DNA from: Myxococcaceae bacterium
GTDB taxonomy: Bacteria; Myxococcota; Myxococcia; Myxococcales; Myxococcaceae
DNA length: 38,596 nt
Assembly (NCBI GenBank): GCA_003818285.1
Contig: RPRB01000024.1
Location: forward strand, 1-38,596
Direction of reading: 5' to 3'
Below the pieces are notes generated by a model. It was not told where the DNA came from. It saw only the letters and a program-made list of their open reading frames with translations, and did no database searches. The translations under genes and the position numbers were made by a program. Every line of letters begins with the position of its first letter. Within the stretch, counting starts at the first letter, position 1. This document shows positions 1 to 38,596 of this stretch, one piece after another.

Positions 1-2703
1 GGGCGGGGGGCGGCGCTCCTCCAGGAATTGCACGCCCGCCCCGAGACCGCCCGCCTCCGGATCCTGCTGCTCGGTCGGATGGTGGATGGGCATCGGGGGT
101 CGGTGCTGCCAACGCCATTCCGCGCGGAGACGCTGCTCCAGGCAGTGGACCAGGCGCTGGCGGGGGACCCTCCTACCGACGAGTCGGTGACCGACATGTT
201 CGGGACCGGGACCGGCCCCATTTCCTTCGAGGTCGGCCCGGAGACCATGGACCTGGACTGGGAGCCGCCCACCGGGCCGATGCTGTCTTCCGGGTACGAG
301 CCGGTTCTCGAGCCGATTCTCGAGCCGGCCGAGCTCGCACCGGTCGCGGTTCCGTTGCCGGCGCCGGACCGCGTCGAGGCCTTCGACGCTGGCCCGCTGC
401 TCGAGGCGGAGCCGGAGCCCGAGCCGGAGCCCATCGGCGAGAATGAGCTGCTCCAGGCCGCGGAGGAGCCGTCGCTTCCCGGCCTCCACCCCGAGCTGGA
501 GCACACCGGCCCGATGCTCGCCGTCGCCGCGGGGGCCTGGAGCGCGACCACCGACGACCGGCTGGCGCCGCCGGGGAAGACCGGCTCGAGCGCCTCGGCG
601 CTGCTGGAGGACATCGCCTCGGAAGCGCGCGCCCGCGAGGACCAGGCCCGGGCTGCGCAGCAGGCGCTGGAGGAGGCACAGCGCCTTCGGGCGGAGGCCG
701 AGGCGCTCGCCGAGACCCGGACCCGCGACGCACGCGAGGCCTCGGCCGCGGCGCTGGTCGCACGGATCGACGCCGACGAGGCCCGGACCCGCGCGGAGGC
801 AGCGCGGGCGGACGCCGCGGCAGCTCGCGCCGAGGCGGACTCCGCGCGAGCGGATGCCGTTGCCGCACGGTCGGAGGCGGACAGCGCCCGCCTGCAGGCC
901 GAGCGCTCCCGCACCGCCCACGAGGCGGCGGAGTCCGCTCGGGTGGAGCTGGAGCGGGCGCTCCACCGGGAGCGGGAGCGCGCCTCCGCGGCGCGGGCGG
1001 CGGTCGAGTCGGCACAGGCGACCGGCGTGGCCGAGGCCGAGCTGCTGGCGACCACCCTGCGCGAGGCCGAGGCGCGCGCCGAGTCCGAGGCCAACGCCCG
1101 GCTGGCGCTCGAGGCCCGCTCGCAGGCGGACATCGACCGGCTCGGCCGCGAGCTGCAGGCGCACGCGGCGGAGCTGGAGCAGCTCCGGGCGGCGCTGTCC
1201 GAGGCCAGCGAGGCGAACGTCGTGCTGTCGGAGGCGAGCCAGTCGCTGGAGCGCGAGGCGACGGAGCTCGCCGCCCGGCTGGCGGCCGAGGAGCGGGCCT
1301 CGGTGGAGGCGCGGCGGCAGGCCGAGGCGTGGTTGCAGGCCGAGCGCGCGCAGGCGGACGAGCTCCGCCGCGAGCTGCTGGAGCTGAAGACCGAGACCCG
1401 CCGTCAGCGCGAGGAGCTGGAGCAATGGCGCGGGGGAATGGCGGAGGCGGAGATCCGTGTCGCGCAGCAGTCCACGGCACGGGCCGAGGCCGAGGAGACC
1501 GCCCGGGCCGCGGCCGACGAGGCCGCCCGCCTGCGCCAGGAGCTGCAGGGCGCGCGAGCGGAGACCGAGCAGGTTCGCGAGAGCGCGGAGCGCCGTGCCC
1601 GCGCCGACGAGGAACGCCGGCAGGCGCAGGCCCGCGCCCAGGCCGAGGCCGAGGCGTCGGAGGCCGCGCGCCGGGAGGCGGAGCGTGCTCGCTGGGCAGT
1701 CGCCGACGCGGGGCGGGTGACGCTGGAGGATCTGGCCGCACTTCTCTTTCGCCTCGAGGGAGGGCGGGCGACGGCGAGACTCGAGATCCGCTCCGCGGAT
1801 GCGCTCCGGGTGCTCTGGCTCGAGGAAGGCGTTCTGGCGGCGGCGGCGAGCACCGTGTCCACCGAGTCGGTCCTGGACCACGCGGTGCGCGACGGACTGG
1901 TAGACACGGCTGCCGACCGTGAGCTGCGCATCCTCCGGCTTGGCGAGCCGGAGCTCATCCAGGAGCTGCTCCGCCGGAAGCTGATCACCGACGCCGAGCT
2001 GGTGCCGTTCCTGCAGCGACTGACCGAGGCCCGGGCCCTGGAGGCATTCAGCGAGCCGGTGTCCTTCTATCGCCTCAGCGCGGACACGCCCCCGCCGGAG
2101 GGACGCCGGGCAGCGGTGCGGCCGCTCTCGGCTCTCGCCGCGGAGGGAGTGCGGCGCGGGCTGCCGGCGGAGGAGGTGGAGCGGCTCGTTCCCTCGCTGC
2201 GGGCGGTTCCCAGGATGCTTCGGCGGGTGGACCCGCAAGGCCTGGGACTCGGCGACCGCGAGCGGCGGCTGCTGGAGGGGATCGACGGCCAGCGCACCGT
2301 GCAGCAGCTGCTGCTCGCCACGGGCGTGTCCCGGGACCCGGGGCGCAAGGCGCTGGCGGTGGCGGTGGCGCTGGGGTGGGTCGAGCTCCAGGCGCCCTCG
2401 CAGGAGGAGGCGCGGGCGGAGACGGTGGAGGTGGCCGCCGCGCGGCTCGAGGCCCGCTGGGCGCAGGTGGAGGACGCGGACTACTTCACGGTGCTCGGGC
2501 TCCCGCGGAACGCGGGGACCGACGAGGTGGCCCGCGCCTTCGCCCGGCTCTCCGCCGAGTACGACCCGCTGCGCTGGTCGGGTCACCCGGACCCCCGGGT
2601 TCAGGCCCGGGCCGAGCGGATGCAGGCGCTCCTCTCCGAGGCGGTGCGAGCGCTGTCGGATGACGCGCTCCGCGGCGCCTACGCGCGCTCGCTCGGGGAG
2701 TGA
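1..2703 (+). CDS. Pseudo-receiver / coiled-coil / DUF4388 / J-like protein (5' truncated)
   Basis: The frame is open from base 1, so the true start lies outside the window; the first in-window start codon is TTG at 28. Residue numbers count from there. Residues 1-46 look like the end of a response-regulator receiver domain, with TPF where receivers usually have the conserved Lys-Pro. An acidic Pro/Glu linker follows. Residues about 190-556 are an Ala/Glu/Arg-rich coiled coil. Residues about 558-700 resemble DUF4388 (PATAN-like), known in myxobacterial signalling proteins. The last 75 residues resemble a DnaJ J domain (YFTVLGLPRNAGTDEVARAF), but the loop that normally carries HPD reads YDP. 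The gene ends 45 bp before def, so the two may be co-transcribed. A cytoplasmic scaffold or motility/signalling role is inferred, not shown. Confidence 0.8.
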   Translation, partial: GRGAALLQELHARPETARLRILLLGRMVDGHRGSVLPTPFRAETLLQAVDQALAGDPPTDESVTDMFGTGTGPISFEVGPETMDLDWEPPTGPMLSSGYEPVLEPILEPAELAPVAVPLPAPDRVEAFDAGPLLEAEPEPEPEPIGENELLQAAEEPSLPGLHPELEHTGPMLAVAAGAWSATTDDRLAPPGKTGSSASALLEDIASEARAREDQARAAQQALEEAQRLRAEAEALAETRTRDAREASAAALVARIDADEARTRAEAARADAAAARAEADSARADAVAARSEADSARLQAERSRTAHEAAESARVELERALHRERERASAARAAVESAQATGVAEAELLATTLREAEARAESEANARLALEARSQADIDRLGRELQAHAAELEQLRAALSEASEANVVLSEASQSLEREATELAARLAAEERASVEARRQAEAWLQAERAQADELRRELLELKTETRRQREELEQWRGGMAEAEIRVAQQSTARAEAEETARAAADEAARLRQELQGARAETEQVRESAERRARADEERRQAQARAQAEAEASEAARREAERARWAVADAGRVTLEDLAALLFRLEGGRATARLEIRSADALRVLWLEEGVLAAAASTVSTESVLDHAVRDGLVDTAADRELRILRLGEPELIQELLRRKLITDAELVPFLQRLTEARALEAFSEPVSFYRLSADTPPPEGRRAAVRPLSALAAEGVRRGLPAEEVERLVPSLRAVPRMLRRVDPQGLGLGDRERRLLEGIDGQRTVQQLLLATGVSRDPGRKALAVAVALGWVELQAPSQEEARAETVEVAAARLEARWAQVEDADYFTVLGLPRNAGTDEVARAFARLSAEYDPLRWSGHPDPRVQARAERMQALLSEAVRALSDDALRGAYARSLGE

Positions 2704-2748
2704 GGCTCGATTGCGCCTGCCGGACCCGCCGACTAAGACCGGAGAGCG

Positions 2749-3288
2749 ATGATCCGCGAGATTCGTCTCTGGCCCGACCCCGTCCTCCGGCGCCGTGCCC
2801 TCCCGGTCGAGGCCGTCGACGCCCCGGTGCGCGCGCTGGTGAACGACATGTTCGAGACCATGTACGCCGCGCCCGGCGTGGGCCTCGCCGCGCCGCAGAT
2901 CGGGGCCCTCCAGCGGGTCCTGGTGCTCGACACCCGGCCGCGGCAGCCCGAGGTCCAGCCGGTGGCGATGATCAACCCTCGCATCGTCGCCACCGAGGGT
3001 GGACTCTCGGTCTACCGCGAGGGTTGCCTGTCCATCCCCGGCGAGGCCGAGGAGGTGGAGCGCCCGGCGATTACCACGGTCGAGTTCCTCGACGTCGACG
3101 GACAGCTGCAGCGGCTCCGTTGCCAGGGGCTCCTCGCCACCGCCGCCCAGCACGAGATCGACCACCTCGACGGCAGGCTGTACGTGGACTACCTGCCGAT
3201 GCTGCAGCGCCTGTCGATGCGCCGCCGGGCGAAGCGCCGGAAGCAGGAGCGCGCCGGCCCGGAGCAGGGCACCTCAATCGCGCTCTGA
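2749..3288 (+). CDS. def: Peptide deformylase
   Basis: This 179-aa protein removes the N-formyl group from nascent polypeptides using a metal ion. All three family motifs are intact: GVGLAAPQIG at residues 43-52, EGCLS at 91-95 (metal ligand Cys93) and QHEIDH at 134-139 (ligands His135 and His139, catalytic Glu136). Length fits the bacterial enzyme. The C-terminal tail after about residue 155 is basic (RRRAKRRKQER). ATG 2749 is preceded by GGAG at a suitable distance. It lies 45 bp after the DUF4388/J-like gene and is convergent with nth, 24 bp away. No methionyl-tRNA formyltransferase gene (fmt), a frequent neighbour of def, is in the window. Confidence 0.97.
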   Translation: MIREIRLWPDPVLRRRALPVEAVDAPVRALVNDMFETMYAAPGVGLAAPQIGALQRVLVLDTRPRQPEVQPVAMINPRIVATEGGLSVYREGCLSIPGEAEEVERPAITTVEFLDVDGQLQRLRCQGLLATAAQHEIDHLDGRLYVDYLPMLQRLSMRRRAKRRKQERAGPEQGTSIAL

Positions 3289-3312
3289 GGTGTGAGCGGA
3301 TGGGCGTCCTGC

Positions 3313-4071
3313 TCACCGGCCGGACGGGCGGGCACGGCGCAGAGCACCACGGCGCGGCCGGGGAGGGACCACCGCCGCGCGCCTCGGCGGCCGCGCGCCC
3401 TTCACCACCGTGGCCTTCGCCTTGGCCACGCCGATCCGTGGACACAGCTCGCGCACCACGCACCGCTCGCAGGCCGGTGACCGCGCGAAGCAGGTCCGCC
3501 GCCCGTGCCAGATGAGCAGCTGGTGCCCCTTGGCCCACAGCTCCTCGGGGAGCAGCGCCTGGAGGTCCTCCTCGACGCGGCTCGGCTCCTCGTGCCTCGT
3601 GAAGCCCAGCCGGCGGGCAAGCCGCTTCACGTGCGTGTCCACCGGAAAGGCGGGCTCACCGCCGAGGTGCACCGTCACCACGCCGGCGGTCTTCGGGCCC
3701 ACCCCCGGAAGCGCGGCCAGCTCGGACCGCGCAGTCGGCACCTGCCCGCCGTGCTGCTCGGCCAGCGCCCGGGCCATCCCCTTCAGCGCCTTCGCCTTGG
3801 CGCGGAAGAAGCCACAGCTGTGAATCATCTTCTCCAGCTCGGGCGTGTCGGCCTCCGCGAGCGATCGTGCATCGGGGTAGCGTCTGAAGAGCGCGGGGGT
3901 GACCATGTTCACCCGCTTGTCCGTGCACTGGGCGGAGAGGATGACCGCCGTCACCAGCTGCAGTGGGGTCTGGTAGTCCAGCTCGATCTTCGCCTCGGGC
4001 ATCGCCTCGTCAAGGCGTTCGAAGATCTGAAGTCCGCGCGCCCGACGCTCGGGCACCGTCTCGCGAGCCAT
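3313..4071 (-). CDS. nth: Endonuclease III (DNA glycosylase / AP lyase)
   Basis: Base-excision repair enzyme that removes oxidised pyrimidines and cleaves the abasic site. From the chosen ATG at 4071 it is 252 aa. The helix-hairpin-helix LPGVGPKTAG (121-130) holds catalytic Lys127, and the conserved Asp is Asp145 in VDTHVKR. The [4Fe-4S] cluster motif C-X6-C-X2-C-X5-C is complete at Cys194, 201, 204 and 210. After residue 213 comes a basic Arg/Ala/Pro tail of about 40 residues absent from E. coli Nth (211 aa). A start at 4098 would add nine residues but would overlap the start codon of the divergent aldolase gene, so 4071 is preferred. Confidence 0.95.
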   Translation of the reverse strand: MARETVPERRARGLQIFERLDEAMPEAKIELDYQTPLQLVTAVILSAQCTDKRVNMVTPALFRRYPDARSLAEADTPELEKMIHSCGFFRAKAKALKGMARALAEQHGGQVPTARSELAALPGVGPKTAGVVTVHLGGEPAFPVDTHVKRLARRLGFTRHEEPSRVEEDLQALLPEELWAKGHQLLIWHGRRTCFARSPACERCVVRELCPRIGVAKAKATVVKGARPPRRAAVVPPRPRRGALRRARPSGR

Positions 4072-4096
4072 GCGCCGGTTGTAGTACGGACCTCGC

Positions 4097-5131
4097 ATGG
4101 CCACCGCACCGATCGATCTCCGCTCCGATACCGTCACCCGCCCGACGCCGGGAATGCGCCGCGCGATGGCCGAGGCGGAGGTCGGCGACGACGTCTACGG
4201 CGAGGATCCCACCGTGCGCGCGCTCGAGGCCCGCGTCGCCGAGCGCCTCGGGCTCGAGGCCGCGCTCTTCGTCCCCTCGGGCACGCAGGGAAACCAGCTG
4301 GCCATCGGCGTCCACACCCGCCCCGGCGAGGAGGTCATCCTCGAGGAAGGGAGCCACCCCTTCCACTACGAGAACGGGGCCATTGCCGCTCTCTGGGGCG
4401 CGCAGCCGCGGATCGTCGTCGGCCAGCGGGGGATCCTGACCCCGGTGCAGATCCAGGCGGCGTCGCGGGGCAACGACGACCACCTGCCACGCTCGCGGCT
4501 CCTCATCCTCGAGAACACCCACAACCGGGGTGGGGGGACGGTCTGGAAGCCCTCCGTCTTCGGCGATGCCGTGGCCGCCGGACGCTCGGCGGGGCTGCTG
4601 GTGCACCTCGACGGCGCGCGCCTGTTCAACGCCGAGGTGGCCGCCGGGGTGCCGGCCAGCACCTGGGCGCGGCTCACCGACTCCACCACGGTGTGCTTCA
4701 GCAAGGGGCTCGGCGCGCCAGTGGGCTCGGTGCTCGCCGGGAGCAAGGCCTTCGTCGCCGAGGCGAGGCGGCTGCGGAAGCGGCTGGGCGGGGGCATGCG
4801 CCAGGCCGGGATCCTCGCCGCTGCCTGCCTCTACGCGCTGGACCATCACGTGGCCCGGCTCGCCGAGGATCACGAGAACGCACGCGCGCTGGCGCGCCGG
4901 CTGGCCGAGATTCCGGCGGTTCGCGTGGAGCTGGACCGCGTCGAGACCAACATGGTGTACGCGGAGGTGCCGGTGGACGCCCCGGCGCTCGTGCCCCGGC
5001 TTCGCGCCGCGGGCCTCCTGGTGAACTCCGTGGGACCCCACGCACTTCGCCTGGTGTGCCATCTCGACGTGGACCGTCCCGCGTGCGAGCGGGCAGCGGA
5101 CATCCTGCGCGCCTCGCTGGAGGGCAAGTAG
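4097..5131 (+). CDS. ltaE: Low-specificity L-threonine aldolase
   Basis: PLP-dependent fold-type I enzyme that cleaves L-threonine or allo-threonine to glycine and acetaldehyde (344 aa). The N-terminus [18 protein letters not shown] and the segment [11 protein letters not shown] are typical of the family. The Schiff-base lysine is Lys203 in [12 protein letters not shown], preceded by the PLP-contacting LDGARLFNA (171-179). It is divergent from nth with only 25 bp between the start codons, so any promoter must overlap coding sequence. Serine hydroxymethyltransferase-like or beta-eliminating relatives are less likely given these motifs. Confidence 0.93.
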
Positions 5132-5164
5132 GCGGGCTTCGGCACATGTGTGGTCGCGAGAACC

Positions 5165-5192
5165 AGGCGTCCTTTTGGCTGGACGGACGCCT
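5165..5192. terminator. Candidate hairpin after the threonine aldolase gene
   Basis: A perfect 8-bp inverted repeat, AGGCGTCC (5165-5172) and GGACGCCT (5185-5192), has a 12-nt loop and lies 33 bp after the aldolase stop codon. There is no T-run after the right arm, so it may be a weak or factor-dependent terminator, or a feature of the leader of the next gene. Confidence 0.4.
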
Positions 5193-5252
5193 CAGTTGTG
5201 GGTCAGGGTGTTAAGGCTGACACGGCATCGCGGCCGGGCAGCGCATCTGACG

Positions 5253-6242
5253 ATGACCTGGAACGCCACCGTCACAGCCCTGGCCGCAGTGAGCCTCGCT
5301 GGCTGTGTCACGGCGCACGGTCCCGGAGCGCTGACCCCGGACCCTGTGGAGGTCGTCCAGCTTCCCAGCAGCTGGGAGCCGGTGAAGCCCGAAGCCCCTG
5401 CCCGTCCGGCGCCGGTCCCTGCGCCGGCCGACGCGCCGATGACCTCGAGCCTGCTCCGGGCCCGCCTGGTGGCCTTCGTCCTCGAGGCGGAGGCCCGGCG
5501 GAGCGACGCCGAGCCCGGCTCGCCGATCCCGGAGTCGCAGCTCGGCGCCTGGGAGCGGATCCAGGGCGACGTGGAGCGGTTCCTGGCCGAGTCCCCGGGC
5601 GAGGGCGACGCCGAGGACGTCCAGGTGGCCCGGGGCTCGCTACGCGCCGCGCTCGACCGCGACGGGCAGGCCTACGGCGGCCTTCCTCCCGAGCTGGTGC
5701 GCTCCGTCGAGGAGCGGCTCGCCCTGCTCGATGCCCGGATGGGACCCCCGCCGGGGCCGCGGTTCCAGTGGCCGCTCGACGAGGTGAAGGTCACCAGCCG
5801 GTTCGGGAAGCGATTCCACCCCATCGCCCACCGCAAGAAGATGCACTCGGGGATCGACATGGCCGCCGAGCGCAACCAGCCGGTGCTGGCGGCCGGTGCC
5901 GGCATCGTGGTCCGCGCCGGCTGGATGCACGGCTACGGCTACGAGGTCACCATCGATCACGGCAATGGCCGGATGACTCGCTACAGCCATCTCGCCCGCA
6001 CCCTGGTGCTGGAGGGGACGCAGGTGGTGAGGGGGATGCCGCTGGGACTGGCCGGCCGGACCGGCACCGCCACCGGCGTGCACCTCCACTTCGAGTACTG
6101 GAAGGACGACGTCGCGCGCGATCCGCTGAAGGATTTCCAGAAGCTCGTTGGCGACCAGGGGCAGAAGCCGGTCGTGCTCAGCCGCCCGCCCCGGCGTCCC
6201 AAGACGGCCGTGGCGCGCAAGCCCGAAGGTCCGGGCGCCTGA
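5253..6242 (+). CDS. M23 family metallopeptidase lipoprotein
   Basis: Probable peptidoglycan endopeptidase or murein-hydrolase regulator exported as a lipoprotein (329 aa). ATG 5253 is chosen because it gives a lipoprotein signal with lipobox LAGC (Cys18); the frame is open back to 5148 but that extension would spoil the signal. A Pro-rich linker (about 45-62) leads to a helical region, then the M23/LytM domain (about 172-295). Zinc ligands are His198 and Asp202 (HSGID) and the HxH at 277-279 (GVHLHF), so the active site looks intact, unlike degenerate EnvC-type activators. The C-terminus is basic and Pro-rich. Its TGA overlaps the apparent CTG start of the next gene, suggesting translational coupling. 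Confidence 0.9.
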   Translation: MTWNATVTALAAVSLAGCVTAHGPGALTPDPVEVVQLPSSWEPVKPEAPARPAPVPAPADAPMTSSLLRARLVAFVLEAEARRSDAEPGSPIPESQLGAWERIQGDVERFLAESPGEGDAEDVQVARGSLRAALDRDGQAYGGLPPELVRSVEERLALLDARMGPPPGPRFQWPLDEVKVTSRFGKRFHPIAHRKKMHSGIDMAAERNQPVLAAGAGIVVRAGWMHGYGYEVTIDHGNGRMTRYSHLARTLVLEGTQVVRGMPLGLAGRTGTATGVHLHFEYWKDDVARDPLKDFQKLVGDQGQKPVVLSRPPRRPKTAVARKPEGPGA

Positions 6243-7711
6243 TCCCGAGGGCCGCGTCCCTTCTCGCCCTGGGCGCGCTGGGCTGCGGCGCCTGCTCCTC
6301 CGTCGTTCCACCCGCCGCCGCCGCTCGCCCGGAGGTCGCCGTCGTGACTCCCGACGCGGGCGTGGTCCCGGAGCGGTTCGTCGACGCCTCGGCCCCTCCG
6401 GGAGGTGACGGGAGCCGTGCGCGGCCGTTCCGGTCTCTCGCGGAGGCCCCGGCCCACGGGCGGCTGCGGCTGGTCTCGGGAATCTACCCGGGCGGAGTGC
6501 TCCTCGAGGACGTGGAGCTCGTCGGAGGACCGGCGGTGGTGCTGGCCGCGACTCCGCCGGCGACGTGCATCCGCAGCCGCGGCACGGTGCGCCTCGAGCA
6601 GGTGCAGATCCAGGGTGGGGCAGCCGGGGTGGTGGTCGAGCGCGGACGGACCACGCTCGCCTCGGTGTCCCTCAGTGGTCAGCGCGGCCCGGCGGTGGAG
6701 GTGGGCGCCGGGGCGGAGGTCGTCGTCACTGGCTCCACGTTCCAGGCCTCGGTCTCGTCCTTCCCCGGGATGCGCGTGCTCCCGGGAGGAAAGGCCGACC
6801 TCGGGCAGGTGCGCTTCCAGGGACCCTTCCGGCGTGCGGTGGACGCGACGGGGCCGGCAGCTCTTCGACTGGTAGGAGTGCAGGTCCAGGACGCGGTCAC
6901 GGGCCTCTGGCTCTCGGGCGGAGCGGCACACGTCGAGTCGATGGAGGTGCGCGGCGGCCGCGGCCCCGGGATCTACGTCGCCGGCGGGACGCTGCACCTG
7001 CGGGACGTCCGCATCGGCGGACACGAGTACGGCCTGCTCACCGGCGAGGGCGCGCGCGTCGACGGCCGCGGCCTGCGCTCCGCCGGCGCGGAGCGTGCCG
7101 GGTTCGCCCTCGTCAAGAGCAAGGGAACGCTGGAGGACGTCCACGTCGAATCCGCCGGTCCCATGGGCGCGGTGCAGCTCATCGCCTCCGAGGTGCGCAT
7201 CCGCGGGCTGGAGGTGGAGGGCGGCCGCTCGTCGGGCCTGGTGACCCGGAACGCCCAGGTCACGCTCGAGGGTGGAACGTTCCGGGGCCCGCGCGCCACC
7301 GATCCGGACGAGGGCGACGCGGTGCAGATCCGGGGAGGTGGGGCCACGCTCGGCGGCCTCCGGATCCAGGACTGCAGTGGCATCGGGATGCTCGCCGCCG
7401 ACGGGGCGTCGGTGACGATCGCCCGGAGCACCGTGAGCGGCGCGGCGGTGGCAGGGCTGGCAGTGGAGACGGAGGCCACCCTCACCGCCACCGAGGTGTC
7501 CATCGAGCGGACCGCCGGCCCGGCGGTGCTGGCGACCTCGCGCGGGAGGGCACGACTGCGGTCGATGACTGCCCGGACGAACCGCGACGGCCCGCTGTGG
7601 GCCGAGTGCAGCCAGGGCGTGGACGTGGAGATCGACGGCTGGACGGGCGATGTGTCGCCGGTGCGGGCGCCCTGCGTCCACGGCGCATGGGCGATCACCC
7701 CGCGGCGCTGA
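6239..7711 (+). CDS. Parallel beta-helix (pectate-lyase-like) lipoprotein
   Basis: About 490 aa made of short repeats with alternating small hydrophobic and Gly residues, as in right-handed parallel beta-helix proteins (NosD/pectate lyase fold). No catalytic residues can be named, so it may be a structural surface or periplasmic protein. The start is uncertain. No ATG, GTG or TTG lies in frame close upstream, but CTG at 6239 overlaps the preceding TGA (CTGA) and begins a signal-like stretch, LIPRAASLLALGALGCGAC, with a lipobox-like Cys16 or Cys19. GTG 6344, eight bases after GGAGG, is the alternative and would give a leaderless protein. Four scattered Cys follow. Coupled to the M23 gene, so an envelope role is inferred. 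Confidence 0.75.
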   Translation: MIPRAASLLALGALGCGACSSVVPPAAAARPEVAVVTPDAGVVPERFVDASAPPGGDGSRARPFRSLAEAPAHGRLRLVSGIYPGGVLLEDVELVGGPAVVLAATPPATCIRSRGTVRLEQVQIQGGAAGVVVERGRTTLASVSLSGQRGPAVEVGAGAEVVVTGSTFQASVSSFPGMRVLPGGKADLGQVRFQGPFRRAVDATGPAALRLVGVQVQDAVTGLWLSGGAAHVESMEVRGGRGPGIYVAGGTLHLRDVRIGGHEYGLLTGEGARVDGRGLRSAGAERAGFALVKSKGTLEDVHVESAGPMGAVQLIASEVRIRGLEVEGGRSSGLVTRNAQVTLEGGTFRGPRATDPDEGDAVQIRGGGATLGGLRIQDCSGIGMLAADGASVTIARSTVSGAAVAGLAVETEATLTATEVSIERTAGPAVLATSRGRARLRSMTARTNRDGPLWAECSQGVDVEIDGWTGDVSPVRAPCVHGAWAITPRR

Positions 7712-7787
7712 GCCTGGACGCGCGGCGCTGCTGCGCCGCCCCGCAGGCGTCCCCCTGGAGCGGGGGGCTGAGCCTGGACGCGCGGCG
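7707..7787. repeat. 21-bp direct repeat and hairpins between convergent genes
   Basis: An identical 21-bp sequence occurs at 7707-7727, covering the stop codon of the beta-helix gene, and again at 7767-7787, just before the 3' end of the convergent hydrolase gene. Between the copies are two hairpins: GCGGCGC/GCGCCGC (7722-7728 and 7733-7739) and CCCCC/GGGGG (7751-7755 and 7762-7766). The unit may serve as a bidirectional terminator. Confidence 0.6.
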
Positions 7788-7788
7788 T

Positions 7789-8895
7789 TCAGCCCGGCCG
7801 GTGTCCGCTGTCCGCGCTCGGCATCGGAGAGGCCCGGTCCGACACCCAGCGGAGAATCCGCGGGTAGACCTCCAGCGGCGCGTTCTCGCCGAAGAGGAGA
7901 TCGCCGTGCCCGTACTCGAGGGTATCGCCGTTCTCGCGCCCGAAGAGCATCACCGTCTTGTCGTCCGAGGCGAGCAGCTGCGCCTGTCCGAGCACTGCCT
8001 GGGGCGTGGCCAGCGCGTCCTGGCTCCCACCCATGACCAGCGCCGGGGTCGTGACCCGGCGGAGCCGCTCCCGGTAGTCGACGCGGCCGTCACGGCTGCG
8101 GAACGCGTCGTTGCTGCTCCAGTCGTCCAGCTGGCGCAGCAGGCGGTACCCCATCGAGGAGACCAGGTTGCAGTACATCTTTCGCAGCACGCGCGGGGCG
8201 ATCGCCTGGGGGTTGATGAGAACCTCGGTGAGCGGAAGGGGGACGCGCCCGAGGAACGGAGCGAGCGCGATGCTCAGCCATCGCTGCCGCAAGGCGAGCG
8301 GCCAGGCCAGACCCAGCGCCAGCCGCGACAGCCGGACCACCCATCCGGTGTAGCGGAAGAAGACCGGCGCCCCGAGCGCGCAGATGCCCTGGATGCGGCC
8401 TCCGTGCGGGCCGCCGAGGACTCCGTAGCCCACCAGTGCTCCCAGCGAGTGTCCCACCCAGAACGCCCGGCGGGCGCCGGTGCGCTCGAGGACGTGGGCG
8501 AGGAAGGCGGGTCCGTCCTCGGCGATGAGGTCGTCGGCGTCGAACAGGAAGCGCTGCCACGGGCGGCGGGCCCGGGAGGCGCCGGCGCCTCGCCAGTCCA
8601 CGCTGAAGACCTCGAAGCCGGCGGCGGCGAACACGTGCGCCAGGGAATGCGGAGGGTCGAAATCGAAGTTGACGTGATTGGCGGCAAGACCGTGACAGAG
8701 CAGCACCGGCTCGAGAAAGCGTCGGACCTCCGGGCGGCGGCGGTGAACGGCGAGGAGCGTCCCGTCCGGGGTCTGGACCCATTCCAGCTCCGGGCGTGCG
8801 CTTCGCAGCCGGTAATATGTGCGGACGGCGACCAGGTAGGCCCCGACCGCCAGGACCAGCAGGACCCCCGTGACGACGGCCCGGGCAGGGTCCAT
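7789..8895 (-). CDS. Membrane-anchored alpha/beta hydrolase
   Basis: A 368-aa serine hydrolase of unknown substrate. An N-terminal hydrophobic segment (about 7-24) should anchor it to the inner membrane. The alpha/beta fold follows, with the oxyanion-region HG at 68-69, nucleophile Ser150 in GHSLG, probable acid Asp293 (GSQDALATP) and His330 (EYGHGDLLFG). The strand after the anchor (LLCHGLAANHVNFDF) and the size resemble lipase- or poly(3-hydroxyalkanoate) synthase-like hydrolases. PhaC synthases use Cys as nucleophile, so Ser150 argues against a synthase. It is divergent from pssA; 71 bp separate the two start codons. The C-terminal tail is Ser/Pro-rich. Confidence 0.88.
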   Translation of the reverse strand: MDPARAVVTGVLLVLAVGAYLVAVRTYYRLRSARPELEWVQTPDGTLLAVHRRRPEVRRFLEPVLLCHGLAANHVNFDFDPPHSLAHVFAAAGFEVFSVDWRGAGASRARRPWQRFLFDADDLIAEDGPAFLAHVLERTGARRAFWVGHSLGALVGYGVLGGPHGGRIQGICALGAPVFFRYTGWVVRLSRLALGLAWPLALRQRWLSIALAPFLGRVPLPLTEVLINPQAIAPRVLRKMYCNLVSSMGYRLLRQLDDWSSNDAFRSRDGRVDYRERLRRVTTPALVMGGSQDALATPQAVLGQAQLLASDDKTVMLFGRENGDTLEYGHGDLLFGENAPLEVYPRILRWVSDRASPMPSADSGHRPG

Positions 8896-8966
8896 GGTGC
8901 TAGAGTCCCCCGACCCGGCGGCCAGGGCCTCGGCAGGGGCCCGTCCGTCGCAGGGGCCGGAGATCG

Positions 8967-9794
8967 ATGAAGCTCCACAAGCTCAAGTTCGTCCTGCCCA
9001 ACCTGTTCACCGTCACGTCGATCTTCTGCGGGTTCTACGGCCTGACGCTCTGCGCAGGTGAGGCCAGCCCCTCCCAGCTCTATCAGGCCGCGCTGGCCAT
9101 CTTCTTCGCGATGTTCTTCGACGGGTTCGACGGCCGGGTGGCGCGCCTCACCCGGACCCAGAGCCAGTTCGGGGTGGAGCTGGACAGCCTGGCGGACGTG
9201 GTGTCCTTCGGGGTCGTCCCGGCGATGCTGGTGTACAAGTGGGCGCTGTCCTCGCTCGGGCTCGTGGGCCTGCTGGTCTCGTTCCTGTTCACCGCCTGCG
9301 GCGCCCTGCGGCTGGCACGGTTCAACGTGCTGGCCCACTCGACGGACCACTCCGGCAGCAGCCGGTTCTTCGTGGGCCTGCCGATCCCGCTCGCCGCGGG
9401 GATGATCGTGTCGATGGTCATCGCCCACCACGGGATGCGCGGCGGGGACCCGCTCGGCACCGGCGCCCGGGTCCCGATCGCCATCGTGGTCGCGGTGCTC
9501 TCCTTGCTGATGGTCTCGACGCTGCGTTACCGGACCTTCAAGGACGTGCGGCTGAACCGGAAGACGCTCAGCATCTTCATGCTGGTGTGCCTCAGCGGGG
9601 TGCTGGTGGCCACCCGCATCCATCCCTCGTACGTGCTGGTGGTGTACTTCGGCGCCTATCTCTTGCTGGGGTTCGTCGAGTCCGGCCTGTTGCTCGGGCG
9701 GCATCTCTCCGAGCGGCGTGAGGCAGGCGAGCCGGCGCCGGCGGAGGGGGTGCTCGAGGACGAGGACGAGGTGGACGAGCAGGATTTCCTGTAA
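8967..9794 (+). CDS. pssA: CDP-diacylglycerol-serine O-phosphatidyltransferase
   Basis: Inner-membrane enzyme joining CDP-diacylglycerol and serine to make phosphatidylserine, the precursor of phosphatidylethanolamine (275 aa). The CDP-alcohol phosphatidyltransferase signature is complete: Asp55-Gly56, Ala59-Arg60, Gly69, Asp73 and Asp77. Several hydrophobic helices follow, and the N-terminus KLKFVLPNLFTVTSIFCGF is characteristic of the small type II PssA. The tail after about 245 is acidic. GGAG precedes ATG 8967. It heads a probable operon with cinA (24 bp downstream). No psd decarboxylase gene is seen nearby. Phosphatidylglycerophosphate synthase shares the motif, but the N-terminal pattern favours PssA. 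Confidence 0.92.
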   Translation: MKLHKLKFVLPNLFTVTSIFCGFYGLTLCAGEASPSQLYQAALAIFFAMFFDGFDGRVARLTRTQSQFGVELDSLADVVSFGVVPAMLVYKWALSSLGLVGLLVSFLFTACGALRLARFNVLAHSTDHSGSSRFFVGLPIPLAAGMIVSMVIAHHGMRGGDPLGTGARVPIAIVVAVLSLLMVSTLRYRTFKDVRLNRKTLSIFMLVCLSGVLVATRIHPSYVLVVYFGAYLLLGFVESGLLLGRHLSERREAGEPAPAEGVLEDEDEVDEQDFL

Positions 9795-9818
9795 GCCGGC
9801 GTCCCCGGACTCCCTGGC

Positions 9819-11075
9819 ATGCGCATCGAGGCACTCTGTACCGGTGACGAGCTGCTCACCGGCGTCACCACCGACACCAACAGCACCTGGTTCCAGCAGC
9901 GACTGCTCGAGCACGGCGAGCAGATCGCCCGCACCACGGTGGTGGGGGACGTGCGGGAGGAGATCCTGGAGGCGCTGCGGACGCTCTCCGGCCGGGCGGA
10001 CGCGGTGCTGGTCTCGGGAGGTCTCGGACCCACCGCGGACGATCTCACCGCCGAGGTGGCGGCGCAGGCGGCGGGCGTGCCGCTGGTGATCCACGAGGGC
10101 GCGCTGGCCGCGCTCCGAGAGCGGTTCGCGAAGCGCGGGCTGGCCATCACCGAGAACAACATGAAGCAGGTGATGGTGCCGGCCGGGTCGGAGGTGGTGC
10201 TGAACCCGGCGGGCAGCGCGCCGATGTTCATCCTCCGCCTGGGGAAGGCGGTGCTGTTCTTCGTCCCGGGGGTCCCGCGCGAGTACCGGGCGCTGGTGGA
10301 GACGGCGGTGCTCCCCCGCATCGATGCGCTCCGGGCCGAGCGGGGAGAGACCGGCTTTCGCGCGCTGCGGTTGTTGAAGACGGTGTTTCTGCCCGAGTCG
10401 CACCTCGACGCGCGGGTGCGGCCACTGCTCGCGCTGCACCCCCGGGTCACCTTCGGCTTCCGGACCCACTTCCCCGAGAACCACCTCAAGCTCATGGCCG
10501 AGGGCCGGTCGCCGGAGGAGGCCCGGGAAGTCCTCGAGGCGGCCGATGCCGCGGCCCGGCCGCTCCTGGGGGACCACCTCTTCGGGGTCGACGACGAGAC
10601 CATGGCCGGGGTGGTGGGGCGGCAGCTGCTGTCGCGTCGGGAGACGCTCGCGCTGGCCGAGAGCTGCACCGGCGGCCGCATCGGCGACATGCTGACCGAC
10701 GTTCCCGGGGCGAGCGCGTACTTCCTGGGGAGCGCGGTGGCCTACGCCAATGACCTCAAGGAGCGCTGGGTCTCGGTGGCCCACACCACGCTGGTCGAGA
10801 ACGGCGCGGTCTCGCAGATGGTCGCGGGGGAGATGGCCCGCGGCGCACGGCGGAGCGCGGAGAGCACCTGGGCGCTGTCGGTGACCGGCATCGCCGGGCC
10901 GGACGGCGGGACGCCGGAGAAGCCGGTGGGCACGGTGTTCATCGGGCTCGACGGCCCTGACGGGACCGAGGTCCACGCGCACCGCTTCCATGGCGACCGG
11001 GAGTGGGTCCGGAGCGCGAGCGCGTACGCCGCCCTGGACTGGCTGCGGCTGCGGACCCGGGGCTCCGCCTCGTGA
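9819..11075 (+). CDS. cinA: CinA family protein (NMN amidohydrolase domain)
   Basis: A 418-aa two-domain CinA. The N-terminal MoCF-like domain (about 1-170) carries TGDELLTG and GGLGPTADD (67-75), associated in the family with ADP-ribose pyrophosphatase or COG1058 activity. The C-terminal PncC domain (about 255-415) carries LAESCTGG with the conserved Ser and SVTGIAGPDGG, matching nicotinamide mononucleotide deamidase, which recycles NMN in NAD metabolism. Historical names link it to competence and DNA damage; recA, often its operon partner in Firmicutes, lies about 3 kb away and not in this operon. Its TGA overlaps the GTG start of the next gene (GTGA), suggesting coupling. Confidence 0.95.
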   Translation: MRIEALCTGDELLTGVTTDTNSTWFQQRLLEHGEQIARTTVVGDVREEILEALRTLSGRADAVLVSGGLGPTADDLTAEVAAQAAGVPLVIHEGALAALRERFAKRGLAITENNMKQVMVPAGSEVVLNPAGSAPMFILRLGKAVLFFVPGVPREYRALVETAVLPRIDALRAERGETGFRALRLLKTVFLPESHLDARVRPLLALHPRVTFGFRTHFPENHLKLMAEGRSPEEAREVLEAADAAARPLLGDHLFGVDDETMAGVVGRQLLSRRETLALAESCTGGRIGDMLTDVPGASAYFLGSAVAYANDLKERWVSVAHTTLVENGAVSQMVAGEMARGARRSAESTWALSVTGIAGPDGGTPEKPVGTVFIGLDGPDGTEVHAHRFHGDREWVRSASAYAALDWLRLRTRGSAS

Positions 11076-12412
11076 CGGCGCCGGCCCGACCGAGCTCCAC
11101 GTCGGAGGTGGCGGTGTGGAGCTGGATCCGGGCGTACCGGACCGAGCTCCTGATCTTCGTGGTCAGCCTCTTCGCGCTGGCCTGCTTCAGCGGCCCCCGC
11201 TTCCTCCGCCAGAGCGCGGCTCCGCACTTCGTCTATCAGGCGAAGGCCTTCCTCGAGGGCCGGCTGGACGTCGACCCCGAGGTGCTGCCCAACCTCGAGG
11301 ACTGGGCCTGCGTCCGCGAGGCGGGCGCGGCGAAGCGCCGCTGCACTGGCCCCGTGCTCCCGACGGATCGCTGGTACGTGAGCTTCCCGGCGTTCCCCGC
11401 GGTGGTGATGCTGCCCTTCGTCGCGGTCAACGGGTACCAGCTCAACGACACGAGCTTCGGGGTCATCCTGGGGGCGCTGGCGATCACCCTGTTCTATGTG
11501 ATGGCGCGCTCGCTCGTGCGGCGGGGAGAGCTGCACCGGACCGAGCAGGAAGCGCTGGTGCTGGCGGGGGTGCTCGGCTTCGGGACGCTCTTCTTCTCCT
11601 GCGCCATCCGGGGCGAGGTCTGGTTCCTGGCCGAGGTGATGGGGGTCGTTCTCACCTGCCTCTACCTGCAAGCGGCGACCGGGGCGGCCCGGCCGGTGCT
11701 GGCCGGTGCGCTGTGGTCGATGGCGACGCTGACGCGGACGCCGCTGGTCTTCACCGGGCTCTACTTTCTGCTCGAGGTGCTGACGCCGGGGCCGGCCGGA
11801 CGCCTCGAGCAGCTCCGCGTGGCGCTGCGCCAGCCGAGGCGCTGGCTGCGGCCGGTGCTCCTCTTCGCTGCCGGGGCCGCACCGCTCGCGCTCCTGGCGA
11901 TGGTCTTCAACGTGGCGCGGTTCGGGAGCCCGGGCGAGTTCGGGCACAGCTTCCTCTACGACAACCGGGTGAATGCAGACATCGACACCCACGGCCTGTT
12001 CAGCCCGGTGTACCTGGCGCGGAACCTCGAGGCGGCGTTCCTGATGCTGCCCCGGGTGCAGGTGTCGCCCTTCAAGCTCGGCTACGACCCGCGGGGACTG
12101 TCGATGCTGGTGACGATGCCCTGGCTGGTGCTGCTCGTGTTCCCGAGGACGCGCCCCCGGCTGCACTGGCCGGTGTGGCTCACCGTGGCCGTGACCGCGC
12201 TGCCCGGGCTCTTCTACCAGAACACCGGGTACATGCAGTTCGGGTTCCGGTTCAGTCTCGACTACATCCCGTACCTGGTCCTGCTGCTCGGCCTGTCGGG
12301 CTGGTCGTTCCGGAGGCCGCTGGTGCAGGCGCTGATCGGCGCGGCGGTGGTGGTGAACACCTGGGGCGCGCTGGCCTTCAAGGGGTACACCGAGCTGGTC
12401 CGGCGGCTCTGA
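11072..12412 (+). CDS. Multi-pass membrane protein, GT39/ArnT-like
   Basis: A polytopic protein of 446 aa with about ten hydrophobic segments. GTG 11072, within the cinA stop (GTGA), is chosen; an upstream extension would be antisense-like and charged. After the first membrane segment (about 26-40) comes PHFVYQAKAFLEGRLDV, resembling the first periplasmic loop of polyprenyl-phosphate sugar glycosyltransferases (GT39/ArnT/DUF2029 group). A later loop has NTGYMQFGFRFSLDYIPYL, also reminiscent of that group. Substrate cannot be inferred. The tight linkage to pssA and cinA suggests envelope or lipid-linked glycan work, but this is inference. Confidence 0.8.
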   Translation: MTAPARPSSTSEVAVWSWIRAYRTELLIFVVSLFALACFSGPRFLRQSAAPHFVYQAKAFLEGRLDVDPEVLPNLEDWACVREAGAAKRRCTGPVLPTDRWYVSFPAFPAVVMLPFVAVNGYQLNDTSFGVILGALAITLFYVMARSLVRRGELHRTEQEALVLAGVLGFGTLFFSCAIRGEVWFLAEVMGVVLTCLYLQAATGAARPVLAGALWSMATLTRTPLVFTGLYFLLEVLTPGPAGRLEQLRVALRQPRRWLRPVLLFAAGAAPLALLAMVFNVARFGSPGEFGHSFLYDNRVNADIDTHGLFSPVYLARNLEAAFLMLPRVQVSPFKLGYDPRGLSMLVTMPWLVLLVFPRTRPRLHWPVWLTVAVTALPGLFYQNTGYMQFGFRFSLDYIPYLVLLLGLSGWSFRRPLVQALIGAAVVVNTWGALAFKGYTELVRRL

Positions 12413-12428
12413 TCGCGGAAACCGAGGG

Positions 12429-12947
12429 TTGACTTCGGGGCAGGGCAGCCGCATCGAGAGATCCGTGGCGGAGATCGGCATTCCGAAGCGGTGGCACACC
12501 CGCGAGGACAGCGGGCTGGTGCTCGACCGCGAGCTGAACTGGATCCACGACGGCGAGCGGATCACCCACCCGAAGATCATCGAGGCCTTCAACCAGGGGC
12601 TGGTGCCCACCGGCGACGGGCGGTTCCAGCTCCGGCTCGGGAACGACTGGGCGTACGTGACGGTGGAGGGCGCGGCCTACCGCGTGAACGCGATCGACAC
12701 CGACGACTCCCGGGTGTACCTCCGGCTGAGCGACCGGACCGGCGAGGCGCTCGACACGTCGACGCTCAGCCTCGGCGACGACGGCGTGCTCACCGCCCGG
12801 GTGAAGGGCGGCCGCGCCGAGGCCCGGTTCTCGCGTGACGCGCAGTTCGCGCTCGGGCAGCTGCTCGTCCCGGAGGGGAGCGGCTGGGTTCTGGTTCTCC
12901 CCGACGCGCGGATCGCGATACCGTTCGATCCCTCCCCGCGGGGGTAG
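12429..12947 (+). CDS. DUF1285-like protein
   Basis: A soluble protein of up to 172 aa, rich in beta strands. The segment from about residue 37 (WIHDGERITHPKIIEAFNQG, then DGRFQLRLGNDWAYVTVEG) fits the DUF1285 pattern of hypothetical proteins, whose function is unknown. No signal peptide or membrane segment is visible. TTG 12429, 16 bp after the preceding stop, is the longest start; GTG 12465, with GAGAGA just upstream, is an equally good alternative and would give 160 aa. It is the last gene of the pssA-cinA operon. Confidence 0.7.
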   Translation: MTSGQGSRIERSVAEIGIPKRWHTREDSGLVLDRELNWIHDGERITHPKIIEAFNQGLVPTGDGRFQLRLGNDWAYVTVEGAAYRVNAIDTDDSRVYLRLSDRTGEALDTSTLSLGDDGVLTARVKGGRAEARFSRDAQFALGQLLVPEGSGWVLVLPDARIAIPFDPSPRG

Positions 12948-12986
12948 ACACGCGGAGGCCGGACCCGTCGCGCTGAGCGCCCGCGC

Positions 12987-13976
12987 TTACACGGTGTGCG
13001 CCACGGCGTCGGCGAGGTGCTTCGAGAACGTCGTCGGGTCGATGTTCCCGCCGCAGACGATGACTCCAATGCGCTTGCCGGCAAGGCGCTCGCGCAGCGG
13101 TCCGAGCAGCGCCGCCGTGGCAGCCGCTCCGGCGGGCTCGGTCACCAGCTTCGCCGAGGCGAACAGGAGCAGCATCGCGTCCCGGAGCTCGTCGTCGTTC
13201 ACGTACACCAGCTCGTCCAGGAAGCGCCGGCAGAGCTCGAAGCTGTAGGGCGCGGCGTGCGGCGCGCCGAGGCTGTCGGCGATGGTCCGGACCGCGTCGA
13301 TGGCCTGCGGTGAGCCCTCGGCGAAGCTCCGGTGCATCGAGTCCGCCCCGGTGGGCTCGACGCCGAACACCTGACAGCGGGGGAGCAGCTGCTTCACCGC
13401 CGAGGCCATCCCGGCCGCGAGGCCTCCCCCACCGATGGGAATGATGACCGCATCGAGCGCCCCCGCCTGCTCCACCAGCTCCAGTCCCACAGTCGCCGTG
13501 CCGAGGGCCGTCTTCGGTCCCTCGAACGGGTGAACGAACGTCCGTCCCTCGGTGGACACGATCTCCCGCACCCGGGGGAACGCCTGGTGGACGTTGTCCA
13601 CGTGGACCACCTCGGCCCCGAGCTCGCGGCATCCCGCCACCCGGAACGGGTTCGCGCTCTTCGGCATGACGACCTTCGCGCTCGTTCCGAGGACGCGGGC
13701 CGCGTAGGCGGTGGCCATCGCATGATTCCCGGCCGAGACGCAGGTCACCCCGCGGGCCAGCTCCTCGGGCGAGAGGTCGAGCATCACGCAGAGCGCCCCC
13801 CGCGGCTTGAAGCTTCCCGTGTGCTGGAAGAGCTCCTCCTTGAGGATGAGCTCGGTTCTTCCCAGCCGGCGCTCGACCAGCGGGGACGAGAGGCGACGCA
13901 CCGGCGTGGTCACGACTAGGTCCCCGAGTCGCGCCCGCGCCGCACGCACGGCATCGAGGGTAGGGGCATCGGCCAT
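12987..13976 (-). CDS. Threonine/serine dehydratase (PLP fold-type II)
   Basis: A 329-aa enzyme expected to deaminate threonine to 2-oxobutanoate and/or serine to pyruvate. PLP lysine is Lys57 in TGSFKPRGA; SAGNHA (81-86) binds the substrate; GGGG (182-185) binds the cofactor phosphate; CGGNID is near the C-terminus. No ACT or other regulatory domain follows, so it is the short catabolic (TdcB-like) or serine-racemase-like class and not the feedback-regulated biosynthetic IlvA. The exact substrate is not decidable from sequence. Upstream (13977-14159) contains palindromes that could be an operator. It is the last of three reverse-strand genes after plsC and recA. Confidence 0.9.
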   Translation of the reverse strand: MADAPTLDAVRAARARLGDLVVTTPVRRLSSPLVERRLGRTELILKEELFQHTGSFKPRGALCVMLDLSPEELARGVTCVSAGNHAMATAYAARVLGTSAKVVMPKSANPFRVAGCRELGAEVVHVDNVHQAFPRVREIVSTEGRTFVHPFEGPKTALGTATVGLELVEQAGALDAVIIPIGGGGLAAGMASAVKQLLPRCQVFGVEPTGADSMHRSFAEGSPQAIDAVRTIADSLGAPHAAPYSFELCRRFLDELVYVNDDELRDAMLLLFASAKLVTEPAGAAATAALLGPLRERLAGKRIGVIVCGGNIDPTTFSKHLADAVAHTV

Positions 13977-13996
13977 GCGGCCGACTTTACGCCGAA

Positions 13997-14140
13997 ACCA
14001 CCTGGATCGATCCGTCCCTCGCTTGCCCTCGCGGCCGATCCCCGCGTCGCTCCTCCGTCACGTGACGACGGCCACGCTCCGTCGTCGCTCCTAGGCCTCG
14101 GCCGCGATTGCGGCACGATCATCCGGTCAATCCAGGTGGT
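13997..14140. promoter_or_regulatory. Inverted and direct repeats upstream of the dehydratase gene
   Basis: Three nested elements are visible. An 11-bp perfect inverted repeat spans 13997-14007 and 14130-14140. A perfect 12-bp palindrome, CGTCACGTGACG, is at 14056-14067. It is flanked by a 10-bp direct repeat, CGTCGCTCCT, at 14045-14054 and 14083-14092. The palindrome is about 80 bp before the dehydratase start, a plausible operator position. A short hairpin, GCCGC/GCGGC at 14101-14114, could end recA transcripts. Confidence 0.45.
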
Positions 14141-14159
14141 CTCGCCGTTACTGCAACGC

Positions 14160-15194
14160 TCAGGCGGCGGCCGGCTCTGCCACGCTCGACGGCGGGGCGG
14201 GGCGGATCTCCGCGGCCAGGATGCGCGCCACGAGCGACTCGAGCGCGGGGGGCCGCTCGCGCAGCCACTCCACCGCGCGCTCCCGGCCCTGGCCGATGCG
14301 CTCTCCGTCGAGCAGGAAGTGGCTGCCGGACTTCTCGGCCAGTCCGAGCGTGACCGCCAGGTCCAGCGCCTCACCGGGCCGGCTGATCCCCTGGCCATAG
14401 AGGACGTCGAACTCGGTCTCCTGGAATGGCGGCGCCACCTTGTTCTTCACCACCTTCACCCGGGTGCGCGTGCCGACGACCGTGTCTCCGTCCTTGAGGT
14501 GTCCGAGACGGCGGATCTCCAGCCGCACCGAGGCATAGAACTTGAGGGCGTTGCCACCGGTGGTGGTCTCGGGGTTGCCGAAGACCACGCCGATCTTCAT
14601 CCGGATCTGGTTGATGAAGAAGATGACCGTGCCGCTCTTGCCCACCGCGCCGGTGAGCTTCCGGAGCGCCTGGCTCATGAGGCGCGCCTGCACGCCCATG
14701 TGGGCATCCCCCATCTCACCCTCGATCTCCGCCCGGGGGACCAGCGCGGCGACCGAGTCCACTACCACCAGGTCCACGGCGCCGCTCCGCACCAGCTGCT
14801 CGGTGATCTCCAGCGCCTGCTCGCCGGTGTCGGGCTGGCTGACCAGGAGGTCTTCCACCCGGACCCCGAGTCTGCGCGCGTAGCTCACGTCCAGCGCGTG
14901 CTCGGCGTCGACGAAGGCGGCAACCCCGCCCTGGGCCTGCACCTGAGCGATGGCGTGCAGGGCGAGGGTGGTCTTGCCGGACGCCTCGTTGCCGAAGACC
15001 TCGATGACCCGCCCGCGCGGGTAGCCGCCGACGCCCAGGGCCCGGTCGAGGCCCACCGAGCCGGTGGGGATGACCGCGACCGGCGCGACCTCGCCGTCGC
15101 GCCCGAGTTGCATGATCGCGCCCTTCCCGAACTGCTTCTCGATCGCCGCGACCGCGGCGGCCACCGCCTTCAGCTTCTCGCTCACCTTCCCCAC
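14160..15194 (-). CDS. recA: Recombinase RecA
   Basis: A 344-aa DNA-dependent ATPase for homologous recombination and LexA cleavage. Walker A is GNEASGKT (68-75), where E. coli has GPESSGKT. Catalytic Glu98 is in VDAEHALD, Walker B is at 141-151 ([11 protein letters not shown]), loop L1 is [10 protein letters not shown] and loop L2 has [20 protein letters not shown]. The core is therefore complete. The C-terminus (about 325-344) is Pro/Ala-rich with only one Glu, lacking the acidic tail that restrains E. coli RecA. Start is GTG 15194 with GGAGG (15205-15201) six bases upstream. A dyad next to the ribosome-binding site may be a LexA operator. No recX follows. Confidence 0.96.
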
Positions 15195-15205
15195 ACGAGA
15201 CCTCC

Positions 15206-15224
15206 ACCTGTCGGATGTTCAGGT
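15206..15224 (-). promoter_or_regulatory. Candidate SOS (LexA) operator before recA
   Basis: The dyad ACCTG-N9-CAGGT lies directly upstream of the recA ribosome-binding site and contains TGTTCAGG on the forward strand. It resembles the box reported for Myxococcus xanthus SOS genes, which ends in YGTTCAGS after a CTR start, but the spacing is one base shorter. The assignment rests on position and partial motif match. Confidence 0.45.
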
Positions 15225-15328
15225 CCGGGAGAGCAAGAGACGGGCCGGCGGCTGCCCAACGGAACGCGTCGCGGGACCATCCACGGGCCCGGTCTCGAAC
15301 GCCCGTGCCGGCGGACGCTCCGCCGAGA

Positions 15329-16105
15329 TCAGCCGGTCGTGCGCTCGGCCCGGACGGGAGCGCTCGCCTGCTGCGGGTCGCTGCGCGCGAGAGAGGCATG
15401 GAGCGCGACCACGGCCTCCCTCGTCTGGTGGACCAGCTGGTCACGCCGATCCAGGCCCATCCCCTCGGTGACGATGGGCGCGCCGATGGCCATCCGCACC
15501 ATCCCGGGCCGGAACGGCCGCAGGTGGGCGGGCATGCACCGCATCGAGCCCTCGATGGCGATGGGGACGATGGGCACGCCGGCCTGGAGCGCGAGCACGA
15601 ACGGGCCCTTCTTGAAGGGAAGGATGCGCCCGTCGCGCGAGCGGGTCCCCTCGGGGTAGGCGAGGAGCGAGATGCCACCCCGCACCCGCTCGGCAGCGGC
15701 GTTCAGGGAGCCGACTGCCTGCGTGCTGTTGCTCCGGTCGACGAAGACCATGCCGGTCCAGGACATGTACCAGCCGAGGAAGGGGACCTTGCGAAGCGTG
15801 TGCTTGGCGATGAATCGGAGATCCACCGGCAGCACCGCGAACGCCGCGGGGATGTCCAGCGACGACTGGTGGTTCATGACGTAGATGGCTGGACCACCCG
15901 CCAGCGCGTCCGGCGAGCCCTGGACGCGGAGGTCGGCGCCGGCGAGCCGGAGCATTCCCGGACCCCAGTACTTGCGCGCGAAGCGGAGAGGCAGAGACGA
16001 GTCGCGGCGGACCGTGCCCAGGATCAGCGCTGCGGGGATCCAGAAGATGGACCACAGCGCCATCCCGGCATACCGGAGGAGGCTGGAGAGTCTGTTCAGT
16101 ACCAT
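15329..16105 (-). CDS. plsC: 1-acyl-sn-glycerol-3-phosphate acyltransferase
   Basis: A 258-aa membrane-associated acyltransferase converting lysophosphatidate to phosphatidate. The NHQSSLD motif gives the catalytic HX4D pair His79 and Asp84; PEGTRS (151-156) is the glycerol-phosphate binding motif, followed by VPIVPIAIEG. One hydrophobic segment (about 12-31) should anchor it to the inner membrane. ATG 16105 is chosen because the upstream reading frame turns into the shadow of the divergent NADH dehydrogenase gene. It ends 134 bp before recA on the same strand. Its start is 54 bp from that of the NADH dehydrogenase gene, a shared promoter region. Confidence 0.93.
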   Translation of the reverse strand: MVLNRLSSLLRYAGMALWSIFWIPAALILGTVRRDSSLPLRFARKYWGPGMLRLAGADLRVQGSPDALAGGPAIYVMNHQSSLDIPAAFAVLPVDLRFIAKHTLRKVPFLGWYMSWTGMVFVDRSNSTQAVGSLNAAAERVRGGISLLAYPEGTRSRDGRILPFKKGPFVLALQAGVPIVPIAIEGSMRCMPAHLRPFRPGMVRMAIGAPIVTEGMGLDRRDQLVHQTREAVVALHASLARSDPQQASAPVRAERTTG

Positions 16106-16159
16106 CGGAACTCGAACGCGTTGACTTCGGGTCCCCTGGTTCGCACATCCGGGACAGCG

Positions 16160-17530
16160 ATGGAACCCGACCGGCGACCCCACGTGGTGATTGTCGGGGC
16201 CGGTTTCGCCGGTCTCGAGGCGGCCAAGCTCCTTGGCCGGCGCGATGACGTCCGGGTGACAGTCGTCGACCGCCGCAACCATCACCTCTTTCAGCCGCTG
16301 GTCTACCAGGTGGCGACGGCAGCGCTGGACCCGAGCGACGTGGCCGCGCCGATCCGCGCCGTCCTGCGTCGGGCTCGCAACACCGAGGTGGTGCTGGCGG
16401 AGGTCTCCGCCATCGACCGCGCGGGGCGGACGGTGCAGTTCGCCGATGGAGACTCGGTCGATTACGACCATCTGATCGTCGCGACGGGAGCGCAGGACAA
16501 CTACTTCGGCCACCCCGACTGGGCCGAGTACGCCCCCGGGATGAAGAGCATCGAGGACGCGCTCGAGGTGCGTCGCCGCGTTCTCTTCGCCTTCGAGGAG
16601 GCCGAGCGCGAGAAGGACGAGGCCCGGCGCCGCGCCTGGATGACGTTTGTCATCATCGGCGGCGGTCCCACGGGCGTGGAGCTGGCGGGTTCGCTCAGCG
16701 AGATGGCGCACCGGGCCCTTCCCCGGGACTTCCGCCACATCGACACCCACTCCGCGCGGATCATCCTCGTCGAGGGGCTCGACCGGTTGCTGCCGGCGTA
16801 CTCCGAGCGGCTCAGCGCCCGCGCCAAGCGGGTCCTGGAGAAGCTGCAGATCCAGGTGCGGCTCGGGACGCGGGTGACGGCGATCGATGACGAGGCGGTG
16901 TTCCTGGGCTCCGAGCGGATCGAGACCCGGACGGTCCTCTGGGGCGCGGGCGTCTCGCCCTCGCCGCTGGGGAAGATGCTGAGCGGCCCGGTGAACCGGG
17001 CGGGGCAGGTCGAGGTGACACCCGAGCTGACCTTGCCGGGAGACCCGCGGGTCTACGTGGTCGGAGACCTGGCAGCGGTCAGCCAGGACGGCCAGCAGGT
17101 CCCGGGACTCGCTCCGGCGGCGATGCAGATGGGGCGGTCGGCGGCCCGGAACATCCTGCGCCGCGTGAACGGCAAGCCGGTCGAGCCGTTCCGTTACCTG
17201 GACAAGGGATCCTTCGCGGTCATCGGTCGCGGGGCGGCGGTGGGCTCGATCTTCTCGAAGCTCGAGGTGAGCGGGCTGATCGCCTGGTTCATCTGGGCCA
17301 CGGTCCACCTCCTGTACCTGGTGGGGTTCAGGAGCCGGATCGCGGTGATGTTCACCTGGCTCTACTCGTACCTGACCTGGCGGCGCGTCGCGCGGCTCAT
17401 CACTTTCTCGCCCTGGCTGCGGCGGTGGGAGAGCGCGGGACGTGCCGGGCAGTCAGCGGCGACCGGCAGGGGCTCGGTCCCGGCCGCCAGCGCAGCCCCC
17501 GTCCCGGTTCACGCGGCGCCGGAGCGCTGA
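16160..17530 (+). CDS. ndh: Type II NADH:quinone oxidoreductase
   Basis: A 456-aa FAD enzyme passing electrons from NADH to membrane quinone without proton pumping. The first dinucleotide motif GAGFAG is at 13-18 (FAD), the second IIGGGPTG at 165-172 (NADH). QPLVYQVATAAL (45-56) is the NDH-2 quinone-site signature, and VYVVGDLAA (298-306) is the FAD-ribityl motif. The C-terminal amphipathic helices (about 371-415) attach it to the membrane. A low-complexity Ala/Pro tail of about 30 residues ends the protein. ATG 16160 is the first start giving the normal N-terminus. It is divergent from plsC and convergent with comM. Confidence 0.92.
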   Translation: MEPDRRPHVVIVGAGFAGLEAAKLLGRRDDVRVTVVDRRNHHLFQPLVYQVATAALDPSDVAAPIRAVLRRARNTEVVLAEVSAIDRAGRTVQFADGDSVDYDHLIVATGAQDNYFGHPDWAEYAPGMKSIEDALEVRRRVLFAFEEAEREKDEARRRAWMTFVIIGGGPTGVELAGSLSEMAHRALPRDFRHIDTHSARIILVEGLDRLLPAYSERLSARAKRVLEKLQIQVRLGTRVTAIDDEAVFLGSERIETRTVLWGAGVSPSPLGKMLSGPVNRAGQVEVTPELTLPGDPRVYVVGDLAAVSQDGQQVPGLAPAAMQMGRSAARNILRRVNGKPVEPFRYLDKGSFAVIGRGAAVGSIFSKLEVSGLIAWFIWATVHLLYLVGFRSRIAVMFTWLYSYLTWRRVARLITFSPWLRRWESAGRAGQSAATGRGSVPAASAAPVPVHAAPER

Positions 17531-17608
17531 ATCTCGCGACGCCCACGGCCCGGGGCATGCAGCGCGCCCGGCCCGCCGCGGCCAGCAGACCGCGCGGGCG
17601 GCATCCGA

Positions 17609-19213
17609 TCACCGTGCCACATCGAGCATGCGACCGAGCGGACCCGACCGCGACTCACTTCCATCGAGGAGGGCCATCAGCCAGTCCTTCCGGTCCATGA
17701 CCCGGAAGTCGACCGCGAGCCGCACGTCCACGTCCTCGATCTCCCCGTGACCCTCGAGGTCAGCCCGGGTCCGCGAGAGCTTCAAGATCCGGTCGTGCGC
17801 GCGCGCCGACAGGCCGTAGCGGTCCATGGCGAGCCGCAGCATCGCCTCGGCTTTGGCAGTCGTCCGGCAGTGCTGCCGGACGAGCCGCGGCGGCATCTGA
17901 GCGTTGCAGCGCACCTCCGGCTCGTCCCTGAACCGTTCCCGCTGCCGTTCGCGGGCGGCCTCCACCCGCGCGCGGTAGTACGCGCTCGGCGTCTCGGGCC
18001 TTGCCGAAGCGGCGAGGCGGTACCCCTCCACGCGCCGGGTGAGAACGGTGATGTCGATGCGGTCGAGGAGCGGCCCGCTCACCCGCGCGTGGTACTCGAG
18101 CACGCGGTAACGCGGACAGCTGCAGCGCGCCCCGGGCACGCCGAGCCTCCCACAGGGGCAGGCATTCATCGCCGCGACCAGCATCACCTGCGCCGGATAG
18201 CTCACGTGGTGATTGGCGCGTGCGATGTGGACCACGCCGTCTTCCAGGGGCTGTCGGAGCACCTCGAGCACGTTGCGCCGGAACTCGGGGAACTCGTCGA
18301 GGAACAGCACGCCCCGGTGGGCCAGTGAGAGCTCACCAGGTCGCCCGAGCGGCCCACCCCCGATGAGGCCCGCGTCGGAGACGGTGTGGTGGGGCGCCCG
18401 GAACGGCCGCTCCGTGAGGAGCGGTCGAGGTCCGGCCAGCAGGCCGCTCACCGAGTAGATCTTCGTGACCTCGAGGGCCTCGTCGAAGGACATGAGCGGC
18501 AGGAGGCCGGGGAGTCGGCGCGCGAGCATCGTCTTCCCGCTGCCTGGAGGGCCGCAGAGGAGCGCGTTGTGGCCGCCGGCCGCGGCGAGCTCGAGGGCGG
18601 CCTTGATCTCGCCCTGGCCACGCACCTCGGCCATGTCCAGCTCGAGTGGTGGCCGTTCCTCTCGGGCGTGTTCCCGCCGGTACGGGGCGATCGGCGCCTG
18701 GCCGTTCACGTGAGCGACGGCCTCGGAGAGGTGGGCCACCGGATACACGTGGATGCGATCCACGAGCGCCGCCTCGGCGGCGTTGGCCGCGGGCACGAGG
18801 ACGCCTTCGAAGCCGTGGTCACGCGCGGCGATGGCGAGTGGAAGCACCCCTCGAATCGGCTTGACGGTGCCGTCGAGCGAGAGCTCGCCGCCCATCACCC
18901 ACGGGCGGAGCGCGTCAGGGTCGAGCACGTCCCCGGCCTCGAGCGCTCCGAGGGCGATGGGAAGCTCGAAGGCGGCGCCCTCCTTGCGGATGTCCGCGGG
19001 TGCGAGGTTCACCGTGATCCGCTTCTGGGGGAGGTCGTACCCGGCGTTCCGCAGCGCGGAGATGACCCTGACCTTGCTCTCCTTGACCGCGCCCTCGGGG
19101 AGCCCGACGACGTTGAAGTAGGGCAGGCCGATGGACATGTCGACCTCGACCTCCACCACGACCGCGTCGACGCCCATCAGCGCGCCGGAGTGCGCCCGGG
19201 CCAGCTTCCTCAT
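17609..19213 (-). CDS. comM: YifB/ComM family Mg-chelatase-like AAA+ ATPase
   Basis: A 534-aa ATPase. ComM of naturally competent bacteria is a hexameric helicase that widens branch migration during transformation; in other species its role is unproven. A Lon-like N-terminal domain (about 1-170) precedes the Mg-chelatase AAA+ domain: Walker A GPPGSGKT (221-228), Walker B VLFLDEFPE (302-310) and the cysteine cluster CPCG (352-355) with Cys364 and Cys366. ATG 19213 is chosen over the upstream in-frame start because GGAGG sits just before it and RKLARAHSGALMGVDA is the usual N-terminus. Competence cannot be concluded from this gene alone. Confidence 0.93.
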   Translation of the reverse strand: MRKLARAHSGALMGVDAVVVEVEVDMSIGLPYFNVVGLPEGAVKESKVRVISALRNAGYDLPQKRITVNLAPADIRKEGAAFELPIALGALEAGDVLDPDALRPWVMGGELSLDGTVKPIRGVLPLAIAARDHGFEGVLVPAANAAEAALVDRIHVYPVAHLSEAVAHVNGQAPIAPYRREHAREERPPLELDMAEVRGQGEIKAALELAAAGGHNALLCGPPGSGKTMLARRLPGLLPLMSFDEALEVTKIYSVSGLLAGPRPLLTERPFRAPHHTVSDAGLIGGGPLGRPGELSLAHRGVLFLDEFPEFRRNVLEVLRQPLEDGVVHIARANHHVSYPAQVMLVAAMNACPCGRLGVPGARCSCPRYRVLEYHARVSGPLLDRIDITVLTRRVEGYRLAASARPETPSAYYRARVEAARERQRERFRDEPEVRCNAQMPPRLVRQHCRTTAKAEAMLRLAMDRYGLSARAHDRILKLSRTRADLEGHGEIEDVDVRLAVDFRVMDRKDWLMALLDGSESRSGPLGRMLDVAR

Positions 19214-19359
19214 TCGCCTCCCTTCGGCCGCGCCCCGCCACAGCAAGGTCGGTGCCGCGGATCGCCCAGAGCTGGGAGCGTGCGACCGTCGTGGTGGCGA
19301 GACCCTCCCGTCCGGGGGGACGGAATGGAACGCGGGAGCGGGGCGCCCGCCTTTCGGCC

Positions 19360-19467
19360 AGAGGCTATAGCCACAAGTAGGAATCGGGGTGAACCTCGCG
19401 AACCAGTACTCAACGGGTTACGAAGTGGTTTGACGCACTCGGCGTCCAGGTTCTGGCTATAGCCTCT
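19360..19467. repeat. Inverted pair of 14-bp repeats around GGCTATAGCC
   Basis: AGAGGCTATAGCCA (19360-19373) and its reverse complement TGGCTATAGCCTCT (19454-19467) flank 80 bp. Each contains the perfect 10-bp palindrome GGCTATAGCC. Nested inside are GAACCT/AGGTTC (19391-19396 and 19448-19453) and AACCA/TGGTT (19401-19405 and 19426-19430). It could be a paired operator, a foldback RNA or a tiny mobile-element remnant. Confidence 0.6.
19364..19393 (-). promoter_or_regulatory. Candidate promoter for comM
   Basis: On the reverse strand TTCACC (19393-19388) and TATAGC (19369-19364) are 18 bp apart, each matching four of six bases of the sigma-70 consensus. The -10 element lies inside the left GGCTATAGCC palindrome, so a protein bound there would block it. 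The resulting leader would be about 145 nt. Confidence 0.3.
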
Positions 19468-19888
19468 CGCGCTTTGAAACCGCCTGGCCCGGGCGGCCGG
19501 AGGCGTGCTCGACGTGGAGATGCGCCGCTGGTCGAGTTGCTCTTCGGCGGGCAGCTCCATCTGGAGTCCCCGGCTCGACGAGCAGCGAGCGCCCGCGGTC
19601 GGGCCGGAGCCGCGAACGCACGACGCGATAGCAGCTTCGATGACGTGGAGTGCGAATTCGCCCCGTAACTCGCCGAGAATTCGACGCGAGTTCATTCTGC
19701 GCGCGCCGCAGCTTGCTCTTGCGCCGTGCGCTTTGAAGAGGCTCGGCCAGAGCGCCCGAAGCCGCGCAGGCCGCCCGGCACCGCTCGCCGCGTCCATTCT
19801 CGGGCCGCCGCCGTCCTCCCGAGGCGCTTTCTCCTCACGGACCGGGACGCATCGCGCCGGCCCGGCCTGCCTCAGCCCCGCAAAGCGA

Positions 19889-19922
19889 GAGGCCGGGCCG
19901 GGGCGCTCCCGGAGCCGGCCTC
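19889..19922 (-). terminator. Probable terminator of the tonB-exbB-exbD-exbD operon
   Basis: An 8-bp GC-rich inverted repeat, GAGGCCGG (19889-19896) and CCGGCCTC (19915-19922), starts 22 bp after the last exbD stop codon in the direction of transcription. On the reverse strand the stem is followed by TCGCTTTGC, a weak T-tract. Confidence 0.55.
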
Positions 19923-19944
19923 GTCACTCCCGCGGTTCAGCGCC

Positions 19945-20496
19945 CTACTTGCTGCCGCCGGTGGGACCCGCCGGAGGCGTCGGTGCTCCCGGCGCGGCCG
20001 GGGCTCCCTCGGTTCCCGGGGCCGGTGCACCGCCGGGCATGACGCCCGCGACGGGCTCGGTCACCACGCCGAGGATGAACGCCCCCGCGGCGCGGGTCCA
20101 GTCCAGCGTCTGCACCACGCGCGGGTACGGCGCCTTGTCGTCGGGGATGAAGAACACCAGCTTCTCCTCGTACGACTTGGCCGCCAGCGCGCGCTTGATC
20201 CGGGTCTTGTAGTCGTCGTCAGAGAGCGGCTCGCTGTTCAGCTTGATCTGCCCGCTCTCGTCGATGCTCACCACCAGCTGGCCCTCCAGGTCGATCGGGT
20301 CGGTCTGTTGCTCCGTCTCGTCCGGAACGCGGACCTGGATGTCCTTCTCCAGGAGAGGCGTCACCACCATGAAGATGATGAGCAGCACCAGCACCACGTC
20401 CACCAGAGGGGTGACGTTGATGTCCGAGTTCGGTCGCCCCTCGCTGATCGCGTACCGCCGCTTCTTGTGGAGGTGGTACTTCGCGCCGAGGCTCAT
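19945..20496 (-). CDS. exbD: ExbD/TolR family protein 2
   Basis: A 183-aa inner-membrane subunit of the proton-driven Ton motor. A short cytoplasmic N-terminus leads to one membrane helix (about 29-48) with the conserved proton-path Asp in TPLVDVVLVLL, then a periplasmic domain. The last 35 or so residues are a Pro/Ala/Gly-rich tail not usual in ExbD. It begins directly after the stop of the first exbD (TAGATG), so translation is coupled. Its membrane-helix DNA is nearly identical to that of exbD 1, while the remainder has diverged. Confidence 0.93.
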   Translation of the reverse strand: MSLGAKYHLHKKRRYAISEGRPNSDINVTPLVDVVLVLLIIFMVVTPLLEKDIQVRVPDETEQQTDPIDLEGQLVVSIDESGQIKLNSEPLSDDDYKTRIKRALAAKSYEEKLVFFIPDDKAPYPRVVQTLDWTRAAGAFILGVVTEPVAGVMPGGAPAPGTEGAPAAPGAPTPPAGPTGGSK

Positions 20497-20907
20497 CTAC
20501 TTCTCCTCCACGCCGAGCTTCACCGACTTCGCCTTGGCGTCCTGGGCGTCCTTGAGGACGCGGCGCACGTCGCCGAAGGTGAGCGACTGATCGCCCTTGA
20601 CCAGGATCGGCTTCCAGGGCTCGGCAGCAAGCTTGCCGGCGAGCGCCTGCTTCAGCTGGTCGTCGGTCACCGGATCCTTCTCCAGCCAGATCCGCTTGTC
20701 GGGCGTGATGGAGACGATCAAGGGGTCCGGCGGTTCCGGCCCCGGCTCCTTCTGCTTGGTCGCGATGGGCAGCTTCACGTCCTTCCCGCGCTGGAGCATG
20801 GGCGTCACCACCATGAAGATGATGAGCAGCACCAGCACCACGTCGACCAGGGGCGTGACGTTGATGTCCGCCATGACCCCTCTCTTGCCACCTACCGCCA
20901 TCGCCAT
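20497..20907 (-). CDS. exbD: ExbD/TolR family protein 1
   Basis: A 136-aa single-pass ExbD. The membrane helix (about 16-35) follows ADINVTPLVDVVLVLL with the conserved Asp, and the periplasmic domain ends in VKLGVEEK. GGAGG nine bases upstream supports ATG 20907; internal ATGs at codons 3 and 12 are possible. With ExbB and the second ExbD it forms the stator that converts proton flow into motion of TonB. It starts 31 bp after exbB. Two exbD genes in one operon is a recurring layout in Myxococcota and some other proteobacteria. Confidence 0.93.
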   Translation of the reverse strand: MAMAVGGKRGVMADINVTPLVDVVLVLLIIFMVVTPMLQRGKDVKLPIATKQKEPGPEPPDPLIVSITPDKRIWLEKDPVTDDQLKQALAGKLAAEPWKPILVKGDQSLTFGDVRRVLKDAQDAKAKSVKLGVEEK

Positions 20908-20938
20908 GACGTGAATCCTCCGTCAGCGCGCGTGACGA

Positions 20939-21607
20939 TCAGCCCGGACCGGCGGCCGACTTGGCGACCAGGTCCAGGAACTCGTTGGACGACTCGCTGA
21001 TGTCCACCGCGCGCGCGTCCACCCAGCCCTGCAGGTAGTTGTACGCCATCACCGCGGGGATCGCGACGAGGAGGCCGAAGGCGGTGGTGATCAGCGCCTC
21101 GGCGATACCGGCGGACACGGTTCCGAGGCCGCCCGAGCCGGTGATCGCCATCGACTGGAAGGCGTTCACGATACCCATCACGGTCCCGAGGAGACCGACG
21201 AAGGGGGCGGTGGAGCCCACGGTGGCCAGCAGCCCCAGGCCGCGCTTGAGGCTCTGCACCTCGCGCTGCGCCTGCCGCTCGAGCGCCCGGGCCACCGATT
21301 CGACCTGGAGGTCCTTGTCCTTGTCGGTGGAGAGCCGGAGCGCGTTGAGCCCCGCGCCGATCACCCGGCCCAGGTGGCCGACCTTGTCCCCGATCTTGGT
21401 GCCGGCGACGGTCATGAGGTCGTTCTTCGCGAGGGTGTTGGCCATCTTCTCGGCGAAGTTGCGCGACTCGCTGCGCGACTTGTTGAAGACGATGAGCCGC
21501 TCGGCCATCACCACGAGCGATGCGACGGACATGACGCCCAGCACGGCGACGATGAGTCGCGCGAACAGGCCCATGTGATGCCAAAGGTCAGTGAGTGTGA
21601 ATTGCAT
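20939..21607 (-). CDS. exbB: ExbB/TolQ/MotA proton-channel protein
   Basis: A 222-aa inner-membrane protein with three membrane segments: about 14-36, 123-147 and 160-185. The family signature APFVGLLGTVMGIVNAFQ spans the second, and SAGIAEALITTAFGLLVAIPAV the third. It forms the pentameric channel around ExbD. ATG 21607 gives the usual short N-terminus; GGAGG lies about 15 bases upstream, farther than normal, so translation may depend on coupling. It follows tonB by 61 bp, which makes it a Ton rather than a Tol component. Confidence 0.93.
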   Translation of the reverse strand: MQFTLTDLWHHMGLFARLIVAVLGVMSVASLVVMAERLIVFNKSRSESRNFAEKMANTLAKNDLMTVAGTKIGDKVGHLGRVIGAGLNALRLSTDKDKDLQVESVARALERQAQREVQSLKRGLGLLATVGSTAPFVGLLGTVMGIVNAFQSMAITGSGGLGTVSAGIAEALITTAFGLLVAIPAVMAYNYLQGWVDARAVDISESSNEFLDLVAKSAAGPG

Positions 21608-21668
21608 GGTTGTTGGACTGCGCCTCCGTGATGCGCCGAGAAATGAGGTGTCTGTACGGCCTGGACCG

Positions 21669-22376
21669 CTACTGGACCAGGGTGAGCTTGAAGTTGAAGA
21701 CGTAGCTGACCTGCTGCGGTTTCCCCTGGAAGGTCACCGGCGTGTAGCGCGATGACTGCAGCCAGGTAAGGACCGCCTGCTCCATGTGAGGGATGGGCTT
21801 GATGATCTGGCAGTTCTGCACCTTGCCCTCCACGGTGATGACGCACTTGACGATCATCAGCCCCTGGATGCGGGCCTCGCGCGCCTCCCGGGTGTAGTCC
21901 GGGAACGGCTTGCCGTTGGGGCTCGACTGGAGCACCGGCCGGGTCATGCCCTCACCGAAGGAGAGGGTGGTGCTGCCCAGCTGGCCGCCGACCACGCCCC
22001 CCACCACGCCGCCGACGACCCCGCCCACCACGCCACCCGCGACGCCGCCCTCGACGCCCTCGGGCTCGTCGCTCGGATCAGCCTCCTTGGGCTTCTCCTG
22101 CGGCACTTCCTTGGGCTGGATGATCTTGTCCTTGGGACGGACCTTCTTCTCGACCTTGGTCTGCTTGGTGGTCGAGGCCGGTGGCGGCGGAGGGGGCGGG
22201 GGAGGCGGCGCCACCTTGAGTACCACCGTGACGTCCTTGTCCTCCTTGGGGGGAGGCCGGGTCGAGAACCACAGGGCGAAGCCCAGCAGCCCCACGTGGA
22301 GCAGGACCGAAACCGCCGCGCCTGATCCGAAGCGGGACTTGGGCGTGACACCCTTGCCCAGCACTGAATCGAACAT
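21669..22376 (-). CDS. tonB: TonB energy transducer with a Gly-Val repeat linker
   Basis: A 235-aa protein that carries energy from ExbB/ExbD across the periplasm to outer-membrane receptors. The single membrane helix is at about 20-38 (AAVSVLLHVGLLGFALWF). Ten prolines in a row (57-66) and a Lys/Glu/Pro-rich segment form the rigid spacer. Then comes an unusual tandem repeat of GGVV (about 110-131). The C-terminal TonB domain (about 155-235) has YTREAREARIQGLMIVKCVI and ends RYTPVTFQGKPQQVSY, the canonical motif. It is the first gene of its operon and is divergent from the receptor gene. Confidence 0.95.
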   Translation of the reverse strand: MFDSVLGKGVTPKSRFGSGAAVSVLLHVGLLGFALWFSTRPPPKEDKDVTVVLKVAPPPPPPPPPPASTTKQTKVEKKVRPKDKIIQPKEVPQEKPKEADPSDEPEGVEGGVAGGVVGGVVGGVVGGVVGGQLGSTTLSFGEGMTRPVLQSSPNGKPFPDYTREAREARIQGLMIVKCVITVEGKVQNCQIIKPIPHMEQAVLTWLQSSRYTPVTFQGKPQQVSYVFNFKLTLVQ

Positions 22377-22662
22377 ACGTCTGTCGTCTCCTGTGACCGC
22401 CCTTTGAACGTCAGCGGGTGCGGTCCGGACCTGAGGTCTCCCCTGAAGCCGGAATGGGCGCGCCTACATCAAAACGGGGGAGTTGTACAAGCCGATCCGG
22501 GACGGAATTCCCACAGCCGGGCATGACGCGGGGGGTAAGCGGGGGTCTCCCCCGGGGCGTCGTGTCTACCGAGATGATGCAAACTTCTATTGACAGGTCG
22601 GAGTAGGCGCTATCAGCATCGCGATTGCTTTCCCGCTTTCCGGCCACATTGGAGGGGTCTCG
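22377..22662. promoter_or_regulatory. Shared regulatory region between tonB and the receptor gene
   Basis: This 286-bp gap separates two divergent transcription units and must hold promoters for both. Elements seen are the 11-bp palindrome GACCTGAGGTC (22428-22438), TTGTACAA (22483-22490), a 6-bp hairpin CGGGGG-TCT-CCCCCG (22540-22554) and the candidate receptor promoter. No Fur-box-like AT-rich palindrome was found. Confidence 0.6.
22590..22616 (+). promoter_or_regulatory. Candidate sigma-70 promoter of the receptor gene
   Basis: A perfect TTGACA (22590-22595) is followed after a short 15-bp spacer by TATCAG (22611-22616), which matches four of six bases of the -10 consensus. The start codon is 46 bp farther on. 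The spacer is shorter than the preferred 17 bp. Confidence 0.4.
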
Positions 22663-25600
22663 GTGAGTCAAAGACAGAAAGTCGTCTGGAGGAATGCCCG
22701 CGCGGCGCTGCTCGGCCTCGGCTTGTTCTGCGGATCAGCAGCGCTTGCCCAGGGCGCCAGTTCGGTGCTCACGGGCAACGTCGTCGACGCCGCAACGAAG
22801 GCTCCCGTCGCCGACGTCGTGGTGACAGCGACGTCTCCCGGCCTGCAGGGCGAGCAGGTGGTCGTGACGGACGCGACAGGTCTCTACCGCGTGCCGCAGC
22901 TGCCGCCGGGAACTTACACCCTGCGCTTCGAGAAGGAGAGCTATCGGCCCTTCAGCCGCACCAACATCGACGTGGCTGCGGACCGAACTCTCCGTCTGAA
23001 CGTGGAGCTGCTCCCGGAGACGGCCGGCGTCACCGAGATCTCGGTCGTCGGATCTCCCCCGGTGGTCGACGTCGGCTCCTCGGCGACGGGCACCACGATC
23101 AACACGGAGTTCATCAAGAACCTGGCCGTGTCCCGCCCGGGTGGTCTCGGCGGCGCGAACCGGTCCTTCGACTCGCTGGCCACGGTGGCTCCGCAGGCTG
23201 CCGCCGACGTCTACGGCGTCGGAATCAACGGCACCACCTCCCCCGAGAACGTGTACCTCATCGACGGCCTGTCGGTGGGCAGCCCCGCCTACGGCACCCT
23301 CGGCACGACGCTCACCAGCGAGTTCGTGGACGAGGTCAACGTCATCACCGGCGGCTACATGCCCGAGTATGGACGGACCACCGGCGGCGCGATCAGCGCG
23401 GTGACCAAGTCCGGCGGCAACGAGTTCCACGGCTCGCTCTTCGGCACCTTCGCCCCGGGAAGCTTCAGCGGCGCGCCCGGGACGGTCTCCGGCGCCACGG
23501 CCACGGTCGTCGGCAAGCGTGAGATCGGAAACATCGGCGACTTCGGCGCCACCCTCGGCGGCTACATCCTGAAGGACCGCCTGTGGTTCTTCGTCGGCGC
23601 CCAGTACTCCGCGCAGCGGTACATCTACTCGCGGTCGTTCCAGTACCGCCCCACCGGGACCGGCACCGTGTTCACGCCGATCGACAACTCCACGCAGCGG
23701 CGGCTCGCCGACGAGCACGGCTGGAACTACATCGGCAAGCTCACCTTCCTCATCAGCAGCGACCACCGGCTGAGCGTGTCGGTCTTCGGGACCCAGAACT
23801 CGGGCGGCGGTGGCGCGTACTTCGCGCTCCGCGACCAGAGCTCCGATCGTGCGCCCTTCGGCCAGACGCTCTACACCACCGGAACGTTCAACGCCCTCGC
23901 GTCCAAGACCAAGTTCGACACCCTCGACATCAACGGCGAGCTCAACAGCTCCTTCCTGGACAAGAAGCTGCTGGTCGACATCCGCGCCGGCTGGCACCAC
24001 CAGGTGGACGAGTCCCTTCCTGGCGACGGGAGCGGCTACGACATCGACAACCTGAGCACCATCGCGGGAACCCCGCTGGTCCGCTCGCGCACCGCCAACA
24101 CCAACATCACCCTGCTGGATGATCAGGTCCCGCAGTCGGTGAAGGACGCCTGTGGCTTCGGGACCACCCCCACCGACCACAACCGCTGCCCGGCCTCCAC
24201 CTTCTTCTACGGCGGTGGCCCGGGCTTCATCCCCTCCCTCACCCTGGACAGCGTCCAGGCCAAGGGCGTCCTGACCTACCTGCTCACCGCCGCCGGGCAC
24301 CACGTGCTGAAGGCCGGCGTCGACGGGAACTGGAGCCAGTACAAGTTCCAGTCGAGCTACAACGGCGGCGCCTCCTACCGGACGCTGGGCGTGGCGGCCG
24401 GTTCGAACGCGAACTTGCCAGGGGCCCCCACCTTGGCCGTCTTCGACTTCCGGCGCTACGGCTTCCAGAGCGACGTGGACACCGTCATCGACGAGGCGAT
24501 CGCCTCGCGGACGACCAAGTCCTCGATCATCGGCGGCTTCATCCAGGACAGCTGGAGCATCGTGGACAAGGTCACCCTGAACCTGGGCCTCCGCTACGAC
24601 GCGCAGACCTTGCAGGGAGCGGATGGTGTGACCCGCATCTCCCTGAAGGATCAGTGGAGCCCTCGCATCGGCCTGGTCTACGACCCGACCCAGCAGGGCC
24701 GGTCGAAGATCTTCGCCAACTACGGCAAGTACTACGAGTTCGTCCCTCTCGACATCGCCAACCGCTCGCTCAGCGCGGAAGGACAGATCGGCGCCATCCA
24801 CGTGTGTAACCCCAACACGCAGGGGCGGGCCGTGTGTGACGCCAATGCCGCCCCCGGCCTGAGCTTCCCGTCTCCGAGCCAGTTCTGGGCGAACACCGGG
24901 ACCCCGTACCCGTCGGCGGTGGATCCCGACCTCAAGTCGCCCTCCGTGGACGAGGTCGTGGCCGGCGCCGAGTACGAAGTGCTTCCAAACGCCCGCGCCG
25001 GCGTGAGCTACACCTACCGGAACCTGGGCCAGTGGGTGGAGGACATGTCCACCACCGATGGAAACACCTACTTCATCGGCAACCCGGGCGAGGGCATCGG
25101 CGCGACGTTCCCCAAGGCCAAGCGCACCTACCACGCGGTGACGGTGCAGTTCACCAAGACCTTCGCCGACCTGTGGCAGGCCCAGGTGAGCTACACCTGG
25201 TCGCAGCTGCGCGGAAACCTGGACGGCCTCTTCCGTCCCCAGGACGGTCAGCTCGACCCGAACATCAACTCCACCTTCGACCTGGTGAGCCTCCTGGCGA
25301 ACGCCGATGGCCCGCTCTCGGCGGACATCACGCACCAGATCAAGATCTTCGCGGCGAAGGAGTTCCCGATCACCCCGGTGTTCAGCACCACCCTCGGTGG
25401 AACGTTCAACGCCAACTCGGGCCCGCCAATCGACGCCATGGGTGCGCACGTCATCTACGGCGACCGGCAGTCCTTCATCGTTCAGCGTGGTTCCGCCGGG
25501 CGGTTGCCCTGGGTCACGTCGCTCGATGCGAAGATCAACCTGAACTACCGGTTCAGCAAGGACATCACGCTCACCGCGGGGGTCGAGGCCTTCAACATCT

Positions 25601-25920
25601 TCAACTCCCAGCGGCCGACCACTGTCGAGGATCGGTACACCCAGTCGGCTGTCGGTCCGATCATCGGCGCGGCCAACGGAAGCATCCCGACCGAGTGGGC
25701 CGCTCAGTGCCCCCCCGGTGAGACCATCCCGGCGAACTGCGGACAGGGCACCGGTTCGCTGCCGAAGGCCGGATTCAACCCCGACGGAAGCCCGATCTCC
25801 GTGGTCCTTCCCAACCCCGGTCAGAACCCGATCATCGTTCCGACCCGGGCCAACTGGGGCCAACCGACCAACTTCCAGGCCGTGCGCCAGTTCCGGTTCA
25901 GCCTGCGGGTGACCTTCTAA
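22663..25920 (+). CDS. TonB-dependent outer-membrane receptor, Oar-like
   Basis: A 1085-aa outer-membrane barrel. The start is GTG 22663 with GGAGGGG just upstream. The signal peptide ends at ALA-29. Residues about 34-118 are a carboxypeptidase-regulatory-like Ig domain, as in the Oar and SusC families. TEISVVG (124-130) looks like a TonB box. The plug (about 131-255) contains ENVYLIDGLSVGS and the typical EYGRTTGGAISAVTKSGGNEFHG, and the barrel ends QFRFSLRVTF with the C-terminal Phe used by BAM. Three Cys pairs in barrel loops could form disulfides. In Myxococcus xanthus, Oar is a TonB-dependent transporter needed for secretion of the protease PopC; similarity in size and layout suggests, but does not prove, the same role here. 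SusC-like nutrient uptake is the alternative. Confidence 0.93.
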   Translation: MSQRQKVVWRNARAALLGLGLFCGSAALAQGASSVLTGNVVDAATKAPVADVVVTATSPGLQGEQVVVTDATGLYRVPQLPPGTYTLRFEKESYRPFSRTNIDVAADRTLRLNVELLPETAGVTEISVVGSPPVVDVGSSATGTTINTEFIKNLAVSRPGGLGGANRSFDSLATVAPQAAADVYGVGINGTTSPENVYLIDGLSVGSPAYGTLGTTLTSEFVDEVNVITGGYMPEYGRTTGGAISAVTKSGGNEFHGSLFGTFAPGSFSGAPGTVSGATATVVGKREIGNIGDFGATLGGYILKDRLWFFVGAQYSAQRYIYSRSFQYRPTGTGTVFTPIDNSTQRRLADEHGWNYIGKLTFLISSDHRLSVSVFGTQNSGGGGAYFALRDQSSDRAPFGQTLYTTGTFNALASKTKFDTLDINGELNSSFLDKKLLVDIRAGWHHQVDESLPGDGSGYDIDNLSTIAGTPLVRSRTANTNITLLDDQVPQSVKDACGFGTTPTDHNRCPASTFFYGGGPGFIPSLTLDSVQAKGVLTYLLTAAGHHVLKAGVDGNWSQYKFQSSYNGGASYRTLGVAAGSNANLPGAPTLAVFDFRRYGFQSDVDTVIDEAIASRTTKSSIIGGFIQDSWSIVDKVTLNLGLRYDAQTLQGADGVTRISLKDQWSPRIGLVYDPTQQGRSKIFANYGKYYEFVPLDIANRSLSAEGQIGAIHVCNPNTQGRAVCDANAAPGLSFPSPSQFWANTGTPYPSAVDPDLKSPSVDEVVAGAEYEVLPNARAGVSYTYRNLGQWVEDMSTTDGNTYFIGNPGEGIGATFPKAKRTYHAVTVQFTKTFADLWQAQVSYTWSQLRGNLDGLFRPQDGQLDPNINSTFDLVSLLANADGPLSADITHQIKIFAAKEFPITPVFSTTLGGTFNANSGPPIDAMGAHVIYGDRQSFIVQRGSAGRLPWVTSLDAKINLNYRFSKDITLTAGVEAFNIFNSQRPTTVEDRYTQSAVGPIIGAANGSIPTEWAAQCPPGETIPANCGQGTGSLPKAGFNPDGSPISVVLPNPGQNPIIVPTRANWGQPTNFQAVRQFRFSLRVTF

Positions 25921-25955
25921 TGAACGCCACCCTCGAAATGTCCCAGGGAAAGACC

Positions 25956-26693
25956 ATGAAGCGCGTCTCGGTCCTCACGCTCGCAATCCTCGTCACCGCC
26001 CTCACCGGCTGTGAGTCGGCGGTGCCGGCCGTCTGCCAGATCGGCTCCTCCTTCACTGGCGGCTACGCAGTTCACCTCACCCGGACCGGCACTCCGCAGG
26101 CCGGCTGCGACACGCCGGCCGGGACGCCGGCAGACATCGGAGACCTCTGGGTCTTCGACCCCTACGCCGGCGCGCAGGGCACGTTGATCATCGGGTACTC
26201 GGCCAACATCGGGGGCCCACTCACGGGGGTCCCTGATCCCCCCGACTCGGCGTCCCCGCTCTACGCGAAGGCGTACTTCACCTCGCTGTATCCCGACTCC
26301 GAGGACAACTGCACCATCGACTCCATGAACATGTCGAACGGCGCGGACAGCTACGCCATCACAAGTATGGTGTGGCTCAACACGGCCAAGTACCTCGGTG
26401 CCGAGATCAAGGGCAACGTGAGCGTGACCCGGGGCGGGTGCACCGCCGACTACACGGTGCAAGCGCTGTGGCCTCCGGTCCTCTGCACCGCGAACGCCGA
26501 CTGCGATCCGTTCGCCCAGCCGGTGGGGTCGGGCATCAACCCGGACTTCGACCAGGGCTGCAACCTCGACCCGTGGGCCCAGGACGTCGGCGTCATCGTG
26601 AATGACCTCTTCCACGGCGACGATCCGGCTCCCGGACTCGGGATCTGCTTCCTCAACCAGGCATACCCGAGCCTGGGCGGCTTCACCCAGTAA
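25956..26693 (+). CDS. Cys-rich lipoprotein paired with the receptor
   Basis: A 245-aa predicted lipoprotein not recognised as a known family. ATG 25956 gives a signal with lipobox LTGC (Cys19), and AGGGAAAG sits upstream. An upstream ATG at 25920 overlaps the receptor stop codon (TAATG) but would add 12 residues ahead of the signal. Eight further Cys (27, 51, 119, 162, 177, 183, 202, 231) are enough for four disulfides, as expected for an oxidising compartment or the cell surface. The rest is beta-rich with no catalytic motif. It starts 35 bp after the receptor stop codon and is followed by a terminator, so it is probably made with the receptor. A surface partner, cargo or accessory subunit of the receptor is inferred. 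It is too short for SusD. Confidence 0.85.
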   Translation: MKRVSVLTLAILVTALTGCESAVPAVCQIGSSFTGGYAVHLTRTGTPQAGCDTPAGTPADIGDLWVFDPYAGAQGTLIIGYSANIGGPLTGVPDPPDSASPLYAKAYFTSLYPDSEDNCTIDSMNMSNGADSYAITSMVWLNTAKYLGAEIKGNVSVTRGGCTADYTVQALWPPVLCTANADCDPFAQPVGSGINPDFDQGCNLDPWAQDVGVIVNDLFHGDDPAPGLGICFLNQAYPSLGGFTQ

Positions 26694-26726
26694 TCCCTGA
26701 AGCACGACGCTTCGGCGTCTCCAGAG

Positions 26727-26759
26727 CCCCGGTGGCCTTCCCAGGCCACCGGGGTTTTT
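26727..26759 (+). terminator. Strong rho-independent terminator
   Basis: An 11-bp perfect stem, CCCCGGTGGCC (26727-26737) and GGCCACCGGGG (26744-26754), with a 6-nt loop and TTTTT (26755-26759), begins 33 bp after the lipoprotein stop codon. It is the clearest terminator in the window and ends the receptor-lipoprotein unit. Confidence 0.93.
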
Positions 26760-26799
26760 GTTAACGGTCCCGTGGGCTTCCACCCCTGGACCTCCGGAC

Positions 26800-28344
26800 T
26801 TGCCTTCCGCTCGCGACCTCCACCAGCAGCGCCTCGCCCGTCTCGCCGACGAGACCGGCACTCCGGCGAAGGTGGCGCCTCTCCGCGTCGCGCTCTGCTA
26901 CCCCAGCCCGTACCACGTGGGGATGAGCTCGCTCGGCTTCCAGACCGTATACCGCGAGGTGCACGCCCACCCCGGGGCCTCGGCCGAGCGGGCCTTCCTG
27001 CCCGACGACGTGGACGCGTTCCGTGCCAGCCGGACGCCGCTGTTCACCCTCGAGTCCGGTGCACCCGTGGGCGAATTCCCGGTCCTGGCCTTCTCCGTGG
27101 CCTACGAGCTGGAGCTGCCGGGCGTGTTCACCATGCTCCAGCTGGCGGGGCTCCCGCTGCTGGCCTCGGAACGGGGCGATCGCTGGCCCCTCGTCGTCGC
27201 CGGGGGACCGCTCACCTTCTCCAATCCCGAGCCGCTGGAGCCCTTCGTGGACGTGCTGCTCCAGGGAGAGGCGGACGACCTTGTCCACCGTCTCCTGGAC
27301 GCGGCGAAGGCGTTCCCCTCCCGGGCCGCGCTGCTCGAGCAGCTGGCGGCGATTCCCGGGTTCCGGGTCCCGGGGCGTGGCGGCCCCAGCCTCTTCGTCG
27401 CCCGGGCGGCCGACGAGCGGCTTCCGGCGCGCTCGCAGATCGTCACTCCCCACACCGAGCTGTCCTCGATGTTCCTCATCGAGCCGGAGCGGGGCTGCAG
27501 CCGTGGGTGCCACTACTGCGTGATGCGCCGCACCACCAACGGGGGAATGCGGACCGTGCCTCCGGAGCGGGTGCTGGAGCTGGTCCCGGCCCACGCCCGC
27601 CGGGTGGGCCTGGTGGGGGCGGCGGTCACCGACCATCCCCGCATCGTCGAGCTCTTGCGGGCGCTGGTCGACTCGGGACGCGAGGTGGGGGTCTCTTCGC
27701 TCCGCGCGGACCGGCTCACCCCGGAGCTCGTCGACACGCTCCGGCGCGGCGGGGCACGCGTGCTCACCGTGGCCTCGGACGGAGCGAGCCAGCGCCTCCG
27801 CGACCTGGTGGACCGGAAGCACTCCGAGGAGCAGCTTCTCCGCGCTGCGCGGTACGCGGCCGCCGCGGGCATGGAGCGGCTCAAGGTCTACTCGATGGTG
27901 GGGCTCCCCCTGGAGACGGACGGCGACATCGACGAGATGGTCCGCTTCACGCGCGAGCTGGCCGGGCACCTGCCGGTGGCGATCGGGGTGGCGCCCTTCG
28001 TCGCCAAGCGTCACACCCCGCTGGATGGAGCGCCCTTCGCCGGCATCCGGGAGATCGACCATCGGCTGGACCGGCTCCGGCGAGGGCTGAAGGGTCGGGC
28101 CGAGGTGCGGCCCACCTCCGCCCGATGGGCCTGGGTGGAGTACATGCTGGCCCAGTGCGGCCCGGAGGCGGGACTCGCCGCGATGGAGGCCTGGGCCGCG
28201 GGAGGAACCTTCGCCGCCTGGAAGCGTGCGTTCGCCGGACAGGGTTGCGCGCCCTCCCTCCAGGCGCGGGTGCCCGATGGGCGCCGGACTCCGACCGAGT
28301 GGCCGCGGGTGGACGGGCACACGGCGCCCCGGCCCGCGGCCTGA
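26800..28344 (+). CDS. Radical SAM protein (TIGR03960-like)
   Basis: About 514 aa. The radical SAM cluster CX3CX2C is intact in ERGCSRGCHYCVM (Cys233, 237 and 240, counted from TTG 26800). The N-terminal half has RVALCYPSPYHVGMSSLGFQTVYREVH, similar to cobalamin-binding-type radical SAM proteins of the TIGR03960 group, and PGVFTMLQLAGLPLLASERG fits the same family, whose reaction is unknown. A SAM-binding core with LRADRLTPELVD and YSMVGLPLETDGD follows. The start is uncertain: TTG 26758 lies in the T-tract of the upstream terminator, so TTG 26800 is preferred. The stop is 13 bp from that of the convergent esterase. Confidence 0.85.
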   Translation: MPSARDLHQQRLARLADETGTPAKVAPLRVALCYPSPYHVGMSSLGFQTVYREVHAHPGASAERAFLPDDVDAFRASRTPLFTLESGAPVGEFPVLAFSVAYELELPGVFTMLQLAGLPLLASERGDRWPLVVAGGPLTFSNPEPLEPFVDVLLQGEADDLVHRLLDAAKAFPSRAALLEQLAAIPGFRVPGRGGPSLFVARAADERLPARSQIVTPHTELSSMFLIEPERGCSRGCHYCVMRRTTNGGMRTVPPERVLELVPAHARRVGLVGAAVTDHPRIVELLRALVDSGREVGVSSLRADRLTPELVDTLRRGGARVLTVASDGASQRLRDLVDRKHSEEQLLRAARYAAAAGMERLKVYSMVGLPLETDGDIDEMVRFTRELAGHLPVAIGVAPFVAKRHTPLDGAPFAGIREIDHRLDRLRRGLKGRAEVRPTSARWAWVEYMLAQCGPEAGLAAMEAWAAGGTFAAWKRAFAGQGCAPSLQARVPDGRRTPTEWPRVDGHTAPRPAA

Positions 28345-28357
28345 GCCCGGGGCGGAC

Positions 28358-29200
28358 TCAGGGCGAGTGGGAGAAGAATCGCCAGATCTCCTCGCCGGCC
28401 CAGCTCGGCGCCTCGTGTCCACCGGGCCACTCGCACGCGTCGACCGACCACTGTGCCGGACAGTCGTAGGAGACGCAGTTCGGTCCGTTCGCAACCGAGG
28501 TGGAGGCGCACCCGTCCCGGTGGAGCGTCCGGTCTCGGGCGCTGCGGCCCTCGACGATGTTGATGGCCTGGTCCTCGGTCCCGTGGATGAAGATCGCGGA
28601 AATGGAACCCTTGCAGCACCGGAAGTCGAACCGGTTCTCAGTCCCCGCCACCGCCGCCATGCCGCCGAAGGCGTTCGGGACGTTGCAGCCGAGGTACAGT
28701 GCGTAGACGGCGCCGGCGCTGTGCCCGGCCACGAAGATCCGTTCGGGGTCGATGCAGTAGTTCTGGGCAACTCGCCCGACGAGGGCGTCGGGACCGTCGC
28801 CGGCATTTCGTCCCACGGGCCAGGTCCCACGCACCGCGCTGGGGTAGATGAAGATGGCACCGCCGTCGGCGGCGGCTTCGATCCCGAGGTTCTGGCGGAC
28901 GAGCTCGCCCGAGCTGCCGGCGCCGTGGAACACGATGACCGCCGGGAGCGGCGTTCCGGCAGCCGCTGCGGGCGGGACGACGAGAACACCCCCTCCGCGG
29001 TTCCATCCGAGCTCCCCGAGGTCCAGAACGCCGGTGGGCTGACCGGAGAGGGCACAGCCAGGGACGGGCACGGTCAGACCGCCCGAGAATGCCCCCCCAT
29101 CCTGCGGCTCGTAGCAGGCCAGCGGAACCTCGAGCACCCCGGGGAGCTCCTCGGACGCGCAGGCCGCCAGCAGGAGCAGGGGAAGGGCAGAGAGACGCAT
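28358..29200 (-). CDS. Esterase lipoprotein (PHB depolymerase / feruloyl-esterase-like)
   Basis: A 280-aa secreted alpha/beta hydrolase. The signal ends in LLAAC (lipobox Cys14). The fold shows VIVFHGAG (oxyanion His92-Gly93), nucleophile Ser161 in AGHSAG, probable acid Asp210 (IHGTEDQAIN) and His262 (GGHEAP), the order expected for the LpqC/PHB-depolymerase-like and feruloyl esterase group. Twelve Cys beyond the lipobox, including a CC pair, suggest disulfides. ATG 29200 is chosen for the signal peptide. Substrate, whether polyhydroxyalkanoate, acetylxylan or feruloyl ester, cannot be decided. Confidence 0.88.
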   Translation of the reverse strand: MRLSALPLLLLAACASEELPGVLEVPLACYEPQDGGAFSGGLTVPVPGCALSGQPTGVLDLGELGWNRGGGVLVVPPAAAAGTPLPAVIVFHGAGSSGELVRQNLGIEAAADGGAIFIYPSAVRGTWPVGRNAGDGPDALVGRVAQNYCIDPERIFVAGHSAGAVYALYLGCNVPNAFGGMAAVAGTENRFDFRCCKGSISAIFIHGTEDQAINIVEGRSARDRTLHRDGCASTSVANGPNCVSYDCPAQWSVDACEWPGGHEAPSWAGEEIWRFFSHSP

Positions 29201-29270
29201 CGGACGGACTCCGGGCCGGGGGCTCCCCTCCAGGGCACGCTACCACTGGCGCCGGGGTCGAGGGGAGCGC

Positions 29271-29858
29271 TCAGCGGGCCAGTCGGGGGTTGCCCGGACG
29301 GGGCGAGCCCAGCTCCACCCGCCGCGCGCCGCCGACCTCCCGGAGGACCCGAGCGGCGGGAACCGCCGCGCCGACGGTCGTGTACCGCCCGGGCCCGACC
29401 CGCGTCTGGGCCCGCCGGAGCGGAAACTCGGAAGCACGGGCGACGAACCACTCCCTGACCGCGGGCAGAGGCAGGAGGTGCAGCTCCCGCCGGTCGAGGA
29501 ACACGTAGGCCAGGAGATCGGCGGCGCTGTAGAGGAAGCAGCCCGGCGTCTCCTTCTCCATGTTGGAGACCAGCTCGAGGAAGTACGTCCCGCGCCGGGC
29601 CGCCTGGCGGTCTCCCTTGACCTCCACCCCGAGCAGGTCGAGGCCGGCGCGCTCCCAGAGCAGATCCACACCTCGGTGGCGGAAGCGCGGATCCTCCTGG
29701 ACGTCGTGGACCTGCGAGCCGGGGGCTTCCTCGAGGAGGAAGCCGCGGACGAGCGCCACGGCCCGGTTCGCCGCGTGCTGCACGGCCTGGATGCTGTAGG
29801 CGCGCGTCAGAGCGGCCGTACTCTGCGATGGTGTGGCGCCACTCGCAAGCGCGTGCAC
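29271..29858 (-). CDS. PD-(D/E)XK nuclease-like protein of unknown role
   Basis: A 195-aa protein not assigned to a named family. The core resembles the PD-(D/E)XK nuclease fold: Asp65 in GVDLLWER, then Glu79-Val-Lys81 in VEVKGD, with a conserved-looking FLELVSNMEKETPGCFLYSAADLLAYVF after it. Residues 20-45 are probably helical, as at the start of such folds. The start is GTG 29858; no good ribosome-binding site is seen and no upstream start is available. It lies 70 bp before the esterase gene on the same strand. It could be a solitary nuclease or a restriction-system relic; no methyltransferase partner is adjacent. Confidence 0.65.
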   Translation of the reverse strand: MHALASGATPSQSTAALTRAYSIQAVQHAANRAVALVRGFLLEEAPGSQVHDVQEDPRFRHRGVDLLWERAGLDLLGVEVKGDRQAARRGTYFLELVSNMEKETPGCFLYSAADLLAYVFLDRRELHLLPLPAVREWFVARASEFPLRRAQTRVGPGRYTTVGAAVPAARVLREVGGARRVELGSPRPGNPRLAR

Positions 29859-29988
29859 GACGGCGAGGCGTTCTCGAACCCCGACGCGGGGATCCCATCG
29901 GCAGCGGCTACAACGCCGGGGCTTGCAGACGGCCGCGAAGCGCGAATCCCGCCGCCGCGGCCGTCGAGCGTTGTGGGCCCCGGGCTCG

Positions 29989-30026
29989 GGAGCCTAGGCT
30001 CCGCCCCTCCAAGGCACGGGAGGGGC
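29989..30026 (+). promoter_or_regulatory. Palindrome and ribosome-site-covering hairpin before the YIP1-like gene
   Basis: GGAGCCTAGGCTCC (29989-30002) is a perfect 14-bp palindrome. It is followed at once by an 8-bp stem, GCCCCTCC (30003-30010) and GGAGGGGC (30019-30026). The right arm of the stem is the ribosome-binding site of the ATG at 30030, so folding would hide it. It may control translation. Confidence 0.55.
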
Positions 30027-30029
30027 TCG

Positions 30030-30929
30030 ATGGAGGCTCGCTGTCCGCGGTGTTCCACCGTCTTCACCACCGACCGGAGTGGGATCCAGTTCTGTCCCAA
30101 CTGCGGGCAGCAGGTGGACGTCCCGGAGCCGGCGGCCCGGCCCCCCGGCCAGGACCCGTGGGGCCAGCCTCCCGGGGGGGCCGGCGGTGGGGCCGGCGGC
30201 GGATTCGGCGCGGGCCGCTTCACCGGGGAACCTCCGCCGGGCGGCGCCGGCGGGTACCCCGGCGGGCGCGAGCTCACGCCCTGGGAGCGCCGCAAGGAGC
30301 TGGGGGTCTTCCAGGGCTTCTTCGAGACCTGGAAGCGCAGCGTCTTCTCGCCCCAGGCGTTCTTCCCCACGGTCCGTCCGGACGTGCCCTGGACCGAGGC
30401 GCTGTACTACGCGTGGATCATCCACGGGATCACCGTGGCAGTCGGGCTGCCGTTCGTCGGCCTGGGGCTGTTCCGTCCCAGCTTTCCGAGCAGCTTCGAC
30501 GCCGACCCTCAGATGGAGAACGCGATGCGCGCCCTGTCGGGCGGGGTGGGCATCGGCTGGCTCCTGGCCTCGCTCCTGATCTACCCGCTGGTGCTCCTGG
30601 CCGGCGCGGGGATCATCCACCTGGTGGCGATGCTCTTCGGAGCCGCGAGCAACGGCTACGGGGCCACGGTCCGCGCGATGTGCTACGCCGCCGGTCCCAA
30701 CCTCTTCGGAATCGTGCCCTGCTTCGGCATCGTGGCCAGCATCTACACGGTGGTGCTGTCCATCTTCGGCATCGCCAGCCTCCAGCAGACCAGCATGGGC
30801 AAGGCGGCCGGCATCGTGCTGCTCCCGATCCTTCTCCTCATCTGCTGCTGCGGGCTGCTGGCCTCGGTGGTCATCGCCGGCCTCGCCGGGCTGGTCAGCG
30901 GGATGGGCGGAGGAACGCAGTCGCTCTAG
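30030..30929 (+). CDS. Zinc-ribbon YIP1-like membrane protein
   Basis: A 299-aa protein. A zinc ribbon opens it: CPRC (Cys5, Cys8) and CPNC (Cys22, Cys25). A Gly/Pro-rich, probably disordered linker (about 33-80) follows. Residues about 85-295 carry five or so membrane helices in the pattern of the YIP1 family, with LGVFQGFFETWKRSVFSPQAFFPTV at the front and ICCCGLLASVVIAGLAGLVSG near the end. Function is unknown in bacteria. ATG 30030 has GGAGGGG four bases upstream. The next gene begins seven bases after its stop codon. Confidence 0.85.
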   Translation: MEARCPRCSTVFTTDRSGIQFCPNCGQQVDVPEPAARPPGQDPWGQPPGGAGGGAGGGFGAGRFTGEPPPGGAGGYPGGRELTPWERRKELGVFQGFFETWKRSVFSPQAFFPTVRPDVPWTEALYYAWIIHGITVAVGLPFVGLGLFRPSFPSSFDADPQMENAMRALSGGVGIGWLLASLLIYPLVLLAGAGIIHLVAMLFGAASNGYGATVRAMCYAAGPNLFGIVPCFGIVASIYTVVLSIFGIASLQQTSMGKAAGIVLLPILLLICCCGLLASVVIAGLAGLVSGMGGGTQSL

Positions 30930-30936
30930 GACGACG

Positions 30937-31359
30937 ATGACCCTGGACTGCACGCCACGCGAGCGACGCTTCACGCTCCTCCACGCGCTCGGGCTAGCGG
31001 GCGTGATGGGGCTGCTGGTGGCTCGCTTCGTCCCCGTGGCCCAGCTGCCCTTCTGGCGCTGCGCTCTCCGCGAGCACACCGGCTGGCCTTGCCCCGGATG
31101 CGGTCTCACCCGCGCCGCGGAGGGCCTCGCGCATCTGCGGCTCGGGTTCGCCTTCGAGTCGAATCCGCTCGGGGCGCTGGTGGGGTGCCTCCTGGCCGCG
31201 GCCGCGGTGCTCGGGCTCCTCCAGTGGGTCTTCCGGTTGCCGCTCCCGGTCCCCAGGCTCTCCCCGGGCGAGGCGCGGGCCGGCCGCGCCACGGTGGTGG
31301 CGGCGTTGCTGGCGAACTACGCCTTCGTCATCGTGCAGACCCGCCTCGGCTGGCGATGA
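30937..31359 (+). CDS. DUF2752 family membrane protein
   Basis: A 140-aa protein with three or so hydrophobic segments and the family hallmark CPGCGLTRAAEGL (Cys52, Cys55), then NPLGAL. The function of DUF2752 is unknown. It sits in an operon between the YIP1-like gene and plsY; its TGA overlaps the plsY start (ATGA). No catalytic motif beyond the Cys pair is visible. Confidence 0.88.
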   Translation: MTLDCTPRERRFTLLHALGLAGVMGLLVARFVPVAQLPFWRCALREHTGWPCPGCGLTRAAEGLAHLRLGFAFESNPLGALVGCLLAAAAVLGLLQWVFRLPLPVPRLSPGEARAGRATVVAALLANYAFVIVQTRLGWR

Positions 31360-31937
31360 TCGCCGCCGGCCTGGTCCTGCTCGGCTACCTCTCCGGGAGC
31401 ATTCCCTTCGGCTTGCTCCTGGTGCGCGCCACCCAGGGAGTGGACGTCCGCGAACGGGGGAGCGGCAACATCGGCGCCACCAACGTCGCGCGGGTCGCGG
31501 GCAAGCCGCTCGGCGTCCTGGTGCTGGTGCTGGACGCGCTCAAGGGTGCGCTCCCGGTGCTCCTGGCGAGGGCCGTCGAGCCCGGGCCGGTGGTTCCGGC
31601 CGCGGTGGGCCTGGCCGCGTTCGCCGGGCACGTGGCCCCGCCCTGGCTCGGGTTCCGGGGCGGGAAGGGGGTGGCCACCGCGCTCGGCGTCCTGGCGGTG
31701 CTCGCGCCCCGGGCCGCGCTCGCCGGTGCCCTGACCTACGGGGTGGTTCTCGCCCTCTGGCGCATCAGCTCGGTCGGCTCACTGCTCGCCGGGCTCGTCG
31801 CGGTCGCGGTCGCCTGGCTCGTCCCCGGGACTTCCGTCGCTTCGGCGGGGCTGGTCTCGGTGCTCTTCGCGGCGATGCTCTGGACGCACCGGGGAAACAT
31901 CGGCCGGCTTCTCCGTCGGGGCGAGCCCCGGGTCTGA
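31356..31937 (+). CDS. plsY: Glycerol-3-phosphate acyltransferase PlsY
   Basis: A 193-aa inner-membrane enzyme that transfers an acyl group from acyl-phosphate to glycerol-3-phosphate, the first step of phospholipid synthesis. Family motifs are GSIPFG, GSGNIGATNVAR and GHVAPPWLGFRGGKGVAT. About five membrane helices are visible. ATG 31356 lies inside the DUF2752 stop (ATGA), giving the expected N-terminus and length. Its 3' end overlaps the convergent RNA methyltransferase gene by 159 bp. Its product would feed PlsC and then PssA, both encoded elsewhere in the window. Confidence 0.95.
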   Translation: MIAAGLVLLGYLSGSIPFGLLLVRATQGVDVRERGSGNIGATNVARVAGKPLGVLVLVLDALKGALPVLLARAVEPGPVVPAAVGLAAFAGHVAPPWLGFRGGKGVATALGVLAVLAPRAALAGALTYGVVLALWRISSVGSLLAGLVAVAVAWLVPGTSVASAGLVSVLFAAMLWTHRGNIGRLLRRGEPRV

Positions 31938-33146
31938 CAGGCGGGGCGCGGCCGAGCCGGATCGACCGTGGTGCGGCGGCGCATCTCCGGGCGTCCGCCC
32001 GGCGCGGGGGGCGTACTCGAGGAGCGTGCACTCGATGGGGCCGTTCCAGAGAGGACGTCGTCGGAGCGGGCGGTGGTGGAACGCCGCCTCGAAGGCTGGG
32101 TTCCCGGAGAGGATCGCCATCCGGAACCCGGCGAGTCCGCCGAGCCGCTCCCCGAGCTGGAAGTAGAAGGTCTTCATCCCCTTCTGCCCTCCCTGCGTGA
32201 GCCGGTCGCCGTAGGGCGGATTAGTCACCAGGAGCCCGTGGTCGACCTCGCCGAGCGGAAGCGGGCGGGTCGCGTCGGCGGTCGTGAGAGTGACCTCCCT
32301 CTCCAGCCGCGCGGCGCGAACGTTGGCCCGGGCGGCTTCCACCGCCTCCGTGCTCCGGTCGAAGCCGCGGATGGGGAAGGGTGCGCGCCGCTCGTTCGCG
32401 CGCGCCTCGGCGCGGAGCCGCTCGAGGATGGCCCGGGCCTCGGGACCGAGCGAGGGCCAGCGCTCGATGCCGAAGCGGCGATGGAGGTTCGGGGCGCGGC
32501 GCACCGCGATGAGCCCCGCCTCGATCACCAGCGTCCCCGAGCCGCACATCGGGTCCACCAGCGGCTCGTCTCCGCTGTAGCGGACGGCATGGAGGATGGC
32601 GGCGGCGAGCGTCTCCTTGAGAGGCGCCACGGTGGGGCGCACGCGGTAGCCGCGCTGGTTGAGCGGCGCGCCGGCGACGTCGAGCGACAGCGACAGCCGG
32701 GTCCCCGCGAGGTGCGCAACGATGCTCACGTCGGGCCGGCGGGTGTCGACGTCCGGCCGCTCCCCACGACGCTCGCGGAGCCGGTCCACCAGCGCGTCCT
32801 TGATCTTGAGGGCGACGAAGCCCGAGTGGGTGTGCTCCGAATCGCGCAGCGTGGCCTCCACCGCGAACGTCGCGCCCGGATCGAGATGCTCCTCCCACGG
32901 AACTGCGTGGGCTGCGTCATAGAGTCCCTGCGCGCCGTGAGCCTCGGCCTCGGCCAATGGCCAGAGCAGGCGCATGGCGATGCGCGACCAAAGGGCGATG
33001 CGCAGCGCCTCGTGGAGATTGGCGAGGAACCGGACGCCGCCACGGTCGGCCCGGACCCGCACCGCGCCCAGCTCGGCGAGCTCCTCGGCGAGGAGCTCCT
33101 CGGTCCCGCGGGCGGCGGTGGCGAACAGGGGGAGGCGGCGGGGCAT
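31779..33146 (-). CDS. THUMP-domain RNA methyltransferase, RlmL-like
   Basis: A 455-aa S-adenosylmethionine-dependent RNA methyltransferase; in E. coli the RlmL half of RlmKL makes m2G2445 in 23S rRNA. An N-terminal THUMP domain (about 55-160) is followed by the Rossmann fold: motif I VDPMCGSGTLVIEAGLIA (198-214) and catalytic NPPY (309-312). After residue 380 the tail is low complexity and charged (Pro/Arg/Asp/Glu). About 53 residues of it are encoded opposite plsY, so the last part may not be essential. ATG 33146 is chosen as the family start. The exact nucleotide modified cannot be inferred. Confidence 0.88.
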   Translation of the reverse strand: MPRRLPLFATAARGTEELLAEELAELGAVRVRADRGGVRFLANLHEALRIALWSRIAMRLLWPLAEAEAHGAQGLYDAAHAVPWEEHLDPGATFAVEATLRDSEHTHSGFVALKIKDALVDRLRERRGERPDVDTRRPDVSIVAHLAGTRLSLSLDVAGAPLNQRGYRVRPTVAPLKETLAAAILHAVRYSGDEPLVDPMCGSGTLVIEAGLIAVRRAPNLHRRFGIERWPSLGPEARAILERLRAEARANERRAPFPIRGFDRSTEAVEAARANVRAARLEREVTLTTADATRPLPLGEVDHGLLVTNPPYGDRLTQGGQKGMKTFYFQLGERLGGLAGFRMAILSGNPAFEAAFHHRPLRRRPLWNGPIECTLLEYAPRAGRTPGDAPPHHGRSGSAAPRLSDPGLAPTEKPADVSPVRPEHRREEHRDQPRRSDGSPGDEPGDRDRDEPGEQ

Positions 33147-33208
33147 GCAAACAGGGGACTGTGGTTGACTGGCGACCGTCGTTCAATCGTTCAACGGAGG
33201 AGGACCCG

Positions 33209-33694
33209 ATGCGCCGTACCATGCTGATGCTGGTCTGCGCCGTTCCGCTCGCAGCCTGGGCTTCCGATGGGGGAGCCAAGGCAGGAATCGAGGCGGGGCT
33301 CAAGAAGTGGTCGGAGGCCCTGGCGAAGGGCGACGCGGCCGCTGTCGCGAAGCTCTATACCACCGATGGGGAGATCCTTCCTCCCGGCTCGCCTCCCGTG
33401 AAGGGGCGCGAGGGGATCGAGAAGGCCTTTGCGAGCCTGGTCTCGCAATTCAAGAAGATCACCTTCAAGACCCGCGAGGTCCACGCGATGGGCAACCTGG
33501 CGCTCGAGGTGAGCAGCTGGAAGCTCGAGGACGCCTCGGGGAAGGGTCCGGAGGGCAAGGCGCTGGTGCTGTGGAAGAAGGTCGGGGGCACCTGGCTGCT
33601 GCACCGGGACATCTGGAACGAAAACAGTTCGCCCGCACCCGCCGCCGCGGAGAAGCCTGCCGCGACCCCGGCCGCACCCACGCCTGCGAAGTAG
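33209..33694 (+). CDS. Secreted SnoaL/DUF4440-like protein
   Basis: A 161-aa NTF2-fold protein. The signal peptide ends AWA-S (about residue 18). The mature part has GIEAGLKKWSEALAKGDAAA and LYTTDGEILPPGSPPVKGRE, the pattern of ketosteroid-isomerase-like DUF4440/SgcJ proteins. The tail is Ala/Pro-rich. GGAGGAGG lies before ATG 33209. It is the first gene of a short operon with the thioesterase (10 bp downstream). A substrate cannot be named; many such proteins are uncharacterised. Confidence 0.83.
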   Translation: MRRTMLMLVCAVPLAAWASDGGAKAGIEAGLKKWSEALAKGDAAAVAKLYTTDGEILPPGSPPVKGREGIEKAFASLVSQFKKITFKTREVHAMGNLALEVSSWKLEDASGKGPEGKALVLWKKVGGTWLLHRDIWNENSSPAPAAAEKPAATPAAPTPAK

Positions 33695-33704
33695 GAACGA
33701 GACG

Positions 33705-34133
33705 ATGCTCGGAGAGGCGCTGATCACCGTCGACGTCGCGCAGCGGATGATCGACGAGAGCCCCTTCGGGCGGTGGTGGGGGTACCGGGTAGAGGAGGTC
33801 GGGCCGGGGTCCGCCAGCCTCCTGCTCCCGTTCCAGCCGGGGTTCGAGCGCCCGGGCGGCGTGCTCCAGGGCGGCTGCGCGATGACCCTCGCCGACGTCT
33901 CGTTCTGGATCGCCGGAATGACGGTGATGGGCGAGGACCCCTCGGCGATGACGCTCCAGATGAGCTCGTCGTTCCTGCGGCCGGCGACGCTGGGGGACCT
34001 CCGCTCCGAGGCGCGCATCCTCCGCGCCGGCCGGCGCATCCTCTACGGCGAGGCGTCGGTCACGGACGTGCGAGGCAACCTCCTGACGCACCACGTCCTC
34101 ACCTACATGCGGCCAGACCCGCCCCCGCGCTGA
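33705..34133 (+). CDS. PaaI-like hotdog-fold thioesterase
   Basis: A 142-aa protein of the hotdog fold, likely to hydrolyse an acyl-CoA. The central helix motif reads GGVLQGGCAMTLADVS, where PaaI-type enzymes usually have HGG; Gln thus replaces His, and the later Asp of the motif (Asp63) is kept. Start ATG 33705 gives the usual N-terminus. It follows the DUF4440-like gene by 10 bp, implying co-transcription. Substrate unknown. Confidence 0.85.
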   Translation: MLGEALITVDVAQRMIDESPFGRWWGYRVEEVGPGSASLLLPFQPGFERPGGVLQGGCAMTLADVSFWIAGMTVMGEDPSAMTLQMSSSFLRPATLGDLRSEARILRAGRRILYGEASVTDVRGNLLTHHVLTYMRPDPPPR

Positions 34134-34179
34134 GTCCGCGGATGCCGTGCCCGGTCAGGATCGTGCTCTGTTCCAGGGC

Positions 34180-34704
34180 ATGAGCCCAGCCCTCGTTCTC
34201 GTCCTGTTGCTCGGCGCCGATCCCGCCGCGAGCCATCCGGAGCTCGCGGAGCAGCGCGCGGTGGCGCTCCAGCTGGTCGAGCTCGTGCAGCCGGAGCCGT
34301 CCTACCGCAGCGGGCTGCAGCAGATGATGGACCAGATGCTCCCTCCGCTGGAGGCGCAGGCCCGGGCGAACGGCAAGCCGCTTCCGCCGGACGTCCGGAA
34401 GCGCATGATGGCCGCTCTCCTGGAGGTGGTCCCCTACGCCGAGATGAGGCAGTGGACCGCGGAGCTCTACGCCCAGCGCTTCACCACCGCGGAGCTGAAG
34501 GAGCTCGTGGCCTTCTACCGGACGCCGCTGGGACGGAAGCTCGCCTCCAAGCTGCCGGAGCTCATGGGCGAGGCGGGCAAGAAGGTGAGCTCGGTGTTGC
34601 CCGAGCGGCTCCCGGCCGCGCTCCGGCGGCACGGTCTCGTCGGAGGCGGTGCGGAGGAACCCGCCCCGAAGAGCCTCGAGCCGGCGAAGCAGCAGAAGAT
34701 GTGA
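34180..34704 (+). CDS. DUF2059 family secreted protein
   Basis: A 174-aa exported protein with DUF2059 near the C-terminus: FTTAELKELVAFYRTPLGRKLASKLPELM. A signal peptide (MSPALVLVLLLGADPAASH) supports ATG 34180; the frame is open to GTG 34147, which would put a charged extension ahead of the signal. The function of DUF2059 is unknown. It follows the thioesterase gene by 46 bp. A Pro/Lys-rich tail ends it. Confidence 0.8.
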   Translation: MSPALVLVLLLGADPAASHPELAEQRAVALQLVELVQPEPSYRSGLQQMMDQMLPPLEAQARANGKPLPPDVRKRMMAALLEVVPYAEMRQWTAELYAQRFTTAELKELVAFYRTPLGRKLASKLPELMGEAGKKVSSVLPERLPAALRRHGLVGGGAEEPAPKSLEPAKQQKM

Positions 34705-34881
34705 GCGACAGCCCAGCGCGGGCACACGCCCGGCGTGCCGCCCGTGCGCCAGGACGCGTCCGCGCCCTCATGAGCCAGGGCCCCCGGAGGCGTCGGCGGG
34801 CTGACCTCTCCGCCGAGTCGCGCCCCTGAGAGTTCGTCGAGGCGTGCAGCTCGTGCGTAGATCCGGTCGAGGGAGCCGACC

Positions 34882-35718
34882 ATGCCCGAGATCAGCCCGT
34901 CCGCCACCCCGACGACGTGGAACCTCGTGGCCTCCGCCTACGAGGCCGAAACCGTGCCCACCCTCCGGAGCTTCACCGAGGAGGCGCTGCGCCTCGCAGC
35001 TCCGCCGGCGGGCGCTCGGCTGGCGGACGTGGCCTGCGGTCCGGGCACGCTCGCGCTCCTCGCCGCGAGCGCAGGATTCGCCGTGGACGCGATCGACTTC
35101 TCCCCGCAGATGATCGCGCTCCTGGAGCAGAGGGCGCGCGAGCGCGGCGTGAGCGGCATCCATGCGTGCGTCGGCGATGGGCAGGCTCTCCCGTACCCCG
35201 ATGGTACCCACGAGGCCGCCTTCTCCCTCTTCGGTCTCATGTTCTTCCCGGATCGGGCACGCGGTCTCGCCGAGCTCCGGAGGATCCTCCGGCCCGGAGC
35301 GCGGGCGGTGATCTCGAGCTGGCAACCGATGGAGCGGTCACCGGCGGTGAGCGCGCTCTTCGGTGCCCTCCAGCAGGCGCTCCCGCCGGACGGCGGTCCG
35401 CCGAGCCAGCCCCCGCCACTCGTCACCGAGGAGGCGTGTCGCGCGGAGATGGGGCAGGCCTTCGACGAGGTGAGGGTCCACCCGGCCTCGACTCAGGTCC
35501 CGTTCCCGTCGGCGGCCGCGCTGTGGGAATCCATGCAGCGCACGCTCGTGCCGGCCGTGCTGGCCCGCCAGCGGCTCGGGGAGGAAGCGTGGGCTCCCAT
35601 CGCGGACAAGGTGGGTTCCACGCTTGCCGGGAAGCTCGGGACGGGCCCGGTGACGCTCGACCTCCACGCCTGGCTGACGGTGGGGGTCGCCCGGGAGCGG
35701 CCCCGGAAGGGCTCGTGA
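34882..35718 (+). CDS. Class I SAM-dependent methyltransferase
   Basis: A 278-aa Rossmann-fold methyltransferase of the UbiE/Methyltransf_11 type. Motif I is LADVACGPGTLAL (47-59), the acidic loop VDAIDFSPQM (68-77), and VGDGQALPYPDGTHEAAFSLFGLMFF is motif post-II/III. The substrate is not inferable: it could be a small molecule or quinone precursor. ATG 34882 follows GAGGGAG at a suitable distance. No partner gene is adjacent. Confidence 0.88.
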   Translation: MPEISPSATPTTWNLVASAYEAETVPTLRSFTEEALRLAAPPAGARLADVACGPGTLALLAASAGFAVDAIDFSPQMIALLEQRARERGVSGIHACVGDGQALPYPDGTHEAAFSLFGLMFFPDRARGLAELRRILRPGARAVISSWQPMERSPAVSALFGALQQALPPDGGPPSQPPPLVTEEACRAEMGQAFDEVRVHPASTQVPFPSAAALWESMQRTLVPAVLARQRLGEEAWAPIADKVGSTLAGKLGTGPVTLDLHAWLTVGVARERPRKGS

Positions 35719-36039
35719 CGTTCAGAAGCCCATCGCCGGCCCGGTGACGCGCCGGCCGTCCGCTGGAAGGCGCTGTCCGAAGGGCCCTCCCGGAAGAGCG
35801 CGTCCGCGTTGGCGACGGTGAAGCTCACCGGCGACTAGGCCCCGTTCCTCCGGAGACCGACGGGGTTCGACACCTGCTGCTCGACGGCGACGCACCGCAT
35901 GCGATGCGCCGCGTCAGTCGGTCTTGCCCCGCAAGAGGGCGAGAGCGGGTCGTTCGGCACCCGCGTTCCGCCAGGTGCGACCGGGTGTACTCTCCGCGCC
36001 CTCTCGACCACAGTCCGGCCTCCCCGGAAGGAGGAGACG
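35719..36039. other. 321-bp intergenic region
   Basis: No convincing gene was found between the methyltransferase and the copper oxidase genes. A weak dyad, CCCCGT/ACGGGG (35840-35845 and 35860-35865, loop 14), could be a terminator; it lacks a T-run. The last 20 bases carry GGAGGAG, the ribosome-binding site of the next gene. Confidence 0.5.
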
Positions 36040-38596
36040 ATGCGATCCCGCCTCATCGTCGCAGCGCTCGCGCTCGCAGCAGGCGCTGGCTTCCCGGGAG
36101 TTGCGCACGCGCAGACCTGCGCCGTCACCGTTCCCCATCTGACCGGCGAGTGGGTGACGCTCCCGTACCAGATGCCGATCAACCCGATCTCCGCCACGCT
36201 CCTCCGCTCGGGGCAGGTGCTGATCGTCGCTGGCTCGGAGAACGACGCGAGAAACAACTCGGAGGGCTCGGAGAGTTACCGCGCCGCGCTCTGGGACCCT
36301 ACCGGGCCGACCCAGAGCAGCATCGTGGTCGAGGAGCTCACCTACGACGTGTTTTGCAGCGGCACGGCGGCCTTGCCCGATGGCCGCGCGCTGGTGGTGG
36401 GCGGGACCAGCGACTACTCGTTCACCGGAGAGAGCCGCGCCTCGTTCTTCGACCCGGTGACGAACCAGTGGGTGCAGTCGCAGAACATGGTGGACGGGCG
36501 CTGGTACGCCACGGCGACCACGCTGGCCGATGGGCGGGTGATGGCCTTCTCCGGTCTCCGCCAGACCGGCGGAACCAGCAACACGGTCGAGATCTACGAT
36601 CTTCAGAACGCGGGCCCCGGCTGGCTCAGCCCGGTCGCGGCACCGTTCACTCCACCGCTGTATCCGCGGCTGTCGGTCCTTCCCAACGGCAGGGTCTTCT
36701 ACTCGGGCCAGGGCAGTGGCGGCACCAACTCGACTGCCTGGATCTTCGATCCGGTGCCGAGGACCTGGACGGCCTCCACCGCCATCACCCGGAACCGCTC
36801 TTACGGGACCAGCGTCATCCTGCCGCTCCTCCCTCCCGCGTACACACCCAGGGTGATGAACTTCGGAGGTGGCAACCCCGCCACGAGCACGACCGAGATC
36901 ATCGACCTCTCCGTCGCCTCACCCGTGTGGACACCAGGGCCCAACATGTCCACCGGGCGGATCCAGCTGGACGCGGTCATCCTGCCGAACGGCAAGGTGC
37001 TCGCCCATGGTGGGTCGGTGAACAACGAGGCCCCCGACGGGCCGGGGAAGGCGGCGGACCTCTACGATCCGACCTCCAACACCTTCAGCTCGGCCGGTGT
37101 CGCCTCGTACTCGCGGCTGTACCACTCGGCGTCGCTGCTCTTGCCCGACGCGCGAGTGATGAGCATCGGCAGCAACCCGGCCAACCGGGGCACCTACCTG
37201 GCGGCCATCGAGATCTACACCCCGGCGTACCTCTTCGATTCGAGCGACCGACTGATCACCACCGGTCGACCGAACATCACCGGCATCAACCCGGCGTCAG
37301 GAACGATCGGCTATGGCGCGCAGTTCTCGGTCACCTACACCGCCAGCTCGCCCATCAGCTCCGCGGCCCTGGTCAAGCCCGGCTCGGTGACCCACGCCTT
37401 CGACATGGAGCAACGGCTCATCGGGCTGTGTGGTCCGTCGCCTCAGCCTCCCTGCAGCGGCTCGGGGACGCTGAACCTCACCTCGCCCCCGGGCGGGGGG
37501 GTCGCCCCTCCGGGGTACTACATGCTGTTCCTCATCGACAGCGCCGGCGTGCCCTCCAAGGCACAGTTCATCAAGCTGACGACGTACGGCACCTCTCCGC
37601 CGCTCGGTGCCATCGCCTCGCCCGCCACCGACGTGACCATCCCGGCGGGTTCGTCCGTCTCGTTCGGCACCGCGACCGCGGCCGCGAAGTACTCCTGGGT
37701 CTTTCCCGGCGGCTCGCCGGCCACCTCCACGGCGCAGACCCCGGGCAACGTCACCTTCAACACCCCGGGCAGGTACACCACCTCGCTGACGGTGGTGGAC
37801 GCGGTCGGGAACTCGGATCCGAGCCCACCGACGCGGATCGTCACCGTGACGCCCGCGACGCCGGACTTCCACATCTCGGTCAGCCCCTCAGGCAGGTTGG
37901 TCAATCCGGGTCAGTCGACGACGTTCACCGTCTCGGTCACTCCGGTCTCCGGGTTCACCGGCCCGGTGAGCCTGACCGTGGCCAGCGAGGCCCCGTTCCC
38001 GAGCGGCGTGACCAGTGGGGGATTCAGCCCCTCCACCATCACCGGTTCGGGCTCGTCCACGCTGACGATGAACACCACGGCCTCTGCCGTGCCCTATGCG
38101 CTGTCCCTCACGGTCACCGGGACCAGCGGAACCCTGACCCACACGGGTTCGACGACCCTGATGGTCACCCTCGCGCCCCCGACGAGCCTGAGCGCGGCGC
38201 CCGGGAGCGGGCAGGTGTCGCTGTCGTGGGTGGCCTCGGTCGGGGCGTCCGGCTACCAGGTGAAACGCTCGACCGTGAGCGGCGGTCCGTACGCGACGGT
38301 GGGGTGCTCGGCGGGCACGAGCTTCGTCGACACCGGCCTGACCAACGGCACGACCTACCACTACGTCGTCTCGGCGACCTACACCGGGGGGCCGGTCGCG
38401 GGCGGTGCCAGCGCCAACTCGAGCCAGGCCAGTGCGACGCCGCAAGCAGCCACGCCACAGCCGCCCACGGGTCTCACCGCGACGCCGGGCAACACCCAGG
38501 TGTCGCTGAGCTGGACCGCTTCCTCGGGAGCGACGAGCTACAACGTGAAGCGCTCGACCGTGTCCGGCGGGCCGTACACGACGGTGGGCAGTCCCA
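36040..38596 (+). CDS. Secreted galactose-oxidase-like copper radical oxidase with PKD and FN3 domains (3' truncated)
   Basis: At least 852 aa; the gene runs off the window. The start is ATG 36040 with GGAGGAG upstream; the signal peptide ends AHA-QT (residue 24). A kelch-type propeller (about 35-405) precedes a DUF1929 domain (about 410-515). Residues that align with the galactose oxidase copper site are kept: Cys106 (VFCSG) and Tyr156 (GRWYATA) for the thioether pair, Tyr361-His362 (RLYHSA) and His452 (VTHAF). An active oxidase of family AA5 is expected, using a primary alcohol or aldehyde and producing hydrogen peroxide. A PKD domain (about 524-606), an Ig-like segment (about 607-711) and two FN3 domains (712-800, 808-end) follow and probably bind polysaccharide or the surface. 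Glyoxal oxidase is the alternative. Confidence 0.88.
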   Translation, partial: MRSRLIVAALALAAGAGFPGVAHAQTCAVTVPHLTGEWVTLPYQMPINPISATLLRSGQVLIVAGSENDARNNSEGSESYRAALWDPTGPTQSSIVVEELTYDVFCSGTAALPDGRALVVGGTSDYSFTGESRASFFDPVTNQWVQSQNMVDGRWYATATTLADGRVMAFSGLRQTGGTSNTVEIYDLQNAGPGWLSPVAAPFTPPLYPRLSVLPNGRVFYSGQGSGGTNSTAWIFDPVPRTWTASTAITRNRSYGTSVILPLLPPAYTPRVMNFGGGNPATSTTEIIDLSVASPVWTPGPNMSTGRIQLDAVILPNGKVLAHGGSVNNEAPDGPGKAADLYDPTSNTFSSAGVASYSRLYHSASLLLPDARVMSIGSNPANRGTYLAAIEIYTPAYLFDSSDRLITTGRPNITGINPASGTIGYGAQFSVTYTASSPISSAALVKPGSVTHAFDMEQRLIGLCGPSPQPPCSGSGTLNLTSPPGGGVAPPGYYMLFLIDSAGVPSKAQFIKLTTYGTSPPLGAIASPATDVTIPAGSSVSFGTATAAAKYSWVFPGGSPATSTAQTPGNVTFNTPGRYTTSLTVVDAVGNSDPSPPTRIVTVTPATPDFHISVSPSGRLVNPGQSTTFTVSVTPVSGFTGPVSLTVASEAPFPSGVTSGGFSPSTITGSGSSTLTMNTTASAVPYALSLTVTGTSGTLTHTGSTTLMVTLAPPTSLSAAPGSGQVSLSWVASVGASGYQVKRSTVSGGPYATVGCSAGTSFVDTGLTNGTTYHYVVSATYTGGPVAGGASANSSQASATPQAATPQPPTGLTATPGNTQVSLSWTASSGATSYNVKRSTVSGGPYTTVGSP

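What the first reader, a model, noticed from the sequence alone, without database searches (positions are those of the whole stretch)
6239..6346. Probable CTG start in a CTGA stop-start overlap hides a lipoprotein signal
The beta-helix gene has no nearby ATG, GTG or TTG that retains the signal-like stretch LIPRAASLLALGALGCGAC. CTG 6239 overlaps the M23 TGA by four bases, in the same way as common ATGA or GTGA coupling, and AAGG lies eight bases upstream. Standard gene callers would start at GTG 6344 (which has its own GGAGG) and delete the signal, turning a lipoprotein into a cytoplasmic protein.
Basis: partly seen in the sequence, partly recalled or inferred. Interest (0 to 1): 0.55.

Follow-up and report, generated by a model that had tools for sequence, protein, structure and literature searches.

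The report
Hidden CTG start restores export signal
A bacterium known only from a draft genome appears to begin one of its exported proteins at the rare codon CTG, overlapping the stop of the gene before it, so ordinary gene-finding would cut off the export signal and misplace the protein inside the cell.

Summary
The M23 gene ends at TGA 6240-6242, CTG 6239 overlaps it, and the beta-helix frame then reads LIPRAASLLALGALGCGAC; the nearest in-frame ATG/GTG/TTG upstream is 157 codons away. The CTGA overlap alone is chance-level (329 of 808 gene ends in a 1.02 Mb sample), so it is not the evidence. The evidence is comparative. The only congener held has the same CTGA overlap and no standard start before a GTG inside the conserved core. 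Of 42 scored family loci, 40 have a standard start at a hydrophobic signal and 36 a lipobox-type cysteine. Of 66 lipobox-bearing genes in the own-genome sample, only this one lacks a standard start. In 36 of 37 relatives with a value the two genes lie 397-1036 nt apart; in one, 31-55 nt; in this genus they overlap by 4 nt. A deletion that removed the old start, with coupling rescuing CTG (or the adjacent ATC), fits. 'Lipoprotein' fits this genome but not the congener, whose signal has no cysteine. The rival GTG 6344 has a good Shine-Dalgarno in this genome only. Two further genes in the genus look similar; that part is tentative. The exact start codon is inferred, not shown.

The parts
5253..6242 (+). 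M23 peptidase gene, itself with a lipoprotein-like N-terminus (MTWNATVTALAAVSLAGC, by eye); its stop TGA is 6240-6242
   Evidence: PF01551 E 1.5e-28; congener 80% identical
6225..6229 (+). GAAGG, weak Shine-Dalgarno-like stretch, 9 nt before CTG; GAGGG at the same place in the congener
   Evidence: also codes for Glu-Gly of M23, so its conservation is not independent
6239..6241 (+). proposed CTG start codon, overlapping TGA in CTGA
   Evidence: same CTGA in congener L002 1450
6242..6244 (+). ATC, alternative non-standard start directly after CTG, also conserved in the congener
6239..6295 (+). signal peptide LIPRAASLLALGALGCGAC; lipobox ALG-C with Cys 6284-6286; second Cys 6293-6295
   Evidence: lipobox pattern recalled from PROSITE PS51257
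6239..7711 (+). beta-helix gene as proposed, 490 aa
   Evidence: PF13229; matches in 41 of 60 genomes, own genome included
6331..6335 (+). GGAGG upstream of the rival start GTG 6344
   Evidence: 187 of 11847 internal GTG codons in the sample have GGAGG at such a distance
6344..6346 (+). rival start GTG, which would delete the signal

Best explanation
The beta-helix gene is translated from a non-standard start at the M23 stop, most likely CTG 6239, by termination-reinitiation or local re-binding of the ribosome at the CTGA overlap. The product carries an N-terminal export signal ending in a lipobox in this genome, so it is exported and probably lipid-anchored like most family members. In the ancestor of this genus a deletion closed the gap that most relatives have between M23 and the beta-helix gene, removing the original start; coupling to M23 translation then made the weak CTG sufficient. 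Shown: the sequence arrangement, its presence in the congener, the family-wide start plus signal, the spacing in relatives. Inferred: the deletion, the start codon, coupling, export and lipidation.
For: Congener G001 (65% identical beta-helix) has the same CTGA overlap and no ATG/GTG/TTG from the start of its open frame (L002 1363) to GTG 1537 inside the core motif F-VDAS; two different genomes agree, so an assembly error is unlikely. Read from CTG to that core, the two leaders differ by a net 18 codons (54 nt), a multiple of three. Both have Arg then a hydrophobic stretch (hydropathy 1.99 and 2.05). 40 of 42 scored loci have a standard start at a signal, 36 with lipobox-type Cys; M23 stop to start is 397-1036 nt in 36 of 37 with a value and 31 nt to the first GTG, 55 to the next TTG, in G021. 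1 of 66 lipobox-like genes in the own-genome sample lacks a standard start. Leader codon score 0.3 over 35 codons lies within the 65 others (10th and 50th percentile -3.7 and 2.7), and the other two forward frames of 6239-6343 score -10.1 and -9.2 against -0.6.
Against: Codon-usage onset of the gene falls at 6332, close to GTG 6344, not at CTG, although 17% of the 65 other lipobox genes have an onset as late. The best reverse-strand frame of 6239-6343 scores 2.3, above the leader's -0.6. GTG 6344 has a perfect GGAGG at 8 nt, a 1.6% coincidence for an internal GTG. Signal residues are poorly conserved between the two species, and diffs by codon position over CTG-to-core (14, 9, 20, core included) do not single out the leader as coding. 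CTG starts are very rare: 2 of 61,358 reconstructed AUG starts switched to CUG (PMC5622118, passage). A Caulobacter dnaA CUG seen by toeprint was not used in vivo (PMC8443254, passages).
Confidence: 0.72

Rival explanations
1. A non-standard start is used, but it is ATC 6242 (also conserved) rather than CTG 6239. The biology is the same; only the initiating codon differs.
For: CTGATC is identical in both congeners. In another gene of the genus (P0002) an ATC with AGGA 7-8 nt upstream is common to both species, while the CTGA overlap is in frame in only one.
Against: ATC does not overlap in the usual NTGA manner and is, from recall, a weaker start than CTG.
Confidence: 0.12
2. The real start is GTG 6344 and the beta-helix protein of this species is cytoplasmic; the signal-like stretch is a remnant.
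For: Good GGAGG at 8 nt and codon-usage onset at 6332.
Against: The congener has no GTG there and would have to start inside the conserved core. All 40 loci with an identifiable start have a hydrophobic signal. A signal and lipobox exactly in frame would be coincidence.
Confidence: 0.1
3. Minus-one frameshifting at the end of M23 makes an M23-beta-helix fusion.
For: The frames are related by -1 and the beta-helix frame is open upstream to 5132.
Against: No slippery heptamer by eye at GGTCCGGGCGCCTGA. The two are separate genes, 397-1036 nt apart in 36 of 37 relatives with a value.
Confidence: 0.03
4. Assembly or sequencing error hides a standard start.
For: Draft assembly of 502 contigs.
Against: The same CTGATC and the same absence of starts in a second genome.
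Confidence: 0.03

Closest known systems
Four-base NTGA stop-start overlaps with translational coupling (PMC10666635, passages; review PMC12548453, passages)
   Same: Stop and start share TG; the downstream gene is in the -1 frame. The review calls NTGA the most common spacing motif. Reinitiation is local: in the passages about 20 nt almost abolishes it, and in E. coli 38 nt cuts it by 80-90% or abolishes it.
   Different: The start is CTG. CTGA and CUG do not occur in the main text of PMC10666635, nor CUG in that of PMC12548453.
Bacterial genes reported to start at CTG: plasmid repA, ano, Deinococcus deserti rpsL (as told in PMC5960689, passages)
   Same: CTG read as start in bacteria.
   Different: Those are reported with experimental support; here it is inferred from comparison. 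An NTGA overlap is not mentioned for them in the passages read.
M23 - beta-helix - pssA neighbourhood of this family of bacteria
   Same: Within loci with 1.5 kb flanks, M23 was found beside the beta-helix gene in 23 of 29 other loci and pssA in 17 of 29.
   Different: In this genus the two first genes overlap and the downstream standard start is gone.

Membership tests
Four-base stop-start overlap (NTGA coupling) | Downstream start codon overlaps upstream TGA by 4 bases' span, -1 frame | tested here: met
   CTGA 6239-6242 and in congener, if CTG is the start
Four-base stop-start overlap (NTGA coupling) | Downstream translation depends on upstream translation | not testable with these tools
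   needs reporter work
Genes with CTG start | No ATG/GTG/TTG that keeps the N-terminal signal | tested here: met
   both congeners
Genes with CTG start | Initiation at CTG demonstrated | not testable with these tools
   ATC 6242 not excluded
Bacterial lipoprotein | n-region charge, hydrophobic stretch, lipobox Cys | tested here: met
   window, PROSITE-like pattern recalled; the -3 residue Ala is not the strict LVI form
Bacterial lipoprotein | Cys kept in closest relative | tested here: not met
   G001 has a signal without Cys; so lipoprotein is claimed for this genome only, as probable
Right-handed beta-helix protein | PF13229 above curated cut-off | tested here: met
   52.1 bits against 25.9

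The most novel reading that the evidence does not exclude
This genus has a relaxed start-codon rule at gene overlaps: several genes whose standard starts were lost by compaction begin at CTG (or ATC) at or near the upstream stop, and routine annotation truncates them. Two further candidates exist in both species held: a CoA-transferase family III gene (L136 CTG 10305; L161) and a membrane protein (L110 CTG 15188 minus strand; L168).
Probability: 0.3. Interest if true: 0.65.

Novelty: new variant of a known kind. Interest (0 to 1): 0.47.

Why it matters
If true, coupling to an upstream gene can keep a gene alive after it loses its normal start, by making a codon that is almost never a start good enough. 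It also means gene callers limited to ATG/GTG/TTG can turn exported proteins into false cytoplasmic ones in GC-rich compact genomes, and gives a simple test set (CTGA overlaps with an N-terminal signal) for finding more.

Tried and rejected
CTGA overlap as evidence: rejected, because 329 of 808 gene ends in the sample are C-TGA. Frameshift fusion and assembly error: rejected as above. A start at GTG 5768, the nearest upstream in frame, would run 157 codons through M23 and was not pursued. RNA structure around either start: nothing beyond shuffles (z 1.01, 1.79, -0.40). Altered initiator tRNA as a cause (a stem variant of tRNA-fMet relaxes CUG discrimination in vitro, PMC11497404, abstract and passages): not decidable. 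No intact initiator-type tRNA gene was found in G000 or G001 with the patterns and query used, only a 3' half in G000; draft gaps are the likely reason. Structure prediction was not run, since it does not bear on the start codon. Papers: in the listings of searches (titles and abstract beginnings) I saw no report of a CTGA coupled start; one search (CUGA, start codon, translational coupling) held 0 papers. Of search 59's 7 papers, 3 of the 4 with the string CTGA were opened at passages, and it lies in primers or promoter sequences; PMC5683015 was not opened. The library is open-licence PMC only, so this is weak evidence of absence. PMC4648390 (passages) concerns animal cells and is not used.

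Survey caveats: the gene finder is my own and simple, and 44,902 of the 1,021,326 sample bases are N. Thresholds were chosen after looking. In one search delta of 36 nt or more was seen in CTGA 6 of 42, the two other phases 2 of 104, ATGA 1 of 54, GTGA 1 of 53, TTGA 2 of 12, GTAG 1 of 5, and genes without a close upstream gene 48 of 454. The window gene is not in that CTGA class because its codon onset lies 93 nt after the CTG. Some of the six are probably false. In one search, 48 loci were given (matches existed in 41 of 60 and 74 of 96 genomes); 6 were not scored (L001, L002, L004, L018, L020, L069), and 2 scored ones (L011, L023) had no usable start because of a contig end or misplaced match. 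A start was sought in 39 codons, a wide net. The 36 with Cys include L028 and L072, whose Cys lies inside the hydrophobic stretch and is doubtful, and leave out L074, L076, L079, whose Cys follows Thr. Spacings are to the last standard start in that net and so are approximate. In one search the 'M23 tail' block was misframed for the congener and is not used.

Full report
What is there. The window is contig C49 of an unnamed draft genome, 5.77 Mb in 502 contigs. Around 5.2-7.7 kb lie an M23 peptidase gene (PF01551) and a right-handed beta-helix gene (PF13229). The M23 gene ends at TGA 6240-6242. The beta-helix frame runs open through this point from 5132, and reading it from CTG 6239 gives LIPRAASLLALGALGCGACSS. 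The nearest in-frame ATG/GTG/TTG upstream is GTG 5768, 157 codons away; the next downstream is GTG 6344, which has GGAGG 8 nt upstream.

Is it more than chance? The overlap itself is not: in a 1.02 Mb sample of the same genome 329 of 808 called genes end in C-TGA, and 52 adjacent pairs have the downstream frame open through a CTGA. Nor is a stretch without start-like codons: 898 of 7039 blocks of 34 codons inside genes have none. The combination is. Of 66 genes in the sample with a charged n-region, hydrophobic stretch and lipobox, 65 have a standard start 12-45 codons before the Cys; the one without is this gene. Reading from gene stops, signal plus lipobox turned up in 11 of 804, 2 of 804 and 4 of 803 cases for three registers; 9 of the 11 sit at ATGA, GTGA or TTGA and look like ordinary coupled lipoproteins. 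A signal without asking for Cys, as in the congener, turned up in 47, 18 and 10.

Comparison. The genus holds one other genome, G001. Its beta-helix gene is 65% identical. It has the same CTGA overlap, 17 identical bases GGTCCGGGCGCCTGATC across the junction, and no standard start between the preceding in-frame stop and a GTG inside the core motif FVDAS. Its leader, LIARGLLRVALGTFLVAG, is charged and hydrophobic but has no Cys. The leaders differ by a net 18 codons. In the wider family I scored 42 of 48 fetched loci: 40 have a standard start at a hydrophobic stretch, 36 with a lipobox-type Cys; the two without a start are cut by a contig end or misplaced. The family rule is therefore an exported, mostly lipid-anchored beta-helix protein, and a start at GTG 6344 would break it.

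How it arose. M23 lies beside the beta-helix gene in 23 of 29 other loci and pssA in 17 of 29, within 1.5 kb flanks. The distance from M23 stop to beta-helix start is 397-1036 nt in 36 of 37 loci with a value. The exception is G021, the best match outside the genus: 31 nt to its first GTG, 55 nt to the next TTG. In this genus it is -4. A deletion that removed the spacer with the old start is the simplest account (inference). Published reporter work shows that reinitiation is very local (PMC10666635, passages), which suits a start at the stop itself, and a review names NTGA as the commonest spacing motif (PMC12548453, passages).

Against. CTG starts are rare: in one reconstruction 2 of 61,358 AUG starts became CUG (PMC5622118, passage). 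A CUG in Caulobacter dnaA seen by toeprint is not used in vivo (PMC8443254, passages). On the other side, plasmid repA, ano and Deinococcus rpsL are cited as CTG starters (PMC5960689, passages). Codon usage turns on at 6332, near GTG 6344, but 17% of 65 other lipobox genes show as late an onset, and the leader's score lies within theirs; one reverse-strand frame of the leader scores higher (2.3 against -0.6). GGAGG before an internal GTG occurs in 187 of 11847 cases, so it is an uncommon coincidence, and a second product from GTG 6344 cannot be excluded. ATC 6242 is conserved as well and cannot be told from CTG.

Is it alone in the genus? In the sample, 6 of 42 downstream genes in the CTGA class have a codon-usage onset at least 36 nt before the first standard start, against 2 of 104 in the two other phases, but 48 of 454 genes with no close upstream gene, so this survey is suggestive only. 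I followed two with orthologues. (a) A CoA-transferase family III gene (PF02515 begins at residue 15): both species have CTGA and then a conserved GLPL-x-GVRVLDL, the first standard start being a GTG inside it, while all six other relatives searched have a standard start just before the motif (ATG in G021, G015, G011; GTG in G010; TTG in G012 and G024). The GTG is kept in both species, so it remains a possible start. (b) A membrane protein found in G001 only of 7 genomes searched: WLRRHRA is conserved with four synonymous codon changes upstream of the first standard start in both species, which points to translation of that stretch; but the CTGA is in frame only in G000, and the start shared by both may be an ATC. 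These make repeated non-standard initiation in the genus plausible, not established.

Verdict. The reading of a hidden signal behind a non-standard start at the overlap is well supported; CTG is the most likely codon; lipoprotein is probable for this species and fits most of the family, but not the congener.

Noticed in passing
L136 10305-11453 and L161 about 1492: CoA-transferase III gene with CTGA overlap in both congeners; the first standard start is a GTG within the conserved GVRVLDL; six of six other genera searched have a standard start just upstream of the motif.
   Followed up: partly
L110 13710-15188 (minus) and L168 about 1490-1560: Membrane protein whose conserved WLRRHRA lies upstream of the first standard start in both species; the candidate shared start may be ATC.
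   Followed up: partly
L172 about 1503-1549 (G000:C217): 3' half of an initiator-type tRNA-Met without its 5' half, which may be an attachment site of an integrated element; no intact copy found in G000 or G001.
   Followed up: partly
window 7992-8066: ARAGORN calls a tRNA-Gly (ccc) on the plus strand inside the alpha/beta-hydrolase-like gene on the minus strand; probably false.
   Followed up: no
L115, minus strand, near the gene stop listed: Leader AERAAQALALGLVLVVGGCKPSW read across a CTGA stop in the -2 register.
   Followed up: no
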